Source: Gemmatimonadetes bacterium SCN 70-22
GTDB lineage: Bacteria; Gemmatimonadota; Gemmatimonadetes; Gemmatimonadales; Gemmatimonadaceae
Direction: 5' to 3'
Length of the DNA stretch: 64,000 bases
Assembly (NCBI GenBank): GCA_001724275.1
Contig: MEDZ01000015.1
Span: 62,001 to 126,000, forward strand
Shown here: positions 1 to 64,000 of the stretch, piece by piece
Numbering within the stretch: the stretch's first letter is position 1
Layout of the letters: the number at the start of each line of letters is the position of its first letter
The notes under the pieces: model-generated
The model's database searches: none
Told to the model about the DNA's origin: nothing
The model's input: the letters and a program-made list of their open reading frames with translations, nothing else
Made by a program: the position numbers and the translations under genes

Positions 1-840
1 GCCGGGCTCGTCCAGAAGGGGGGGAAGGAGCTCTCGTTCAACAACCTCCTGGACCTCGAGGGCGCGCTCCTCGCCAGCGACCCGTTCGGCGACCAGCCGT
101 GCTGTGCCATCATCAAGCACACCACTCCGTGCGGGCTCGCCGTCGGCGACTCGGCGCTGGACGCCTACCGCAAGGCGCTCGCCTGCGACCCGGTCTCGGC
201 CTTCGGGAGCGTCGTCTCGTTCACCGTCCCGGTGGACCAGGCGGCGGCCGAGGCAATCGCCTCGCTCTTCGTCGAATGCATCGTCGCCCCCGCCTTCAGC
301 GAGGAGGCGGTGGAGATCCTCGGCCGGAAGAAGAACCTGCGCGTGCTGGAGGGGACGGCGCGCTGGCGCCCCGGCGCCCAGGACTTCAAGCGGGTGCGCG
401 GGGGGTTCCTGGTGCAGGATCGCCCGCCCACCTCGTTAGGCGATGCCGACTGGAAGATCGTCACGCGCCGCGCCCCCACCCCCCGGGAGCACGCCGACCT
501 CCTCTTCGCCTGGCGCGCCGTGAGCTCGGTGAAGTCGAACGCGATCGTCCTGGCGCGCGACGGCGCGACGATCGGGATCGGCGCCGGGCAGATGTCACGC
601 GTCGACGCCTCGTTCATGGCGGTCCACAAGGCCCGGACCATCGGCCACGAGACCACCGGCGCGGCGCTCGGCTCCGACGCCTTCTTTCCCTTCCGCGACT
701 CCATCGACCAGGTGGCCGAGGCGGGGGTGACGGCCATCGTGCAGCCGGGCGGCTCGGTGCGCGATGCCGAGGTGATCGCCGCCGCCGAGGAGAAGGGGAT
801 CGCCATGGTCTTCTCGGGGCAGCGGCTGTTCAGGCACTAG
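1..840 (+). CDS. purH: Bifunctional AICAR formyltransferase/IMP cyclohydrolase PurH, 3' part
   Basis: This is the C-terminal 279 residues of PurH, which catalyses the last two steps of de novo IMP synthesis (AICAR formylation, then ring closure); the N-terminal cyclohydrolase domain lies left of the window. The transformylase domain shows SFNNLLDLEGAL, a KHTTPCG motif (usual form KHxNPCG), a DPVSAFG loop, SVKSNAIVLA and GSDAFFPFRDSID. The C-terminus VFSGQRLFRH matches the usual PurH ending, so the protein is full length at this end. The TAG stop (838-840) is shared with an inserted IS630 element: T and A are the target dinucleotide and G is the first base of the element. Frame 1 is open from base 1, so the 5' end is missing only because the window starts here. 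Confidence 0.96.
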   Translation, partial: AGLVQKGGKELSFNNLLDLEGALLASDPFGDQPCCAIIKHTTPCGLAVGDSALDAYRKALACDPVSAFGSVVSFTVPVDQAAAEAIASLFVECIVAPAFSEEAVEILGRKKNLRVLEGTARWRPGAQDFKRVRGGFLVQDRPPTSLGDADWKIVTRRAPTPREHADLLFAWRAVSSVKSNAIVLARDGATIGIGAGQMSRVDASFMAVHKARTIGHETTGAALGSDAFFPFRDSIDQVAEAGVTAIVQPGGSVRDAEVIAAAEEKGIAMVFSGQRLFRH

Positions 841-1914
841 TGGGACGTAGTTGAAATAGATGTAGCACGCATGCGTCGCGTGGGGTCGCGGTAGCGCCAC
901 ACAAACGGCTGACAGGTGGTGTTATGCAGTTTGATGTACTGCAGCAGTTTCCGCTTGAGGTCCGTGGTCGAGGTGAAGATCCCGCGCGCGATGCAGTCGC
1001 GTTCGATGCGTGCGAACCAGCTCTCCACCTAGTTGAGCCAACTGCTGTACGTGGGCGTGTAGTGCATCGTGACGTGCGGGTGGGCGTCGAGCCACGCCTG
1101 CACCGCCTTGGTCTTGTGGGCGGACAGGTTGTCGACGATGAAGTGGAGCGGCTTCCGCTTGGGCGCCGCCGCCCAGACCTGGTCGAGGAACGCCACGAAT
1201 TCCGTGCTCGTGTGGGGCGCGCCGCGGTGCGCCCTTCCACGCGGCCGGTGGCCACCTCGAGCGCCGCGTACAACGACAGGGTGCCATGCCGCACGGACTC
1301 GAAGCCGTGTCGCTCGGCACGGCCGGGCGAGAGCTGGAGCCGGGGATCGGTGCGATCCAACGCTTGGATCGCGGTCTTCTCATCGATGCAGAACAACACG
1401 GCATGCTGCGGCGGCTCGAGGTAGAGGCCGATGATGTCGGCGGCTTTGGTCTCGAAGTCGGGATCCGGGCTCGCCTTGTAGCGCTCCAGCCGATGCGGCC
1501 GCAAGCCGTGCCGCTTCCACACCGCCGCGATGGTGGTGTGGGCGAGCCCCAGCCGGGCCGCCAGGCGGCGACTCGACCAGTGGGTCAGGGGGGGACGGGC
1601 GGCGCGGCCTGCACCGTCAGGCGCACGATCTTCGCCTCCAGCGCGGCCGACAAGCCATGTCCCCGCCCGGCCCGCGGGGCATCGCCCAGGGCGAGCACGC
1701 CCCCCTGGACATAGCGACGCTTCCAGGCCGCGATGAACCGATCCGTACACGCGAGCGCGCCGCCGATGGAGGAGTAGGACGCGCCGTCGCCGAGCGGCAG
1801 CACGCCCCGGATGCGCTTGGCGATGTCTGGACTGAGCGTCGTTTGACGGAGCAGCCGCTCGAGTTCGGCGCGCTCGACGTCGGAGAGCACGAGGTCCATG
1901 GCACGATGACACAT
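837..1914 (-). pseudogene. IS630-family transposase, broken by two frameshifts and an amber stop
   Basis: Three reading-frame segments joined in order give a typical IS630 transposase of about 355 residues. Segment one (from ATG at 1914) is the helix-turn-helix domain (SSIGGALACTDRFIAAWKRR). Segment two has LTHWSSRRLAARLG and the first catalytic Asp in IDEKTAIQAL. Segment three has the second Asp in FIVDNLSAHKTKAV, then YTPTYSSWLN and the catalytic Glu in VESWFARIERD. The first shift lies at or near a run of seven G (about 1588), the second near 1225. A TAG at 1030 replaces the Gln codon of the conserved WLNQVE motif, as a C-to-T change would. The final TAG (839-837) uses the target TA, so the gene borrows its stop from the insertion site. 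Confidence 0.88.
840..857 (+). repeat. IS630 terminal inverted repeat, left copy
   Basis: The sequence GTGGGACGTAGTTGAAAT pairs with the inverse complement of 1948-1965. It begins with the G that completes the purH TAG stop. The adjoining ACTAGT (836-841) is a palindrome, so the same TA also serves the stop codon of the transposase on the other strand. Confidence 0.85.
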
Positions 1915-1947
1915 ACCGGCCGCTCATGCAAGATCGATGCTATCCAC

Positions 1948-1965
1948 ATTTCACTTACGCGCCAC
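1948..1965 (-). repeat. IS630 terminal inverted repeat, right copy
   Basis: Read on the minus strand this is GTGGCGCGTAAGTGAAAT, matching the left repeat at 14 of 18 positions. It is followed on the plus strand by the second TA (1966-1967) and then GTAATTT, presumably the original sequence downstream of purH. Confidence 0.85.
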
Positions 1966-2118
1966 TAGTAATTTCATCGCGCCGCTCAACCGCAATTTAT
2001 CCTTCGAGATCACCAGCGTTGACTCCACTGCATCGAGGCTCCGCCTCGCCGGGAGCACCGAGAGGACTCAAGAGCAGCGAGACACGTCGAATGACTCCTC
2101 GCGCCTGGAACTTGCCAG

Positions 2119-2568
2119 CTACCTCCTGAGAAACTCGAACGAACTCTCCAAGTTCCCGAGAAGGCGAATTCGCTTCGGCGCTTCCATCGTCTCCATGACC
2201 ATTACTCCCGAAATGTCGGACTCAAGATTCTGCGGCACGAGACGGAACTCGCGCGTTGACGCACTCGGCCGCACCAATCCATGGGTCTCACTCTGCTGTC
2301 GTTCTCCACCCGACTCTGTGGACGTTCTCGAGAAGAGCAACAGCGAGTAACGATGCCCACTCTCGAGCACTAGTACGCCCGAGTCTACGACGGTGCTTGC
2401 CATCGGACTCACTCGCGCCGGCAGCGCTAATCCATTGACTGACTGCAGCACATAGTGCCCCTCGAGTGAGGCTCCCGTAGGAGAGGAACCGCAAGCGGAG
2501 AACAGGATCAGGAGCGTCGCTATCGTCAGGACCTGTGTTAGCGACGACGGAGCACTCTGTGTACTCAT
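2119..2568 (-). CDS. Hypothetical lipoprotein
   Basis: This encodes a 149-residue protein of unrecognised family. From the chosen ATG (2568) it has a short charged start, a hydrophobic stretch (VLTIATLLILF) and a lipobox ending SAC near residue 27, followed by GSSPTG, so it should be lipid-anchored. The mature part has the form of a small beta-rich secreted domain (EGHYVLQSVNGLALPARV). An upstream in-frame ATG at 2622 would add 18 residues before the signal peptide, which is why the internal start is preferred; neither has an obvious Shine-Dalgarno. Base composition is lower in GC than the flanking housekeeping genes, as in the protease gene next to it on the same strand. Function is unknown. 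Confidence 0.6.
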   Translation of the reverse strand: MSTQSAPSSLTQVLTIATLLILFSACGSSPTGASLEGHYVLQSVNGLALPARVSPMASTVVDSGVLVLESGHRYSLLLFSRTSTESGGERQQSETHGLVRPSASTREFRLVPQNLESDISGVMVMETMEAPKRIRLLGNLESSFEFLRR

Positions 2569-2633
2569 GGTCGACGTCCGAATGGTAGAAGTGCCAGTGA
2601 GAAGCGCGCTGTGGTCGTCCATTTACATGCGTG

Positions 2634-4001
2634 CTATCGCAGGCTCGTGAGATACCGAGTCCAGCCGAAGTGACCATTGAGTTCGGCATACACGAGATTG
2701 ATCGGGCTGAAGGTCATGTACACGGTTCCCGAACTCGGAAACACCGAGTACCCCCGCCCCCAAAGCATGCCGTGGAGCGTGACGTTGGTAGTCTGTGTAT
2801 TCAGGGAGGAGAAGACGGGAGAACCGCTGTCGCCAGGTCCGCTGAGTACTTGCGCCTGGTCTTGACACAGCATGTCTCGACCGGTGTCTACACCGTTCGA
2901 GAAGTACTGCCGAACCCGGACGCAAGACTGGACTGACGTCCCGAAGGAGGTTCCAGTGGTACGACCGGTCTTGTACAGCATCGCCAGCCCGACGAAGTAG
3001 TATGGTGTCTCTCCCTGAATCACATAGTTGGACTTCAAAGTCAGGTCGCTGGATGAGCGCGTTCGCGCGATCTGTCCAAACTGTCGAAGGATACCAGCGT
3101 TCACACGTACTAGAGCTGCGTCGCTATACCTACAGAGCCTACCCGAATCGCATTGCGAATTGCTGGAGTTGTCGAATAGTGGGGGGTCGTAAACCTCCAC
3201 GCCGACTAGACTCGTCGCGAGCGACTGTCCGAACTGCGCGCTATCGACATAGCCGAACTGATCAGTGCAGTGCGCGTTCGTTGCAAAGAACGTCTCCGAC
3301 GAGTCTACGCCATTAGCTGTTGAGGTGTGGAGCACTGGTCCCATGGTGCAAATCCCGCCGGACGGTGTCATGATCTGCGTACCAGCCAGAATCGGCCGAA
3401 TTTGATCCTGGTTCGTGAGTGAGACGTATGCTGGCGGCCGAATCTCGACCGAGAACAATTCCGGCGAAATCGACACCTTCGCAGCGACCGACTGAATGCG
3501 ACTGACGGCCGCAGAATCCCGACCACCAATCACGATTCTATTGCGCATCTCGTCGATGTCGCTCGAGGTGAACCCCGGATCACTGCCCACGACTCGAAGC
3601 GCCTGGTATGCGTCATACAACTGGACGAAGTCGAAATCCACCTCTCGTACGGTCGCGAACGCAAGCGCTTCCCGTTCGAGCTGCGTGCCAAGCCGTGGAG
3701 TGAGGAAGGCGACCGCCGTTCGAAGTACGAGTTCTCGATCAGCCTGCTTGGTAGCGGATACGACGATTCGACCGCCGTCAGCGGTTGCGAAGCCAGCAAA
3801 CCCTGGCGCGGCTCGCGCTATTGCAAGCAGTTCCTCGTCTCGCGTCTCGACACGTTCGACCTTGCCCAGCAACGCCGCGACAGAGTTCTGCGTGCCACGC
3901 GCCACCGACTCGCGCGGCAGCGCGACCTGACGCACCGCAGTTGGATCTTCAGAGCAACCGAACACCGACGCTAGGCCGACCACCAATGCCATTCTCCTCA
4001 T
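2634..4001 (-). CDS. Lipoprotein with chymotrypsin-like serine protease domain
   Basis: This 455-residue protein begins with a lipoprotein signal (ALVVGLASVFGC, Cys16), so the mature protein should be lipid-anchored in the envelope. Residues about 40-190 form a region that could be a propeptide. The C-terminal half has a trypsin-like (S1-like) triad: His244 in TNAHCTD, Asp294 in YSDAALVRV and Ser392 in GPGDSGSPVF. Six cysteines in the protease part could form disulphides. A GGGAGG sequence (4007-4012) sits five bases before the ATG and supports this start. It lies downstream of a long non-coding gap and upstream of the small lipoprotein gene on the same strand, inside a lower-GC segment beside an IS, which suggests acquired cargo. 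The substrate is unknown; the fold and triad are well supported. Confidence 0.85.
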   Translation of the reverse strand: MRRMALVVGLASVFGCSEDPTAVRQVALPRESVARGTQNSVAALLGKVERVETRDEELLAIARAAPGFAGFATADGGRIVVSATKQADRELVLRTAVAFLTPRLGTQLEREALAFATVREVDFDFVQLYDAYQALRVVGSDPGFTSSDIDEMRNRIVIGGRDSAAVSRIQSVAAKVSISPELFSVEIRPPAYVSLTNQDQIRPILAGTQIMTPSGGICTMGPVLHTSTANGVDSSETFFATNAHCTDQFGYVDSAQFGQSLATSLVGVEVYDPPLFDNSSNSQCDSGRLCRYSDAALVRVNAGILRQFGQIARTRSSSDLTLKSNYVIQGETPYYFVGLAMLYKTGRTTGTSFGTSVQSCVRVRQYFSNGVDTGRDMLCQDQAQVLSGPGDSGSPVFSSLNTQTTNVTLHGMLWGRGYSVFPSSGTVYMTFSPINLVYAELNGHFGWTRYLTSLR

Positions 4002-4576
4002 CCCGTCCTCCCGTCTGGCGAAGTACCGTTTGCGTCTTTTGCAAGGTCGCTTGACGCTAATAACATGCGAGTCTACCCCAGAAGCGTCAACCCGATCCCA
4101 CCCGTGTCAGCGAATTCCGGTCAATCGGATCAACACGCCGCTCGTCAGCTCTTCGCCACTGCATCGAGCGTGCTGCCACGAGCGCTTGGGCGAGAGCGAA
4201 GACGCCATTCTCACCGGCGTGGTTCGCACCATGACGGCATTCGCTCGAGAGCCGGTCAGGAACGGAAGAATGGGCGGAATGAGTTACGAACCCGTGAGCC
4301 ACCTCGAACGACGAAGGCACGTTGACCCTAGCCGTTCCGAACTTTCGAGCCTCTCAATTGGCCAGCGCGATTCGGCAGCGATGAGCCGCTTTGCCAATGG
4401 CTTCCATGCCCCGTCGCCCATGCGTATCCTTCGCGGCTACATATGGAGCGGAAATCCGCCCGGACCGGGCAGCGCTCCCCTGCTCGTCGGGTGCTCGAGA
4501 CGGAAGCCGCGGTCCTCGTGTTCTCGTCTTCCCGTGCTCTCGACTTCTCGTCTTCTCGTCTTCTCGTCCTCTCCGC
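4002..4576. other. 575-bp gap, no convincing gene
   Basis: The gap separates the minus-strand protease from the plus-strand DUF2723 gene, so it should hold both promoters, but no strong sigma-70 pair stands out. An open frame of about 186 codons at 4030-4590 has no recognisable motif and runs through the repeat next to the next gene, so it is not called. The last 56 bases are a tandem octamer tract. The left part keeps the lower GC of the neighbouring lipoprotein genes. Confidence 0.6.
4521..4576 (+). repeat. Tandem octamer (TTCTCGTC) tract abutting a start codon
   Basis: Seven successive 8-base units fill exactly 56 bases and end at the base before the ATG at 4577. Four are exact TTCTCGTC; the others are TTCCCGTG, CTCTCGAC and CTCTCCGC. 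The whole leader strand is pyrimidine-rich with no Shine-Dalgarno. The same octamer lies in front of the FAH-family gene at 11141-11192, in the same orientation relative to that gene. Confidence 0.85.
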
Positions 4577-6856
4577 ATGTCGCAGACTGAGCTCGACTAC
4601 CGTCCGTCCTACCTGGCCGCGGCGATTGCCGGCGTCCTGGTATTCACGCTGTACATGCTCACCATCGGCCCGTCGACGGCCATGTGGGACACGAGCGAGT
4701 ACATCGCGGCCGCGTACATCCTGGGGCTCCCGCACCCGCCGGGGAATCCGCTGTTCGTCCTGCTGGGGCGTGTCTTCGCGATCTTCCCGATCGCCCCCAC
4801 CGTCGCCATGCGCGTGAACATCCTGGCGGCGCTGTGCAGTGCGGCGTCGGCGGCGATGTGGTTCCTCATCACCGAGCGCGTCCTGGTGAGCTGGTTCAGC
4901 GAGCGGTGGCAGCGGATCGTTGGCGGGGGGCTCGCCGCGCTCATCGGCGCGACGGCCTTCACCGTCTGGTCGCAGTCGGTCGTCAACGAGAAGGTCTACA
5001 CCGTCGCCCTCATCGGCGTGGCGCTCGTCGCCTGGCTCACGGTCCGCTGGTGTGACGACCCGGATGGTCCCAAGTCGGACAAGCTCCTCGTCCTCATCGC
5101 CTACCTGCTCGGCCTCGGCTTCTCGAACCACATGGCCGGCTTCCTCGCCGCCCCCGCCGTCGCCTTTGCCGTGATGGTGCGGCGCCCCAGGACGATCCTG
5201 CGCTGGAAGCTCCTGCTGGCCTGCGTCGGGGCCGTGCTGTTCGGGATGACGCCGTTCGCCACGCAGCCGATTCGTGCCGCGCACTTCCCCGCCATCGCCG
5301 AGGGAGAACCGACGGCGTGCACGACGGAACTGACGGTGAAGTGCACGTTCGACAAGGTCACGTGGGACCGCTTCGTCTACAACTTCAATCGCGGCCAGTA
5401 CGGCGCCCCGGATCCCAACGATCCGAGCCGCGTCTATCCCGCCCAGATCGGGATGTACTGGATGTACTTCAAGTGGCAGTGGCTGCGCGATCCGTACGGC
5501 GAGCACCAGACGCTGCAGGCGGTCCTCGCCTCGCTCTTCCTCGTCCTCGGCCTCTTCGGCGGCTGGGTGCACTGGAAGCGCGATCGCCAGTCGTTCTGGT
5601 TCTTCGGGCCGCTGATGTTCACGATGACGCTGGCCCTCATCAAGTACCTCAACTTCCGGTATGGCTACTCGCAGGCACCGGAACTCGGCGACTCCATAGA
5701 ACGCGAGGTGCGCGACCGCGACTACTTCTACCTGTGGAGCTTCTCGGCGTGGTCCGTGTGGGCCGCGCTGGGACTGGCGTTCGTCTGGGAATCGATCGCG
5801 GCGCTCATCGGAAGCGAGCAGGTCAAGCTGGGCAAGGACTCCCTCGACCTCCCGAAGAAGCGCAGCTGGCTCCTCGCCTCGCCGGTGCTGGCGCTGGCAT
5901 TCGTCCCGCTGGTCGGCAACTGGGGCCCGTCGACCCGCCGCGGTGACCTGACGACCGCCAACTTCGCCCACGACCTCCTCAACTCGGTGGAGCCGTACGG
6001 GATCCTGGTCACCGTCGGCGACAACGACACCTTCCCGCTGTGGTACGCGCAGGAGGTGGAGGGGATTCGCAGGGACGTGATCGTCGCCAACACGTCGCTG
6101 CTCAACACCGACTGGTACACGCGCCAGCTGATCCGCAACCCGGTGCGGGAGTACGACGAGGCCAAGGGGCCCGCCATCTACAAGGGGGGCAACTGGACCA
6201 AGCCGTCCGGGCCGCCGGTGCATCTCACCATGGACCAGGCGGATTCGATCCCGCTGTACTTCGAGCTGCGCGACTCGGTGCTGTTCGAGGCGCACGGGAT
6301 CCGCACGAAGATCGCGCCGCGCCTCCTGACGCGCGCCGACTACTTCGTGCTGCAGATGGTGAAGGACAACCCGGGGCGCCCCATCTACTTCTCCCGCACC
6401 GCGGGGAGTTACGGGCGCGAGCTTGGGCTCGAGCAGTACCTGATCACGCAGGGGCTGGCCCGCAAGCTCCTAACGCACGTCCCCACGCAGTCGCCCGACA
6501 CACTGATCGTCCCGGGCGAGGGGTTCGTGGACGTCCAGCGCTCGAAGCAGCTGTGGGAGAACGTGTTCACGGCGCCGCAGGCGTTCATCGCCAAGAATGG
6601 GTGGCCCGACAAGGCCTCGGTCGGCATCCCGGCGCTCTACGTCTCCACCGGCTTCATGATGTACGACGCGTTGCAGGTGACGGGCGACACCGCCGGGGCC
6701 AGCAAGGCGCTCGCGGGGGCCAAGCAGATTGCGCAGGCCACGCGGATCGCGGAGTTCTTCAACTTCGACAACATCCCCGGCGCCACCCCGCCCGGTGACA
6801 CGCGCCCCGTCGTCCCGCTCGACGTGGCACCGAAGGAGTCGATCGCCCGGAAGTAG
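4577..6856 (+). CDS. DUF2723 family multi-pass membrane protein
   Basis: This encodes 759 residues. The N-terminal half has the hallmark start of the DUF2723 (PF11028) family: a membrane helix (IAGVLVFTLYMLTIGPS), then MWDTSEYIAAAYILGLPHPPGNPLF, followed by about ten more hydrophobic helices. The C-terminal third is soluble (NWGPSTRRGDLTTANFAHD, GDNDTFPLWYAQEVEGIRRDV, then a segment resembling tetratricopeptide helices). The conserved early Asp/Glu and the architecture resemble GT-C type glycosyltransferases such as protein O-mannosyltransferases, so transfer of a sugar from a lipid carrier outside the membrane is possible but unproven. The start is the ATG after the octamer tract; in-frame sequence upstream is repeat-derived. 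A weak hairpin follows the gene, then two tRNA genes. Confidence 0.85.
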   Translation: MSQTELDYRPSYLAAAIAGVLVFTLYMLTIGPSTAMWDTSEYIAAAYILGLPHPPGNPLFVLLGRVFAIFPIAPTVAMRVNILAALCSAASAAMWFLITERVLVSWFSERWQRIVGGGLAALIGATAFTVWSQSVVNEKVYTVALIGVALVAWLTVRWCDDPDGPKSDKLLVLIAYLLGLGFSNHMAGFLAAPAVAFAVMVRRPRTILRWKLLLACVGAVLFGMTPFATQPIRAAHFPAIAEGEPTACTTELTVKCTFDKVTWDRFVYNFNRGQYGAPDPNDPSRVYPAQIGMYWMYFKWQWLRDPYGEHQTLQAVLASLFLVLGLFGGWVHWKRDRQSFWFFGPLMFTMTLALIKYLNFRYGYSQAPELGDSIEREVRDRDYFYLWSFSAWSVWAALGLAFVWESIAALIGSEQVKLGKDSLDLPKKRSWLLASPVLALAFVPLVGNWGPSTRRGDLTTANFAHDLLNSVEPYGILVTVGDNDTFPLWYAQEVEGIRRDVIVANTSLLNTDWYTRQLIRNPVREYDEAKGPAIYKGGNWTKPSGPPVHLTMDQADSIPLYFELRDSVLFEAHGIRTKIAPRLLTRADYFVLQMVKDNPGRPIYFSRTAGSYGRELGLEQYLITQGLARKLLTHVPTQSPDTLIVPGEGFVDVQRSKQLWENVFTAPQAFIAKNGWPDKASVGIPALYVSTGFMMYDALQVTGDTAGASKALAGAKQIAQATRIAEFFNFDNIPGATPPGDTRPVVPLDVAPKESIARK

Positions 6857-6883
6857 GGCTCCGCTCATCGGCCGGAAGTGGCC

Positions 6884-6918
6884 GCCCAGCGCCCGCGGTT
6901 GAACCCGGCGCGCTGGGC
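6884..6918 (+). terminator. Possible terminator hairpin after the DUF2723 gene
   Basis: A 9-base arm GCCCAGCGC (6884-6892) is repeated inverted as GCGCTGGGC (6910-6918), 28 bases after the stop codon. The 17-base interior is partly self-complementary. There is no T-run, so rho-independent function is uncertain. Confidence 0.4.
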
Positions 6919-6937
6919 GACCATCTTGCTTGGGTTG

Positions 6938-7020
<83 letters not shown>

Positions 7021-7132
7021 CTGCGGTGCTGACACGGATCGACATGGCTCACGGGTCGACGCCGATCCGTTGACGCCCCCCCGGACCCGGACTAACATCC
7101 TCCCGGTCCGGCAAGACACCGCAAGACATCCT

Positions 7133-7222
7133 GGAGACGTGGCCGAGAGGCTGAAGGCACCGGTTTGCTAAACCGGCATACGGGGTCAACCTGTATCGAG
7201 GGTTCGAATCCCTCCGTCTCCG
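7133..7222 (+). tRNA. tRNA-Ser (anticodon GCT)
   Basis: The acceptor arms GGAGACG (7133-7139) and CGTCTCC (7215-7221) pair exactly, with discriminator G. The anticodon loop TTGCTAA between CCGGT and ACCGG gives GCT, reading AGC/AGU serine codons. A long variable arm and GTTCGAATC T-loop are present. It is followed 20 bases on by a strong GAAA-loop hairpin. Confidence 0.95.
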
Positions 7223-7242
7223 CTCGACAACACCAGAAGTGA

Positions 7243-7282
7243 GACGGGAGACGGGAGACGGAAACGTCTCTCGTCTCCCGTC
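7243..7282. terminator. 18-bp hairpin with GAAA loop between tRNA-Ser and gltX
   Basis: The left arm GACGGGAGACGGGAGACG (7243-7260) and right arm CGTCTCTCGTCTCCCGTC (7265-7282) pair at 17 of 18 positions, the other being a G-T wobble; the loop is GAAA, a GNRA tetraloop. It probably ends tRNA transcription, but there is no T-run. Both arms are made of the GACGGGA heptamer that recurs across the window, so this may be a fold-back copy of that repeat. Confidence 0.65.
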
Positions 7283-7363
7283 GCCCGTTTGGCGCACGTC
7301 GGCCGACGCCTCACGCGGGGGCGGCTGGCGACGCCCTTCCGCCATCTCCGCATCACCCATCGC

Positions 7364-8812
7364 GTGACGACGCCTCCACGCCTCCGATTCGCTCCCTCCC
7401 CCACCGGGTACCTTCACGTCGGGGGGGCACGGACCGCCCTCTTCAACTGGCTGTACGCCAGGAAGACGGGAGGGAAGTTCCTCCTCCGAATCGAGGACAC
7501 GGACCGCGCCCGCAGCACCGAGGAGAGCACGCGCGCCATCTTCGACGGCCTCACCTGGCTGGGGCTCGACTGGGACGAGGAGGTCGTCTTCCAGGGCGCC
7601 AACGTGGCGCGGCACCAGCGCGATGCGCACCGCCTCCTGGACTCGGGGGCAGCCTACCGCGACTTCACGACCGCCGAGGCGCTCGACCGGATGCGCGCGG
7701 AGGCCGAGTCGCGTGGCGTGCCCTTCCGCTTCGACCGGCGCCTGGCGGAGCTGCCGCCGGACGAGGTCGCGGCACGGCTGGAACGCGGCGATCCGTACAC
7801 CATCCGCTTTCGCGTCCCCGAGGGCGTGACGGGGTGGGACGACCTCGTGCACGGCCCCATCGAGTTCCCCAACAAGGACCTCGATGACTTCATCATCCTG
7901 CGCTCCGACGGAACGCCGATCTACAACCTCGCCGTCGTCTCCGACGACATCGCGATGGCGATCACCCTCGTCATGCGCGGAGACGATCACATCTCCAACA
8001 CGCCCAAGCAGATCCTCCTGTATCAGGCGTTAGGCGCCTCCCTCCCCACGTTCGCCCACCTGCCCATGATCCTCGGGGGCGACGGGAAGAAGCTCTCCAA
8101 GCGCCACGGCGCCACCGCGGTGGGCGACTACGGGGCGCTCGGCATACTCCCCGACGCGATGTGCAACTTCCTCGCCCTGCTCGGCTGGTCGCCGGGTGGC
8201 GACCGCGAGGTGATGACGCGCGCCGAACTCATCGAGGCCTTCTCCGCCGAGGGGCTCCTCAAGAAGGCGGCGGTCTTCGACACCAGGAAGCTCGAGTGGA
8301 TGAACGGGCAGCACCTGGCCCAGGCGCCCATCGAGGCGCTGGATGCCTACCTGCGCCCCTTCCTCGTGCAGGAGGGGCTCACCACCGGCGAGGAGCTCGA
8401 GGCGCGGCGCGACTGGTGGCGGCGCCTCCTCGAGCTCCTGCGTGTGCGCGCCCGCACGGTCACCGAGCTGGTGGAGCAGTGCCGCCCGTACTTCCTCGAC
8501 GCCGTCGCCTACCAGCCGGAGGCGGTCGCCAAACAGTGGAAGGATCGCCTGGCGACGGCCGAGCTGCTGCAGGCCGTGCATGACCGGCTCGCGGCCGCGC
8601 CGTGGGAGGCGCAGGCGATGGAGGAGTCGCTGCGCGCGTTAGGCGAGGCGCGGGGCGTGGGCGCGGGAAAGATCTTCCAGCCCATGCGCGTCGCCCTCAC
8701 CGGCGTCGCCGCCACCCCGGGGATCTTCGACGTCCTCCTCGCCATCGGGCGCGACCGCTCGCTTGCACGGCTCGACGCCGCCGTGGCGCACCTCACCGCC
8801 CCCGCGGGATGA
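7364..8812 (+). CDS. gltX: Glutamate--tRNA ligase
   Basis: GltX charges tRNA with glutamate in the cytoplasm. The 482-residue product has the class I signature PSPTGYLHVGGART near the start (HIGH motif as HVGG), RIEDTDRARS, a GDDHISNTPKQI motif and the KMSKS equivalent KKLSKRHGA. Length is usual for the family. The start is taken as the GTG at 7364, eight codons before the HIGH region; a TTG further up (7289) would add 25 residues and lies just after the hairpin, so it is less likely. No clear Shine-Dalgarno is seen. Its stop codon overlaps the ATG of the next gene (ATGA), indicating translational coupling. Confidence 0.96.
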   Translation: MTTPPRLRFAPSPTGYLHVGGARTALFNWLYARKTGGKFLLRIEDTDRARSTEESTRAIFDGLTWLGLDWDEEVVFQGANVARHQRDAHRLLDSGAAYRDFTTAEALDRMRAEAESRGVPFRFDRRLAELPPDEVAARLERGDPYTIRFRVPEGVTGWDDLVHGPIEFPNKDLDDFIILRSDGTPIYNLAVVSDDIAMAITLVMRGDDHISNTPKQILLYQALGASLPTFAHLPMILGGDGKKLSKRHGATAVGDYGALGILPDAMCNFLALLGWSPGGDREVMTRAELIEAFSAEGLLKKAAVFDTRKLEWMNGQHLAQAPIEALDAYLRPFLVQEGLTTGEELEARRDWWRRLLELLRVRARTVTELVEQCRPYFLDAVAYQPEAVAKQWKDRLATAELLQAVHDRLAAAPWEAQAMEESLRALGEARGVGAGKIFQPMRVALTGVAATPGIFDVLLAIGRDRSLARLDAAVAHLTAPAG

Positions 8813-9453
8813 ACGATCCCCTGACCCCGCTCGAGCGGCGCGTCTACCACTACCTCCTGGACTTCCTGGCCGAGAACACCTACCAGCCCAGCGTCCGGGA
8901 GATCGGGCGGCGCTTTCGCATCAAGTCGACCAAGACGGTGGCGGAGGTGCTCCAGTCGCTGGCCGACAAGGGGTTCATCGAGCGCGAGGGGGCACGCTCG
9001 CGCGGGGTGCGCATCGTGGGCTGGTCGTCGATGGGGCAGGTGCAACCCGTCCCGCTCTACGCCCGCGTGAACCCGGTGGAACCGTACCTCACGGAGGAGA
9101 ACCGCGAGCGCTGGGTGGCGATGGACCGCTCGTTCGTCCCCACCGACGACGCGTTCTTTCTCCGCCACGGCGGCGAGGCCATGATGGCCCGCGGCGTGCA
9201 CGACGGCGACTGGCTGCTGGTGAGCCCCTCCACCCGCGCCCGCGAGGGCGACCTGGTGGCGGCGCGCGTCGGCGCGCACGTCCTGGTGCGCATCGTGGCG
9301 CGACAGGGGGCCGTGCTGTCGCTCGCCGCCACCAACGGGGAACCGCGCGAGATCTTCCTCGGCCCCAGCGACGACTTCTCCGTCCTGGGCGTCGTCTCCG
9401 CCGTCTTCCGCACCTGGCACGACGAGCCCGAGGTGGAGGGGGCCGACGGGTAG
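8809..9453 (+). CDS. LexA-like repressor lacking self-cleavage residues
   Basis: This 214-residue protein has LexA architecture. Residues 5-60 are a LexA winged helix (LTPLERRVYHYLLDFL, then YQPSVREIGRRFRIKS and SLADKGFIERE). The C-terminal half aligns with the LexA peptidase fold (DDAFFLRHGGEAMMARGVHD, GDWLLV, GDLVAARVG). The three functional sites differ from LexA: the catalytic Ser of the GMSM/GDSM loop is Ala124 (GEAM), the catalytic Lys is Arg161 (HVLVRIVA), and the Ala-Gly scissile pair is Pro-Val (ARVNPVEP). It should bind DNA and dimerise but not cleave itself in response to RecA. It overlaps the gltX stop by four bases. A lineage-specific repressor is likelier than the SOS LexA. Confidence 0.8.
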   Translation: MNDPLTPLERRVYHYLLDFLAENTYQPSVREIGRRFRIKSTKTVAEVLQSLADKGFIEREGARSRGVRIVGWSSMGQVQPVPLYARVNPVEPYLTEENRERWVAMDRSFVPTDDAFFLRHGGEAMMARGVHDGDWLLVSPSTRAREGDLVAARVGAHVLVRIVARQGAVLSLAATNGEPREIFLGPSDDFSVLGVVSAVFRTWHDEPEVEGADG

Positions 9454-9465
9454 GGCACCGCCGCC

Positions 9466-10410
9466 CTAGCGCCCGGAGATCGTCTTGCTCTCCGTCTTCT
9501 TCCGCGCCTCGGCTTCCCTGCGCTCCTTGTCCTTGCGATCGCGGATCTTCTTCACGGCCTGGCGGAACTCCTCCTCGTTCATCGCCGCCTGCGCGCCGCG
9601 CATGATGTCCGCGCGCATGGCCGCCAGGCGCGCCTGCCGGTCGTTCTCGATCGGGTTCCCCTGCATCCGGTTCATCGGGAGGAGCCCGAGCAGCGCCGTC
9701 GGGATCGAGAACTTCCCGAGGCGGATGTACTGCTGGTCGATCCCGTACTTCTCCCCCCCCTTGGTCTCGTACGTCCAGTCGCCACGCTCGTACTTGTTAG
9801 GCGAGTGGGTATTGGCCAGCACCGAATCGCGGTAGCGCATGATGCTCGTGACCACCGCCGAGTCGAGCCGCTCCTCGTCGGTCTTGGGGGCGTAGACCAG
9901 CGCCGGCGCCCCGGGCCAGAGGCGCGGGTCCACATAGCCGGGCTGCAGCCCCTTCACCGCCCCACGCCCGCTCGCGAGCGGCCCCCCGGCCGGGGTCCCC
10001 GCGTTGACGTCGAAGCCTGCCGCCGCCGGCGGTGGGATGCTCGCCGGCACCTCCTTGGGCGCCGCCAAGGGAAGCGCCGGGACCCCGGGGGCTCCGGCGC
10101 CACTCCCCATGGTCGCGCCCGCGCGCGGGGCTCCGCCGACGGGAGCCGGAGCCGCCACCGCGCTGGGTACCTCCGTCGCGGGCGTGGTGCGGGGGGGGGT
10201 GACGGTCAGGAAGCGGAGCCGTTCACGCGGCGGCTCCACGATGAACTCGCGCACGAAGATGCGCTGGATCGCCCCGGTCGAATGCAGCGCCTCGATCAGG
10301 GCCATCACCAGGACGACGTGCACCACCACCGAGACCAGGGCGGCACGCGCCGAACGCCCGGCGCCCGCGCCGGGCTCGCTTCGGTTGTGCCGCTTGTCGA
10401 GTGTCAGCAT
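9466..10410 (-). CDS. TonB-like single-pass membrane protein, family unknown
   Basis: The 314-residue product has a short basic start, one membrane helix at about residues 22-42 (RAALVSVVVHVVLVMALIEAL), then FVREFIVEPP and a long Pro/Ala-rich linker (about 60-165). This order resembles TonB or energy-transducing proteins, but the C-terminal part does not look like a TonB domain: it has a conserved-looking segment (DSVLANTHSPNKYERGDWTY) and ends in a highly charged helix (KKIRDRKDKERREAEARKK). It lies convergent with the LexA-like gene, 12 bases away, and downstream of the FAH-family gene on the same strand. Function is unknown; an envelope location is the only firm inference. Confidence 0.7.
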   Translation of the reverse strand: MLTLDKRHNRSEPGAGAGRSARAALVSVVVHVVLVMALIEALHSTGAIQRIFVREFIVEPPRERLRFLTVTPPRTTPATEVPSAVAAPAPVGGAPRAGATMGSGAGAPGVPALPLAAPKEVPASIPPPAAAGFDVNAGTPAGGPLASGRGAVKGLQPGYVDPRLWPGAPALVYAPKTDEERLDSAVVTSIMRYRDSVLANTHSPNKYERGDWTYETKGGEKYGIDQQYIRLGKFSIPTALLGLLPMNRMQGNPIENDRQARLAAMRADIMRGAQAAMNEEEFRQAVKKIRDRKDKERREAEARKKTESKTISGR

Positions 10411-10526
10411 CGTCGGGTGAGGATCGAGGGGCGTGCGAGCGACGCACCTGCGTGGGCGTCTCTCCTTGGTAACCCTGCCGGGTCAACGGGTTTCCGGCGA
10501 CAAGTGTTGCCGCCCGGGCCGGGAGG

Positions 10527-11132
10527 TCAGGCGACCGGGTTCCTGACGGAGCTGACCCCCAGGATCTCCACTTCCACGACATCGCCAGGCGCGAGCGGGC
10601 CGACCCCCGCCGGCGTCCCGGTGGCCACGAGGTCGCCGGGCTCCAGCGTCATCACCTGCGAGACGTACGACACGAGGAACGGGACGGAGAACACCATGTC
10701 CGAGCCCCGCGCCCGTTGCCGTTCGACCCCGTTCACCCGGGTGACGAGCTCCAGCGCCCCGAAGTCGAACGTCCCGAGCCTGGGCGTTCCCACGGCGCAG
10801 AAGGTGTCGTACCCCTTGGCCCGCGTCCACTGCGAGTCCTTGCGTTGCAGGTCGCGGGCCGTGACGTCGTTGAGCGCGACGACGCCAGCAATCGCCTCGA
10901 GCGCCTTCGCCTCCGAGGCGTTCCGGAGCGCCTTGCCGATGACCACCGCGATCTCTCCCTCGAACTCGACGCGCTCGGACTGCGGGGGGAGGACGATCGC
11001 CTCACCATCGCCGATGAGCGACGACGGTGGCTTCAGGAAGAACAGCGGCTCGGTCGGGACGTCGTTGCCGAGCTCCCGGGCATGCTCGGCGTAGTTGCGG
11101 CCGATGCAGACGATCTTGGACGGACGGGACAT
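10527..11132 (-). CDS. Fumarylacetoacetate hydrolase (FAH) family protein
   Basis: The 201-residue product is a compact FAH-fold enzyme: KIVCIGRNYAEHARELG at the start, FLKPPSSLI, the metal-binding VEFEGEIAVVIG, VVALNDVTARDLQ and the C-terminal TGTPAGVGPLAPGDVVEVEI. Family members hydrolyse or decarboxylate acylpyruvate-type compounds with Mg2+ held by two Glu and an Asp; short members like this are often acylpyruvases or oxaloacetate-acting enzymes. The exact substrate cannot be read from sequence. The ATG lies 9 bases after an octamer tract (11141-11192) and has no Shine-Dalgarno. The next minus-strand gene (9466-10410) lies 116 bases beyond its stop. Confidence 0.9.
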   Translation of the reverse strand: MSRPSKIVCIGRNYAEHARELGNDVPTEPLFFLKPPSSLIGDGEAIVLPPQSERVEFEGEIAVVIGKALRNASEAKALEAIAGVVALNDVTARDLQRKDSQWTRAKGYDTFCAVGTPRLGTFDFGALELVTRVNGVERQRARGSDMVFSVPFLVSYVSQVMTLEPGDLVATGTPAGVGPLAPGDVVEVEILGVSSVRNPVA

Positions 11133-11140
11133 TTCTCTGA

Positions 11141-11192
11141 GAAGACGAGAAGACGAGAAGACGAGAAGGCGAGAAGGCGAGAAGGCGAGAAG
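11141..11192 (-). repeat. Tandem octamer (TTCTCGTC) tract upstream of the FAH-family gene
   Basis: Plus-strand units GAAGACGA (three copies) then GAAGGCGA (three copies) plus a half unit. On the coding strand this is a pyrimidine-rich TTCTCGTC/TTCTCGCC leader ending 8 bases before the ATG of the FAH gene, the same unit and orientation as in front of the DUF2723 gene. Confidence 0.85.
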
Positions 11193-11222
11193 CGGGCGTT
11201 GCCTCTCAAAACTACCGTCCGG

Positions 11223-13775
11223 TCACCGGTGTCGCTTGGCTGAACGCGCCCCGCCGACGCTCGTCGCGCGCGCGTGGGCGGAGGGGACGGGGCGGTAGAA
11301 GCGGGCGATCTCGCGGGCTACCTCCGACCACGGGGCGATGACCCGGCGAGCCGGGGGGAGCCCCTCCACGAGCTCGCGGCCGAAGGCCTTGGACGCGGCG
11401 CGCGGGTCCATCAGTACCACGACGCCCTGGTCGCTGGCCGAGCGGATCAGGCGGCCGAACCCCTGCTTGAGGCGCAGTGCCGCATGAGGGATCATGTACT
11501 CGCGAAACGGGTCGCCCCCTCGCGCCTCGATGGCCTCGCAGTGGGCCGCGGTGAGCGGCTCGGTCGGGACCTTGAATGGGAGCTTGCTCAGGACCAGGGC
11601 GCGCAGCGCTTCGCCCGGTACGTCGACCCCTTCCCAGAACGACGCGGTCCCGACAAGGATCGCATCGCCGGCGTCGCGGAACCGGCGGAGGAGCGAATCG
11701 CGCGCATCTTCGCCATGGACCATCAGGGGGAATCGCTGGTCCAGGGCTCGTTCGCGCAGCACGAGCGCGGCCTCGCGCACGTCGCGGTGTGAGGTGAAGA
11801 GAGCGAAGACGCCTCCCCCTGCCGCCCCGGCCGTGACCGCGATCGCCTCGACCACGGCCTCGAAGTGCCCGCGCGGATCCACGTTGGGGGGCGCCGTGTC
11901 GGTGGGGATGGCCAGCATGGCCTGTGTGGCGTAGTCGAACGGGGACGGGAACACCTGCACCTCGGGCTCCACTTCGCTCTCGGTGAGCCCGAGGCGGGTC
12001 CGGATGAAGTCGAACTTCCCGTCGGTCGAGAGCGTGGCGCTGGTGACGATCGCGGTTTCCAGGCGGGCGAAGAGGTCTTCGCGGAGAATCGGGGCGAGGT
12101 CGAGGGGGACGCTGGTGACGGCGAGGTTGCGCTCCTTGCCGCGCACCTCGAGCCAGCGCACCGTCTCTCCCCGTCCCGATGGGGTGAGCCCCTGGCGCAG
12201 CGCCTCGCCGGCGTTCTCCAGGCGTCGCGTCACGCCGCGCAATTCGCCCAGGAGGGGAGCGTGCGCCTCCAGCGCCTGCTCGTCGGTCTCCAGCCGCTCG
12301 CGCACCAGGCGCAGGTTTTCGCCCAGGAGGGCGAGCTCGCGCAGCAGGTCCTCGAGTGCCACGCGGAGCCCTGCGCGCCATACCGGGTGCTCGGCGAACT
12401 GGTCGGTGAGTCGATATACCGGCGTGCGCGCCTCCTGCGTCACCCCGTCGAGCAGGTCGAAGACCGCCCCGCCCTTCTCACGGGCGGCGACGGCCGACGG
12501 AAAGAGGCGCGCGTGCACGAGGTCGAGCGAGGCCACGCTGAGCAGGTCCTTCCGCGCGCCCAGGCGCGCCGCGAGGGTGGGGAGGAGCCCCTTGCCGCGG
12601 CGCTCCAGGCGTCCAAAGAGGCGCTGCAGCCCGCGGCGCGTGGCGGTGGCCCCGAGGTGGCTGGCCGCGGCATCCTCGAGGTGGTGTCCCTCGTCCACGA
12701 CCAGCCGCGAGTACGGGGGGAGGACCGCGGCGTCGTCCCATTTCTGCGAGGCGCGCCGGACGGCGAGATCCGCCAGGAGCAAGTGGTGGTTGACGACGAT
12801 CACGTCGGCCTGCGCCGCCTGCCGGCGGGCGGCGAAGAGGAAGCAGCGGTCGAAGTGCGGGCATTGCAGCCGCAGGCAGAGGTCGGGCTCGGCCGCCACC
12901 TCGTCCCAGACGTCGGGCTTCGGTGGGACGGCCAGGTCGCTCAGGCTCCCGTCCCCCGTCCGCTCGGCCCACTTGGCCAGCGCCTCCAGCTCCGACGCCG
13001 CCCCTGCATCGAAGAGCGTCGCGCCGGCGCCTCGCGCCTGGTCCAGCCGGTGCAGGCAGAGGTAGTTGTGCCACCCCTTGAGGAGGGCGTAGCGCACCGG
13101 CTGGTCGTCGAGGGCCCGGGCGAGGAACGGGAGGTCCTTGCCGACCAGCTGTTCCTGGAGGTTGATCGTGTTGGTGGAGATGACGGTACGCTCGCCGTTC
13201 TGCGCCGCCCAGCGCAGCGCCGGGACCAGGTAGCCTAACGACTTGCCGACCCCCGTCCCCGCCTCGAGCACGCCGATCCCGCCCCCGTTGTAGAGCCGGG
13301 CGATGGTGCGGGCGAAGCCGCGCTGGCTGGCGCGGTCCTCGTAGCGCTGGTGCAGCCGCGCCACCGCGCCACCCGCCCCCAGCACCGCCTCGACCGCCTG
13401 CAGGTCGAGGGGCGAGCGCCGCCGGGCGCGCGGGACCTCGACCACCACGTAGACCTCGCGGGCATCGTTGTCGACGATGGCGAAGCCCACTCCGGCGTCG
13501 TGCATGCGCGCCGCGATGTCGAGGTCAGGGCCGGACGGCGCGAGGTTCCCGGACGGGTGGTTGTGCAGGAGGAGCTCGCCGCGCTGCGCGAATCCGGGGA
13601 GCGCGAGGACGGAGGTGACGTCGCCCCGCGCCACGACCCGCGCCGACGCGATGACGTCGCGCTCGTCCACCGTGCAGACGAAGCACACCTCGCGTCCCCC
13701 CGCCAGCCGGATGGCCGCCCGCACGGCGGCGGCGGCGTTAGGCGAAATCCTCCCTTCGGGTCTCTCCGGCGGCAT
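11223..13775 (-). CDS. DinG-type Fe-S helicase fused to an N-terminal JAMM/RadC domain
   Basis: The 850-residue protein combines two modules. Residues 1-120 are an MPN-type domain with the metal motif H-x-H-x7-S-x2-D (His71, His73, Ser81, Asp84, within HNHPSGNLAPSGPD) and a candidate Glu29. The rest is an XPD/DinG superfamily 2 helicase: Walker A EAGTGVGKS (171-179), STNTINLQEQLV, four candidate Fe-S cysteines (YLCLHR, then LCLRLQCPHFDRC), the DEGH box VVDEGHHLEDAA, SATLS, and FWEGVDVPGEALRALVLSKLPF with QGFGRLIRS near the end. DinG helicases unwind DNA 5' to 3' and resolve damage-associated structures; usual N-terminal fusions are DnaQ-like exonucleases, not this domain. The ATG at 13775 is the first start before the MPN fold. 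Confidence 0.88.
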   Translation of the reverse strand: MPPERPEGRISPNAAAAVRAAIRLAGGREVCFVCTVDERDVIASARVVARGDVTSVLALPGFAQRGELLLHNHPSGNLAPSGPDLDIAARMHDAGVGFAIVDNDAREVYVVVEVPRARRRSPLDLQAVEAVLGAGGAVARLHQRYEDRASQRGFARTIARLYNGGGIGVLEAGTGVGKSLGYLVPALRWAAQNGERTVISTNTINLQEQLVGKDLPFLARALDDQPVRYALLKGWHNYLCLHRLDQARGAGATLFDAGAASELEALAKWAERTGDGSLSDLAVPPKPDVWDEVAAEPDLCLRLQCPHFDRCFLFAARRQAAQADVIVVNHHLLLADLAVRRASQKWDDAAVLPPYSRLVVDEGHHLEDAAASHLGATATRRGLQRLFGRLERRGKGLLPTLAARLGARKDLLSVASLDLVHARLFPSAVAAREKGGAVFDLLDGVTQEARTPVYRLTDQFAEHPVWRAGLRVALEDLLRELALLGENLRLVRERLETDEQALEAHAPLLGELRGVTRRLENAGEALRQGLTPSGRGETVRWLEVRGKERNLAVTSVPLDLAPILREDLFARLETAIVTSATLSTDGKFDFIRTRLGLTESEVEPEVQVFPSPFDYATQAMLAIPTDTAPPNVDPRGHFEAVVEAIAVTAGAAGGGVFALFTSHRDVREAALVLRERALDQRFPLMVHGEDARDSLLRRFRDAGDAILVGTASFWEGVDVPGEALRALVLSKLPFKVPTEPLTAAHCEAIEARGGDPFREYMIPHAALRLKQGFGRLIRSASDQGVVVLMDPRAASKAFGRELVEGLPPARRVIAPWSEVAREIARFYRPVPSAHARATSVGGARSAKRHR

Positions 13776-13876
13776 GCCGGAATGTAGCGGGGGCGCCGAA
13801 CGCCGGGGGGTGACCCGGCGCGAACGGTGTCCCTGTCGCGGCGTCGCGATCCCGTCCCCCGCCTCCGGGTCCCCGG

Positions 13877-15175
13877 CTACGTCTTCAGCGGCTTCTTCTT
13901 CGCCGCCGGAAACAGCACGTTGTTGAGGATCAGCCGGTAGCCCGGCGACGTCGGGTGCAGCGAGAGGTCCGTGGGGGCGGCCCCGATGTTGTGTTGCGGA
14001 TCTTCCGGGTCGTGGCCGCCGAGATAGGTCCACGACCCCTTGCCGTAATCGCCGTGGATGTACTTGGCCCACGGCGCCCCCTCTTCCTGCGCCAGGACGG
14101 TCACGCCCTGCTTGATGGTCGCCTTGTTGAAGGACGTCGTGACGCCATAGAAGTCCTGGATGACGGTACGATGGTCCTGCACCAGCATCGACGAGACCGG
14201 GTCGAACTTGGCCGAGAACTGGAAGAGCGTGAACTGCCCCAGCGGCTGCCGTCGCCCGGGGACGTTGACCTGGTGCCCGTCGATGTCGCTCATCGAGTTG
14301 ACGAAGGGCGAGGGTTCGAGGTGCACGTCCTTGAAGGCGAAGGAGCGATCCCAGTCCATCTTGCTGTCGGCCGCCTCGTCCACCGGTGTCCCGTCGGCGA
14401 AGCTCCCGGCGATGTCGGTCTGGTAGGCGGCGATGGCCAGCGACAGCGTCTCGGTCGCCCCGCACATGGCGAACAGGAAGCCGCCACGCTCGACGAACTG
14501 CCGCATCTTCTCCGCCACGGCCTTCTTCATGGCGGGGATCGTGGCGAAGCCGAGCTTTCGGGCGCTGGCCATGGCCCGCTCGCGCTGCTCGATGAACCAC
14601 GGCGTGTCGCGGAAGCCGAGGTAGAGCTTGTTCTGCTGCCCGGTGAAGTCCTCGTGGTGCAGGTGCAACCAGTCGTATTTCGAGAGGTCGCCCGCCATGA
14701 CCTCCTCGTCATACACGGAGGCGAACTCGATCCCCGCATACTGCAGGGCGAGCGTCACGGCGTCGTCCCACGGGGGCGACTTGGCCGGGCGGTAGATGGC
14801 CACCTTGGGCGCCCGCTCGAGCGAGATGGCGTCCATGTTGCCTGAGGCGATCTCGGAGCGGATCGCGGCGAGGCGCCCGTTGTCGACCGGCTCGAAGGTC
14901 ACGCCGTCGAGGGTGGCGCGCTTGCGCAGCTCACTGAGGTCGGGGAGGAGGAACGACCCGCCGCGGTAGTTGATGAACCATTCGGCCTTGTTGCCGTCGC
15001 GGAGCGCGTTGAAGGTGAGCCCGTACGCCTTGAGGTGATTCGCCTGGTTGTCGTCCATCGGGACGAGCAGGTGCTGCGCACGCGCCCCGAGGGGGACGCA
15101 CGTCACGACCGCCGCGGCAAGGACGGTGAGGAGCCGCGCCGCGCGACGACGCGCCGGTGGCTGAGCCCGGGTCAC
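13877..15175 (-). CDS. Secreted protein of the family labelled asparagine synthetase B
   Basis: The 432-residue product has an export signal (RLLTVLAAAVVTCVPLGARAQ) and a mature part starting HLLVPMDDNQANHLKAYGL, then EWFINYRGGSF. The family is annotated asparagine synthetase B in Bacteroidota and relatives, but no ATP-pyrophosphatase or N-terminal nucleophile domain is visible here, so that name is doubtful. Later segments (KVAIYRPAKSPPWDDAVTLA, YDWLHLHHEDFTG, FAMCGATETLSLAIAA) resemble a class I glutamine-amidotransferase-like fold with a nucleophile-elbow Cys. HGDYGKGSWTYLGGHDPEDP near the end may be a substrate or metal site. The start is a GTG before the signal peptide. Function is unknown; location outside the cytoplasm is likely. 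Confidence 0.8.
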   Translation of the reverse strand: MTRAQPPARRRAARLLTVLAAAVVTCVPLGARAQHLLVPMDDNQANHLKAYGLTFNALRDGNKAEWFINYRGGSFLLPDLSELRKRATLDGVTFEPVDNGRLAAIRSEIASGNMDAISLERAPKVAIYRPAKSPPWDDAVTLALQYAGIEFASVYDEEVMAGDLSKYDWLHLHHEDFTGQQNKLYLGFRDTPWFIEQRERAMASARKLGFATIPAMKKAVAEKMRQFVERGGFLFAMCGATETLSLAIAAYQTDIAGSFADGTPVDEAADSKMDWDRSFAFKDVHLEPSPFVNSMSDIDGHQVNVPGRRQPLGQFTLFQFSAKFDPVSSMLVQDHRTVIQDFYGVTTSFNKATIKQGVTVLAQEEGAPWAKYIHGDYGKGSWTYLGGHDPEDPQHNIGAAPTDLSLHPTSPGYRLILNNVLFPAAKKKPLKT

Positions 15176-15355
15176 GGCAAGGCCCGACGGGCGCCGGGCA
15201 TCGCTGTCCTTCCCCGCAGGAAGGGATGGGGGCGTATGGGCCGGGCGACGGGAGAGTCGGAAGAATGATGACGACCGCACGGAAGCGATGATGGAAGGAG
15301 GCGTGGATGAATGCATGTTGTTGTTAGGGGGGGCCCCCCGCGACTGCGACCGCCG

Positions 15356-15413
15356 CCAGCGCCACCACCACCACCGCCGCCACCGCCTCCACCGCCGCCC
15401 CACCCCCTCGTGC
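15356..15413 (+). repeat. C-rich triplet tract (G-rich on minus strand)
   Basis: An irregular run of CCA/CCG/CCT triplets (GCCACCACCACCACCGCC and following) lies in the gap between the TPR gene and the minus-strand secreted protein. On the minus strand it has many GG pairs separated by one base, so a two-layer G-quadruplex could form. No gene is seen in the 254-base gap. Confidence 0.6.
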
Positions 15414-15429
15414 CCCGGCTCGCCCCCCA

Positions 15430-17226
15430 TTACCCCGTCCCCCCCGGTGGAACCGTCCCGCGCGCCAGCTCCAGCTCCCGCCGCGCCTGCGGTACCAGCG
15501 CGCTCTGCGGGTACGTCAGGATCAGGTGCTCGAGGCGGGCAATCGCCCCGGCCGCATCCCCGCGGTGCCGCAGCACGCGCGCCCAGTCCAGCTCGGCCTC
15601 CGCCGCCTCCGGCGCATCCGCGAATCCCTCCACCAGCCGCGCCCACAGCAGGGTGGCGTGCGGCGTGTCGCCAGCCGCCTGCGACAGCCGAGCCGCCGTG
15701 AGCAGGAGGAACGGCGCGGCGTCCGGGAGGACCGACGCCGCCTCCTCGAAGCGGCGCGCGGCGCCGGCCGTGTCGCCCTTGGCCAGCGCGAGGAACGCGG
15801 CCCCGATCGATGGGGACTCCTCCGCGCGCGTGCGCGACAGGAGTGCCATGGCGGTCACCACGTCGCGCGACGTCTCGTCGGTGCGCCGCAGCCCCCGCCG
15901 CGCCGCCTTGAGGTCCCCCGCGTACAGGGCCAGCCACCCCTCGATCCGTTCGTCCTCTTCCGTCCCCCCGCCGCCAGCCGCAAGCGCCTGCCGCGCGCGC
16001 GCCAGGTCGCCGGCGCGGATCCACGCCCACGCCAGCGCCCGTTGCGCCTGGCGGACACCCTCCGGCCCCAGCAACGCCCCGCGCCGCGTCACCACCGCCT
16101 CCACCTCGGGCGCGCGCCCCAGCGCCGCCAGCGCCCGCACCTGCAGCAGCGCCACGGCGCCACCCGCCGCCGAGTCGGCCGACGACGCCAGCGGCTCGAC
16201 CAACGCCAGCGCCGACGCCGGCTCCCCGCCGTTCAGCGCCGCCGTCGCCGCCTTCACCACCAGCGCGTGGTCCCCGGGACGGCGTGCCGCCGCCGCCGCG
16301 TACGCGTCACGCGCCGTCAGCCACGCCTCTCCCTGCTCCGCCTCGGCGGCAAACTGGATCCACGCCTGCACCGCCGAGTCGCTCGGCGCCACCGGTGACA
16401 GCGCCGCCCACCCCTCGCGCGCCGAGCGCCACCGCGTCTCCAGCGAGGCCAGGATGCGCCGGGCCCCCAGCGCCACCGGCGGCGCGGCGAAGATGGCCCG
16501 CACCCCGTCCCGCACCGAATCCGGGGCGGCCGCCAGCGAGAACGCCGCCGCCTGCTCCATGTACGGCATCACCTCGCTCGCCTCGCGCCAGCTCCGCGCC
16601 GACGAGAGCCAAAGGCCAAGTGCCGCTTGCATCTGAGCGAACTCCGCCGCGAGGTCCCGCGACCCGCCCAGCACCTGCACCGCCCCGCGCAACACCGTGT
16701 CGGCCGCCGCCGCGCGCCCTGTCTCGAGCAGGAGTCGCGCGTACTCGCGAAACGGGGCCGGCTCGCGCGGCGAAAAGGCCATCCACTGCGCGAACGCCGC
16801 CTCCGCCTCCCGATCGCGTCGCAGCCCCACCAGCGTCCGCAGCTGCACCGTCCGAAGGAGGGGATCGCGCGGGCGTCGCGCGAGGAGCGAGTCGACCAGC
16901 GGAAGCAGCGCCTCGCTCCCACCGACCTGCGAATGGCACCGCTCCAGCCCCAACACCGCCCCCACCGGGTCCTCGGCATCGAGCGACTGCCGGTACAGCG
17001 GGATGGCGTCTCGGCACTTCCCCGCGCTCTCCAGATCCAGCGCCTGCACCAACGGCGACGGCGGGGCGGGCTTCCCCTCCTGCGCCGAGACGACGAAAGC
17101 GCGAGAGACGATGAGGCAGGCGGCCAGGAGGATCGTGCGGGCGCGACCGCCGGCGCTCCATCCCTCCCGCTCCGGCACCTCCCGTCTCCCGCCTCTCGTC
17201 TCCCGTCCCTCCCTACGGCTTCGCAT
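15430..17226 (-). CDS. Secreted tetratricopeptide repeat protein
   Basis: The protein (598 residues from this ATG) has an export signal about residues 29-50 (ARTILLAACLIVSRAFVVSAQ) followed by helical TPR-like repeats throughout, for example AGKCRDAIPLYRQSLDAEDP, REAEAAFAQWMAFSPREPAP and GDAAGAIARLEHLILTYPQS at the end. It should act as a periplasmic scaffold. The ATG overlaps the 3' end of the DUF4175 gene by 14 bases; a GTG at 17178 is an alternative that removes 16 very basic residues encoded by GGGAGAC-type repeat DNA and leaves a cleaner signal peptide. It is the last gene of the rsmI-DUF4159-DUF4175-TPR cluster; TPR proteins also accompany DUF4175 genes in MoxR/DUF58-type loci. Confidence 0.85.
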   Translation of the reverse strand: MRSRREGRETRGGRREVPEREGWSAGGRARTILLAACLIVSRAFVVSAQEGKPAPPSPLVQALDLESAGKCRDAIPLYRQSLDAEDPVGAVLGLERCHSQVGGSEALLPLVDSLLARRPRDPLLRTVQLRTLVGLRRDREAEAAFAQWMAFSPREPAPFREYARLLLETGRAAAADTVLRGAVQVLGGSRDLAAEFAQMQAALGLWLSSARSWREASEVMPYMEQAAAFSLAAAPDSVRDGVRAIFAAPPVALGARRILASLETRWRSAREGWAALSPVAPSDSAVQAWIQFAAEAEQGEAWLTARDAYAAAAARRPGDHALVVKAATAALNGGEPASALALVEPLASSADSAAGGAVALLQVRALAALGRAPEVEAVVTRRGALLGPEGVRQAQRALAWAWIRAGDLARARQALAAGGGGTEEDERIEGWLALYAGDLKAARRGLRRTDETSRDVVTAMALLSRTRAEESPSIGAAFLALAKGDTAGAARRFEEAASVLPDAAPFLLLTAARLSQAAGDTPHATLLWARLVEGFADAPEAAEAELDWARVLRHRGDAAGAIARLEHLILTYPQSALVPQARRELELARGTVPPGGTG

Positions 17227-20200
17227 TGATTCGCTTGAAGTACTCGAGCACGAGACGCCGCTCCTCGGGTGTCAGCCCGCGCAGCTCGTTCCACGTGGGG
17301 GGCGTGAACCGCGTGGCCCCCTTCCCGCTCGCGGTGGCTCCCTGCGGCGTGAACGTCTCGGTCCCGGTCCACGCCTTCGCCTCGCGCTTCCCCGTGTCCT
17401 CGCGCTGGTCCTCCTCGAGCAGCCGTCCCGCATCGAGCATCTTCCGGAACAGGCGCTGCTGGCGCTCGAGCACCGCGGCATCGAGGCTGGCGGACTCCAG
17501 CTGCTGCGCGATCTGCCGCGCCTCACGTGCCATCTCGTCGGACCGCCCGCTCTCGTCGCGATCGCCCTGCTCCTCGAGCCGCGCCGCGACCTCGCGCTGC
17601 TGGCGCGCCAGCGCGCGCGCGCTGTTCTGCGACTGCGCATCCATCTTCTGCCCGGGCCGGGGAATCAGCTCCTGCGCCGCCGAGTTCAGCGCCTGCTGCT
17701 GCTTCGCCATCTGCTGCAACTGCTCGAGCATCTCGGCGAAGCCCGTGGCCGACTCGCTGTTCTGCGTCCGCTCGCGGTCGCGCACCAGCGAGGCACCCGC
17801 CTGGTTGAGCGACTCCCCGGCCTCGCGCATCGCGCTCGCCATCTGCTGCCCCGTCTGCGAGCGCTGCGTCTGCGCCGTGGCATCCTCCACCTTGCGGCGC
17901 GCGTCGTTCATCATCCGCAGCGAGCGCTGGGAGAGCAGGTTCGACTTGGTGGCCGCCTGCTGCAGCCGCTGCATCGTCTTCTCCACGCCCTGCTGCAGCG
18001 CCCCCTGCTGCGAACGCAGCTCCGCCGGCGACGTCCCGCTCCGGGCCTGCTGCTCGAGGTTGTCCTGCTCCCGCGCCAGCTGCAACATCTCCTGGATCGC
18101 CCGGTCCATTTCGCCGGTGAGCTCCTTCTTCCACTCGCTCACCTGCTGGTCGCGCGCCTTCCCCAGCTCGTCGGCCGCCTGCTCCATGGCCTGCGCCGCC
18201 TGCTCGGCCGCGGACTCGCCCGACTTCTCGCCCTTCTGCTGCCCCTGCTGTCCCTGCTGTCCAGGGCCGGCGCGGTTCTGCCCTTGCTGGCCCCCCTCCT
18301 GGGCGCCCGCCCCCTTCTGGCCGGCGCTCTGCTCCCCCTGCTGCTTCTCCCCACCCTTCTCCCCACCCTTCTCCCCTCGCTCGGCGCCCCCCTTCTGCTC
18401 CTCCCCCTGCTGACGGGCCCCCCCCTCACGCTGCTCGCCGGACTTCCCCTGCTGGCCCGCCTGCTTCTCGCCCGCCTGCTTCTCGCCCGCCTGCTTCTCG
18501 CCGGCCTGCTTCTCGCCGGCCTTCTCCCCGCCCTGCTTGTCACCCTGCCGACGCATCGCCTGCTGCAGCTTCTCCAGCGACTCGTCGATCTTGTCGTTGG
18601 CCTCCTGCATGCGATCGGCGCCCGCCTCCGCCTTCTCCCGCTTGAGCCGCTCCTGCAGCTGCTTCACGTCCTCCTGCAGGTTCTTCGCCCGGTCGGTCAG
18701 CTCCTTCGTCATCCGCTCGGCGGCCTGCTGCTCCGCCTGACGATCGGCCGTGCGCATGGAGTCGACGAGGTCGCGCTGCCGCTTCGCGAGGTCCTTCGCC
18801 TCGTCCTTCAGCGTCTGCATCTGTCCCTCGAGCGCCGCCCGCTTGAGCATCTCGACGCTCTTGTCGAGCTGCTCGCGGAGCTTGCGCTGCTGCTCCGCCA
18901 GGTCCTGCAGCGCGCGACGCGACTCCTCCGGCGACATGTCCTGCGACGCCTGCTCCAGCTTGCGGAGCTTCTCCTGCAGCTCGGGGGTCAGCGCGTCGCG
19001 CAGCAGCTTCTGCGCCTCGCGCAGTCGCTCCTGCAGCGCACTGTCCAGCGCCCCGGTCTGCCGGAGCTGCTGCTCGAGCTTTCGCGCCGCATCCTGCATC
19101 TGCTGCATCCGATCGGCGAGCTGCCGCTGCTCCTTCGCGAACTGCTTGGCCTGCTGCGACGCCTCGTACGACATCGCGTCCTTGCCGTTCTGCTGCTGGG
19201 CGCGCTGGCGCGCGCGCGCGGCATCGGCGGTGCGCTGGTTCAGCTGCTTCTGCGCGTTGGCCGTCGCCTCCGCACGCGCCACCGCCGAGTCGGCGGCCGA
19301 CCGCACGGCATCGCGCTGTTCGCTGAGGCTCGGCAGTCGCACCACGACCTCGGGACTCTCTCCCGCCTGGCGCCACGGCGAGGCGTCGGTCGCCAGCGCC
19401 ACGAGGCGCATGGCATCGCCGGGGGTGAGCGTGGACATGGCGAGCGCCAGTTGCCCCTGGAACTGCTCGCCCTGGGCGCCCGGCAGGGGGCGCACGACCG
19501 ACGAGCGCACTTCGCCGCGCCCATTGGTGATGGTGATGCGCAGCGCCGCCGACGCCAGGCCATGGTCATCGGTGGCCAGGACCGACACCCCGATCGTGTC
19601 GCGGGCCAGCACGAGTGTGTCGCGCCCCGGCGCCAGGATCTCCACGCGCGGCGCCGAATCCGCCTGTACCTCCAGCTGCAACGCCGGCGGCAGGTCGGCG
19701 ATGGCGCCGTTGCGCCCGCTCGCCGTCCAGTGGAACGTCCCTCCCGTCCCCACCTGGAATCGCCCGCGGAAGCTGCGGGCGGACACCTGCAGCGGGATGC
19801 TCGCCCCGTCGCTCGCCAGGCGCACGCTCTCCAGCTCGGTGGAAGAATGTCCCTCGATCTCGAGTACCGTCCCGCGCGGAAGGCGGACCGGCTCGCCCAG
19901 GGGCACCGTCTCATCGCGCCGCCCGAGGTAGGCCGGGAAGGCCGCCCGCACCGTGACGTCGCCGATGAACGGCCGGTCGACGACGCGCACCGCCATCGTG
20001 TCGCTGGTGCTCCGCCCGTCGGTGGCGTAGATCGCCAGGTCGGCATCGAGCGGGCCGAGCGTCACGACCGCCGAGTCGCCGCGCAGCGGGAGCGCGCTCG
20101 TCCGCCACGAGCTCCCCGTGACCCGCTGGGCAACGGTGACCATCCGGCGCCCCGGGGCATGCACCGTCAGCTGCACCTTCTCCCCGCGCAGCACCGCGCG

Positions 20201-20779
20201 CGGGGCCTCGCTCAGCGTCACCCCGCCGAGCAGCGTCCCCTTCCAGGCCAGCACCGGGTGCACCAGGGCGCGCCATCCGTCGGGCGCGGCCGAGGCCGCC
20301 GTCACCAACCCCAGGATGCCGGCAATCGCGGCGCCGCCGCCGATGGCCGCCCGGCGCGCGACACTCCGGCGCAGCCCCGGCGCCAGCGACGGGTCGGCCA
20401 ACCCGGCCAGCCGCCCCGCCACCTGCTCGGCGTTCAGGCGCCCGAGCGCCCCCGCGTCGGCCACCTCGAGCGCCCCGCGCACCGACCCCGCACGCAGCCG
20501 CCGCTCCTCCTCCACCGCGCGCGCGATCCGGACCACCGAGGTCTCCTCGGACAGCCGGCGCCGCAGCCAGCGCCCCCCCGCCACCGCCGCCGCGATCGCC
20601 AGGGCCCACGCGACGAACGGGGTCAGCCGCGGGAGCACCAGCCACCGGCTCCCGCCTAACGCCACCGTCGTCACCAGCAGGACGAGGACGACGCCGGTCA
20701 GGACCAGCGCCGCCCCCCCAGCCGTCAGCTGCCGCGCGACGCCGCGGCGCTCGCGCTCCACCAGGTCGAATAACGTCAT
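17213..20779 (-). CDS. DUF4175 family membrane protein with long coiled coil
   Basis: This 1188-residue protein has two N-terminal membrane helices (about residues 20-42 and 52-70) and a third near 145-165, then a periplasmic beta-rich region (about 180-440), then some 700 residues of charged, Gln-rich helix typical of coiled coils (RQRAQQQNGKDAMSYEASQQ and onwards). Within the helix a low-complexity stretch has four GEKQA units and QG/GEK repeats (about 745-860). The C-terminus is compact (FTPPTWNELRGLTPEERRLV). DUF4175 proteins occur with MoxR ATPase, DUF58 and DUF4159 genes; the role is unknown but probably in envelope assembly or stress. Its ATG overlaps the DUF4159 stop by four bases. 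Confidence 0.88.
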   Translation of the reverse strand: MTLFDLVERERRGVARQLTAGGAALVLTGVVLVLLVTTVALGGSRWLVLPRLTPFVAWALAIAAAVAGGRWLRRRLSEETSVVRIARAVEEERRLRAGSVRGALEVADAGALGRLNAEQVAGRLAGLADPSLAPGLRRSVARRAAIGGGAAIAGILGLVTAASAAPDGWRALVHPVLAWKGTLLGGVTLSEAPRAVLRGEKVQLTVHAPGRRMVTVAQRVTGSSWRTSALPLRGDSAVVTLGPLDADLAIYATDGRSTSDTMAVRVVDRPFIGDVTVRAAFPAYLGRRDETVPLGEPVRLPRGTVLEIEGHSSTELESVRLASDGASIPLQVSARSFRGRFQVGTGGTFHWTASGRNGAIADLPPALQLEVQADSAPRVEILAPGRDTLVLARDTIGVSVLATDDHGLASAALRITITNGRGEVRSSVVRPLPGAQGEQFQGQLALAMSTLTPGDAMRLVALATDASPWRQAGESPEVVVRLPSLSEQRDAVRSAADSAVARAEATANAQKQLNQRTADAARARQRAQQQNGKDAMSYEASQQAKQFAKEQRQLADRMQQMQDAARKLEQQLRQTGALDSALQERLREAQKLLRDALTPELQEKLRKLEQASQDMSPEESRRALQDLAEQQRKLREQLDKSVEMLKRAALEGQMQTLKDEAKDLAKRQRDLVDSMRTADRQAEQQAAERMTKELTDRAKNLQEDVKQLQERLKREKAEAGADRMQEANDKIDESLEKLQQAMRRQGDKQGGEKAGEKQAGEKQAGEKQAGEKQAGQQGKSGEQREGGARQQGEEQKGGAERGEKGGEKGGEKQQGEQSAGQKGAGAQEGGQQGQNRAGPGQQGQQGQQKGEKSGESAAEQAAQAMEQAADELGKARDQQVSEWKKELTGEMDRAIQEMLQLAREQDNLEQQARSGTSPAELRSQQGALQQGVEKTMQRLQQAATKSNLLSQRSLRMMNDARRKVEDATAQTQRSQTGQQMASAMREAGESLNQAGASLVRDRERTQNSESATGFAEMLEQLQQMAKQQQALNSAAQELIPRPGQKMDAQSQNSARALARQQREVAARLEEQGDRDESGRSDEMAREARQIAQQLESASLDAAVLERQQRLFRKMLDAGRLLEEDQREDTGKREAKAWTGTETFTPQGATASGKGATRFTPPTWNELRGLTPEERRLVLEYFKRINAKP

Positions 20780-21453
20780 GAAACCGGTCGGCTCGTCACG
20801 GCATACACGAAGAGGTTCACGCCCATGCGCAGCGCCGCCTCGTGCAGGTCAGGTGGATCGTTGTAGGTCCCCACGTCTTCCCACCCGTTCCCGATGTCGC
20901 TCTCGTTGGTGTAGTAGACCGCCAGGCGGTCCCCGATGAAGATCCCGTACCCTCGAGCCGGCTTGCCGTCGTGCTCGTGGATCTTGGGCAGCCCCTTGGG
21001 AAAGTCGTACACCACATGGTAGATCGGGTGCGACAGTGGCACGTCCACCAGCGGGCGATCGGGAAAGACGCGCGCGATTTCCCGGCGAAAGCTCTCGTCG
21101 AGCCCGTAGTTGTCGTCCGCATGCAGGAAGCCGCCCCGCAGGATCCACTCCCGCAACCGGGAGACTTCGGTGTCGGTGAACTTGATCTCGCCATGCCCCG
21201 TGAGGTGCAGGAAGGCGAAGTCGTACAGGCGCTCATCCGTGAGCGTCACCCGCCCCTCGACCGGCTCGACCCGCAGCGTCGTGCGCTCGTTGATGGCCTT
21301 GAGGAGGTTGGGAAGGCTCGACGGGTTGGCGTACCAGTCGCCGCCGCCATCGTATTGCAGCCGGGCAATCCCCAGCTTCGTCCCCGACGACGGCGCGAAA
21401 CCCGCCAGGGACAAGAGGAGCAACGGCGCGACAACTCGGCGAAGACGGATCAT
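20776..21453 (-). CDS. DUF4159 family secreted protein
   Basis: The 225-residue protein has a signal peptide (RRVVAPLLLLSLAGFAPSSG) and a DUF4159 domain: LGIARLQYDGGGDWYANPSS, LYDFAFLHLTGHGEIKFT, LREWILRGGFLHADDNYGLD, and GYGIFIGDRLAVYYTNESDI. The domain resembles a glutamine-amidotransferase-like alpha/beta fold and is found with DUF4175 and TPR genes. The ATG at 21453 overlaps the rsmI stop (ATGA), and AGGA lies 5 bases upstream. Its own stop overlaps the DUF4175 start, so rsmI, this gene and DUF4175 are probably translated in series. Biochemical role unknown. Confidence 0.88.
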   Translation of the reverse strand: MIRLRRVVAPLLLLSLAGFAPSSGTKLGIARLQYDGGGDWYANPSSLPNLLKAINERTTLRVEPVEGRVTLTDERLYDFAFLHLTGHGEIKFTDTEVSRLREWILRGGFLHADDNYGLDESFRREIARVFPDRPLVDVPLSHPIYHVVYDFPKGLPKIHEHDGKPARGYGIFIGDRLAVYYTNESDIGNGWEDVGTYNDPPDLHEAALRMGVNLFVYAVTSRPVS

Positions 21454-22295
21454 GCGTCCTGTGCTAGGCGATAGGCCAGATTGCGTGGGGCTCCGTGTCG
21501 GTCCACCAGCGACCGCACGATCTCGCGCGTGGTCGCCCCCTCCCGTCGCAACGCATGCGCCGACTCGCGCAACGCCGCCTCGTCCAGCTCCCGCTCCGGG
21601 CACCCCTCGAGGAGGATGACCACCTCGCCACGAGGAGAGACGTCGCGAAAGGCGTCGGCCAGCTCCGCCACCGTCCCGCGCCGGAACTCCTCGAACCGCT
21701 TGGTGAGTTCGCGTGCCACCACCGCACGCCGCACCGTCGCGTCATCCCCCATCACCGCGGCCAGGTCGGCGAGGGTGTCGCCGACCCGGTTGGGGGCCTC
21801 GTACAGTACGCCGGTGTGCGGCAGGGTGCTGAGCAGCGCCAGCTGGGCCGCGCGCTCCTTGCCCTTGCGCGGGAGGAAGCCCACGAAGGTGAACGCCCCG
21901 GTCGGCAGCCCCCCGCCCACCAGGGCCGCGAGCAGCGCCGACGCCCCGGGAAGCGGGACCACGCGCGCCCCCGCCTCGAGGGCGCTCCGCACCAGGCGCT
22001 CCCCGGGATCCGACAGCAGCGGCGTTCCGGCATCGGAGATGAGCGCCACCTCCTCCCCCTCGGCCAGCCGCGCGAGGATGCGCGGCGTCTCACGCGCCTC
22101 GTTATGCTCGTGCAGGGCGGCCACGGGAGTGGTGACCTGGTAGTGGTCGAGCAGCGCGCGCGAATGGCGCGTGTCCTCACACAGGATGACCTTCACCCGC
22201 GCCAGCGTCTCGACGGCGCGAATCGTCATGTCTCCCAGGTTCCCGATGGGAGTACTGACCACGAACAGGGTTCCGACGACTGGTTCGTTGCTCAC
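21450..22295 (-). CDS. rsmI: 16S rRNA (cytidine1402-2'-O)-methyltransferase RsmI
   Basis: RsmI methylates the ribose of C1402 in 16S rRNA. The 281-residue product shows the tetrapyrrole-methylase fold signatures GTLFVVSTPIGNLGDMTIRA, VILCEDTRHSRALL, ALISDAGTPLLSDPG, VVPLPGASALLAALV, PTGAFTFVGFLPRKGKER and LYEAPNRVGDTL. The start is taken as a GTG at 22295 immediately before SNEPVVGTLF; no in-frame ATG is suitably placed. Upstream lie a 10-base tandem repeat (22341-22390) and the trxA terminator. It heads the cluster with DUF4159 and DUF4175. Confidence 0.95.
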   Translation of the reverse strand: MSNEPVVGTLFVVSTPIGNLGDMTIRAVETLARVKVILCEDTRHSRALLDHYQVTTPVAALHEHNEARETPRILARLAEGEEVALISDAGTPLLSDPGERLVRSALEAGARVVPLPGASALLAALVGGGLPTGAFTFVGFLPRKGKERAAQLALLSTLPHTGVLYEAPNRVGDTLADLAAVMGDDATVRRAVVARELTKRFEEFRRGTVAELADAFRDVSPRGEVVILLEGCPERELDEAALRESAHALRREGATTREIVRSLVDRHGAPRNLAYRLAQDA

Positions 22296-22340
22296 GAGCA
22301 GAAGAATACGTGCGCGGCGACACCCCCCGCGACCCGCGCC

Positions 22341-22390
22341 CCGACGACGCCAGACGACGCCAGACGACGCCAGACGACGCCAGACGACGT
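22341..22390 (-). repeat. Five tandem copies of a 10-bp unit upstream of rsmI
   Basis: Units CCGACGACGC, then CAGACGACGC three times, then CAGACGACGT, each exactly 10 bases. The tract lies between the trxA terminator and the rsmI start. A 10-base period places each copy on nearly the same face of the helix. Confidence 0.85.
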
Positions 22391-22422
22391 CGCGTGCAAG
22401 GCGGGAGCAGACGAGAAAACGC

Positions 22423-22458
22423 CAAGAGGCGGCCGGGGCTACCCCCGGCCGCCTCTTG
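22423..22458 (-). terminator. Intrinsic terminator of trxA
   Basis: A perfect 16-base stem, CAAGAGGCGGCCGGGG against CCCCGGCCGCCTCTTG, with a four-base loop, lies 36 bases after the trxA stop. On the minus strand it is followed by GCGTTTTCT, giving a short U-run, so it is a convincing rho-independent terminator. Confidence 0.88.
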
Positions 22459-22494
22459 TACCCCGCCAACGTCGGTTGGAACCGCCTGGAACCG

Positions 22495-22824
22495 TCAGTT
22501 GGCCGTGTACAGCTTGAACTTCGCCTCGAGCGTCGGCTTCGGCACGTATCCGATGACCTGGTCGACGAGCTTCCCGTCCTTGAAGAACAGGATCGTCGGG
22601 ATCGACCGCACATTGTACTTCATCGCCGTCCGCTGGTTCGTGTCGACGTCAAGCTTTCTCACCTTCGCCTTGCCGGCGTACTCGCCCGCCAGCTGGTCCA
22701 CGATGGGGCCCACCATGCGGCACGGTCCGCACCACTCGGCCCAGAAATCAACCACCGCAAGCCCGCTGGCCTGCTCGATCTCGGTCGCGAAGTCCGCGTC
22801 CGTCACCGCCGTCGTCTTCGACAT
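22495..22824 (-). CDS. trxA: Thioredoxin
   Basis: Thioredoxin is a cytoplasmic dithiol reductant for ribonucleotide reductase, methionine sulfoxide reductase and others. The 109-residue product has the WCGPC active site (Cys32, Cys35) in VVDFWAEWCGPCRMVGP, the partner Asp upstream, KVRKLDVDTN and the cis-proline loop VRSIPTILFFKDGK. Length is standard. GGAGG lies 8 bases before the ATG. It is transcribed on its own: a strong terminator follows and mce diverges upstream across 90 bases. Confidence 0.97.
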   Translation of the reverse strand: MSKTTAVTDADFATEIEQASGLAVVDFWAEWCGPCRMVGPIVDQLAGEYAGKAKVRKLDVDTNQRTAMKYNVRSIPTILFFKDGKLVDQVIGYVPKPTLEAKFKLYTAN

Positions 22825-22914
22825 CCTGTTCGCCTCCGCGGCCAGGGATACTCCCTGCCGACTGTCAGATTAACTTGCGCGCGCACCATCCTGATCCGGA
22901 GCGCCGTCTCCACC

Positions 22915-23340
22915 ATGTCACAGCAGACTTCACCTGATTCGAACCGGCGCGGCACGCGCATCGCCCACATCGGCGTCGCCGTCCGCTCCCTCGACGAGAT
23001 CCTCCCCTTCTACCGCGACGTCCTCGGGATGCCCGAGACGCCGCTCGACGACGCCGACGGAGCCCGCATCGCCGGACTCGTTGCCGGAGAATCCCTCGTC
23101 GAACTCCTCGAGGCCGAGACGCCCGACTCGCCCATCGGCAAGTACGTCGCCAAGCGCGGTCCTGGCATCCACCACATCTGTTTCAACGTGGACGACCTGG
23201 ACGAAGCCCTCGCCCGTTGCCGGACGGCGGGAATTCGCCTCATCGACGAGACACCACGCATCGGCGCCGAGGGCAAGCGTATCGCCTTCCTGCACCCCTC
23301 GGCCACGGCGGGTGTCCTGATCGAGTTGTCCGAGTACTAA
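22915..23340 (+). CDS. mce: Methylmalonyl-CoA epimerase (glyoxalase fold)
   Basis: The 141-residue vicinal-oxygen-chelate protein fits methylmalonyl-CoA epimerase, which interconverts (R)- and (S)-methylmalonyl-CoA in propionyl-CoA metabolism. Seen are RIAHIGVAVRSLDEILPFYR, AGESLVELLEAETPDSPIGK (metal Glu region), GPGIHHICFNVDDLDEALAR (metal His) and KRIAFLHPSATAGVLIELSE. The match runs over the whole length. The mutase is not in this window. The gene diverges from trxA. Other glyoxalase-fold enzymes are possible but the HHICFNVDD and LIELSE pattern favours epimerase. Confidence 0.88.
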   Translation: MSQQTSPDSNRRGTRIAHIGVAVRSLDEILPFYRDVLGMPETPLDDADGARIAGLVAGESLVELLEAETPDSPIGKYVAKRGPGIHHICFNVDDLDEALARCRTAGIRLIDETPRIGAEGKRIAFLHPSATAGVLIELSEY

Positions 23341-23380
23341 TCCAGCGAGCGGACGATGAGTTCCGCTCTCGGTACCGCGC

Positions 23381-23818
23381 TCAGCGCTTGCAGAAATCCT
23401 TCATGGCGGTGATCCCCGCGTCGCGCACATACCATCGGTCGGACGGCCCCTTGACGAGGGAAAAGGTGGGGGTCGCCGACTTTCGCGCCCGCGTGATCTC
23501 CACCTTCACGAAGCGCTCGCCACTGGGCGCGGGCCCCTCCTCGAGGATGCGGTACCCGTCGTGGTCGTAGCACCCCTGCATGATGATCTCGCGCTTCTCC
23601 AGCTCCGAGCGCTCGAGCTGGTCGCGCGCGGGGCCCTTGTCGGTCCCCCACACGACCGACATCGCCTGCAGGTCCTGCGCTTTCACGGCGGCGAGGAACT
23701 GCTCCACCGCGAGCCTCGGGGCGGCTGCCCCGGTCAGTGCGACACCCGGAGCGGGCTGCCTTCCACACGCCGCCACCACGAGCGCCACGAGGGGCAGCAC
23801 GACGATCCACTTCTTCAC
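23381..23818 (-). CDS. Hypothetical lipoprotein
   Basis: The 145-residue protein starts [19 protein letters not shown], a textbook lipoprotein signal with Cys18. The mature part has a helix ([20 protein letters not shown]) followed by strands ([34 protein letters not shown]), which resembles an NTF2-like or DUF4878-type small domain; this is a guess from pattern. It converges with mce and diverges from pdxJ. Function unknown. Confidence 0.75.
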
Positions 23819-23919
23819 GCGACTCTCCCTGCGAGATTGCGAGCGAACGTAACCCGGCGCTCCGCGCCGAGCAACGGTGTCGCCCGGGGCGTACCCGCGG
23901 CGGCAGGAGGCGTTCCCCG

Positions 23920-24669
23920 ATGATGACCCACCCCACGCCCTACCAGCGGCTCTACATCAACATCGACCACGTGGCGACCATTCGTCAGGCGCGCCGCACC
24001 GACGAACCCGACCCCGTCGCAGCGGCCTTGGCCTGCGAGGGCGCCGGCGCCGACGGCATCACCGCCCACCTCCGCGAGGACCGGCGCCACATCCAGGACC
24101 ACGACGTGGCCCGCCTGGCCGCCTCGATCGGGACCGTGCTCAACCTCGAAATGGCCTGTACCGAGGAGATGCTCGCGATCGCGGCGCGTATCCGCCCCTT
24201 CCAGGTCACCTTCGTCCCGGAACGGCGCGAGGAGATCACCACCGAGGGAGGGCTCGACGTGTCGCACGATCCGCACACCCTCGAGCGCGCCATCGCGCGC
24301 ATGCACGGGAGCGGGATCCGCACCTCGCTGTTCATCGACCCCTCGCCGGCGATGGTCGAGCGCTCGCGAGAGCTCGGCGCCGACGCCATCGAGCTGCACA
24401 CCGGGAGCTACGCCCACCATCCCGGCGACCCGGCGCAGGTCGCCGCCCTCACCGCTGCCGCCACGCTGGCGCACGCCCTCGGACTGCACGTCCACGCGGG
24501 GCACGGGCTCACCGTGCGCAATGTCACGCCGGTGGCGGCCATCCCCGAGATCGAGGAGCTCAATATCGGGCACTCCATCGTGAGCCGGGCCATCTTCGTG
24601 GGGATTGCCGAGGCGGTGATCGAGATGCGCGCGGCGATGGATCGGGCACGTTCGTCGTCGCACACCTAG
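23920..24669 (+). CDS. pdxJ: Pyridoxine 5'-phosphate synthase PdxJ
   Basis: PdxJ condenses 1-deoxyxylulose 5-phosphate with 3-amino-2-oxopropyl phosphate to pyridoxine 5'-phosphate in the DXP-dependent vitamin B6 pathway. The 249-residue TIM barrel shows [77 protein letters not shown] and [15 protein letters not shown] (23905-23910) lies 9 bases before the ATG at 23920 and fixes the start. It lies 55 bases upstream of an HPt-like gene with no evident functional link. Confidence 0.97.
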
Positions 24670-24724
24670 CCCTCCGCGCTACTCACTCCCTAACTTCTGG
24701 CCGCGCCCACCACCTCACTCGCGA

Positions 24725-26392
24725 ATGAACGGATCGCCGGAACTCCTGGAGTTCTACCTCGTCGAAGCGACCGAGTACCTCGACGCGCTCGATCAAGTCG
24801 TCGCCAACACGGGGGGACCGCCCGACGGGAACGCCTTCATTGCGACGGCGCGCGCGTTGCGTGGCGCGTCTTCCATGGCCAAGGTCGAACCCGTCGCCGC
24901 GATCGCCACGACGATGGAGCAGCTCGCGCACGCCGTGCGCGACGGCGAGTTGCGCTGGACCATGGACCTGTACCAGACGCTGCGCGACTCGGTCGACGAC
25001 CTCCGGTTCCTGGTGCGCGGCGTGCGGACATGGGGCGAGCGAGAGGGGGCACGGGCGGCGGCGCGACTCGCCTCGCTGCAACTCTTCCTGCCGAGCGAAC
25101 AGCCGCGCCCCGCGACCCCGGCGGCCAGCGCCACCGCGCCGGTCTTCATCGCCCTCCAGGCATCGGCCATCGCCGCCGAGCTCGACGCCTTCCTCGACGA
25201 TCCACGGCAGCGCCGCGCGCTCGACGAGGCGCTGACGCGGGCTCGCACGATGCGCGGGATCGCCGGCATCGGAGAGTATCCCCCGCTCGCCGACGTCGCC
25301 GAGGCGCTGGACCGCGCGGTGCGGACCCTCGTCCCCGACGCCCCGCTCGCGGACCGCGAGGTGGAGCTCTTCCGCGCCGCCGTGGAGGTGCTGCGACACG
25401 TCTCGGCACAGCTTCGCGACGCCGGCGGAGCGCCGGCGGAGGCGCCCGAGGTGGCGCGGTTCGCCCGGGCCTTCGCCGCGCTCGATGCCTTGCTTCCCCC
25501 CGCCGAGCCCGTGGTCAGCATCGACGAGCTCTTTTACGCCGACGCCGGCCCGCACATCGTGCGCCGCGCGCAGGCGGCGTCGGCCACGCGGATGCAACGC
25601 TTCCGCGACGAGATCACCACGCGGGCGGAGCACATCCGGCGCCTCGTCAACGACGCCCGCCAGGTGCACGACCTGGCCGGGCGCGAGCGCGCGGGGCGCG
25701 CCTTGACGGGGGCGCTCCTCGACCTCCAGGGCGTCGCCGCCTCGTTCGATGCGCACCAGGTGGCGAGCTTCTTCGGTGAGGCCGCCGCCGAGCGTGCGCT
25801 CCTCGACCCCGCACTGCTGGACGCGCTCGACGCCGGAACGCTGCTCCTGCTCTCACCGGGCGAAAGCCTGGGAGAGATCGAACAGCGGCTGGCCGTGTTG
25901 GAGCGCGTCCGGCGGCACACCCCCGTCTCGCCCCCGGTCGTCTCCCCTTCCGTGAGCCCCGCGTCGCCGCCGCCGGCGCCCGTCACCGCCAGCGCATCCC
26001 CTGCGCCGGCGGTTGCACCTGCTCTCCCCACGGCCGATGTGGCCCCTGCACCCCCCGCCGCCGCCGTTGCCCCCACGCCCTTCGGCGCACCGGTTTCCGG
26101 GCCGCACGCCGCGCTGAGCCGACGCCCCCCGCCCACACCCACGGGGCGCGAGCTGCAGGACTTCCTGCAGGAAGGGATCGCCGGCTTCGAATCGCTCGAT
26201 CACGAACCCTTGAGCACGCCCGCTCGTCTTGATGAGGACGAAATCGTCCCCATCGAGTCGTTGCTGTACCGCGGGCAGGATGCCGTCCGGCGCGCGATCG
26301 AAGTGCGCGATGCCATGCGGGCCCGCGGGGTCACCGACGACGCGACCCTGCAGGAGATCTTCGATCTCCTCGACCTCGCCCAGGCGGAGTAA
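24725..26392 (+). CDS. HPt-like (CheA N-terminal type) protein without phospho-histidines
   Basis: This 555-residue protein has two segments resembling histidine phosphotransfer domains: residues about 5-100 (LLEFYLVEATEYLDALDQVV, then TARALRGASSMAKV) and about 150-245 (LTRARTMRGIAGIGEYPPLA). In each, the His of the A-H-x-L-K-G motif is Arg (Arg43 and Arg174), so neither can be phosphorylated in the usual way. A helical middle, a Pro/Ala-rich linker (about 395-465) and a C-terminal segment (DEDEIVPIESLLYRGQDAVR) follow. No receiver or kinase gene adjoins it. It may be a phosphorylation-independent decoy or scaffold of a two-component or gliding system. A membrane flippase-like gene follows after 6 bases. 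Confidence 0.65.
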   Translation: MNGSPELLEFYLVEATEYLDALDQVVANTGGPPDGNAFIATARALRGASSMAKVEPVAAIATTMEQLAHAVRDGELRWTMDLYQTLRDSVDDLRFLVRGVRTWGEREGARAAARLASLQLFLPSEQPRPATPAASATAPVFIALQASAIAAELDAFLDDPRQRRALDEALTRARTMRGIAGIGEYPPLADVAEALDRAVRTLVPDAPLADREVELFRAAVEVLRHVSAQLRDAGGAPAEAPEVARFARAFAALDALLPPAEPVVSIDELFYADAGPHIVRRAQAASATRMQRFRDEITTRAEHIRRLVNDARQVHDLAGRERAGRALTGALLDLQGVAASFDAHQVASFFGEAAAERALLDPALLDALDAGTLLLLSPGESLGEIEQRLAVLERVRRHTPVSPPVVSPSVSPASPPPAPVTASASPAPAVAPALPTADVAPAPPAAAVAPTPFGAPVSGPHAALSRRPPPTPTGRELQDFLQEGIAGFESLDHEPLSTPARLDEDEIVPIESLLYRGQDAVRRAIEVRDAMRARGVTDDATLQEIFDLLDLAQAE

Positions 26393-26398
26393 CCCCGG

Positions 26399-27424
26399 AT
26401 GAAGATCGGTTGGCGCGGTGCGCTCGGCCTCGTGCTGAGCGCGGCATTGCTGGTGTGGACCATGCGCGAGGTCTCGTTCGCGCAGGTGTGGGAGGTCCTG
26501 CGCCGGTCGAGCCTCCCGATGTTCCTCCTCTCCACGGCCGTGGCGACGATCATCTTTCCGCTGCGCGCCCTGCGCTGGCGGGTGATCCTCGAGCCGCTCG
26601 CCCACGACCTGAGCCTTGGGGCACTCTGGCGCTCCACGGCCATCGGGATGATGGTCAACAACGTCGTCCCGGCCCGGGCAGGTGAGCTGGCGCGTGCGTA
26701 TGCCCTGACGCGCGAGGACCAGCGCGTGAGCTTCGCGGCGGCGTTCGCCTCGCTCGCCGTCGACCGGATCTTCGACGCCGTGACCGTCGTCGTCCTCCTC
26801 GTCGCGGCCATGTTCCTGTCGGCCTTTCCGGAGGGGACGACGATCAGCGGCCAGCCGGTCGGCCACGTCGCGATCGTCGCGGCCGTCATCGCGGTCGGCG
26901 CGCTCGCCGCGCTGGTGGCGATGGCGCTGTACCCGACCCTCGTCGTGCGCATCTGGGACGGGGTCATCGGACGCCTCGCTCCGCGCTACGTCGAGCGCGG
27001 ACGTCGCTTGCTGGAGTCGTTCATTTCCGGGCTCGGGGCGCTGCGCTCTCCGAGCCGGTTCGCCCGGGTCTTCGGCTGGGCGCTCGCGATGTGGCTCTGC
27101 AACGGCCTCGCGTTCTACCTGGGGTTCCTTGCGGTCGGGATCGACGCCCCCTTCCCCGCAGCGCTCTTCCTGATGGGGGTCATCGCGATCGGTGTCGCCC
27201 TCCCGTCGTCGCCGGGATTCTTCGGCGTCTTCGAGGCCGCCGCGCTGGCCGGACTCACCCTGTACCAGGTGCCGAGCGAGCTGGCGGTGAGCTGGGCACT
27301 GGGCTTCCACCTCCTCTCGTTCCTCCCCATCACCCTCATCGGCCTGTACTACTTCGGACGGCTGGGGCTCAAGTTCCGCGAGTTGGGCGAGTCACCCGAG
27401 CGTCGGGCCGGCGCTCCCGCCTGA
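26399..27424 (+). CDS. Lysylphosphatidylglycerol synthetase-like (UPF0104) membrane protein
   Basis: The 341-residue polytopic protein has about eight membrane helices and the signatures of the UPF0104/AglD/MprF flippase-like family: FPLRALRWRVILEPL, NNVVPARAGELARAYALTRE, ASLAVDRIFDAVTVVVLLVA and GVALPSSPGFFGVFEAAALA. Family members are thought to move lipids across the cytoplasmic membrane; there is no C-terminal aminoacyl-transferase domain, so it does not make lysyl-PG by itself. It sits between the HPt-like gene (6-base gap) and ispE (7-base gap), likely one transcript. The precise substrate is unknown. Confidence 0.88.
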   Translation: MKIGWRGALGLVLSAALLVWTMREVSFAQVWEVLRRSSLPMFLLSTAVATIIFPLRALRWRVILEPLAHDLSLGALWRSTAIGMMVNNVVPARAGELARAYALTREDQRVSFAAAFASLAVDRIFDAVTVVVLLVAAMFLSAFPEGTTISGQPVGHVAIVAAVIAVGALAALVAMALYPTLVVRIWDGVIGRLAPRYVERGRRLLESFISGLGALRSPSRFARVFGWALAMWLCNGLAFYLGFLAVGIDAPFPAALFLMGVIAIGVALPSSPGFFGVFEAAALAGLTLYQVPSELAVSWALGFHLLSFLPITLIGLYYFGRLGLKFRELGESPERRAGAPA

Positions 27425-27431
27425 AGCCCGC

Positions 27432-28370
27432 ATGGCGAGCGCGCGCGTCGTCGCCCAGGCCAAGGTCAACCTCTTTCTTCGCGTCCTCGCGCGCGAGGCG
27501 AGCGGCTATCACCAGCTCGAGACGCTCTACTGCCGCCTGGCGCTGGGGGATGAGGTGCGGGTGCGGGCCACCGATGGCGCGCGCTCGCTCGACTGCGCTG
27601 GCGCGGCGCTCCCGCCGCGCGGGCTGGGACCGGTCGAGCGAAATCTCGCCTGGCGAGCGGCGACGGCCTTCGCGGAGGCCATGGGGTGGCCACGGGGGTT
27701 CGCCATCGAGATCGAGAAGCGCATCCCGGTCGGCGGTGGGCTCGGCGGTGGCAGCGCGGACGCCGGTGCCGTCCTTCGCGCCCTGAACGCACTCGCGCCC
27801 GCGCCGTTCCCGCCCCACACCCTCCTGCGGATCGCGGGAGGGCTCGGAGCCGACGTCCCATTCCTCACCCAGGATGCATCACCGCTCGCGTTGGGGTGGG
27901 GACGTGGCGACCGGCTTCTCACCCTCCCCGCCCTCCCGGCGCGCCCGTGCCTCCTGTTCGTCTTCCCGTTCGGGATCGCGACGGCCGACGCCTACCGCTG
28001 GCTCGGCGAGTCTCCCGCCAGCGCGCCCCTCGCGGTGGCGTACCGCGCCGGCGGGTTTGCATCGTGGCGTGAGGTGGAAGTGATGGCGTACAACGAGTTC
28101 GAGCGGCTCGTGCTTCCGCGGCACGAGGTCATCCAGGGGGTCGTGAGCGGGCTGCGGCATCCCGAGCTTCGCGAGGCGTTCGACGTCGTGCTCATGAGCG
28201 GATCGGGAGCGACGGTATTCGCGCTCCCCGCCCCGCTCCCCGGCGGGGCGCCGTCCCCCGCCCTGCACGTCGCGATCGGGATCGACCCCTCGGTGGCGTC
28301 GGAGGCGCCCGTCGACGTGGTGGAAAGCTCGACGGCATCGCACGTTGAGCCCGTGCGGTTGGACGACTAG
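27432..28370 (+). CDS. ispE: 4-diphosphocytidyl-2-C-methyl-D-erythritol kinase
   Basis: IspE phosphorylates CDP-ME in the MEP isoprenoid pathway. The 312-residue GHMP kinase has AKVNLFLRVLAREASGYHQL at the start (Lys11), the ATP-binding loop IPVGGGLGGGSADAG (98-112), GADVPFL with the catalytic Asp141, and a C-terminal MSGSGATVFAL. Length is usual. The ATG at 27432 follows the flippase-like gene by 7 bases. A tRNA-Gln and then prs follow, a gene order common in bacteria. Confidence 0.96.
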   Translation: MASARVVAQAKVNLFLRVLAREASGYHQLETLYCRLALGDEVRVRATDGARSLDCAGAALPPRGLGPVERNLAWRAATAFAEAMGWPRGFAIEIEKRIPVGGGLGGGSADAGAVLRALNALAPAPFPPHTLLRIAGGLGADVPFLTQDASPLALGWGRGDRLLTLPALPARPCLLFVFPFGIATADAYRWLGESPASAPLAVAYRAGGFASWREVEVMAYNEFERLVLPRHEVIQGVVSGLRHPELREAFDVVLMSGSGATVFALPAPLPGGAPSPALHVAIGIDPSVASEAPVDVVESSTASHVEPVRLDD

Positions 28371-28424
28371 CTTCAGGGGCTTCCCGGCGATGCCGTCCGT
28401 TGGCCTCGCCGCGAGGTGCCTCGC

Positions 28425-28495
28425 TGGCCCTTCGTCCAATGGCAGGACATCAGACTTTGGATCTGAGAATGGTGGTTCGAATCCACCAGGGCCAA
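28425..28495 (+). tRNA. tRNA-Gln (anticodon TTG)
   Basis: The acceptor arms TGGCCCT (28425-28431) and AGGGCCA (28488-28494) pair, with discriminator A. The anticodon stem TCAGA/TCTGA holds loop CTTTGGA, giving TTG for CAA/CAG glutamine codons. The T-loop is GTTCGAATC. CCA is not encoded. It lies between ispE and prs. Confidence 0.95.
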
Positions 28496-28598
28496 TCGGG
28501 ACCCCGACGGGCCGAGGCGGTGACACGGTGGGGCTCGCGGCGCGGCGTTGCCGCGCTGCACTCCCGTCTCCCCACTCCCGTCTCCCGTCCGCTGTTCG

Positions 28599-28627
28599 TT
28601 GACACAACTTTCAGTCCCCACTAGGCT
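28599..28627 (+). promoter_or_regulatory. Sigma-70 type promoter of prs
   Basis: A perfect -35 TTGACA (28599-28604) is followed after 17 bases by a -10 TAGGCT (28622-28627). The expected start of transcription is about 28634, only some ten bases before the prs ATG, so the mRNA leader is very short. Confidence 0.8.
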
Positions 28628-28643
28628 TAAAGGCTCTACGGCA

Positions 28644-29597
28644 ATGGACCATCTGCCCGGCGTGCTCCGCGGTTTCAAGCTGATCTCGGGAAACGCCAAC
28701 AGAGGGCTCGCGGAGGAGATCGCGCGCAGCCTCGGGGTCGACCTCGCAAAGGTGACGGCCACGAAGTTCGCGGACGGCGAGATCTTCGTGCGAATCGATG
28801 AGAACATCCGCGGTGCGGATGTCTTCATCGTCCAGCCGACCAACCCGCCGGCGAACAACATCATGGAGCTCTTGCTCCTGATCGATGCCGCCCGGCGGGC
28901 GTCGGCGGCGCGCATCACGTGCGTGATGCCGTACTACGGGTACTCGCGGCAGGACCGAAAGGACCAGCCTCGCGTCGCGATCGGCGCCAAGCTCATGGCG
29001 AACATGATCGAGAAGGCGGGGGCCGACCGGGTACTCGGGCTGGACTTTCACCAGCACCAGCTGCAAGGGTTCTTCGACAAGCCCGTCGATCACCTGTATG
29101 CGGCCCCGGTCCTGGTGAATCACTTCAAGAAGAAGCAGCTGAAGGACCTGGTGATCGTGGCGCCCGATGTGGGCTCCGCGAAGATGGCGCGAGGATTCGG
29201 CAAGCGGCTCAACGCCACCCTCGCGATCATCGACAAGCGGCGTCCGTCGGCCAACGTCTCCGAAGTCGTGAACGTGGTCGGCGATGTCGAGGGGAAGGAT
29301 TGCATCATCCCCGACGACATGATCGACACCGCCGGTACGGTTTCCGAGGCGACGCGCGCCCTCAAGGCGCTCGGCGCCAAGGACATATATGTGTGCGCCA
29401 CGCATGCGCTCCTCTCCGGCCCCGCCGTGGAGCGCCTGAAGAACGCACCGATCGCCGAAGTGGTGGTCACCGACTCGATCGCGCTCGATCCGGCCAAGAT
29501 GTTCGACCGGCTCACCGTGCTCTCGGTCGGCGACCTGCTGGCCAAGGCGATCCGCTTCACCCACAGCGAGCAGTCGGTGAGCTCCCTGTTCGACTGA
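28644..29597 (+). CDS. prs: Ribose-phosphate pyrophosphokinase
   Basis: Prs makes PRPP from ribose 5-phosphate and ATP, feeding purine, pyrimidine, His, Trp and NAD synthesis. The 317-residue product shows LISGNANRGLAEEIARSLGV, KFADGEIFVRIDENIRG, YYGYSRQDRKDQPRVAIGAK, LGLDFHQHQLQGFFDKPVDH and the PRPP loop DDMIDTAGT. Length is standard for class I enzymes. The ATG at 28644 was chosen because the promoter (28599-28627) leaves no room for a start further upstream. No Shine-Dalgarno fits the very short leader. rplY follows after 43 bases. Confidence 0.97.
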   Translation: MDHLPGVLRGFKLISGNANRGLAEEIARSLGVDLAKVTATKFADGEIFVRIDENIRGADVFIVQPTNPPANNIMELLLLIDAARRASAARITCVMPYYGYSRQDRKDQPRVAIGAKLMANMIEKAGADRVLGLDFHQHQLQGFFDKPVDHLYAAPVLVNHFKKKQLKDLVIVAPDVGSAKMARGFGKRLNATLAIIDKRRPSANVSEVVNVVGDVEGKDCIIPDDMIDTAGTVSEATRALKALGAKDIYVCATHALLSGPAVERLKNAPIAEVVVTDSIALDPAKMFDRLTVLSVGDLLAKAIRFTHSEQSVSSLFD

Positions 29598-29601
29598 AAT
29601 T

Positions 29602-29637
29602 GCACTCCCGTCCCCCGTCTCCCGTCTCCCGTCTGGT
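29602..29637 (+). repeat. CTCCCGT heptamer tract before rplY
   Basis: The short prs-rplY gap is filled with tandem CTCCCGT-type units (CTCCCGTCCCCCGTCTCCCG and on) ending three bases before the rplY ATG. No Shine-Dalgarno is present in the gap. It belongs to the dispersed heptamer family also seen before ychF and rsfS. Confidence 0.75.
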
Positions 29638-29640
29638 CTT

Positions 29641-30291
29641 ATGGCTACCGCATCTCTCTCCGCCTCGGCGCGCTCTGGTGTTGGCAAGGGTGTCGCCCGC
29701 TCGTTGCGCCGTGACGGCCGCGTCCCCGCCGTCATCTACGGCCATGCGCGCGCACCGCAGTCCCTCTCGGTGGACGCGCGTGAGCTCAGCCGCCTCCTCG
29801 AGCACGTCTCGGCCGAGACGACGGTGATCGAGCTGGCCATCGACGGCACGACCTCGCGCACGCTCATCCGCGACATCCAGCGCCATCCGGTCAAGCGGGC
29901 CATCATCCACGTCGACTTCCAGGAACTCGTCGCGGGCGAACTGGTCATCGTCAACGTCCCGATCGTCCTCACGGGCACGTCGGTCGGCGTGCGCTTGAAC
30001 GGCGGGATCCTCACGCAGGTGATGTCCGACCTCCCCTGCCGCGTCGACCCGGCGAACATCCCGAACCGCATCGAGGTCGATGTGACGAACATCAACGTCG
30101 GTGGCTCGGTCCACGTCGGCGAGCTGAACGTCCCGGCGGGGGTCGAGGTCCTCTCGGAGTCGCGCGACACGGTCCTGACCGTCAGCGCCTCGCGGGCGGG
30201 CGAGGAGACGGCGGCGGCCGAGGGGACGTCGGCTGAGCCCGAAGTCATCCGGAAGGCGAAGGCCGAGGAAGAGGGCGAGGCCAAGAAGTAG
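29641..30291 (+). CDS. rplY: 50S ribosomal protein bL25 (CTC form)
   Basis: bL25 binds 5S rRNA in the large subunit. The 216-residue product is the long CTC form: an N-terminal L25 domain (GVARSLRRDGRVPAVIYGHA, RTLIRDIQRHPVKRAIIHVD) and a C-terminal beta domain (VPIVLTGTSVGVRLNGGILT, NVPAGVEVLSESRDTVLTV), ending in an acidic/basic tail rich in Glu, Ala and Lys. The order prs-rplY-pth is common in bacteria. The ATG follows a pyrimidine-rich heptamer tract rather than a Shine-Dalgarno. Confidence 0.96.
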   Translation: MATASLSASARSGVGKGVARSLRRDGRVPAVIYGHARAPQSLSVDARELSRLLEHVSAETTVIELAIDGTTSRTLIRDIQRHPVKRAIIHVDFQELVAGELVIVNVPIVLTGTSVGVRLNGGILTQVMSDLPCRVDPANIPNRIEVDVTNINVGGSVHVGELNVPAGVEVLSESRDTVLTVSASRAGEETAAAEGTSAEPEVIRKAKAEEEGEAKK

Positions 30292-30311
30292 TCGGCCGGC
30301 CGCTCCAGGCT

Positions 30312-30896
30312 GTGAAGGTCATCGTCGGCCTCGGGAACCCGGGGCGGAAGTACGAGGGGACGCGTCACAACGTCGGCTGGTGGGCGCTCGACCACCTCGC
30401 CGACGTTTGGCATTTCGACCGCTGGCGCAGCGACGGAGAATCCGTCGTGGCCGACGGGCGGCTCGGCGACATGCGCGTGCGCCTCGTCAAGCCACAGACC
30501 TACATGAACCTCTCCGGCGCCGCCCTCCGGCCGTACACGCGACGGCTCGGCTGGTCGGGGCTGCAGGACCTCCTCGTGCTCGTGGACGAGGTGGCGATCC
30601 CCCTGGGGACGTTCCGCCTGCGCGCCTCCGGGAGCGCGGGCGGGCACAACGGCCTCAAGTCGATCGAGGCGACGTTAGGCACGCGGGACTATGCCCGCCT
30701 GCGCATCGGCATCGCCCCGGTCGATGAACACCGCCAGGTCGGCGACCTGGCAGATTTCGTGCTGGACAGGTTCGGCCAGGAGGAGCGCGCCGTCGTCATG
30801 GCGCTCCTCCCCCGGATCACCGACGCCGTGGAGTGCTGGGCCCGCGACGGGATCCAGAACGCCATGAACCTGCACAATCGGAAAGCTGACCCTTAG
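30312..30896 (+). CDS. pth: Peptidyl-tRNA hydrolase
   Basis: Pth releases peptides from peptidyl-tRNA dropped by ribosomes. The 194-residue product has [20 protein letters not shown] with Asn10 and catalytic His19, [34 protein letters not shown] (the catalytic Asp in LVDE) and [15 protein letters not shown]. Length is normal. The start is a GTG at 30312, 20 bases after rplY. hppA follows after 19 bases. Confidence 0.96.
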
Positions 30897-30915
30897 CCGA
30901 CACTACTTCTTCCCC

Positions 30916-32967
30916 ATGACCGTCAACTTCGTCACCATCGCCCTCGCCATCGGCCTCGTGGGCCTCGCCGCCGCCTACGCGAAGCATCGCGGCGTGATGA
31001 GCCACGCGCCGGGGTCCGCGCGGATGCAGCAACTGTCCGACGACATCCACACGGGGGCGATGGCCTTCCTGCGGCGCATGTACTACGTGGTCATCCCGTT
31101 CCTGATCGTGGTCGGCGCCCTGCTGGCCGTCGCGCTGACGTGGCGGGCGGGCGCCGCCTACGTCGCGGGGGGGATCTGCTCCATCCTCGCCGGCTTCTTC
31201 GGGATGCATGCCGCCACGCGCGCCAACGTGCGCACCAGCGAGGCGGCGCGGGCCAGCGGGCAGGCCCAGGCGCTGCGCGTCGCCTTCGGCGGTGGCTCCG
31301 TGATGGGGCTCGCGGTGGCTGGCCTGGGACTGGCCGGCCTTGGCGCCGTGACGCTCTGGCTGCACAGCTACCTGGCGCCGGGCGGGAGCGCCCGTGAATT
31401 CGCCGAGATCATCTCCGGCTTCGCCATGGGGGCCAGCTCCATCGCCCTCTTCGCGCGCGTCGGCGGCGGGATCTACACCAAGGCCGCCGACGTCGGCGCC
31501 GACCTGGTGGGGAAGGTCGAAGCCGGGATCCCCGAGGACGACCCGCGCAATCCCGCGACCATCGCCGACAACGTCGGCGACAACGTCGGCGACGTGGCGG
31601 GCCTCGGCGCCGACATCTTCGAGAGCTACGTGGGCTCGGTGATCGCAACCATCGCCATCGCGTCGACGTCGACCGCACTCGCGGCCGAGTCGGTGTCCAC
31701 GGCGATCCTCCTGCCGATCGGCTACATCACCGCGGGCCTGCTGGCCTCCCTGGTCGCCATCTTCTCGATGCGCGCGCTCGCCAAGGGGAACCCGGCCAAT
31801 GCGCTCCGCACGGCGACGTTCATCGCCGCGGGGCTCTTCCTCGTGCTCGCGTTCTTCCTGACGCAGTCCATGCCGCTGACGATGACCCGGCCCGACGGGA
31901 GCCTCTTCCCGGCCATGGGGCCGTTCTGGGCGGTGCTGGCCGGAACGGTGTCGGGGACGCTCATCGGCGCGGTGACCGAGTATTACACGGCGGGCGCCCC
32001 GATCAATCGCATCGCCCAGGCGAGTCACACCGGCCCCGCGACCAACATCATCGCCGGGTTGGCCATCGGGATGGAGAGCGCCATCGCTCCGGTGCTCCTC
32101 ATCTGCGGTGCGACGTACCTGTCGTATGAAGCGGCGGGGCTCTACGGCGTCGCCATCGCCGCGGTCGGCATGCTCGCGACGGTCGGCGTCATCATGTCCG
32201 TCGACGCCTACGGCCCGATTGCCGACAACGCCGGCGGGATCACGGAGATGTGCGGGCTGGGCGCCGACGTCCGGAAGATCACCGACGGGCTCGACGCGTT
32301 AGGCAACACGACCGCGGCCATCGGCAAGGGCTTCGCGATCGGGAGCGCCGCGCTGACCGCGCTCGCGCTCTTCAGCGCCTATGCCTCGGCCGTCGGCCTG
32401 GGGGCCACCGGGTTGAACCTCATCGACCCGATGGTCGTCATCGGGCTGTTCCTCGGCGGCGTGATGCCGTTCTTCGTCGGGGCGCAGACCATGACCGCCG
32501 TCGGCCGCGCGGCCCAGGGAATGGTGCAGGAGGTACGCCGCCAGTTCCGCGAGATTCCCGGGCTCCTGGACGGCACCGGGCACCCGGACTCGGCGCGCTG
32601 CGTGGACATCTCCACGCGAGCGGCCCTGCGCGAGATGGTCGTGCCGGGCGTCGTGTCGGTCCTCGTCCCGGTGGTCGTCGGCAAGTTCCTCGGCATCCAC
32701 GCCCTCGGCGGCCTGCTGGGCGGTGCCACGGTGACCGGGGTGATGATGGCCCTCTTCATGGCCAACGCCGGCGGCGCGTGGGACAACGCCAAGAAGTACA
32801 TCGAGCAGGGCGGCCACGGCGGCAAGGGGTCGGACGAGCACAAGGCCGCCGTGGTGGGTGACACGGTCGGCGACCCGTTCAAGGACACGAGCGGCCCGGC
32901 CATGAACATCCTCATCAAGTTGATGAGCGTGGTGTCGCTGGTATTGGCACCGTGGTTTATCGCGTAG
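30916..32967 (+). CDS. hppA: Membrane-bound proton/sodium-translocating pyrophosphatase
   Basis: The 683-residue integral membrane enzyme couples PPi hydrolysis to cation export. About 15-16 membrane helices are seen. Substrate-site motifs are [57 protein letters not shown] and, near the end, [19 protein letters not shown]. The segment [10 protein letters not shown] has Ala where potassium-independent enzymes carry Lys, so it should be a K+-dependent type; whether it pumps H+ or Na+ cannot be settled by eye. It closes the prs-rplY-pth-hppA run, and a strong hairpin lies 31 bases after the stop. Confidence 0.96.
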
Positions 32968-32998
32968 GAGACGGGTGACGGGAGTGGGGAGACGGGAC

Positions 32999-33027
32999 GT
33001 GTCAGCGCGACTTCGTCGCGCTGACAC
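32999..33027. terminator. Perfect 13-bp hairpin between convergent hppA and four-helix-bundle genes
   Basis: GTGTCAGCGCGAC (32999-33011) is followed by TTC and then its exact inverse complement (33015-33027). It starts 31 bases after the hppA stop, and its left arm contains the TGA stop of the minus-strand gene, so the last codons of that gene are part of the stem. It can serve both convergent transcripts; no long T-run is present. Confidence 0.75.
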
Positions 33028-33439
33028 TCCTTGCCCTCATCTTCCGTCCTCGGAGCTCCGCCTGCGCCACCTTGCGCTGCACGGTGCGCCGCCGGATGGT
33101 GGCCCGCAGGGCGACTAGCATTCGGCACACCTCGTCGGTGCGAGCCTCGAGCTTGGCGTGGTCGCTCCGGGCGATCGCGCCAAGGTCGGCAGCAAGCAGG
33201 AGGAGGTAATCGACCTCACGTGCAGAGCCGATGGCAATTTCGAGAAACCGGCAGAATTGCTCCGCCGTGTCGCGACCCGCTCCCTCGGCGACGTTCGCCG
33301 GAATGGAAGTGACCGCTCGCCGCAGCTGGCTCGCGAGGCCCGGAAACCGGGCAGGTGAAACGCCGTCTGTCAGCTGGTAGGTCGCCAGCGCCAAATCGTG
33401 CGCCTTGCGCCAGACCGAGAGCCTTCGGAAGGGATGCAT
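33002..33439 (-). CDS. Four-helix bundle protein (S23/IVP family)
   Basis: The 145-residue product belongs to the four-helix bundle family first named from an intervening-sequence protein of 23S rRNA: FRRLSVWRKAHDLALATYQL, GLASQLRRAVTSIPANVAEG, GRDTAEQFCRFLEIAIGSAR and EVDYLLLLAADLGA. The first three-quarters match; the tail is basic (RRRTVQRKVAQAELRGRKMR). The function of these widely scattered proteins is unknown. The ATG at 33439 precedes HPFRRL, the conserved start; a longer frame upstream runs into ychF leader DNA. Its last codons form the left arm of a terminator hairpin. Confidence 0.85.
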   Translation of the reverse strand: MHPFRRLSVWRKAHDLALATYQLTDGVSPARFPGLASQLRRAVTSIPANVAEGAGRDTAEQFCRFLEIAIGSAREVDYLLLLAADLGAIARSDHAKLEARTDEVCRMLVALRATIRRRTVQRKVAQAELRGRKMRARSVSATKSR

Positions 33440-33531
33440 GGCACCAAAGGTGATCGACGCCGTGTCCCATCGGTCATCCCGATATCGCTCCCCGGTACGT
33501 TTCGTTGCGGCACGCGGTTGCACCTCGCACA

Positions 33532-33566
33532 CTCCCGTCTCCCCTCTCTCGACTCCCGTCTCCACC
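33532..33566 (+). repeat. CTCCCGT heptamer tract before ychF
   Basis: Irregular CTCCCGT/CTCTCGA units (ACTCCCGTCTCCCCTCTCTC and on) end two bases before the ychF ATG. The leader is nearly all pyrimidine and has no Shine-Dalgarno, as at rplY. Confidence 0.7.
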
Positions 33567-33568
33567 CC

Positions 33569-34669
33569 ATGTTACGCCTCGGCATCGTCGGCCTCCCCAA
33601 CGTCGGCAAGTCCACCCTCTTCAACGCCCTCACCTCGGCTGCGGCGCAGGCGTCGAACTACCCGTTCTGCACCGTCGAGCCGAACGTCGGCATGGTGGAG
33701 GTCCCCGACGATCGCCTCGCCGGGCTGGCGTCGGTCGTGCGCCCCAAGCGCACCCTGCCGGCCGTGGTACAGTTCGTCGACATCGCCGGTCTCGTGAAGG
33801 GGGCGTCGCAGGGCGAGGGGCTGGGGAACAAGTTCCTCACCAACATTCGCGAGACCGACGCCATCGTCCACGTGGTGCGTTGTTTCGACGACCCCGACGT
33901 CACCCATGTCATGGGCAGCGTCGATCCGGTGCGCGATCGCGAAGTGATCGAGTTCGAGCTGGCGCTATCGGACCTCGGCGTGGTCGAGAAGCGGCTGGAC
34001 AAGGTGCAGCGGGCCGCCCGCACCGGGGAGAAGGAGGCGCAAGCCGAGCTCCCCGTTCTCGAGGCGGCCTACGAGCTCCTCAAGGAGGGGAAGGCCCTGT
34101 GGGAAGGGACGCTCTCCCCCGAACAGAAGGCGGTGCTCGCCCCCCTCAACCTCCTGACCGCCAAGCCGGTGCTCTACGCCGCCAACGTCACCGAGGAGGA
34201 GTTGCACGGAGACGAGGGGAAGCATGTCACGGCGCTGCGCCAGGCGATCGCGGCCAGTGCCGAACAGGCGCAGGTGGTCCCCTTCTCCGCCAAGATCGAG
34301 GCGGAGCTGGCGGAGCTCCCGCCCGAGGAGCGCAAGGAGTTCCTCGCCTCGCTCGGCCTGGAATCGGCGGGGCTGGACCGCCTCATCCGCGCTGGCTATC
34401 ACCTGCTGGGACTGCAGACCTACTTCACCGCAGGCGAGCAGGAGGTCCGCGCCTGGACGATCCATGATGGCGACACGGCCCCCAGGGCCGCGGGGGTGAT
34501 CCACTCGGACTTCGAGCGCGGGTTCATTCGCGCCGAGACGGTCTCGTACGAGGAGTTCGTACGGCTGGGAGGGTGGAAGGAGGCGCGAGAGAAGGGAGCC
34601 GTGCGCAGCGAAGGGAAGGAGTACGTCGTGAAGGACGGCGACGTGATGCTCTTCCGATTCAACGTCTAG
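33569..34669 (+). CDS. ychF: Redox-regulated ATPase YchF (Obg-family)
   Basis: YchF/OLA1 is a ribosome-associated P-loop ATPase. The 366-residue product has the G1 loop GLPNVGKST (8-16), NYPFCTVEPNVG, the G3 VDIAGLVKGASQGEGLGNKFL, an NVTEEEL segment in place of the usual NKxD region, and the C-terminal TGS domain ending QTYFTAGEQEVRAWTI, IHSDFERGFIRAETVSYEE and KEYVVKDGDVMLFRFNV. Length is standard. The ATG at 33569 begins at the first residue of the G domain. It converges with the frameshifted membrane-protein gene. Confidence 0.96.
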   Translation: MLRLGIVGLPNVGKSTLFNALTSAAAQASNYPFCTVEPNVGMVEVPDDRLAGLASVVRPKRTLPAVVQFVDIAGLVKGASQGEGLGNKFLTNIRETDAIVHVVRCFDDPDVTHVMGSVDPVRDREVIEFELALSDLGVVEKRLDKVQRAARTGEKEAQAELPVLEAAYELLKEGKALWEGTLSPEQKAVLAPLNLLTAKPVLYAANVTEEELHGDEGKHVTALRQAIAASAEQAQVVPFSAKIEAELAELPPEERKEFLASLGLESAGLDRLIRAGYHLLGLQTYFTAGEQEVRAWTIHDGDTAPRAAGVIHSDFERGFIRAETVSYEEFVRLGGWKEAREKGAVRSEGKEYVVKDGDVMLFRFNV

Positions 34670-36731
34670 CCCCCCGGCGTCGGTCGCACGTTCAGCCACT
34701 GCTCGATCCGGGGGCGGATGTACCAGACTCGCGGGGCGTCCTTGGCGCTCCCGGGCAGCCGTATGTCGTGAGGGACCAGGTAGATGGCGGCTACACCAGG
34801 AGGAAACCGGGGCGAGAGCAGCTCCGTCCCGACGCCTGCCCGCACGAGCAGGGCGAATGGCTCGCGAACGGCGCTGACGGCGAACCCCGGCGGCACCGGC
34901 GACGCCAGTCGCTGCACCAGATATCGTGTGGTGCTATCGATGGTCTCCTGCCGCCTGGCGTGACGCTGCAAGGCGAGCATGGAGCCGTCGAACTGTGACA
35001 GCTCTCCCCTCGACGACCGAAACAGCGCCGACAAGACGCGCACGCTGCGGAAGTACCCTTGCGACGCTTGCTCGTAACCCGGCTCGCGGATGACCACACG
35101 GTTCGAGATCCCGCGGAGGAGCGTCACCGGTTGCAGGTGTGGCGGCCATGAGAGCGCGAGTGCCACCACGGCCGCGAGCGCCGTCGCCATCCGCCATCCC
35201 TTCCCCCCGAAACGCTCGACGCCCCGCAGGTGGACGGCGACAGGAAGGAGCATGGCGGGTATGTAGTAGTGCAGCTGGGTGGCGGCCTGGACGTAGAAGG
35301 CGACGAAATAGACCGCCGTGAGCGCCGTCAGCGCCGCGGCGACCCGATCCCTCCCGCTCCACCACCAGACGGCGACTGCGGGGAGGATCCCTCCCGGAAC
35401 GATCACGTAGAGGAGGCGGCGCACGTCGGTGATCTGGAGGGCGCCGTAGTACCGCACCAGCGAGGCGAGCGAGTGCTCCCGTCCCGGGGAGGGGAGCCCG
35501 ACGGCTGCGAGCAGCGACGGGACCAATCGCTGCGCGAGGAGGAAGGTCGCAAGGGTGGCCATGGTCGCGACCAGCACCCTGCGGTGGAGCGGGCGCAACG
35601 CAACCGCCGCGATCGCCAGCCACATCAGGGCCAGCTGGATCCCACTCGGCAGCCCGAAGAGCGAAAGGAGGAGGGCTGGCACGAGGAGTTCCACCTTCGA
35701 CTCCAGGAACCCGACGAGGAAGGCGAGGATGGTTACCACGAAGAGGGTGTCCTGCGACGAAGGCAGCGCGATGTCTGCCGTGTAGGCATCGTAGGTTGCG
35801 CTGTACGCCACGGTAACCGCGTAGACGACGGCGATAGCCAGGCCGGGAGGAAGATGCCCCGATCGGGCGTTGCCGGTCTGCGCACCGCGGCGAGGGCAAC
35901 CAGGGCGAACGGCACGAGTGCGAGGTAGAGCAGGAAGGGGATGCGCACGGCCGAGTCCACTGCCCCGAGCAGGTACATGTGCCACGCCGCCGGATACAGG
36001 AAGGCGAAGGTGTTGAGCCCAGGCCAGGACGACATGGCGTCGACCCACTGGCGCCCCCAGAAGGGGGTACCGTTGACGACCAGATTCCGCGCCGTCTCGA
36101 ACATGTGTTCCCCATCGGGCGACGGATCCTGCCATGCGAGACGAGGGCCGAACAGGAGTGCCAGTGCGAACACCCCCGCGGACGTCACGACCAGCTGCCA
36201 CCGGCTCCCTCGTCCCCACATCCACTCCGCGGCCGGGCCCGTGCGTCGCGCGCGGGCGCGCCCAATTCCGTAGGCCGCCCCCCAGACCAGGATGACGACG
36301 CCCCGGAAGCCGACTCCTCCCGGGGCAAGTCCGGCGCCCCGGACCAGATGCGTGACGACGCCCCACACGGGAATCCCGACGCACAGCGCGAGCAGCATCA
36401 CCACGGCGAGCGACGACACACGCTTCCAGCTCCCCAGCAGGAGCACTCCGGGAAGGAGGAAGGTCCAGACCGCCCCGACGGCGACCAGTGCGAGCGCCAC
36501 CCACGCGAAGGCGAGGGAGAGTGGCGAGGCGGTTGGGCGGGAGACCGCATCGAGCGGGTGGTGACGTTCGAGCCACTCCGGGACCCCCGCCAGGATGAGC
36601 GCCGGCACTGCCCCGACGACCAATGCCAGGGTCAAACGGTCGGTCGCGTGTCGGGGGGAAAATGCTTCGGTCGTGGAAGCGCCCTCACCCCTCGTCGACG
36701 TTCCCGGCTCTCCTGCGATCTCTTCCCCCAT
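34666..36731 (-). pseudogene. Polytopic membrane protein gene with one frameshift
   Basis: Two overlapping minus-strand frames together encode one polytopic protein of about 690 residues. From the ATG at 36731 (preceded by GGGGAGGGGAGG) the first frame gives helices such as LTLALVVGAVPALILAGVPEW and FAWVALALVAVGAVWTFLLP, a periplasmic motif DGEHMFETARNLVVNGTPFW, and FAFLYPAAWHMYLLGAVD. Near 35850 it must shift to a second frame that continues with further helices (GLAIAVVYAVTVAYSAT, VWWWSG, LHYYIPAMLLP) and a soluble C-terminal domain. Restoring one G in a CCCGG at the junction would join Leu-Pro to Gly-Leu. The layout resembles a GT-C or ArnT-like glycosyltransferase but no diagnostic motif is certain. 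Decay or a sequencing error are equally possible. Confidence 0.7.
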
Positions 36732-37112
36732 CCTCCCCTCCCCAGCGCTGTCGATCAACGGGGTACCGCTCCCCAGTCCTCCGCTGCGATCCCGCAGGGC
36801 GCCGCCCAACCTCCATCGACGGCGAGCGGGGCGTGGCGACGCCGTCGTTCCGGCGCCCACGTCACCCTCGCCGCGCGTGTCGCCCCTCTCCCCTCGCGTG
36901 GGGAGATCCCGTCGCTGCTCCACGAGCCCGCTCCCCCGAACTCAGGGGCGACTCCCTCAACCGTGAGGTTTGGCTCGCCCCCCTGACATGCGTCGACAGA
37001 CAATCATCTCCGCATCACGCCGGAACGCTGTCAGGTGTCGGGGAATCTTCGAGCGGGTGTTCCTGCACGTGACCGACGGCATTGATCCCACACCCGATGG
37101 ATCCCACACCGA
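36732..37112. other. 381-bp gap, no convincing gene
   Basis: The gap lies between the frameshifted membrane-protein gene and the 3' end of the SRAP gene, both on the minus strand. Open frames here show no recognisable protein. A short direct repeat (GATCCCACACC, twice near 37084-37110) is present, but no promoter pair or terminator stands out. Confidence 0.5.
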
Positions 37113-37793
37113 CTAGTCCCGTGGCTCCATCGGCTCGAGCACGCGCGCGTCGTCCGCGCCCGGATTGTTGACGCGAAGCGAGATGGGATAGGCCTCCAGC
37201 CACTCGCTGGGGCACGGCTGCATCAGGTCGCGCAGTGCCGGGGCCGGGGTCCGTGCGTCGAGCCAGGCGTCGTACGCCTCGGGGCCGATGATCACGGGCA
37301 TCCGGTCGTGAATCCCTGCCATCAGGGCATTCGGATCGGTGGTGAGGATCGTGGCGCTCACGATCCCGTCCGCTCCCTCCGGGGGGCGCCAGTATTCCCA
37401 TAGCCCTGCCATGGCGAACGGTTCACCGTCGCGGGCGCGCACCGCATACGGCTGCTTCCGCTTCTGCCCGGTGACGACCTGCCACTCGAAGAAGACATCG
37501 GCGGGGATCAGGCAGCGCCGGCTCCGGATCGCACTTCGGAAGGCGGGCTTCTCGAAGGCCGTGTCGGCGCGGGCGTTCGCCATCCGCGCCCCGATCTCCG
37601 GATCGCGGGCCCAGGATGGAATCAGCCCCCACCGCGCGAGATCGGCCACCCGGTCCCCGTCACGCTCGCGCACCACGAGGATCTGGCTCCCCGGGGCGAT
37701 ATTGAAGCGCGGGACGAGCGGGACCGGCTCGCCGATGCCAAAGCGCTGGAGATCGAGACGCTCGGGGCGGGTCAGACCGAATCGGCCGCACAT
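37113..37793 (-). CDS. SOS response-associated peptidase (SRAP, YedK/HMCES family)
   Basis: SRAP proteins form a covalent thiazolidine link with abasic sites in single-stranded DNA, shielding them. The 226-residue product has the required Cys2 (MCGRFGL, exposed after Met removal), Asn31 in RFNIAPG, Glu103 in FFEW and His162 in HDRMPV, together with ARWGLIPSWARD and NARADTAFEKPAF. All catalytic residues are intact. It stands alone between a decayed membrane-protein gene and the divergent ribosomal-protein operon; a LexA link is possible but no operator was recognised. Confidence 0.95.
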   Translation of the reverse strand: MCGRFGLTRPERLDLQRFGIGEPVPLVPRFNIAPGSQILVVRERDGDRVADLARWGLIPSWARDPEIGARMANARADTAFEKPAFRSAIRSRRCLIPADVFFEWQVVTGQKRKQPYAVRARDGEPFAMAGLWEYWRPPEGADGIVSATILTTDPNALMAGIHDRMPVIIGPEAYDAWLDARTPAPALRDLMQPCPSEWLEAYPISLRVNNPGADDARVLEPMEPRD

Positions 37794-37949
37794 GCCGTGA
37801 ATGTAACCCCCGTAATCCCTTGGTATTCAAGGAGAAGACCGCTAGTTTCCGCAGACAATTCGCCGGCGCCACGATTGGCGCCCTGCCCCTCCCCCTGTTT
37901 CCGGCAACCAACGGGGGGCGGTTCACGACCAAAGGGAGGATTGCCGACC

Positions 37950-38312
37950 GTGTCTCGCCAGTACGAGGCGGTATACATCTTCGACTCGACGCTCGAAGAT
38001 GCCGCCATCCAGGAAAAACTCGCCAAGCACCACGCCCTTCTTGCGACGACCGAGGAGATCACGGTCGACCACTGGGGGCGGCGCCAGCTCGCGTACAAGA
38101 TCGGGCGACGTGAGACGGGATACTACATCCTGGCCCGATTCGCCACCGATCCCCGCGCGCTCCCCGAGTTCGAGCGTGCCCTCAAGCTGGACGATGGCGT
38201 CATCCGCTACCTGATCACCCTGTACGAGCACGAGCTGGGCGCTCCCCCGGTCTCCGAGGAAGATGCTGCCCTGGCCCGCCGCCGCGACGACGACGACGAG
38301 GAGGAGGAGTAA
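37950..38312 (+). CDS. rpsF: 30S ribosomal protein bS6
   Basis: bS6 pairs with bS18 on the platform of the small subunit. The 120-residue product has YEAVYIFDSTLEDAAIQEKL, ITVDHWGRRQLAYKIGRRET, GYYILARFATDPRALPEFER and DDGVIRYLITLYE, with an acidic tail (DDDDEEEE). The start is a GTG at 37950 with GGAGG 10 bases upstream; longer forms would run through the leader. It opens the rpsF-rpsR-DUF2232-rplI operon. rpsR follows after 3 bases. Confidence 0.96.
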   Translation: MSRQYEAVYIFDSTLEDAAIQEKLAKHHALLATTEEITVDHWGRRQLAYKIGRRETGYYILARFATDPRALPEFERALKLDDGVIRYLITLYEHELGAPPVSEEDAALARRRDDDDEEEE

Positions 38313-38315
38313 GCC

Positions 38316-38540
38316 ATGCGACGCCAGACGAAGACCTGCCCCTTCTGCGAAGGGCGCGTGCATTATGTGGATTTCAAGGACGACCGGACGCTCGGCCGCT
38401 TCATCACCGATCACGGAAAGATCCTCCCGAGCCGGCTGAGCGGCGTTTGTGCGCGGCACCAGCGCCAGCTGGCCACCGCGATCAAGCGGGCGCGCTACCT
38501 CGCGCTGATCCCGTACCAGCGCGGGCACGTCGGCGCCTAA
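38316..38540 (+). CDS. rpsR: 30S ribosomal protein bS18, zinc-binding form
   Basis: The 74-residue product has [40 protein letters not shown] and [20 protein letters not shown]. Cys8, Cys11, Cys45 and His48 form a likely zinc site, the C+ form of bS18. It lies 3 bases after rpsF and partners bS6 in the ribosome. Confidence 0.96.
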
Positions 38541-38598
38541 CGAGCTCCGGACCGCGGGAGGCCGTATCGCAACCCCCACCACCCCGGCGGCGCTCCCA

Positions 38599-39606
38599 GT
38601 GGGCGCCGCCTCTCGGCGGGAGCACGGATGGCGTCGCGTCATCCTCGTGCTCCTGCTGGCCTTGGCCGTGCCGATGGTGGCGATCCTCCGCCTGGTCGTC
38701 CCGATCGAGCAGACGATCGTCCTCATCGCGCCGGCGATGGCGGCGTGCGCCTTGCTCGGGTGGATGGCGGAGGGGCGTGCCTGGCTCGCCGCGATCTGGA
38801 TGGGGCTCGCCATCTGGATCCTGTCGACCGAGCACCCTGCGGCGGGGGCGTTCGACGTTCTCGCCCGCGGCTGGGCCACCATGCTCGCGGCCTCGTTCGG
38901 AATCGTGAGCGCGGCAACGCCGGGTCGCCCGTTCTTCTCCCGCGCCTTGTCGGCCACAGCCCTCAGCTTCGCCGTCGGGGTGCTGGTGCTGATGGGGACG
39001 AGGGCCTCACCGTCGACCGCGGCCCGGCGCGTCTCCGATGAGCTGGGACGCCGGCTCGCGGCCTCGGAAGCCGAGTGGGAGGCGCGCGAGCAGTCGGCGG
39101 AGTGGAAGGAGCTGGCGCAGCGCTATCCGGCGGCGGCGGCGATGGTGGGAGAGGGAGAGTCGCAGCTTCGCGGCATCCCGCCGGTGACGGAACGGCTTTT
39201 CCCTGCCCTCCTTGCCCTGGAGTCGCTGGCGGCGCTGGGATTGGCGTGGTCGCTCTACCACCGCGCCAGCCGAACCCGCATCGGTCCCCCACTCCGACCG
39301 CTGCGGGAGTTCCGCTTCAACGACCAGCTGATCTGGGGGGTCGTGCTGGGGGTGACACTCATGGTGGTCCCCACGCTGCAGGAGGCGCGGGGGATTGGGC
39401 TCAACCTGGTGGCCTTCTTCGGCGCACTGTACGCCCTACGGGGATTGGGCGTGCTGGACTGGTTCCTTGCACCGCGCGGCTTCGTGCGGATGCTGTTCTT
39501 CATCGCGATATTCCTTGCCTGGCCAGTGGTCAGCGTCTTTTCGCTGGGGCTCGGACTGGGTGATACGTGGATCGACTGGCGCGGGCGCGCTCGCCCCGCC
39601 GCATAA
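38599..39606 (+). CDS. DUF2232 family membrane protein
   Basis: The 335-residue protein has about eight membrane helices (RRVILVLLLALAVPMVAILR, QTIVLIAPAMAACALLGWMA, WLAAIWMGLAIWIL, and several near the C-terminus such as IGLNLVAFFGALYALRGL and FFIAIFLAWPVVSVFSLGLG) with one extended hydrophilic helix in the middle. Position between rpsR and rplI and the helix pattern match the DUF2232 (YybS-like) family. The start is a GTG at 38599. Function is unknown; a role as membrane component of an uptake system has been suggested for relatives. Confidence 0.8.
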   Translation: MGAASRREHGWRRVILVLLLALAVPMVAILRLVVPIEQTIVLIAPAMAACALLGWMAEGRAWLAAIWMGLAIWILSTEHPAAGAFDVLARGWATMLAASFGIVSAATPGRPFFSRALSATALSFAVGVLVLMGTRASPSTAARRVSDELGRRLAASEAEWEAREQSAEWKELAQRYPAAAAMVGEGESQLRGIPPVTERLFPALLALESLAALGLAWSLYHRASRTRIGPPLRPLREFRFNDQLIWGVVLGVTLMVVPTLQEARGIGLNLVAFFGALYALRGLGVLDWFLAPRGFVRMLFFIAIFLAWPVVSVFSLGLGLGDTWIDWRGRARPAA

Positions 39607-39621
39607 CGAGTGGAGCTGACC

Positions 39622-40065
39622 ATGGAAGTCATCCTGCGACAGGCTGTCGAGAACCTCGGGAACCCCGGCGACCTGGTGAAGGTCTCCTCGGGGTTTGCCC
39701 GCAACTATCTCCTCCCCCGCGGCGTCGCCGTCGCGGCGACGGAGGGCAACAAGAAGCGCATCGCCCAGGAGAAGGCCCGCCTCGAGGCCGCCGAAGCGGC
39801 GCGCCGCCAGACCGCCGCGGAATACGCCGCCACGCTCGAGCAGGTATCGCTCACCTTCTCGGCGCGCGTCGGCGAGGAGGGGAAGCTCTTCGGATCGGTG
39901 ACGGCGGCCGACATCGCCACGCAGCTGGAGGCGCAGGGGCACCGCGTGGAGAAGCGCCAGATCGACCTGCACGAGCCCATCAAGGCGCTCGGCGTCTACC
40001 GCGTCCCGATCAAGTTGCACGCGGACGTGAAGCCCGAGATCAAGGTCTGGGTGATCAAGCAGTAG
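39622..40065 (+). CDS. rplI: 50S ribosomal protein bL9
   Basis: bL9 binds 23S rRNA near the L1 stalk and helps maintain reading frame. The 147-residue product starts MEVILRQAVENLGNPGDLVK, then SSGFARNYLLPRGVAVAA, the long connecting helix rich in Ala, Arg and Gln, and a C-terminal domain (KLFGSVTAADIATQLEAQGH, KALGVYRVPIKLHADVKPE). GGAG five to nine bases before the ATG at 39622 favours this start over one four codons earlier. A terminator hairpin follows. Confidence 0.96.
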   Translation: MEVILRQAVENLGNPGDLVKVSSGFARNYLLPRGVAVAATEGNKKRIAQEKARLEAAEAARRQTAAEYAATLEQVSLTFSARVGEEGKLFGSVTAADIATQLEAQGHRVEKRQIDLHEPIKALGVYRVPIKLHADVKPEIKVWVIKQ

Positions 40066-40092
40066 AGAGGCGGGAGAAAGGAACAGGGAGTG

Positions 40093-40118
40093 CAAACGGC
40101 GCCGCGTGGCGCCGTTTG
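40093..40118 (+). terminator. Terminator hairpin after rplI
   Basis: CAAACGGCGCC (40093-40103), loop GCGT, then the exact inverse GGCGCCGTTTG (40108-40118), 27 bases after the rplI stop. It is followed by TCGTTCTC, a weak T-rich tail. Confidence 0.78.
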
Positions 40119-40206
40119 TCGTTCTCGGGCGCGAGCGCCCGCAATGCCGGGCGACGCCCTCGAGCCCGTCCGCGGCCCCCCGTCCGCGGCCCCTCGTCCG
40201 CCCACA

Positions 40207-40243
40207 GCTGTCTCCCGTCTCCCGTCTCCCGTCTCCCGTCTCG
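40207..40243 (+). repeat. CTCCCGT heptamer tract upstream of rsfS
   Basis: Five near-perfect GTCTCCC units (CTGTCTCCCGTCTCCCGTCT and on) lie mid-gap on the plus strand. This is the most regular copy of the dispersed heptamer family seen in the window. Confidence 0.8.
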
Positions 40244-40394
40244 CATCGTCAGGGAGTCGCATCGCCCACGTGTCGCACCTGCGCGGGGGGCGTTAAGCTT
40301 TGGAGGGCAAACAGGCCCGACGACGGGCGTGGCACCGACGGGAACATTTCCCGAAGCCCGTCGCTAGAACAGTGACCGATTCCCTCCCCCCCGC

Positions 40395-40778
40395 ATGGCG
40401 ACTGCAGCCCCAGCGACGACGAGCAGCAAGGCCCTGGCCCTGCGCATTGCCGCACTCTGCCAGGAGTTCAAGGCCACCGATGTCACGATCCTCTCGTTGA
40501 AGGGGGTGAGCGACATGACCGACTACTTCGTGATCGCCAGCGGATCGTCGGACACGCATGTGCGCAGCACGGCGCAGCGGGTGGAGGATGAGCTGAAGGG
40601 CGACGGGATCCGCCCGGCGCATGAGGAGGGGATGCAGCAGGGGCGGTGGGTGATCCTGGATTACGTCGACGTGGTGTTCCACGTGTTCCACCCGGCATTG
40701 CGCAGCTACTACCAATTGGAACGGCTCTGGGCCGACGCCGCGGTCGTCCCGGTCACGCCGCAAGGAGCATCCGCATGA
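40395..40778 (+). CDS. rsfS: Ribosome silencing factor RsfS
   Basis: RsfS binds uL14 and blocks subunit joining when nutrients are scarce. The 127-residue product shows ALRIAALCQEFKATDVTILS, LKGVSDMTDYFVIASGSSDT, HVRSTAQRVEDELK and GRWVILDYVDVVFHVFHPAL, as usual for the family. Its TGA overlaps the ATG of the next gene by four bases, and AAGGAG for that gene lies within its last codons. Confidence 0.95.
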   Translation: MATAAPATTSSKALALRIAALCQEFKATDVTILSLKGVSDMTDYFVIASGSSDTHVRSTAQRVEDELKGDGIRPAHEEGMQQGRWVILDYVDVVFHVFHPALRSYYQLERLWADAAVVPVTPQGASA

Positions 40779-43700
40779 GCGCGCGTCAGTGGGTCGTGGC
40801 GGCCGTTCTGGCCGCCACGGCGCCGATGGGGGTGGCCGAGGGGCAGATGTACTTCGGCCAGAACCAGGTCCAGTTCGACAAGTTCCGGTGGAAGGTGCTC
40901 GAGACGGAGCACTTCCTGGTGCACTACTACCCGGAAGAACAGGACATCATCACCGACGCCGCGCGCATGGCCGAGCGGTCGTACGGTCGCCTGTCGCGGA
41001 TGCTCAATCATCAGTTCCGCGAGAAGAAGCCGCTCATCCTGTTCCGTTCGCGCACGGATTTCGGCCAGAACAACGTCACGGGCGATCTGGGCGAGGGGAC
41101 GGGGGGCGTCACCGAGGCGTTGCGCCACCGCATCCTCCTCCCCTTCACGGGCGATTTCAGGAGCTTCGAGCACGTGCTGGCGCACGAGCTCGTGCACGCG
41201 TTCCAGTACGACATCTTCGCCCGAGGGCGGGCCGGGGGCGGGCTGCAGACGCTGCAGCAGGTGCAACCGCCGCTCTGGTTCATGGAAGGGATGGCGGAGT
41301 ACCTCTCGCTGGGCCCCAACCACATCCTCACACAGTCGTGGGTACGCGACGCCTCGCTCAACGGGAACCTGCCGACCATCGAGCAGATGACCATGCGTCC
41401 GGACATCTTCTTCCCGTACCGCTACGGCGAAGCGCTGTGGGAGTACGTGGGCAAGCGGTGGGGGGACGACGTGATCGGGGAGATCATGAATGCCGTCCCG
41501 AACGTGGGAATCGAGCGGTCCTTCAAGCGCGAGCTCGGGCTCTCGCTCGAGGAGCTCAGCGACGAGTGGCGCGAAGCGATGCAGGTGAAGCACCTCCCGC
41601 AGGTGGCCAACCTCGACCGCGCCCGCAAGTTCGCCGAACCGCTCCTGAACGCGCGCAAGTCGGGCGGGTTCTCGCAGCTGTTCATCGCCCCCTCCTTCTC
41701 GAGCGACGGCAAGTACATCGCCTTCATCTCACAGGGGTCGTTCCTGCGTGGCGAGGTCTTTCCCGACCTCTGGCTGGGCGACGGCGAGACCGGGAAACGC
41801 ATCAAGCGCCTGGTGAAGTCGACACTCGATCCCGACTTCGAGGAGCTGCGCCTGCTCTACTCGCAGAGCGCGTTCTCTCCCGACGGTCGGCAGCTCGCCT
41901 TCACGGCGCAGAAGAACGGCAAGGATGTCCTGTACCTGATGGATGTGCGCCGCCGAAAGGTGACACACGCGTTCGACAAGTTCCCGCTCGACGTGGTGAT
42001 GTCGCCGGCGTGGAGCCCGGATGGCAAGCAGATCGTCTTCCAGGGCTACAACAGTGGCATCAACGACCTGTTCATCGTCGAGCTGGCCACCGGAAAGCTC
42101 CGCCAGCTGACGAACGACAAGTTCGCGGAGATGCAGCCGCAGTGGTCGCCTGACGGTCGCACCATCGCCTTCGCGACCGATCGCGGCCCCGACGCCAACC
42201 TGGAGCTGCTGAAGTTCGACCTGTGGCGCATCGCGACCCTCGACCTCGCGACGTCGCGCATCGACCTCATTCCGGGCCAGGACGGGTTGAACCTCAACCC
42301 GATGTGGGCCCCGGATGGCAAGTCGCTGGCCTTCGTGAGCGACCGGACGGGGATCCAGAACATCTTCCTGTACGATTTCGACGCCAAGGAGCACTACCAG
42401 CTGACGAACGTGATCGGCGCCGTCAGCGCGATCACGGAGTACTCACCCGCCATCACGTGGGCCCGGCAGGCCGATCGCCTCGCGTTCACGTATTACGAGA
42501 AGGGCGACTACACCGTCTGGTCGGTGGCCAACCCGCGGCGCCTCAAGGGGCAGCCGTACCGGCCGCCCACCCCGCAGGCGGTGGTCGCGGCGGCCCCCTC
42601 GGCCAGCGCGCAAGGCGCCGGTTCGCGGGTGGCAAACCCGGGACAGCAGGGGCGCGACACGCTGCGCGCCATCGCGGGCGCGACGCGCGCGGGCGATTCC
42701 ACGCGCACCGACGATCGCGCGGCCTCGCTCTATCGCTCGGCGACCGGCCTTCGCGAGTCGGCCGAGGCGCCGGCGGCGCGCGAGCGGTCGGGGAACGCGC
42801 CCGTCTCGGTGGCGCAGATGCTCGACAGCGCCGCCCTGGCGTTGCCGGACACGACGCACTTCCGGACGTACGACTATCGTCCGGGGCTGCAGCCGGAGTA
42901 CATCTCGCGCCCCAGCATCGGCTACGCCCAGGACAATTTCGGACGCGGAATCTTCGGCGGCACGGCCATCATCCTCGGCGACATGCTGGGGAACAATCGC
43001 CTCGCCCTGGCGGGACAGGTGAACGGGCGCCTGAGCGAGGCGTATTTCTACGGCGCGTACACCAACCTGGCGAACCGCAACCAGTACACGACCGGCGTCT
43101 CGCAAACGCCGTACTTCTTCCTCAACGGCTTCAACGAGGCGCCACTGGGCGATGGCACGTATCGCTCCATCCAGACGCTGGAGATCGCGCGCTTCATCTT
43201 CCGGCAGGGCTTCGCCATCGCGATGCGCCCGAGCAACCGCTTCACGCGCTTCGAATACGGGCTCAACGCGAACAACGTGTCGCGTTCGATCGCCTTCGTG
43301 CGGCGCGGCGTGGACTACAGCATGGGGTACGCCACGGAGTTCGTCACCGACTCGGTGGCCGACCTGGGGAGCCTGAGCTACGTGGCGCCGTACGTGGCGT
43401 ATGTCTCGGACAACACGCTCTTCGGCTACACGGGTGCCATCTCCGGCCGGCGCTATCGCTTCCAGGTCGAACCGTCGATCGGCGGACTGCAGTGGACGGA
43501 GTACACGGCCGACTACCGTCGCTATGTCCCCATCCTGTTCAACTTCCTGACGTTCGCCTGGCGCTTCCAGTCGAGCCTCGCCGTGGGGCCGGATGAGGAG
43601 GCGGTATCGCGCAAGTACATCGGGCGCCCGGATTTCGTCCGCGGCTACGATCGCGAGCAGTTCGCCTCGCAGTTCTGCGGAGGGGTGGTCAACGACCAGT

Positions 43701-44053
43701 CCTCGTGCTCGGCCACGGAGCTCCTCGGTACCCGCGTCGCGTTCTCGAATGTCGAGCTGCGCTTCCCGCTGGTCCGGCGATTCGACCTCGGGCTCCTGCC
43801 GATCTCGCTCCCGCCGGTGGACGGCCTGTTCTTCTACGACGCCGGCGTGGCGTGGTCGCGTGGCCAGAACGTCTCGCTCCGTCGCCCGGACAACTACGAC
43901 CAGGGGACGAATCGTTACGTCCTGCGCTCGTACGGGGCCGGCATCCGGCTCAACCTGTTCGGCTTCGCGCTCCTGCGGTGGGACTACGCCATTCCGCTGG
44001 ATCGTCCCCAGAAGAAGGGGTACTGGATGTGGACGCTGGGGCAGTCGTTCTAG
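40775..44053 (+). CDS. Metalloprotease-propeller-outer membrane barrel fusion protein
   Basis: The 1092-residue protein has a signal peptide (VVAAVLAATAPMGVAEGQ), then a gluzincin-type peptidase domain with HELVH (137-141, in VLAHELVHAFQY) and the third ligand Glu171 in FMEGMAEYLS. Residues about 320-610 are a TolB/PD40-type propeller with repeats such as SFSSDGKYIAF, AWSPDGKQIVFQG, QWSPDGRTIAFATD and MWAPDGKSLAFVSD. After a disordered Ala/Ser-rich linker, residues about 700-1092 form a probable outer-membrane beta barrel (FGRGIFGGTAIILGDMLGN, YDREQFASQF) ending in Phe, as the BAM complex prefers. AAGGAG lies 7 bases before the ATG, inside rsfS. A surface-bound protease is a reasonable inference. 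Confidence 0.88.
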   Translation: MSARQWVVAAVLAATAPMGVAEGQMYFGQNQVQFDKFRWKVLETEHFLVHYYPEEQDIITDAARMAERSYGRLSRMLNHQFREKKPLILFRSRTDFGQNNVTGDLGEGTGGVTEALRHRILLPFTGDFRSFEHVLAHELVHAFQYDIFARGRAGGGLQTLQQVQPPLWFMEGMAEYLSLGPNHILTQSWVRDASLNGNLPTIEQMTMRPDIFFPYRYGEALWEYVGKRWGDDVIGEIMNAVPNVGIERSFKRELGLSLEELSDEWREAMQVKHLPQVANLDRARKFAEPLLNARKSGGFSQLFIAPSFSSDGKYIAFISQGSFLRGEVFPDLWLGDGETGKRIKRLVKSTLDPDFEELRLLYSQSAFSPDGRQLAFTAQKNGKDVLYLMDVRRRKVTHAFDKFPLDVVMSPAWSPDGKQIVFQGYNSGINDLFIVELATGKLRQLTNDKFAEMQPQWSPDGRTIAFATDRGPDANLELLKFDLWRIATLDLATSRIDLIPGQDGLNLNPMWAPDGKSLAFVSDRTGIQNIFLYDFDAKEHYQLTNVIGAVSAITEYSPAITWARQADRLAFTYYEKGDYTVWSVANPRRLKGQPYRPPTPQAVVAAAPSASAQGAGSRVANPGQQGRDTLRAIAGATRAGDSTRTDDRAASLYRSATGLRESAEAPAARERSGNAPVSVAQMLDSAALALPDTTHFRTYDYRPGLQPEYISRPSIGYAQDNFGRGIFGGTAIILGDMLGNNRLALAGQVNGRLSEAYFYGAYTNLANRNQYTTGVSQTPYFFLNGFNEAPLGDGTYRSIQTLEIARFIFRQGFAIAMRPSNRFTRFEYGLNANNVSRSIAFVRRGVDYSMGYATEFVTDSVADLGSLSYVAPYVAYVSDNTLFGYTGAISGRRYRFQVEPSIGGLQWTEYTADYRRYVPILFNFLTFAWRFQSSLAVGPDEEAVSRKYIGRPDFVRGYDREQFASQFCGGVVNDQSSCSATELLGTRVAFSNVELRFPLVRRFDLGLLPISLPPVDGLFFYDAGVAWSRGQNVSLRRPDNYDQGTNRYVLRSYGAGIRLNLFGFALLRWDYAIPLDRPQKKGYWMWTLGQSF

Positions 44054-44060
44054 GGGGGCG

Positions 44061-44116
44061 GAAGACAGGAAGACAGGAAGACAGGAAGACAGGAAGACAG
44101 GAAGACGGGAAGACGA
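44061..44116 (+). repeat. Seven tandem GAAGACAG octamers after the barrel gene
   Basis: Five exact GAAGACAG units, then GAAGACGG and GAAGACGA, fill exactly 56 bases starting 7 bases after the stop codon of the barrel gene. The last unit is the same octamer as at 11141-11192 and, inverted, at 4521-4576. A terminator follows immediately. Confidence 0.85.
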
Positions 44117-44118
44117 AG

Positions 44119-44146
44119 GGGGCGCGGCGAAGCCGCGCCCCTTTCT
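44119..44146 (+). terminator. Intrinsic terminator of the rsfS-barrel operon
   Basis: GGGGCGCGGC, loop GAA, GCCGCGCCCC, then TTTCT. The 10-base perfect stem with a short T-run is a convincing rho-independent terminator. Confidence 0.85.
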
Positions 44147-44262
44147 CGTCCACCGACGTGCCGTGCCCTGGATCACCTCACCGGGGGGATCCAGCGACGC
44201 TGGGGTGCCAATCGCTCGTTCCCCGTCTCCCGTCTCGCGCGCTTCCCGCCTACTTTTGTCCT

Positions 44263-45771
44263 GTGCGAGCACTCGCGATCGCGGCGCTGGCGCTCATGGT
44301 GTGCGCATGTGGTCGCAAGGAACGCGACGCTGCGCCTGGAGCGACCGGCGCCCTCCCCTCCTCCGGCCCCGATCCCATCGTCGTGCGGATTCCGCGCGAA
44401 GGTGGCGTCGCTCGTGCCTATCGCTATCCAAACCTCGATTCGCTGATCTGGCGGGCCCAGCAGCCCACCCCGGCGCTCGAGCGCATCCTCGCCTTCGACG
44501 CCGAGAACGGGGTGCTCGCGTACCTCAATGGCGAAGGCGGCGTTGGGTGGCTCGACCTGCGCCTCGGTTCGGTGCGCACCACGGGGAAGGCACGGTTGGC
44601 ATCCATCGCCTCGGCCGACGGCTGGTCGATCTTCGGGGTGGGCAAGGGGAACGCCGTCGTCCGCCTGACCCCAAGTGGCGACTGGGAGCTCGCCGCCGGC
44701 GGCGCCGTGCGCGCGCTCTTTCCGTTGCCCGATGGCGCGCTCGTCTTCCTGGCCGACCGCGGAGAGCGGAGCGTCCTCTTCCGGGTCCGTCCACCGGACG
44801 CTGCGTTGGACGATTCCGTGGAGGTTCCACGCCCCGATCGCGCCGTCGTCACGCCAATGGGCGACCGGCTGTATCTGGGGGTGAAGCGCAACCTGCTGAG
44901 CGTGCGGGCACAGGCGTTCGGCGGAGTGGCACAGACAAAGGCGGACGACGAGATCGTCGCGATCGCACCGACGCCGAGCGGCGACCGCGTGTTCATTGCC
45001 AACAAGGGAAGCGAGGACCTCGAGGTCCTCAACCGCTACACCGACAAGGTGGAGGCGGGCGTCACGCTTCCGGGGCGCGCGAGCGAGCTCCGCATGGATC
45101 CGCTCGGCCGCTACCTGCTGGCGCGCCCGGCAACGGGCGACTCTGCCTGGGTGGTGGCCATCGCCACCGACGAGCTCGTGGGGACCGTGCGGACGGCGTG
45201 GCGGAGCGACCTCCCGGCAGTCGCGGTCGACGGGCTGGTCGCCACGGTCCAGGGCGACGACGTCGTCCTGGTCGACGCCACCGGGGGACGCAAGGCGCTC
45301 CGTGCCGCGGGGGGGGCGAAGGAGCTGTGGTACTTCACGCTCTGGAACGGGCTGCGCCCGCGCGCGCGCGGGCTCGATGTCGCGGTCTCGTTCTCGTTAG
45401 GCGATTCGGCCGTGGCGCGGGCGGACTCCGCGCCGCAGCCGGCGGCACCCACCGACCCCCGGGGCGCCCCCGTGCCCTCGCCCGACACGATGCCGGCGGC
45501 CGCCAGCGAGCGACCGGCGGTCCCGCCCCCGCCGCCCGCGGCGCGCGACGGGTGGACCGTCTCCTTCGCCGCCGTCCTCTCCGAGCCGCGGGCCAGGGAG
45601 CTCGCCGCGGGCATCGCCGTCGACGGCCAGCATCCGCGCGTCATTCGGGGCGAGACCGCGGGTACGGTGGTGTACCGCGTGGTCTTCGGCCCCTACAGCT
45701 CGAAGGCGGAGGCCGAGCGCGTGGGACGGGCCTCGAAGCAGAACTACTGGGTGTACGAGGGGATCCCCTGA
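44263..45771 (+). CDS. Lipoprotein with beta-propeller and C-terminal SPOR domain
   Basis: The 502-residue protein begins ALAIAALALMVCACG, a lipoprotein signal with Cys17. Residues about 60-375 look like a beta-propeller (ILAFDAENGVLAYLNGEGGV, GDRVFIANKGSEDLEVLNRY, LVATVQGDDVVLVDATGG). A Pro-rich linker leads to a SPOR domain at the end (WTVSFAAVLSEPRARELAAG, GTVVYRVVFGPYSSKAEAER). SPOR domains bind glycan strands stripped of peptides at the division septum, so it should be an envelope protein drawn to the septum. The start is a GTG at 44263 after a heptamer-type tract; the next gene begins 11 bases after its stop. Confidence 0.85.
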   Translation: MRALAIAALALMVCACGRKERDAAPGATGALPSSGPDPIVVRIPREGGVARAYRYPNLDSLIWRAQQPTPALERILAFDAENGVLAYLNGEGGVGWLDLRLGSVRTTGKARLASIASADGWSIFGVGKGNAVVRLTPSGDWELAAGGAVRALFPLPDGALVFLADRGERSVLFRVRPPDAALDDSVEVPRPDRAVVTPMGDRLYLGVKRNLLSVRAQAFGGVAQTKADDEIVAIAPTPSGDRVFIANKGSEDLEVLNRYTDKVEAGVTLPGRASELRMDPLGRYLLARPATGDSAWVVAIATDELVGTVRTAWRSDLPAVAVDGLVATVQGDDVVLVDATGGRKALRAAGGAKELWYFTLWNGLRPRARGLDVAVSFSLGDSAVARADSAPQPAAPTDPRGAPVPSPDTMPAAASERPAVPPPPPAARDGWTVSFAAVLSEPRARELAAGIAVDGQHPRVIRGETAGTVVYRVVFGPYSSKAEAERVGRASKQNYWVYEGIP

Positions 45772-45782
45772 CCGACCTCGAC

Positions 45783-47039
45783 GTGCGCGAATACGAGGCG
45801 ATGTGGGAGGCGGCCGGCGGGCGCGTGAGTGGCGCCATGGCGGGTCGTGCCGCGGTCGCCGTCCTGGGCGACGACCCCGCCGCCACGGCCGCCGTGTCGT
45901 TAGGCATCGCGCGTGCGCACGCCCTCACGCGACGCGTCTACCTCCTCGACCTCCTGGGCGACGGCCAGGGCGTGGCGCCGCGCGCCCCCGACGAGGAGTA
46001 TCCCGGTGTCAGCGACATGGTGCGCTACGGGGTGTCGCTCGCCCGCGCCGCGCGCCTCCGCCCGGAGAGCCCCAACCTGTTCGTCGTCCCCGGCGGCGCC
46101 GAGTCGCCCCTCGCACCGGACATCCTCACCGATCGGTGGTGGGGCGTCGCGGCGGAGCAGGCGCGACGCGCCAATGCCCTCCTGTTGGTGGCCGCCCCGT
46201 CGCTGGTCCCGGCCATCGGAGGCCTCGTGCGCCGGCTCGACGGCGTCGTCCTCGTGGGCGAGGCGCATTCGCCGCTCCCGCAGGTGAACGTGCTGGCGGA
46301 GGTGCGCACCGCTCCCGCGATGCGGACCCCCGCCGCTCCGGCGCGAACGATCCCGGCAGCGCCGCCCCCGGCTGCCCCGGGGTCCAGATGGCGCCTCCCG
46401 GCGGCACTGGCCGCTGCGGCCATCATCCTCGTGACGATCCTCACCGCGCCGCGCTGGAGCGCATATCTCGGTGCGGGAGGCGCACGCCGGGATCGGATGC
46501 TCGCCGACACGCAGCTCCCTCCGCTTCCGCCTCCCGTCGCCCCTGCCGCGCGGGCCGACAACGAGGCCGCCTTCAGCGTGGAGCTGCTGTTCACCAATTC
46601 CAGCCAGGACGCCCTCGAGTACCTTGCCTCGTCGGCCGACTCGCTCCCGGCGGCGACATTTTCCCTCGTCGCGGTGGGGGCGGAGGGAGACACGTGGTAT
46701 CGGCTGGTGGCGGGCGCCTTCCCGGATAGCGGCGCGGCCAGCGCATACCTCGCCGCGCTCCGCCAGCGCGGCCGGTTGGCCACTGGCGCCGGGACCATCG
46801 CTCGCACACCGTTCGCACTCCTGCTGGACTCCGCCTCGTCCGATCCCCTCGCGCGGCTGCGCGTGGCGGCATACCGTGGGCGGGGAATCCCGGCGTACGT
46901 CCTTCGCGATTCCGCGCAGGTGTGGCGCGTCTATGCCGGCGCCTTCGCAACCGAATTCGATGCGCAGCTGCTCAAGCAGCAGCTCGATAGCCAGAACATT
47001 CAGTCGGCCCTCGTGATGCGGGCCGGGAGTACTCCGTAG
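45783..47039 (+). CDS. Single-pass membrane protein with degenerate ParA-like domain and SPOR domain
   Basis: The 418-residue protein has an N-terminal cytoplasmic domain with the order of a ParA/CpsD-type ATPase (AVAVLGDDPAATAAVSLGIA, RRVYLLDLLGDG, NLFVVPGGAESPLAP, NALLLVAAPSLVPAIGGLVR, GVVLVGEAHSPL), but the Walker A position reads GDDPAATAAVSL with no Lys or Gly-Lys-Thr, so ATP binding is unlikely. A membrane helix follows at 204-223, then a periplasmic SPOR-like domain (TWYRLVAGAFPDSGAASAYL; QVWRVYAGAFATEFDAQLLK). It links a cytoplasmic partner to septal glycan. The start is uncertain: GTG at 45783 or ATG at 45801. smc begins at the next base after its stop. Confidence 0.75.
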   Translation: MREYEAMWEAAGGRVSGAMAGRAAVAVLGDDPAATAAVSLGIARAHALTRRVYLLDLLGDGQGVAPRAPDEEYPGVSDMVRYGVSLARAARLRPESPNLFVVPGGAESPLAPDILTDRWWGVAAEQARRANALLLVAAPSLVPAIGGLVRRLDGVVLVGEAHSPLPQVNVLAEVRTAPAMRTPAAPARTIPAAPPPAAPGSRWRLPAALAAAAIILVTILTAPRWSAYLGAGGARRDRMLADTQLPPLPPPVAPAARADNEAAFSVELLFTNSSQDALEYLASSADSLPAATFSLVAVGAEGDTWYRLVAGAFPDSGAASAYLAALRQRGRLATGAGTIARTPFALLLDSASSDPLARLRVAAYRGRGIPAYVLRDSAQVWRVYAGAFATEFDAQLLKQQLDSQNIQSALVMRAGSTP

Positions 47040-50000
47040 GTGCGCCTCACCAAGCTCCAGATGCAAGGCTTCAAGTCGTTCGCCGACACGACGACGATGA
47101 CGTTCGACTCCGGCGTCACCGCCATCGTCGGCCCCAACGGCTGCGGCAAGTCCAACGTCTCCGACGCGGTCCGGTGGGTGCTCGGCGAGCAGCGGGCGCG
47201 CATGCTGCGCGGCGCGAAGATGGAGGAGGTCATCTTCCAGGGATCGTCCGCGCGTCGTGCGGTGAGCCTGGCCGAGGTGTCGCTCTTCTTCGAGAACGAG
47301 GACGGGGGCCTCCCGGTCGCCTTCAAGGAGGTCGTCATCACACGGCGGCTGTCGCGCTCGGGCGAGAGCGAGTACCTGCTGAACGGGGCGTCGTGCCGCC
47401 TGCGCGACATCCACGACATGCTGCGCGGCACGGGGCTGGGGGCCGACTCGGGGATCGTGATCGAGTCCAAGATGATCGACGCCCTCCTCTCCGACCGCCC
47501 CGACGACCGGCGGGAACTGTTCGAGGAGGCCGCGGGGGTCGGGCTGTATCGCGACCGGCGGCGCAGCACCGAGCGGCGGTTGGAAGAGACCGCGGTCGAC
47601 CTGTCGCGCCTCGACGACCTGCTCGGCGAGGTGCAGAGCCAGGTGCGCTCGCTGGCGCGTCAGCGCAAGCGCGCCGAACGCCACGCCGAGCTGACGGCGC
47701 GCCGCTTCTCGGTCGAACTGACGCTGGCGTCGCGCGAGATGGCGGCGTGGCGCGAGGAGCTGGCGCAGCTGGAGGTCACGGTGGCGGCGCTGCGCGAGCA
47801 GGCGCCGGGTGATGACGCCCGCGTGGTGGCCGCCGAGGGCGCGCGCGACGCGGCGCACGAGGCGCGCGCCGCGGCCGAGGCGAGCCGCAACGAGCTGGCG
47901 CGCCTCACACAGCTGCAACAACAGCACGTGCAGGAGCTGCGCGCCGAGATCGCCGTCGCGGTCGAGCGGCAACGCAACGCCCTCGAGCGTCGCCAGCGCG
48001 CCGAAGAGGAGCGGCGCGAGGGCGAGGCCTTCGGGGAGCGGCTCAACGCCGATCGCGTGCGTGCCCGGGAAGAGCTGACCTCGCTCGAGGGCGAGGTCGA
48101 GCAGTCGCGCGAGTCGCTGGCGGTGCATGCCCGCGACGAGGAAGCGGCCCGCGCGGCCGTGACGGCCGCCCGCTCGGCGGTGGAGGCGGCCGAGCGCACG
48201 GTGCGCGAGCTGCGCGAGCAGCAGCGTCGCCTCGACCTCGATCGCGAGAGCGCGCAGCGCGAGACGGCGGAGCTGGAGCAGCGAAGCGCGGCACTCGAGA
48301 TCGAGCGGCAGCAGCTGGTCGATGCCGCCACCGTCCTGGCCCGCGAGATCGAGGGAGCCGACGAGGCGATCGAGGTGGCGCGTGTGAGCGTCGCCACCGC
48401 GGTCGCGGCGCTCGAGGAGGCGCGGGCCGCAGCGCGGGCCGCGCGCGAGCGCGACGCCGCCGCGCGGGCCGAGCTGGGGCGCGCGGAAGACACCTACGTC
48501 GCGCTCGAGGGGAAGGTGAACGCCCTGGAGGGGCTGGAGCGCGAACGCGTCGGCCTCGCCCCGGCGGCCGCCCGTCTCCTGCGCGAGCGCGATCGCTTCG
48601 GCGAGGGGGCGGTGCTGGGACCGATCTCCGACTTCCTCTCGACGTCGGCGTCGTCGGCTGTGCTGGTCGAGCGCTACCTGGGGATGACGGTGCATGCCGT
48701 CATCGTTCGCGACCATGCGGCAGCGGAGGCGGTGCGCAGCTGGCACGCGAGTGCCAACCCCGGCCCCCTGCTCCTCCTCCCGCTCGACGCGATGCCATCG
48801 CCGAGCGGAGGCGAGGCGGGCGACCTGTTGAATCAGGTCGAGGCGGCCGAGCCCGCGGCGGGGTGGGTGCGAAGCCTGCTCGATCGCGTGCGGGCGCTGG
48901 ACGATGGATCCGGCTTCGTGGATGGCCGCGGTGCCGTCTGGCTCCCCGGTACCACGGCCGGGCCGGGCCCCCTGCGTCGCCGCGCCGAGCTGTCGGGGCT
49001 TCGGTCCGAGCTGCTGGCGGCCGGCGCCGGCCGCCAGCTCGCCGCCGCAGCAGCCGAGGAAGCGCGGCGCGCGCTCACCGAGGCCGACGCGGCGGTGGCG
49101 ATGGCCACCGAGGCGGCGAACCTGGCCAATGGCGAGGACCGGCGCGCCAACGACCACCGGGCGGAGCTGGAGCGTCGGCGGCTGCGCGGCATGCGCGAAC
49201 TGGAGAATGCCGAAGGGCTGGCCAGCCGGCTCGCCACGCGGCAGGACGAACTGCGGTCCCGGCTGGCCTCGATCGAGGTGCGGACCGCGGAGCTGCAGGA
49301 GTCGTTAGGCTCGCACGGGGTCGACAGCGAGGCGCTGCGCGTCCAGGCCGCCGAGACGGAGCGTGCGCTCGAGGCGGCGCGCGAACATCGCACCAACGGG
49401 CAGGTGGCGCTCGCGCAGGCGCAGGCGCGCATGCAGGTGGCCACCGACCGCGTGCACCGCCTGGAGCAGGAGCATGAGAACGCCTCGACGCGCCTGGCCT
49501 CGCTGCAGCACGAGCTGTCGACCCTGGCCGACTCGGACCGCTCGCTCGCCGAGCAGATGGCGAACTGGCAGGGTGACCTCGACGCGCGTGTGGCGACGCT
49601 CACCGACGTGGAGTCGCGCCTGGCGGAGGCGGAGCGGCACGTGCGCGACGCCAATGCGTCGCTCAGCACCGCCGATCACGCCCTCGACCAGGCCCGCCGC
49701 GAGGCGCACGAACGCGAGTCGGCGCTGCACCACGCCGAGCTGCGTTTCGCCGAGCTGTCGGGGCGGCGCACGGCGATCCGGGAGCGCCTCGAGACCGAAT
49801 GGAGGCGCCCGCTCGAGGACCTCCTGGCGAGCTTCGAGGCGGTGGAGGTCGACGACACCGCGCTCCGCACCGAGGCGGAACAGCTGCGCACCGAGCTGGA
49901 GAAGCTGGGCCCCGTCAATCCCCTCGCCGTCGAGGAGCACGAGGAAGAAGTGAAGCGCCTCGACTTCCTCACGGGACAGCGGAACGACCTGGCCGAGGCC

Positions 50001-50570
50001 AAGAACAAGTTGCAGCTGGCCATCCGCGAGATCGACACCACCGCACGCGAGCTCTTCCTCACCACCTTCACCCAGGTGCGCGAGAATTTCCGCCAGATCT
50101 TCATGACGCTGTTCGGCGGCGGCGAGTGCGACCTGCGGCTGGAAAACCCGGAGATGCCGCTGGACTGCGACATCGAGATCCATGCGAGCCCGCGGGGAAA
50201 GCGCACGCAGCGCATCCACCTCCTGTCGAGTGGCGAGCGGGCGCTGGTCGCGCTGTCGCTGCTCTTCGGCATCTTCCTCACGAAGCCCTCACCCTTCTGC
50301 CTGCTGGACGAGGTGGACGCCCCGCTCGACGACGCCAACATCGGGCGCTACGTGCGGATGCTGAACCAGTTCAAGGAGAACACACAGTTCATCGTGATCA
50401 CGCACAACCCGCGCACCACCACCGAGGCGGCCGACGCGGTGTACGGCGTGACGATGCAGGAGCCGGGCGTCTCGTCGCTGGTGAGCGTGCGGATGCGCGG
50501 CAACACGGTGGACGAGGTGACGCCTCCCGAGATGGCCCCCGAGGGCGAAGTCGCTGGCGCCCCTGCCTGA
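47040..50570 (+). CDS. smc: Chromosome segregation protein SMC
   Basis: SMC is the ATPase of the condensin-like complex that organises and segregates the chromosome. The 1176-residue product has the N-terminal head with Walker A GPNGCGKSN (31-39), long coiled-coil arms, a hinge near residues 520-600 (GAVLGPISDFLSTSASSAVL, VERYLGMTVHAVIV), and the C-terminal head with signature LSSGERALVAL and Walker B FCLLDEVDAPLDDAN. Length is standard. The start GTG (47040) directly follows the TAG of the SPOR gene with no gap, so the two are surely co-transcribed. ScpA and ScpB are not in this window. Confidence 0.97.
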   Translation: MRLTKLQMQGFKSFADTTTMTFDSGVTAIVGPNGCGKSNVSDAVRWVLGEQRARMLRGAKMEEVIFQGSSARRAVSLAEVSLFFENEDGGLPVAFKEVVITRRLSRSGESEYLLNGASCRLRDIHDMLRGTGLGADSGIVIESKMIDALLSDRPDDRRELFEEAAGVGLYRDRRRSTERRLEETAVDLSRLDDLLGEVQSQVRSLARQRKRAERHAELTARRFSVELTLASREMAAWREELAQLEVTVAALREQAPGDDARVVAAEGARDAAHEARAAAEASRNELARLTQLQQQHVQELRAEIAVAVERQRNALERRQRAEEERREGEAFGERLNADRVRAREELTSLEGEVEQSRESLAVHARDEEAARAAVTAARSAVEAAERTVRELREQQRRLDLDRESAQRETAELEQRSAALEIERQQLVDAATVLAREIEGADEAIEVARVSVATAVAALEEARAAARAARERDAAARAELGRAEDTYVALEGKVNALEGLERERVGLAPAAARLLRERDRFGEGAVLGPISDFLSTSASSAVLVERYLGMTVHAVIVRDHAAAEAVRSWHASANPGPLLLLPLDAMPSPSGGEAGDLLNQVEAAEPAAGWVRSLLDRVRALDDGSGFVDGRGAVWLPGTTAGPGPLRRRAELSGLRSELLAAGAGRQLAAAAAEEARRALTEADAAVAMATEAANLANGEDRRANDHRAELERRRLRGMRELENAEGLASRLATRQDELRSRLASIEVRTAELQESLGSHGVDSEALRVQAAETERALEAAREHRTNGQVALAQAQARMQVATDRVHRLEQEHENASTRLASLQHELSTLADSDRSLAEQMANWQGDLDARVATLTDVESRLAEAERHVRDANASLSTADHALDQARREAHERESALHHAELRFAELSGRRTAIRERLETEWRRPLEDLLASFEAVEVDDTALRTEAEQLRTELEKLGPVNPLAVEEHEEEVKRLDFLTGQRNDLAEAKNKLQLAIREIDTTARELFLTTFTQVRENFRQIFMTLFGGGECDLRLENPEMPLDCDIEIHASPRGKRTQRIHLLSSGERALVALSLLFGIFLTKPSPFCLLDEVDAPLDDANIGRYVRMLNQFKENTQFIVITHNPRTTTEAADAVYGVTMQEPGVSSLVSVRMRGNTVDEVTPPEMAPEGEVAGAPA

Positions 50571-50610
50571 CGAGTCGCCCGTGCTGCCGCCCCCCGGCCC
50601 GACGCGGACG

Positions 50611-50641
50611 AGCCCCCGACGCGCCTAGCGCGTCGGGGGCT
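50611..50641 (+). terminator. Terminator hairpin after smc
   Basis: AGCCCCCGACGCGC (50611-50624), loop CTA, then the exact inverse GCGCGTCGGGGGCT (50628-50641), 40 bases after the smc stop. The stem is 14 bp and very stable; only CTCCCGTC follows, so there is no U-run. Confidence 0.75.
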
Positions 50642-50694
50642 CTCCCGTCGCCCGACTGCCTCACCCCGTCCGCCTCACCTCGTCCGCCTTCCCC

Positions 50695-51459
50695 GTGCGC
50701 CTCACGACCATCGGCACCGGCACCGCCGCCCCGTCCCCGCACCGGGTGCAGAGCGCAACCCTCGTGTCGCACCAGGGCATTCGCCTCCTGGTGGACTGCG
50801 GAAGCGGGGCCGTGTACCGCATGGCGCAGCTCGGGATCGACTGGGGCACCATCACCCACCTCGCGCTGACGCACTTCCACGCCGACCACACCAACGACGT
50901 GGCCAACCTCCTCTTCGCCTGGCGCTACGGGATGCTGCCGGCGCGTTCGGAGCCGATCGAGATCGTCGGTCCGGAGGGGACAGTGGCCCTCCTGGACCGG
51001 CTGGCGCTGGCCTTCGGCACGGGGCTTCGCGATGCGGTCCCCATGGTGGTCCGCGAACTGGCGCCGCAAGGGCGCCTCGCCCTCGGGGAGGGCATGGAAA
51101 TCGAGGCAGCCAAGGTTCCGCACACCGACGAGAGTGTGGCATATTCCCTCACGGCGCGCGGGCAGCGCGTGGTGATCTCGGGCGACACGGGGTTCGACCC
51201 GTCGCTGGCCGACTGGGCAACCGGATGCGATGTGCTCGCCCTCGAGTGCTCGCTCCCCGACGCGCTGGCCATTCCCACGCACCTCACGCCGCGTCAGTGC
51301 GGGACGATCGCCGGGCTCGCCCGGCCGTCGCTCCTCGCCCTGACGCACTTCTATCCTCCCGTCGAGGACGTCGACATCGAAGGCCACGTGGCCGAAGGGT
51401 TCGACGGGCGCGTGATCCGCGCCTTCGACGGGTGGTCGCTCGACCTTCAGGAGACGTAA
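50695..51459 (+). CDS. MBL-fold hydrolase, RNase Z-like
   Basis: The 254-residue protein is a metallo-beta-lactamase fold enzyme close to the RNase Z/ElaC group: [39 protein letters not shown], the metal motif [10 protein letters not shown] (His60, His62, Asp64, His65), GDTGF (further Asp ligand) and LALTHFYPP at the end. The flexible arm used by true RNase Z to grip tRNA is not evident, so it may act on another phosphodiester or be a general hydrolase. The start is a GTG at 50695. The stop overlaps the ATG of the DAHP synthase gene (TAATG). Confidence 0.85.
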
Positions 51460-52511
51460 TGCTCGTCGTCATGCAGCACGACGCCACGCAGGCGGAAATC
51501 GACGCCGTCTGCAGCGTGATCACGGACATGGGCTTCACCGCGGTGCCGATGCCGGGGGAGCAGCGCACGGCCATCGGCCTCGTGGGCAACGAGGGACGCG
51601 TCGACGATACGAACGTGGTCGGCCTCCCCGGCGTGGCGCAGGTGATCCACGTCTCGCGCCCCTACAAGCAGGTCTCGCGCGAGTGGCGCCCCGAGAACAC
51701 CGTCGTGCGCCTCGCGCCGGGCGTGGAGCTCGGCGGCAGCTCCATCGTCATCATGGCCGGCCCCTGCTCCGTGGAGTCGGAGGAGCAGATCCTGGCGGCG
51801 GCGCGCGCGGTGCGCGCCGCCGGGGCGAGTGCCCTGCGCGGCGGGGCCTTCAAGCCGCGCAGCTCCCCCTACTCGTTCCAGGGGCTCGGCAAGCGGGGGC
51901 TCGAGCTCCTCGCCCTGGCGCGGCGCGAGACCGGACTCCCGGTCGTCACCGAGGCGATGGACGAAGCGGGCGCCGAGCTCGTGGCGGAGTACGCCGACTG
52001 CATCCAGATCGGCGCCCGCAACATGCAGAACTACTCGCTGCTCAAGGCGGCGGGGCGACTCGGCAAGCCCGTGCTCCTCAAGCGCGGCATGGCGGCCACC
52101 ATCACGGACCTCCTCCTGAGTGCCGAGTACATCCTGGCCGAGGGGAACACCCAGGTGATCCTGTGCGAGCGTGGCTTGCGGTCGTTCGACACGGCGGCGC
52201 GCAACATGTTCGACCTCAACGCCATCCCGATCGTGCAGAAGCTGTCGCACCTGCCGATGGTGGCCGACCCGAGCCACGGCACGGGGCTGCGCGACAAGGT
52301 GATCCCGATGACACGCGCCGCCGTGGCCGCCGGCGCCGATGGGATCCTGGTCGAGATGCACCCGAACCCCGAACGGGCCAAGTCGGACGGCGCCCAGAGC
52401 CTATTCCCCGACCAGTTCTCGCGCCTGATGCACGACGTCCGCCTCATTGCCCAGGCGATCGGGCGTGAAATCACCGCCCCTCCGGGAACGGAGTGGGGAC
52501 GCGATCGGTAG
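51459..52511 (+). CDS. aroF: 3-deoxy-7-phosphoheptulonate (DAHP) synthase, type I-beta
   Basis: DAHP synthase joins phosphoenolpyruvate and erythrose 4-phosphate to open the shikimate pathway. The 350-residue product has an N-terminal ferredoxin-like regulatory domain ([20 protein letters not shown], to about residue 70), then the barrel: [92 protein letters not shown] and [14 protein letters not shown]. The N-terminal domain usually mediates feedback inhibition in this subgroup. AGGAG lies 5 bases before the ATG, inside the preceding gene. Confidence 0.95.
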
Positions 52512-52568
52512 TATCGAACGAGCGGTGGGTGGGGCACGGTGCCCCGCCCCGTCCCGAACGTCCTCGAC

Positions 52569-53237
52569 ATGCTCCGTTTCCCTTCATTCGTGGTGCTGGC
52601 GGCCACCCTGGCGGTGGCGCCCTCGGTGTGGGGGCAGGATCCGGCCGGCGACGCCATCGACAAGGCGGTCGAGGCCTACGCCAAGGTGCGCACGGCGAGG
52701 GCCGCCTTCGAGCAGGTGGTCACCAATCCGCTGACCGGGTCGCGCCTGCAGTCGCGCGGCGAGTTCGAGCAGGCCCGCCCCGACCGGTTCATCTTCCGAT
52801 TCGCCGACCCCAAGGGCGACGTGATCGTCTCCGACGGCAAGTTCGTCTGGGTCTACCTCCCCAGCTCCCAGCCGGGGCAGGTCATCCGCGCCCCGCTCAG
52901 CGCCGAGGTGGAGGGATCGATGGATCTCATCGGCGCCTTCTTCACCAATCCGCGGACCCGCTATACGGTGAAGGACGCCGGCGCCGCGACGGTGGGGGGA
53001 CGCGCGACGCGCGTCGTCACGCTCGTCCCGAAGGGACAGGGGGGGAGCTTCGTACGGGCCAAGGTGTGGATCGACACCGCCGATGGAACGCTTCGCCAGT
53101 TCGAGGCGGAGGAGATGAGCGGGATCGTGCGGCTGGTGACGATCACGACGTTCACGCCTAACGCCCAGGTCCCCAGCGCCGCCTTCCGCTTCAAGCCGCC
53201 GCGCGGCGTGCGGGTGGTGAACCAGTCGGACCTGTAG
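52569..53237 (+). CDS. lolA: Outer-membrane lipoprotein carrier protein LolA
   Basis: LolA ferries lipoproteins across the periplasm. The 222-residue product has a signal peptide (MLRFPSFVVLAATLAVAPSV) and a LolA fold: IDKAVEAYAKVRTARAAFEQ, GEFEQARPDRFIFRFADPKG, DVIVSDGKFVWVYLPSSQPG, and KVWIDTADGTLRQFEAEEMS. It fits an envelope with the several lipoproteins coded nearby. The ATG at 52569 gives the normal signal peptide; a GTG at 52539 would add ten residues. Confidence 0.9.
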   Translation: MLRFPSFVVLAATLAVAPSVWGQDPAGDAIDKAVEAYAKVRTARAAFEQVVTNPLTGSRLQSRGEFEQARPDRFIFRFADPKGDVIVSDGKFVWVYLPSSQPGQVIRAPLSAEVEGSMDLIGAFFTNPRTRYTVKDAGAATVGGRATRVVTLVPKGQGGSFVRAKVWIDTADGTLRQFEAEEMSGIVRLVTITTFTPNAQVPSAAFRFKPPRGVRVVNQSDL

Positions 53238-53317
53238 GAGCGTCGCCGGGATATCGGCGGGCGCCTCCCGCGGGAAGGCAATCCGGGAGGGCAACCCGGG
53301 GAGCAACCCGGGGAGCG

Positions 53318-54904
53318 TTACTTCAGCAGCGAGTGGCGCTGCGCCCCACGAGCCAGCACCTCCTCCTGGGACTTCGCTCCCTCGATCAGCGACCGGGCAG
53401 CCCGGATCGCGTCGTCGTCGTCGATGGAGCGGCGCGCCTCGACCGCGGCCCCGAAGACGTAGCGCGTCACCTCGCGGGCGATCAGCAGCGAGATGATCGG
53501 CGCCGCGTCGTCGTAGATCGCCCGGTCGAAGGTGAGGCCGCGCTGCTGCATCACCCGCCAGAGCCCGTCGCGCATCGCCGGGGTCACCTCGAAGCCCGGC
53601 GAGGCCGGTGCGCTCGCCGACGCCTTCACCGAGAGCGCATACGCGGTGAGCGCGTCGCGGAACTCGGGAATGCGCCTGCCTAACGCACCGGCCAGGGCGA
53701 GCTCCTGCGGCGATTGCACGGTGTCGCCCACGACGACGTCGGGCGTGATCCCGCCGCCGCCGACGATTTCGCGGCCGGCATCGGACTCGAACCGCTCCAC
53801 GCGCGCCCTCGTCCCGTCACCCGCGCCGCCATCGTCGTCACGGCGGCGATCGATGCTGCGCCCCGATGGGGTGAACCAGCGGGCCACCGTCAACTTGAGT
53901 GCTCCACCCGACGACGTGGGATACAGCGATTGGGCGCTCCCCTTGCCGAACGTGGTGCGCCCCACGAGAAGCGCCCGGTCATGGTCCTGCAGCGCCCCGG
54001 CAACGATCTCCGACGCGCTCGCGCTCCCGTCGTCCACGAGGACGACGATGGGGAGCGACGGCCAGCGCTGCGGTGCCTCGTCCTCGAACGTGGCGTTGGC
54101 CTCGGCGGCACGCCCCTTGATCCGGACGATCACCTTGCCGGGGTCCAGGAAGAGGTCGGCCACGCCGATCCCCTGCGACAGCAGCCCCCCGAGGTTGCCG
54201 CGAAGGTCGAGGACGAGCGAGCGCATCCCGAGCTTGACCAGCGAGTCGATCGACTGGGCCACCTCGACCTGCGTCGAGTCGGAAAAGACCTTCACGTCGA
54301 TGTAGCCGACGCCCCCATCCAGCATCGCGGTGCGACGCACGGCACGGCGGTGGATCTCGCCGCGTGTCAGGCGCACCGGGATCGATGCGTGCGACCCCGG
54401 ACGCTCGATGGTGATGTCGACCGACGTTCCCACCGGTCCGCGGAGCATGCCGCGCGTCTCCTCACCCGTGAGGCTGCGCGTGCTCTTGCCGCCGATCTCG
54501 ATGATGCGGTCACCCGCCTGGAGCCCCGCCCGCTCCGCCGGCCCACCGGGGAGCGTGGACAGCACCGTGGGCCAGCCGTCGCGCACGTCGGTCTGCACCC
54601 CCAGCCCCGTGTAGTTCCCGGTCGTCGTCTCGTTGAGCCGCTTGAGGCGCTCGGGCTGGAGGTAGAGCGTGTTGGGGTCGCCCAGCTCCTCGAGCATCCC
54701 GTCCAGTGCCTTGTCGAACAGGGCCGGGGCCGGGATCGAGTCGACATAGTAACGGCTGACGTGTGCCAGGACCTGCTCGAAGAGGCGCTCCCCGGCCACC
54801 GGGACGACCGTGCCGCGCAGGCCGCGGCCCAGGAGCCACCCTCCAAACAGGAGGGAGCTCCCGAGCACGGCCAGTACCACGAACAGGCGCGAGCGCATCG
54901 ACAT
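53318..54904 (-). CDS. C-terminal processing protease (S41, CtpA type)
   Basis: The 528-residue protein has an N-terminal membrane anchor or signal (LFVVLAVLGSSLLFGGWLLG), an S41 N-terminal helical part (HVSRYYVDSIPAPALFDKAL), a PDZ domain at about 95-180 (GLGVQTDVRDGWPTVLSTLP, AERAGLQAGDRIIEIGGKS) and the tail-protease core with Ser298 in GSASASEI and Lys321 in TTFGKG. It cuts proteins near the C-terminus in the periplasm. The C-terminal extension (from about 385) is longer than in E. coli-like short forms. It is last in the rpmE-to-ctpA minus-strand series, 22 bases after tmk. Confidence 0.93.
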   Translation of the reverse strand: MSMRSRLFVVLAVLGSSLLFGGWLLGRGLRGTVVPVAGERLFEQVLAHVSRYYVDSIPAPALFDKALDGMLEELGDPNTLYLQPERLKRLNETTTGNYTGLGVQTDVRDGWPTVLSTLPGGPAERAGLQAGDRIIEIGGKSTRSLTGEETRGMLRGPVGTSVDITIERPGSHASIPVRLTRGEIHRRAVRRTAMLDGGVGYIDVKVFSDSTQVEVAQSIDSLVKLGMRSLVLDLRGNLGGLLSQGIGVADLFLDPGKVIVRIKGRAAEANATFEDEAPQRWPSLPIVVLVDDGSASASEIVAGALQDHDRALLVGRTTFGKGSAQSLYPTSSGGALKLTVARWFTPSGRSIDRRRDDDGGAGDGTRARVERFESDAGREIVGGGGITPDVVVGDTVQSPQELALAGALGRRIPEFRDALTAYALSVKASASAPASPGFEVTPAMRDGLWRVMQQRGLTFDRAIYDDAAPIISLLIAREVTRYVFGAAVEARRSIDDDDAIRAARSLIEGAKSQEEVLARGAQRHSLLK

Positions 54905-54926
54905 GGTGCTGCCTATAAGACCCGGG

Positions 54927-55589
54927 TCAGGGCAAAAACGTTTCAGGCCAGCGGGCCACGAGCCGGGCCCAGATACGCCCCGCCACGTCGTCCACGCTCC
55001 CGCTCGCGTCCACCAGCGTCACCGGCCCGCACTCCGGGTGTTGCACCTGCCAGGCGGCCTCCGCGAACGCCCGAAAGGCGGCGGCGACGCGCGTGTGGAA
55101 CGCATCGCCCGACCGCTCGATCCGGTCGTGCTCCCCGCGCGCGGCGATGCGGGCGAAGCCCTCCCCGTCCGGGAGGTCCAGGAGGATCGTGAGATCGGGG
55201 ACGAGTCCCGCGGTGGCGAATGCGTTCGCGTCCCGCACGCCCCCCTCGGCCAGCCGCCGCCCGGCGATCTGGTAGGCGTACGTGGAGAGGAAGAAGCGAT
55301 CGAGGACCACGAAGTGCCCGCGGGCGATGGCGGGCCGTATGACCTCATCCACGAGCTGGGCGCGCGACGCCATGAACAGCAGCGCCTCCGCCCGCGGGGT
55401 GATGTGCATCGCCGGGTCGAGCAGGAGGCGACGAATCTCGTCGCCGGCCGGCGTCCCCCCCGGCTCGCGCACGGTGGAATGGGGGATCCCCGCCAGCTGC
55501 ATGCGCGCGGCCAGGCGCCCGAGCTGCGTCGTCTTGCCGACGCCTTCCGTCCCCTCGAGAACGATGAGCGCCCCGGCGCCGGCCGGCAT
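54927..55589 (-). CDS. tmk: Thymidylate kinase
   Basis: Tmk phosphorylates dTMP to dTDP. The 220-residue product has the P-loop LEGTEGVGKTTQ (11-22), the dTMP-binding TVREPGGTPAGDEIRRLLLD, LLFMASRAQLVDEVI, VVLDRFFLSTYAYQI and a LID region LDLPDGEGFARIAARGEHDR. The ATG at 55589 is placed just before the first strand; it lies 2 bases after the YlbF-like gene. The longer frame would overlap that gene. Confidence 0.95.
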   Translation of the reverse strand: MPAGAGALIVLEGTEGVGKTTQLGRLAARMQLAGIPHSTVREPGGTPAGDEIRRLLLDPAMHITPRAEALLFMASRAQLVDEVIRPAIARGHFVVLDRFFLSTYAYQIAGRRLAEGGVRDANAFATAGLVPDLTILLDLPDGEGFARIAARGEHDRIERSGDAFHTRVAAAFRAFAEAAWQVQHPECGPVTLVDASGSVDDVAGRIWARLVARWPETFLP

Positions 55590-55591
55590 CG

Positions 55592-55945
55592 TCAGGACAG
55601 GGTGATGATGGGAGAGGCGGCGCCGCTCTTGATCCCCTCCGCGATCCACGTGTTCACCTGCATCATCAGCTTGTCGAAGTTCTCCTGGGCGGCGACGGCC
55701 TGCTGGTAGGCGGGGCTCGCCTGCACGCGCCCGAGGAGTTCGTCCATCTCGCGCTCCATCTCGGCGGTGGGCTCCTGCCCCCCCTCGATCATCGCCTGCG
55801 CGTTCGTGCGGAGCTCCTCCATCCGGCGCAGCATCGCGACCGCGTCCGTGTCGGCGCCGAGACCATCGTTGGACCGCTTGAGCGCCTTGTACTGGTCGCT
55901 CTGCCCGAGGAGGCGGCCGAGTTCCTTGGCCTTCGTGTCAATCAT
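55592..55945 (-). CDS. YlbF/YmcA family protein
   Basis: The 117-residue all-helical protein matches the YlbF/YmcA (Com_YlbF) family: AKELGRLLGQSDQYKALKRS, AMLRRMEELRTNAQAMIEGG and SPAYQQAVAAQENFDKLMMQ. In Bacillus the relatives steer RNase Y to mRNA processing; whether that holds here is unknown. The ATG at 55945 is placed at IDTKAK; the frame upstream is not protein-like. tmk begins 2 bases later, so they are likely co-transcribed. A 117-base gap without features separates it from prmC. Confidence 0.85.
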   Translation of the reverse strand: MIDTKAKELGRLLGQSDQYKALKRSNDGLGADTDAVAMLRRMEELRTNAQAMIEGGQEPTAEMEREMDELLGRVQASPAYQQAVAAQENFDKLMMQVNTWIAEGIKSGAASPIITLS

Positions 55946-56062
55946 GTCAGGAGTCGTGAGTCGTGGCGTGATGCCCGCTGGCGGCGCACAGGCGCCTCCT
56001 GGCTGGCCGTCCGGACGGACGGAACGCTTCCACACCGCATCGGCCGCAGCGTTGCGCGGCAG

Positions 56063-56962
56063 TCATCGATTGGCCATCGGCCGGGTCGCGAAGACGAATC
56101 GCTCCCGCCCGGTCAGGTCGGACAGCACCCGCACCTCGCCGAAGTCTCCACCCTGTTCGACCATGCGAGCGACCGCCCGTGCGCGACGCGAGTCCGTCTC
56201 GAGAGCCAACAGCCCCCCGGGACGCAGCAGCGCACCGGCACCACCGACGATCGCCCGGGTAACCGCCAACCCCTCGTCGGGGCAGGCCAGCGCCAGCGGC
56301 GGCTCCCAGTCTCGAACCGAGGCGGGGAGCTCCGGGACTTCGGCAAAGGCAATATAGGGAGGATTCGAGACGAGCACGTCCACCGAGTGCACGAGATCGC
56401 CGAGCGGAGCGAGCGCCTCACCCATCCGGAACTCGACCGTCCCGACGAGCGACGCCGCGAGGCGGCGTGCGTTCTCCCGTGCGACCGCGATGGCATCGGC
56501 CGAGACGTCGCTTGCGACCACGCGCCCGAAGCTCCCCTCCGTGGCGAGCGCCAGGGCGATGGCCCCTGTCCCCGTCCCGACGTCGACCGCAACCCCTCCG
56601 GCGCGCCCCTGCGGCGTGGCGAGGATCAGGTCGACCAGGTACTCCGTTTCGGGGCGCGGGATCAGGACGCGCTCGTCCACGTAGAGCGTGAGGGCGCGAA
56701 ACGGCGCCGAACGCACCGCATAGGCCAGCGGAGCCCCATCGGCGCGACGTTCGGCCGCCTGTGCGATGGCCGCGAACTCCTCGGGCGCGAGCACCAGGGC
56801 GGCGGCGGTCGACGGCCAGAAGCGCGGCTGTCGCATCACGGCGGCGACGAGCTCGCGCGCCTCGCCGGCCGCCAGCGGGCCGAGGGAGGGGTGCAGGACG
56901 GCGGTGGTCCGTGCAACGGCGTCGGAGACGGTGGCGCCGGCGGAGGATGCCTGGCGGGTCAC
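56063..56962 (-). CDS. prmC: Peptide chain release factor N5-glutamine methyltransferase PrmC
   Basis: PrmC methylates the Gln of the GGQ motif in release factors. The 299-residue product has the N-terminal helical substrate-binding domain, ERVLIPRPETEYLVDLIL, the SAM loop VAVDVGTGTGAIALALA, and NPPY (200-203) in VLVSNPPYIAF. All key motifs are intact. It follows prfA by 10 bases, the usual pairing of the enzyme with its substrate. Confidence 0.95.
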   Translation of the reverse strand: MTRQASSAGATVSDAVARTTAVLHPSLGPLAAGEARELVAAVMRQPRFWPSTAAALVLAPEEFAAIAQAAERRADGAPLAYAVRSAPFRALTLYVDERVLIPRPETEYLVDLILATPQGRAGGVAVDVGTGTGAIALALATEGSFGRVVASDVSADAIAVARENARRLAASLVGTVEFRMGEALAPLGDLVHSVDVLVSNPPYIAFAEVPELPASVRDWEPPLALACPDEGLAVTRAIVGGAGALLRPGGLLALETDSRRARAVARMVEQGGDFGEVRVLSDLTGRERFVFATRPMANR

Positions 56963-56972
56963 GCCCTGCGCC

Positions 56973-58055
56973 TCAGGCGGCGGAGGCGTCGCCGGAGAGC
57001 TTCTCCTCCGTGTCGGCGAGCCTGAGCGCTTCGATCAGCTTGCCGATGTCGCCATCCATCACGCGCGAGATGTCGTACAGCGTGAGGTTGATCCGATGGT
57101 CGGTGACGCGGCTCTGCGGGAAATTGTACGTGCGGATCTTGGCCGAGCGGTCGCCCGTCCCGACCTGCGTCTTGCGCATGCGGGCGCGCTCGGACTGGAT
57201 CTCGGACAGACGCTGGTCGAGGATGCGTGCGCGAAGCACTTCCATCGCCTTGGCCTTGTTCTGGATCTGCGAGCGCTGGTCCTGCTGCGCGACGACGATC
57301 CCCGTGGGGAGGTGGGTGATGCGGACGGCGGAATCAGTGGTGTTGACTCCCTGGCCACCGGGCCCCGATGCGCGAAAGACGTCGATGCGGAGGTCTTTCT
57401 CGTCGATGTGGACGTCGACCTCTTCGGCCTCCGGGAGGACGGCGACGGTGGCCGCGGAGGTGTGAATGCGCCCGGCCGCTTCGGTGGCGGGGACGCGCTG
57501 GACGCGGTGCACGCCCGACTCCCAGCGCATCTCGCCGAACGCGCCGTCGCCGATGACCTTGAAGACGACTTCCTTGATGCCGCCCAGCGTCCCGTCGGAA
57601 TGCGACATGACCTCGATGCGCCACCCGCCATGGCGTTCGATGTAGCGGGAGTACATGCGATAGAGGTCGGCGGCGAAGAGGGCGGCCTCATCGCCGCCGG
57701 TGCCGGCCCGGATCTCGACGATCGCGGGACGGTCGTCGAGCGGGTCGTGGGGGACGAGCAGCGGCTTGAGCTCCTGGTCCATTTGCTCGAGGGCAGCCGA
57801 GAGCCGCTCGACCTCGGCGGTGGCCTCGGCGGCCATCTCGGGGTCGTCAATGGAAACGAGCTCGCGCGCCTGCGCGAGCTCGTCCTCGGTCTTCCGGATG
57901 CGGTTCGCCAGATCGACGACGGCGACGAGGCGCTGATGTTCCCGGCCCAGCGACGCCAGCTTCCTGGGGTCCTTGGCAGTCGCGGGGTGGGAAAGTTCGC
58001 GTTCGACTTCGGCGGCGCGGGCGACGGCGTCCGCGAGACGGTCGCGGAGGCTCAG
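56973..58055 (-). CDS. prfA: Peptide chain release factor 1, apparent CTG start
   Basis: RF1 ends translation at UAA and UAG. The frame has PxT anticodon-like tripeptide PAT (189-191 in RVPATEA), [11 protein letters not shown], the GGQ loop [12 protein letters not shown] and a standard C-terminus. No ATG, GTG or TTG occurs in frame between an upstream TGA (58107-58109) and an internal ATG at 57836, which would remove 73 conserved N-terminal residues ([20 protein letters not shown], then [18 protein letters not shown]). A CTG at 58055, overlapping the rpmE stop as CTGA, gives 360 residues and puts GGQ at 233-235, the E. coli numbering. GGGAAG lies 5 bases before it. CTG initiation is inferred; a sequence error is the main alternative. 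Confidence 0.9.
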
Positions 58056-58258
58056 GCCGACTTCCCGGCGTACTTCTGGCGGAAGCGCTCGACGCGTCCG
58101 GCGGTGTCAACGAGCTTCTGCTTCCCGGTGAAGAACGGGTGGCAGTTGGAGCAGATATCGAGATGGAGCTCGCCCATCGTGGAGCGCGTCTGCCAGGTGT
58201 TGCCGCAGGCGCACTTCACGGTCGCGGTGGCGTACTCCGGATGGATGTCGGCTTTCAC
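58052..58258 (-). CDS. rpmE: 50S ribosomal protein bL31, zinc-binding form
   Basis: The 68-residue product has [39 protein letters not shown] and [13 protein letters not shown]. Cys16, Cys18, Cys36 and Cys39 mark the zinc-binding C+ form. The start is a GTG at 58258 with GAGG upstream. Its TGA overlaps the CTG proposed as the prfA start, so rpmE and prfA are likely translationally coupled. Confidence 0.95.
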
Positions 58259-58290
58259 GTCGGCCTCAGGGAACTTGGAGAGAGCTGAAT

Positions 58291-58320
58291 AATATAGCGA
58301 CAGAGGCTGGACGCATTCAA
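58291..58320 (-). promoter_or_regulatory. Sigma-70 type promoter of the rpmE-prfA operon
   Basis: Read on the minus strand: -35 TTGAAT (58320-58315), an 18-base spacer, -10 TATATT (58296-58291). Transcription would start near 58284, about 26 bases before the rpmE GTG. The AT-rich -10 stands out in the local GC-rich sequence. Confidence 0.7.
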
Positions 58321-58511
58321 GGCGACCGGGGGACTGTGATCCACGCCACAGCCTCCCCGTGAATTCGCGGCAACCGTAACGCCGCGGCCGCCAGGGCCGG
58401 AATCGCCCGGCGCCCCTGACCCGGCGGGAGGGCCGTCGCGCTGTGACGTGCCCCGCTGGCCGGCGTCAGTGGTAGAGTACCTTTCCGATTCCCCGCTGCA
58501 CGAGCGCCCCC

Positions 58512-59237
58512 ATGGCTCTCCCATTCGCAATCGACCCGACCCCAGCACGACAGGCTTCCCGGATGGACTATAGCAACTTCCTCCGCTCCATTCCGATCTT
58601 CTCGCGGCTCGACGACGCGGAGCTCCAGCGGTTCTCCGAGTTGACCCGGGAGAAGACCTACCCCAAGGGGAGCGTGATCGTCTTCGAGGACGACCCCGGC
58701 GATTCGCTCTTCATCGTTCGCGACGGCCGCGTGAAGGTGGTCCTCATCGGGGAGGATGGGCGCGAGGTGATCCTCGGCGTCCTCGGCGTGGGCGAACACT
58801 TCGGCGAGCTCTCGCTCATCGACGACCAGCCGCGCTCGGCGCACGTCATCGCGATGGAGGACACCAACCTCCTGGTCCTGCGCCGCGACGACTTCCGCCG
58901 CCGCGTGGAGGCCAACCCGGCCGTCGCCTGGTCGCTGCTGGTCGAGCTCGCGCGTCGCCTGCGTCGCGCCGACGCCAAGATCCACGGCCTCGCCCTGCTC
59001 GACGTCCCCGGGCGCATCGCCCGCCTCATCCTGGACTTTGCCGACGAGGCCGGCAAGGAGACCATCGAGAAGCCGCTCACGCACCAGACGATCGCCCACA
59101 TGATCGGGGCGAGCCGCGAGACGGTGTCGCGCACCATCCGCGACTTCCAGATCCAGGGACTCATCCGGGTCGAGCGGCGGCGGATTTCCGTCGCCAACCG
59201 CGCCGCGCTCAAGCAGCTGGCGCAGGCCCGCATCTAG
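58512..59237 (+). CDS. CRP/FNR family transcriptional regulator
   Basis: The 241-residue product has a cyclic-nucleotide-binding-type sensor domain (YSNFLRSIPIFSRLDDAELQ, KGSVIVFEDDPGDSLFIVRD, GEHFGELSLIDDQPRSAHVI), the dimer helix, and a C-terminal winged helix (LTHQTIAHMIGASRETVSRT, GLIRVERRRISV). The effector pocket has GELSLIDDQPRSA, close to the cAMP-binding GELALIYxxPRxA, so a cyclic nucleotide is possible; no FNR-type cysteines are present. The ATG at 58512 is used; a second ATG (58563) before DYSNFL would also give a normal length. It diverges from rpmE and is followed by a hairpin. Confidence 0.92.
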   Translation: MALPFAIDPTPARQASRMDYSNFLRSIPIFSRLDDAELQRFSELTREKTYPKGSVIVFEDDPGDSLFIVRDGRVKVVLIGEDGREVILGVLGVGEHFGELSLIDDQPRSAHVIAMEDTNLLVLRRDDFRRRVEANPAVAWSLLVELARRLRRADAKIHGLALLDVPGRIARLILDFADEAGKETIEKPLTHQTIAHMIGASRETVSRTIRDFQIQGLIRVERRRISVANRAALKQLAQARI

Positions 59238-59248
59238 CCTCGCCGGCA

Positions 59249-59268
59249 CCCCGGCCCACCGGCCGGGG
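59249..59268 (+). terminator. Hairpin after the CRP-family gene
   Basis: CCCCGGCC, loop CACC, GGCCGGGG, 12 bases after the stop. It is short but all G-C; there is no T-run, so its terminator function is plausible rather than certain. Confidence 0.5.
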
Positions 59269-59331
59269 GCGCCGCCGCGAGCGCCTCCCCCTTCCTCACC
59301 CCGCCCGACTCCAGCACCTCCGGCTGCCGAC

Positions 59332-60198
59332 ATGCGTGTCCGTTTCTGGGGAACTCGTGGTTCCTGTCCGTCCCCCGGCCCGGCGACGGTGCGCTATGGC
59401 GGCAACACGACGTGCGTCGAGGTCCGCACCGACGACGACGAGCTGGTGATCCTCGACGCGGGCACCGGCATTCGCGAGTTGGGGCGCACGCTGGTGGCGC
59501 AGGCCGAGGGACGCCCCATCCGCGGCGACGTCTTCTTTTCGCACGCGCACTGGGACCACATCCAGGGGCTCCCCTTCTTCACCCCGGCCTTCCAGACGGG
59601 GAACCAGTTCACGCTCTGGGGTTCGCCCTCGCTCGAGCGCTCGCTCGAGGTGGTGCTGCGCCAGCAGATGAGCCCCGTCGTCTTTCCGGTCGCCTTCGAC
59701 CAGCTGAGCGCGCGCGTGGAAGTGCGCGAGCTGGCGCGCCACCAGCACTCGGGCCCGGGCTACGATGTACGGACCATCAACGTGCGACACCCCGGGAGTG
59801 CGCTGGGCTTCCGCCTGTCGCCGACGGCCGACCCGTCGCGCTCGGTGATCTTCATCCCGGACAACGAGCTGGATCGCGACGGCGACCAGGCCGACGCGGC
59901 ATCGACGCGCGACGCCCTCGTGGACTTCGCGCGCGGGGCCTCCATCCTCATTCACGACGCGATGTACACCGGGGCCGAGTACATGGAGCACCGCGGCTGG
60001 GGACATTCCTCGTACCGCGACGCGATCGACTTCGCGATCGCGGCCGAGGTCGAGACGCTGGTCCTGTTCCACCACGAACCCGATCGCAGCGACGCGGCGC
60101 TGGACGAGATGCTCTCCCTCTGCCACAAGATGGTTGCGGAGCGCGGCGGGGCGGTGCGCGTCATCGCGGCCGCCGAGGGGATGGAGCTGGCGCTCTAG
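59332..60198 (+). CDS. MBL-fold metallo-hydrolase (PhnP/cyclic-phosphodiesterase-like)
   Basis: The 288-residue product starts RVRFWGTRGSCPSPGPATVR, YGGNTTCVEVRTDDDELVIL, then the metal motif FFSHAHWDHIQG (His71, His73, Asp75, His76), ALGFRLSP, and ILIHDAMYTGAEYMEHRGWG, FHHEPDRSDAALDEM. The GTRGS start and the late HDAMYT motif mark a subgroup often found next to cyclic-nucleotide-binding domains. Its position after the CRP-family regulator suggests a signalling link, but the substrate is unknown. Confidence 0.88.
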   Translation: MRVRFWGTRGSCPSPGPATVRYGGNTTCVEVRTDDDELVILDAGTGIRELGRTLVAQAEGRPIRGDVFFSHAHWDHIQGLPFFTPAFQTGNQFTLWGSPSLERSLEVVLRQQMSPVVFPVAFDQLSARVEVRELARHQHSGPGYDVRTINVRHPGSALGFRLSPTADPSRSVIFIPDNELDRDGDQADAASTRDALVDFARGASILIHDAMYTGAEYMEHRGWGHSSYRDAIDFAIAAEVETLVLFHHEPDRSDAALDEMLSLCHKMVAERGGAVRVIAAAEGMELAL

Positions 60199-60202
60199 CC
60201 GC

Positions 60203-62548
60203 CTAACGCCGGAAGAGGTAGGCCAGCTTCACGAAGAAGCCGTCGTTGCGCCGGCGGAGGTCGATGTCGTCCGGGACACCGGGGGATTGCCACCCGTCGC
60301 CGTAGCCGAAGAAGGCGATCGTCCCGGGCGAGGGTTCGTACTGGACCAGCCAGTCGGTCCGCAACGTCCGCGCGTCGGTGGCCCCGATCGCGCGTCCCGC
60401 CATGTCATAGAGCGGGAGGGTCGTCCCCCGCAGGCGCAGCGCCGACACGCGGTCGGCGCGATACTGCGACACCACGCGGAAGAACAGGGCGCGGGTCGGC
60501 TGGTACTCGGCCTTGAGGCGGGGGATCGTCACCCGGGCGTAGGTCGAGCCGTCGAGCTCGCGGCGAATGCGCGACTCGGTGATCGTCGCCTCGACCCGCG
60601 TTCCGGGCGTGGGGCGGACGAGCAACGACGCCGTGGTGCGCAGCTCGCGCCCCTCGATCCCCTCCACGAAGACCGGGACGGCGCCGTAGAGGACGGTGAC
60701 CGACGCGTTGAACCGCCCATACACCGGGGTCGTCACCCCCAACGACCCCTTCCAGAGCCCCTCCAGGCGGGTCGAGGGATCCCAGGGGACGAGCTCCCCC
60801 TCCACGGTCGGGGCCTGGACCCCGGCGGCGACGCTCGGGTCGATGACGTAGAAGTTCCGGTTGACCGAGGGGTTCAGCTGCCATCCCCCGCGCAGCGTGA
60901 CGAAGCTCCCCACCTGCTCCTCCCCTTCCAGTTCGGCGTCGCGGGCAAATGATCCGTAGCGCCAGAGGCGCGTGGGGCCGAAGAAGGTGGTGAAGTTCTG
61001 GACGAGTGACGACGGCTCGCCGAGCCAGGCGAGGCGGTTGAACGCGCGGGCCTGCTGGTAGCCGACGCGCGGGACGAAGCCGGCGTCGCTCTGGAAGCGA
61101 TCGCCAAGGGCGTTGAGCTGGTAGTTGAACCCCCAGGTGCGCCCGGTGCGGTCCAACTCCGCGCGCCAGACCGGGGCGCTGCGCACGTCGTTGGCGTGCG
61201 ACGTGAACGACTGCCCCAGCTGCGTCTCGAAGTAATACAGCTTGCGGAAGACGAGGCGGTTGTCGAGGGCGAGGACCGTGTTCCCCTCCCCGCCGCGCCG
61301 GCGATCGGTCAGGGTCACCCCGGCCACCGAGCTGCCGCCGTAGTCGGCGCGCAGTCGCGCGATGTTGAACAGCGCGTCGTCGCCCGACACCTCATCGAGG
61401 GCCGACAGGAGGGCGACGCCGAAGCGCCCGCGCTTGCCCGTCAGCTTGGTCCCGGCGATCGGGTTGGCGATGCGGCGCGAGTACACCAGCTGGTTCGGCG
61501 TGGCGAAGAGCTCGATCCCCTCGAGGAAGAACGGACGACGCTCGGGAAGGAAGAGGGTGAACCGCTCGTTCACGGTGACGAGCCCCGCGTCCGACTCGAC
61601 CTGGGAGAAGTCGGGATTGACCGTCGCCTCGACGGCAAACGACGGAAAGCCGAGCCTGGCGTTGAGTCCGGCGTCGAACGTCCCGTCGTCGCGGGTGAAG
61701 CGCCCATCGGCGGCGCGCGCCCCGGCCACCATCCCGGTGACGAACGGTTGCAGGTCGGTCACCACGCCACGCTCGATGTCGTCGAATCCGACCAGGAGCC
61801 CCGACTGCGCGAGGAGCGACGAGGCGCCGCGCTGCGCGTCGGTCCAGGTGTCCTCCGCCGAGCGGGCGGGGATGTTCCGGACCACCTGCACTCCCCATTT
61901 CTGCGCCCCGGAGGGGAAACGCAGGCTCTTGAAGGGGATCCGCATCTCGATCACATAGCCGGTCGCGGTGAGGCGGCCGCGCGTCTCGAAGCGGAAGTCC
62001 GGGTTGAGGTCGACGCTCCCCCCGAACATGCTCCCCGCGCTCACGGCCCCCTCGGTGCGCACGCCGTCCAGCTGGACGCCCAGCGCGTTGGCCCCGAAGA
62101 AGAACGCGCGCCGCCGGTCGTTGAAGGTGTCCAGGTAGATGGTGACGCGGTCGTCATTCCCGATGTTGTCCCGCTTGGAGAGCGTGGCGCGGACCGTCCC
62201 GGGATCGGTCGCGGTGGCGATGATGCCGAAGTAGATGGCCTGCGGCGTGTACAGCACGCGCACCTCGGTCGGCTCGGCGGCGGGGCGCTGGTCCACCGGC
62301 TGGTACTGCGAGAACCCCGTCAGGCGCACCGCGCTCGCCCAGGCGGCCTCCGTGAGCTCACCGTCGACGACCGGGGCCTCGCTCGCGCGGGGCACCGTGA
62401 CGGTCGGCGCGCCGCGCCCCGGAAAGTTGCCCGCTGCCTGGGCGCCGCCGGCCGACGGGTGCAACGCGGCGAGCGCAAGGAGCGTTGCGCCGAGCGCGCC
62501 AGGCATGGCACGAGACGAGCATCGCACGGCGCCGCGGGCACGGGACAT
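60203..62548 (-). CDS. Outer-membrane protein with CBM9-like domain and DUF5916 barrel
   Basis: The 781-residue protein has a signal peptide (PGALGATLLALAALHPSAGG), a carbohydrate-binding family 9-like domain (APVVDGELTEAAWASAVRL, VRVLYTPQAIYFGIIATATD, RVTIYLDTFNDRRRAFFFGA) and then about 550 residues of beta-strand-rich sequence of DUF5916 type (NPDFSQVESDAGLVTVNERF, LFLPERRPFFLEGIELF), ending FVKLAYLFRR. Such proteins are common in polymer-degrading Bacteroidota and Gemmatimonadota and may be surface-binding or uptake barrels. The start is set at 62548; an ATG at 62506 or a repeat-coded extension to 62647 are alternatives. Its TAG stop lies inside a CGTTAGGC octamer. Confidence 0.82.
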   Translation of the reverse strand: MSRARGAVRCSSRAMPGALGATLLALAALHPSAGGAQAAGNFPGRGAPTVTVPRASEAPVVDGELTEAAWASAVRLTGFSQYQPVDQRPAAEPTEVRVLYTPQAIYFGIIATATDPGTVRATLSKRDNIGNDDRVTIYLDTFNDRRRAFFFGANALGVQLDGVRTEGAVSAGSMFGGSVDLNPDFRFETRGRLTATGYVIEMRIPFKSLRFPSGAQKWGVQVVRNIPARSAEDTWTDAQRGASSLLAQSGLLVGFDDIERGVVTDLQPFVTGMVAGARAADGRFTRDDGTFDAGLNARLGFPSFAVEATVNPDFSQVESDAGLVTVNERFTLFLPERRPFFLEGIELFATPNQLVYSRRIANPIAGTKLTGKRGRFGVALLSALDEVSGDDALFNIARLRADYGGSSVAGVTLTDRRRGGEGNTVLALDNRLVFRKLYYFETQLGQSFTSHANDVRSAPVWRAELDRTGRTWGFNYQLNALGDRFQSDAGFVPRVGYQQARAFNRLAWLGEPSSLVQNFTTFFGPTRLWRYGSFARDAELEGEEQVGSFVTLRGGWQLNPSVNRNFYVIDPSVAAGVQAPTVEGELVPWDPSTRLEGLWKGSLGVTTPVYGRFNASVTVLYGAVPVFVEGIEGRELRTTASLLVRPTPGTRVEATITESRIRRELDGSTYARVTIPRLKAEYQPTRALFFRVVSQYRADRVSALRLRGTTLPLYDMAGRAIGATDARTLRTDWLVQYEPSPGTIAFFGYGDGWQSPGVPDDIDLRRRNDGFFVKLAYLFRR

Positions 62549-62591
62549 CGAACCGGGCACGAGGCGGGGGGCGCCGGGCACGGCGAAAGGC

Positions 62592-62645
62592 AGGAGTGGC
62601 AGGAGTGGCAGGAGTGGCATGCGTGGCAGGAGTGGCAGGAGTGGC
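62592..62645 (-). repeat. Six tandem 9-bp units upstream of the CBM9/barrel gene
   Basis: AGGAGTGGC occurs five times and ATGCGTGGC once, in exact 9-base register. Because the unit is a multiple of three, the frame of the barrel gene stays open through it and would encode Pro-Leu-Leu repeats with several ATG codons. Confidence 0.85.
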
Positions 62646-62724
62646 ATGCCACGAAGTTAGGCGAGTCCGGCGCCGGGGGGAGCCGCCACTGGTGTCGACC
62701 GCGACGGGGACGCCGGTCCGCAGT

Positions 62725-64000
62725 TCAGCCGGGCGTTCCCCACCCTCCGCCGCCGGGGGTCAGGATGCTGATGACGTCGCCCGCAGCGAGCTCGAGCCGG
62801 CACTTGGCCGGGATCGGCTCGCCGTTCCTGAGGTTGAGCCCCGGGAGCCCCGCCGCGCCCCCCGCCGCGCCTAACGGCGCGCGCCGCCGGCGCTCGGTCA
62901 CGAGCGTCACGGTGCACGGCTCGAGCACGCGGTAGCGCCGGACCACGCCGTCACCCCCGGCGTGCACGCCCGCGCCCCCGGACCCGCGACGAATGGCGTA
63001 CTCGTCGATGCGCATCGGATAGGCGTGCTCGAGCGCCTCGATGGGGGTATTGCGCGTGTTGCTCATCCCGACGTGCACGGCACTGGGCCCCGGGCCGCGC
63101 GACGCCCCCCCTTGTCCCCCACCCAGCGTCTCGTAGAACGTCCACCCTCGCCCGCCGAACGTGATGTTGTTCATCGTCCCCTGCCCTTGTGCCGGGACGT
63201 CGACCCCCGCGTCGGCCAGGGCCGCGAAGATCGTGTCGGTCACGCGCTGCGACATCTCGACGTTCCCCGCGGCCACCGCCGCCGGCCAGCGGGCGTTGAT
63301 CGCCGACCCTTCGGGGACGATGAGCTCGATGGCGCGGGCAATCCCGTCGTTCGTGGGGACATCGTCGTCCAGCAGGGTGCGCAACACGAAGACCGCCGCC
63401 GAGCGCGTCACGGCGAACGGGGCGTTCACGTTCCCCGCGACCATCGGTGACGTCCCGGTGAAATCGAGGCGCAGCCGATCGCCGAGCGCCTCGAACGCGA
63501 CCACGATCGGCACCTCGTCGTCGGTGACCCCGTCTCCCTCGAGGGCGTCGCGCGCGGCTCCCCGCACGCTCCCCAACTGTGCGATGCGTGCGCGGGCGCG
63601 GCGCTCGGTATAGGCGAGCAACGCCTCGCACGCACCCTCCACCACCCCCGCCCCCTCACGCGCCCGCAGGGCGAGCCAGCCATCACGCCCCGCCGCACAG
63701 GCCGCGCGCTGGGCGCGCAGGTCGCCCTGCCGTTCCTCGGGGGTGCGCACGTTGGCCAGGAGTAGCGACAGGACCTCCGCGTGCCACTCGTCGCCGCGCG
63801 CGATGCGCACCGGGGGAATGATGATCCCCTCCTGTACCAGCTCGGTGGCCCCGCGCGGCATGCTCCCCGGCGAGATGCCGCCGACGTCGGCGTGATGCGC
63901 GCGAACCGCCGCATAGCCCACGATCGCGTCGCCCTCGCCGATCACCTCGACCATCGTGAGGTCCGGAAGGTGCGAGCCTCCATGGTTCGGATCGTTCAGG
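62725..64000 (-). CDS. Hydantoinase B/N-methylhydantoinase (HyuB) family protein, 3' part
   Basis: This is the C-terminal 425 residues of a HyuB-type subunit; the gene continues past 64000. Family members are ATP-dependent hydantoinases, 5-oxoprolinases or acetone/acetophenone carboxylase subunits acting with HyuA. Seen are NDPNHGGSHLPDL at the window edge, the metal-site AVRAHHADVGGISPGSMP, EGIIIPPVRI, FTGTSPMVAGNVNAPF, TNDGIARAIELIVPEGS and, at the end, GGGGWGTPG. The HyuA partner is not in the window, so the substrate cannot be told. An internal ATG before VEVIGEG is not the start, because the conserved NDPNHGGSH precedes it. Confidence 0.92.
   Translation of the reverse strand, partial: LNDPNHGGSHLPDLTMVEVIGEGDAIVGYAAVRAHHADVGGISPGSMPRGATELVQEGIIIPPVRIARGDEWHAEVLSLLLANVRTPEERQGDLRAQRAACAAGRDGWLALRAREGAGVVEGACEALLAYTERRARARIAQLGSVRGAARDALEGDGVTDDEVPIVVAFEALGDRLRLDFTGTSPMVAGNVNAPFAVTRSAAVFVLRTLLDDDVPTNDGIARAIELIVPEGSAINARWPAAVAAGNVEMSQRVTDTIFAALADAGVDVPAQGQGTMNNITFGGRGWTFYETLGGGQGGASRGPGPSAVHVGMSNTRNTPIEALEHAYPMRIDEYAIRRGSGGAGVHAGGDGVVRRYRVLEPCTVTLVTERRRRAPLGAAGGAAGLPGLNLRNGEPIPAKCRLELAAGDVISILTPGGGGWGTPG

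Follow-up and report, generated by a model that had tools for sequence, protein, structure and literature searches.

Helicases of the DinG, YoaA and XPD type carry a 4Fe-4S cluster and move along single-stranded DNA in an ATP-driven manner. RadC proteins occur across bacteria and are, to our knowledge, without an agreed function. The joining of the two in one protein has already been described: the Aravind group reported a RadC-DinG/RAD3 fusion together with a nuclease hypothesis in 2017, pointing to earlier work (PMC5512222), and a context-based proposal that RadC is a nuclease has been made in PMC5512222 and PMC3482391. Cheng 2025 (PMC11981726) recognized ten DinG subgroups, of which DnaQ-DinG is just one and others carry N-terminal exo- or endonuclease domains, and defined a RadC-like DinG with the same architecture and the same four residues as our protein, along with an AlphaFold3 model. 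According to the same paper, RadC-like DinG has not been the subject of any research. A phrase search of the literature found no other paper using this name, and we found no experiment on such a protein in the literature.

The gene encoding our target protein lies within a stretch of 64,000 nucleotides from the genome of Gemmatimonadetes bacterium SCN 70-22, referred to here as the window. The protein belongs to the published, uncharacterised RadC-like DinG group, as it contains a RadC-like domain and a DinG-like helicase in one chain and the E/H/H/D residues of the putative metal centre. Comparison with the model protein of that group, from Desulfuromonas soudanensis, revealed no structural difference; in both, the chain opens with a RadC-like domain bearing one E, two H and one D and continues into a YoaA-like helicase with an Fe-S domain, and the hosts are without HolC. 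We found no HolC homologue in any of 21 genomes, the window genome included, with control searches that were positive. A YoaA with its HolC partner was rejected as an identification because HolC is absent from the window genome. E. coli YoaA and DinG share the entire helicase part with our protein. They differ from it by lacking a JAB domain at the N-terminus, and the HolC partner of YoaA is missing here. DnaQ-DinG (ExoDinG) and EndoDinG likewise place a metal-dependent enzyme N-terminal to a DinG helicase, with a fold and a metal site that are unrelated to JAB. The main text of PMC11981726 does not mention Gemmatimonadota, which its Table S1 may already list. What our analysis adds is the phyletic breadth of the group, an apparent single origin with secondary losses, and a family-wide conservation of the active site in which the site is either intact or gone. 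Taking anatomy, family assignment and an active hydrolase as accessory domain together, we consider it probable that the window protein is a chromosomal RadC-like DinG, that is, an XPD/DinG/YoaA-family helicase with an N-terminal JAMM zinc-hydrolase domain.

Anatomy of the gene and fold of the N-terminal domain

The gene translates as a single frame from ATG to stop with no internal stops, and its parts are given in Table 1.

Table 1. Features of the JAB-helicase fusion gene, in window coordinates
Feature	Position	Strand	Evidence
JAB-helicase fusion, complete gene, 850 aa	11223..13775	-	ATG at 13775, stop 11223-11225; full-length in-frame homologues
RadC-like JAB/MPN+ domain, residues 9-116, E29/H71/H73/S81/D84	13428..13751	-	Pfam RadC, model, pentad 88/88
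Linker, residues 117-145 (29 residues), sequence poorly kept, length near-fixed	13341..13427	-	dN/dS, spacing
Superfamily 2 helicase of XPD/DinG/YoaA type (residues 146-827), comprising Fe-S, arch and both motor regions	11295..13340	-	profiles, 6fwr match, full-length model, alignment
Fe-S cysteine stretch C240, C300, C305, C311	12843..13058	-	translation and 88-protein alignment

A preliminary description of this DNA had claimed an H-x-H-x7-S-x2-D metal motif of RadC/JAMM type fused to a complete XPD-like helicase of DinG type with Fe-S cysteines and a DEGH box. The motif is present as H71-N-H73-x7-S81-x2-D84 and, together with E29, which had gone unnamed, it completes the JAMM pentad. Translation, Pfam and alignment confirm that the helicase is complete, with Walker A at residues 171-179, DEGH at 361-364 and motif VI (QGFGRLIR) at 771-778, and with the four cysteines of the CCCC motif, from which an Fe-S cluster is predicted. 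The fusion of the two domains is borne out by the profiles, the predicted fold and the comparative evidence below. The DinG-type label stands at the level of the XPD/DinG family and needs a nuance, in that the YoaA model outscores the DinG models: among the NCBIfam models the helicase part is matched best by YoaA with 547.5 bits, below the equivalog cut-off of 680, and by the DinG models with 399-439 bits, all under their equivalog cut-offs. Among solved helicase structures, E. coli DinG (6fwr, E 2.5e-45) is nearest in sequence. In Pfam, Helicase_C_2 matches residues 651-808 with 139 bits, DEAD and DEAD_2 fall slightly under their own cut-offs, and the RadC-like JAB model matches residues 19-96 with 27.9 bits (cut-off 22.1).

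The predicted structures of the JAB domain and of the full-length protein were built on shallow alignments; the JAB model (residues 1-143, built from nine relatives) has a mean pLDDT of 88 and the full-length model a pLDDT of 82. A comparison of the N-terminal region with RadC and JAMM peptidases, suggested earlier as a check, supports an MPN fold, with the model matching 2qlc, PfJAMM1 and Rpn11. Foldseek placed RadC 2qlc first (E 3.3e-5), followed by PfJAMM1 (1.6e-4) and, lower, AfJAMM (1.2e-3), and VIA-align gave Z scores of 8-9 to Rpn11 and 7.7 to RadC. A VIA Z score below 8 is weak taken alone; the sequence motif, Foldseek and the profile all agree with the modelled JAB fold. As predicted, then, the N-terminal domain combines the fold and the E...HxH x7 S x2 D pentad that define the JAMM/MPN+ superfamily. 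It shares with RadC (UPF0758; 2qlc) the JAB fold, the HNHPSG..PS..D metal motif and a match above the cut-off of the Pfam RadC model. It differs from RadC in that the fusion protein scores far under the cut-offs of the NCBIfam RadC models (23.0 and 18.1 bits against 180 and 133.85) and in that, judged by eye, HPREVF and DH, two motifs present in the separate full-length RadC that the window genome also encodes, have not been retained.

Conservation, spread and history of the fusion

Full-length homologues were drawn from a genome scan and from 60 relatives, and an alignment was made of 88 fused sequences belonging to the Gemmatimonadota and the Hydrogenedentota. E29, H71, H73, S81 and D84 are invariant across these two phyla (88 of 88), and the occurrence of the pentad is therefore not a matter of chance. 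The Walker lysine (K178) and the DE of motif II are also invariant, the helicase motifs as a whole are nearly so, and the distance between D84 and K178 is 94 residues in 80 of the 88 proteins. Within the Fe-S domain C300, C305 and C311 are invariant, and in 17 of the 88 proteins a Ser stands in place of C240. These SCCC proteins are the 17 fused sequences that were sampled from families f4-f6 (L134-L150) of the class, and every other fused protein of the alignment has CCCC.

The values of dN/dS, computed for the window protein against four relatives, two of them in its own genus, are 0.11-0.26 for the JAB domain, 0.09-0.37 for the helicase and 0.18-0.89 for the linker, so that purifying selection is similar on the two domains and relaxed on the linker. 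The identities of the two domains co-vary (r = 0.81 over 528 pairs), and none of 2000 permutations gave an equally high value. This pattern of selection and co-variation is the one expected of a two-domain protein that is inherited jointly. The preliminary description had left room for the fusion being an annotation artefact with a separate start for the helicase; the JAB frame upstream of it would then be accidental or belong to a gene of its own. The helicase does stand alone in two related lineages, but homologues fused in frame are found in five phyla, the spacing between D84 and K178 is near-constant, and the dN/dS of the JAB domain is far below 1; we have rejected this explanation on these grounds and find it scarcely credible.

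The phylogenetic spread of the fusion, which had also been put forward for checking, is wide. The JAB-domain profile matched 190 of 249 Gemmatimonadota genomes at E < 1e-20, with the weaker matches in this phylum at the level of stand-alone RadC. Strong matches were found in 52 of 60 Hydrogenedentota and, sporadically, in Myxococcota (about 22 of 113), Planctomycetota (15 of 119) and Acidobacteriota (8 of 119), nearly all of them in long open frames; the counts of fused genomes rest on profile E-values, with the open frame inspected for part of the matches. Phyla are named after the record titles of the loci that served as centres. A check of twelve matches from the last three phyla showed the HNHP..S..D motif followed in frame by the helicase in every case.

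In two lineages of Gemmatimonadaceae the JAB domain is cleanly gone while linker and helicase are kept, and in the genomes of these lineages that were checked we did not find JAB as a separate gene, the JAB profile giving either a RadC-level match or none. A maximum-likelihood tree was built from helicase columns only (476 columns from its first two thirds), with outgroup sequences that had been taken by their similarity to the query. The fused proteins are all found on the same side of a single branch with support of 94/92, and the fused or not-fused label requires three changes on the tree. The simplest reading of three changes on a one-sided tree, for which the root was not inferred, is one fusion followed by two later losses of JAB within the window's own family. 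An origin of the fusion in mobile elements was considered and rejected on the results for viral and plasmid collections. The viral collection gave weak RadC-type matches only, and those inspected had no helicase in their vicinity; in the plasmid collection the best-scoring matches span the helicase only. None of the inspected matches from either collection is a fused form, so that the gene looks chromosomal and not mobile. We conclude that the fusion is genuine and ancient and that it is widely distributed in several bacterial phyla.

Candidate activities of the JAB domain

Judging from its family, the helicase part would bind single-stranded DNA, translocate along it at the expense of ATP as DinG and YoaA do, and open damaged or stalled DNA, while the JAB domain may bind zinc and hydrolyse a bond in something that the motor exposes or meets. 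The JAB domain is not required for the motor because helicases of two lineages exist without it. These two lineages of Gemmatimonadaceae, which have dropped JAB yet retained the helicase, fit a JAB domain that serves the helicase as a non-catalytic docking or DNA-structure-sensing module, and many MPN domains are indeed non-catalytic scaffolds; non-catalytic MPN- domains, however, lose the JAMM residues, whereas here all five are invariant (88 of 88), and we regard such a module as improbable. The domain is kept with its whole active site or dropped altogether, a pattern that argues for a catalytic accessory, with predicted zinc binding and hydrolase activity, rather than for a pure scaffold.

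Our leading guess, made by analogy and held at somewhat less than even chances, is that this accessory would act on the unwound nucleic acid by end trimming or nicking. We favour it because related DinGs bear DnaQ or endonuclease domains at the same N-terminal place, and the slight lean towards nucleic acid also owes to the context-based argument published for RadC (PMC5512222, PMC3482391). More tentative still is the more specific claim that the RadC-like JAB of the family would hydrolyse nucleic acid while coupled to the helicase. If true, it would provide the first demonstrated JAMM-fold nuclease, and the RadC family would gain its long-missing activity. We know of no JAMM enzyme that cuts nucleic acid, the characterised ones cleaving peptide or isopeptide bonds. 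A DALI search with the RadC-like domain in PMC11981726 returned metalloproteases and no nucleases, which speaks against a nuclease, and the same is true of the absence of a clear repair phenotype in RadC mutants, as Attaiech 2008 is cited in PMC5512222 and PMC11981726.

Proteins on DNA are our close second guess for the substrate, a doubtful one in our estimate. The JAB domain would in that case be a peptidase or isopeptidase that the helicase brings to DNA, where it trims or removes bound proteins, either cross-linked or conjugated to a small modifier. Peptide and isopeptide bonds are what all characterised JAMM enzymes cleave (PMC11981726, in line with established knowledge), the oxyanion serine S81 is retained in 88 of 88 proteins, and Rpn11 and archaeal JAMM peptidases are among the best structural neighbours of the model. 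Against this, RadC-type JABs reportedly have no groove for holding the ubiquitin tail (PMC5512222), no gene for a partner from a modifier system adjoins the fusion gene, and neither Pup ligase nor Dop was found in the 41 genomes searched (the window genome and 40 relatives). This last result excludes Pup-type conjugation alone as a target, and we consider the peptidase explanation on the whole rather unlikely. Nothing in the gene neighbourhood of the fusion in the window names the substrate. With a RadC-like domain that has an intact metal site and is tied to a helicase whose behaviour is known, and with natural relatives that have lost JAB alone, the family is a good testing ground for the role of this fold, and it could also reveal whether the activity of JAMM enzymes extends beyond ubiquitin-like systems.

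Surroundings of the fusion gene in the window

The gene upstream of the fusion (window 13877-15163, minus strand, as is the fusion) begins with a signal-peptide-like sequence and matches no Pfam family. Several relatives have its C-terminal sequence, LILNNVLFPAAKKK, in another frame directly upstream of their fusion gene, and the gene order therefore seems conserved. An 8-base unit, GAGAAGAC, forms tandem arrays on opposite strands at window 11139-11192 (6.8 copies), in the gap immediately downstream of the fusion gene, and at 4515-4573 (7.4 copies); the repeat gave nine 14-base matches against 0.01 expected, and a protein-level trace of it (DEKTRRREDERTRR) lies upstream of the fusion gene in one relative (L004). 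A LexA-like protein with LexA DNA-binding and S24 peptidase domains is encoded at window 8797-9453 on the plus strand (L279). Its catalytic Ser and Lys appear to be replaced (GGEAMM for G-x-S-M and VLVRI for VTVKR), so that self-cleavage is probably impossible; another LexA, in which G-N-S-M and the lysine are intact, is encoded on a different contig (L278). Window 17213-20779 (minus strand) encodes a DUF4175-like protein of 1188 aa with long repeats rich in Gln, Lys and Gly (GEKQA...).
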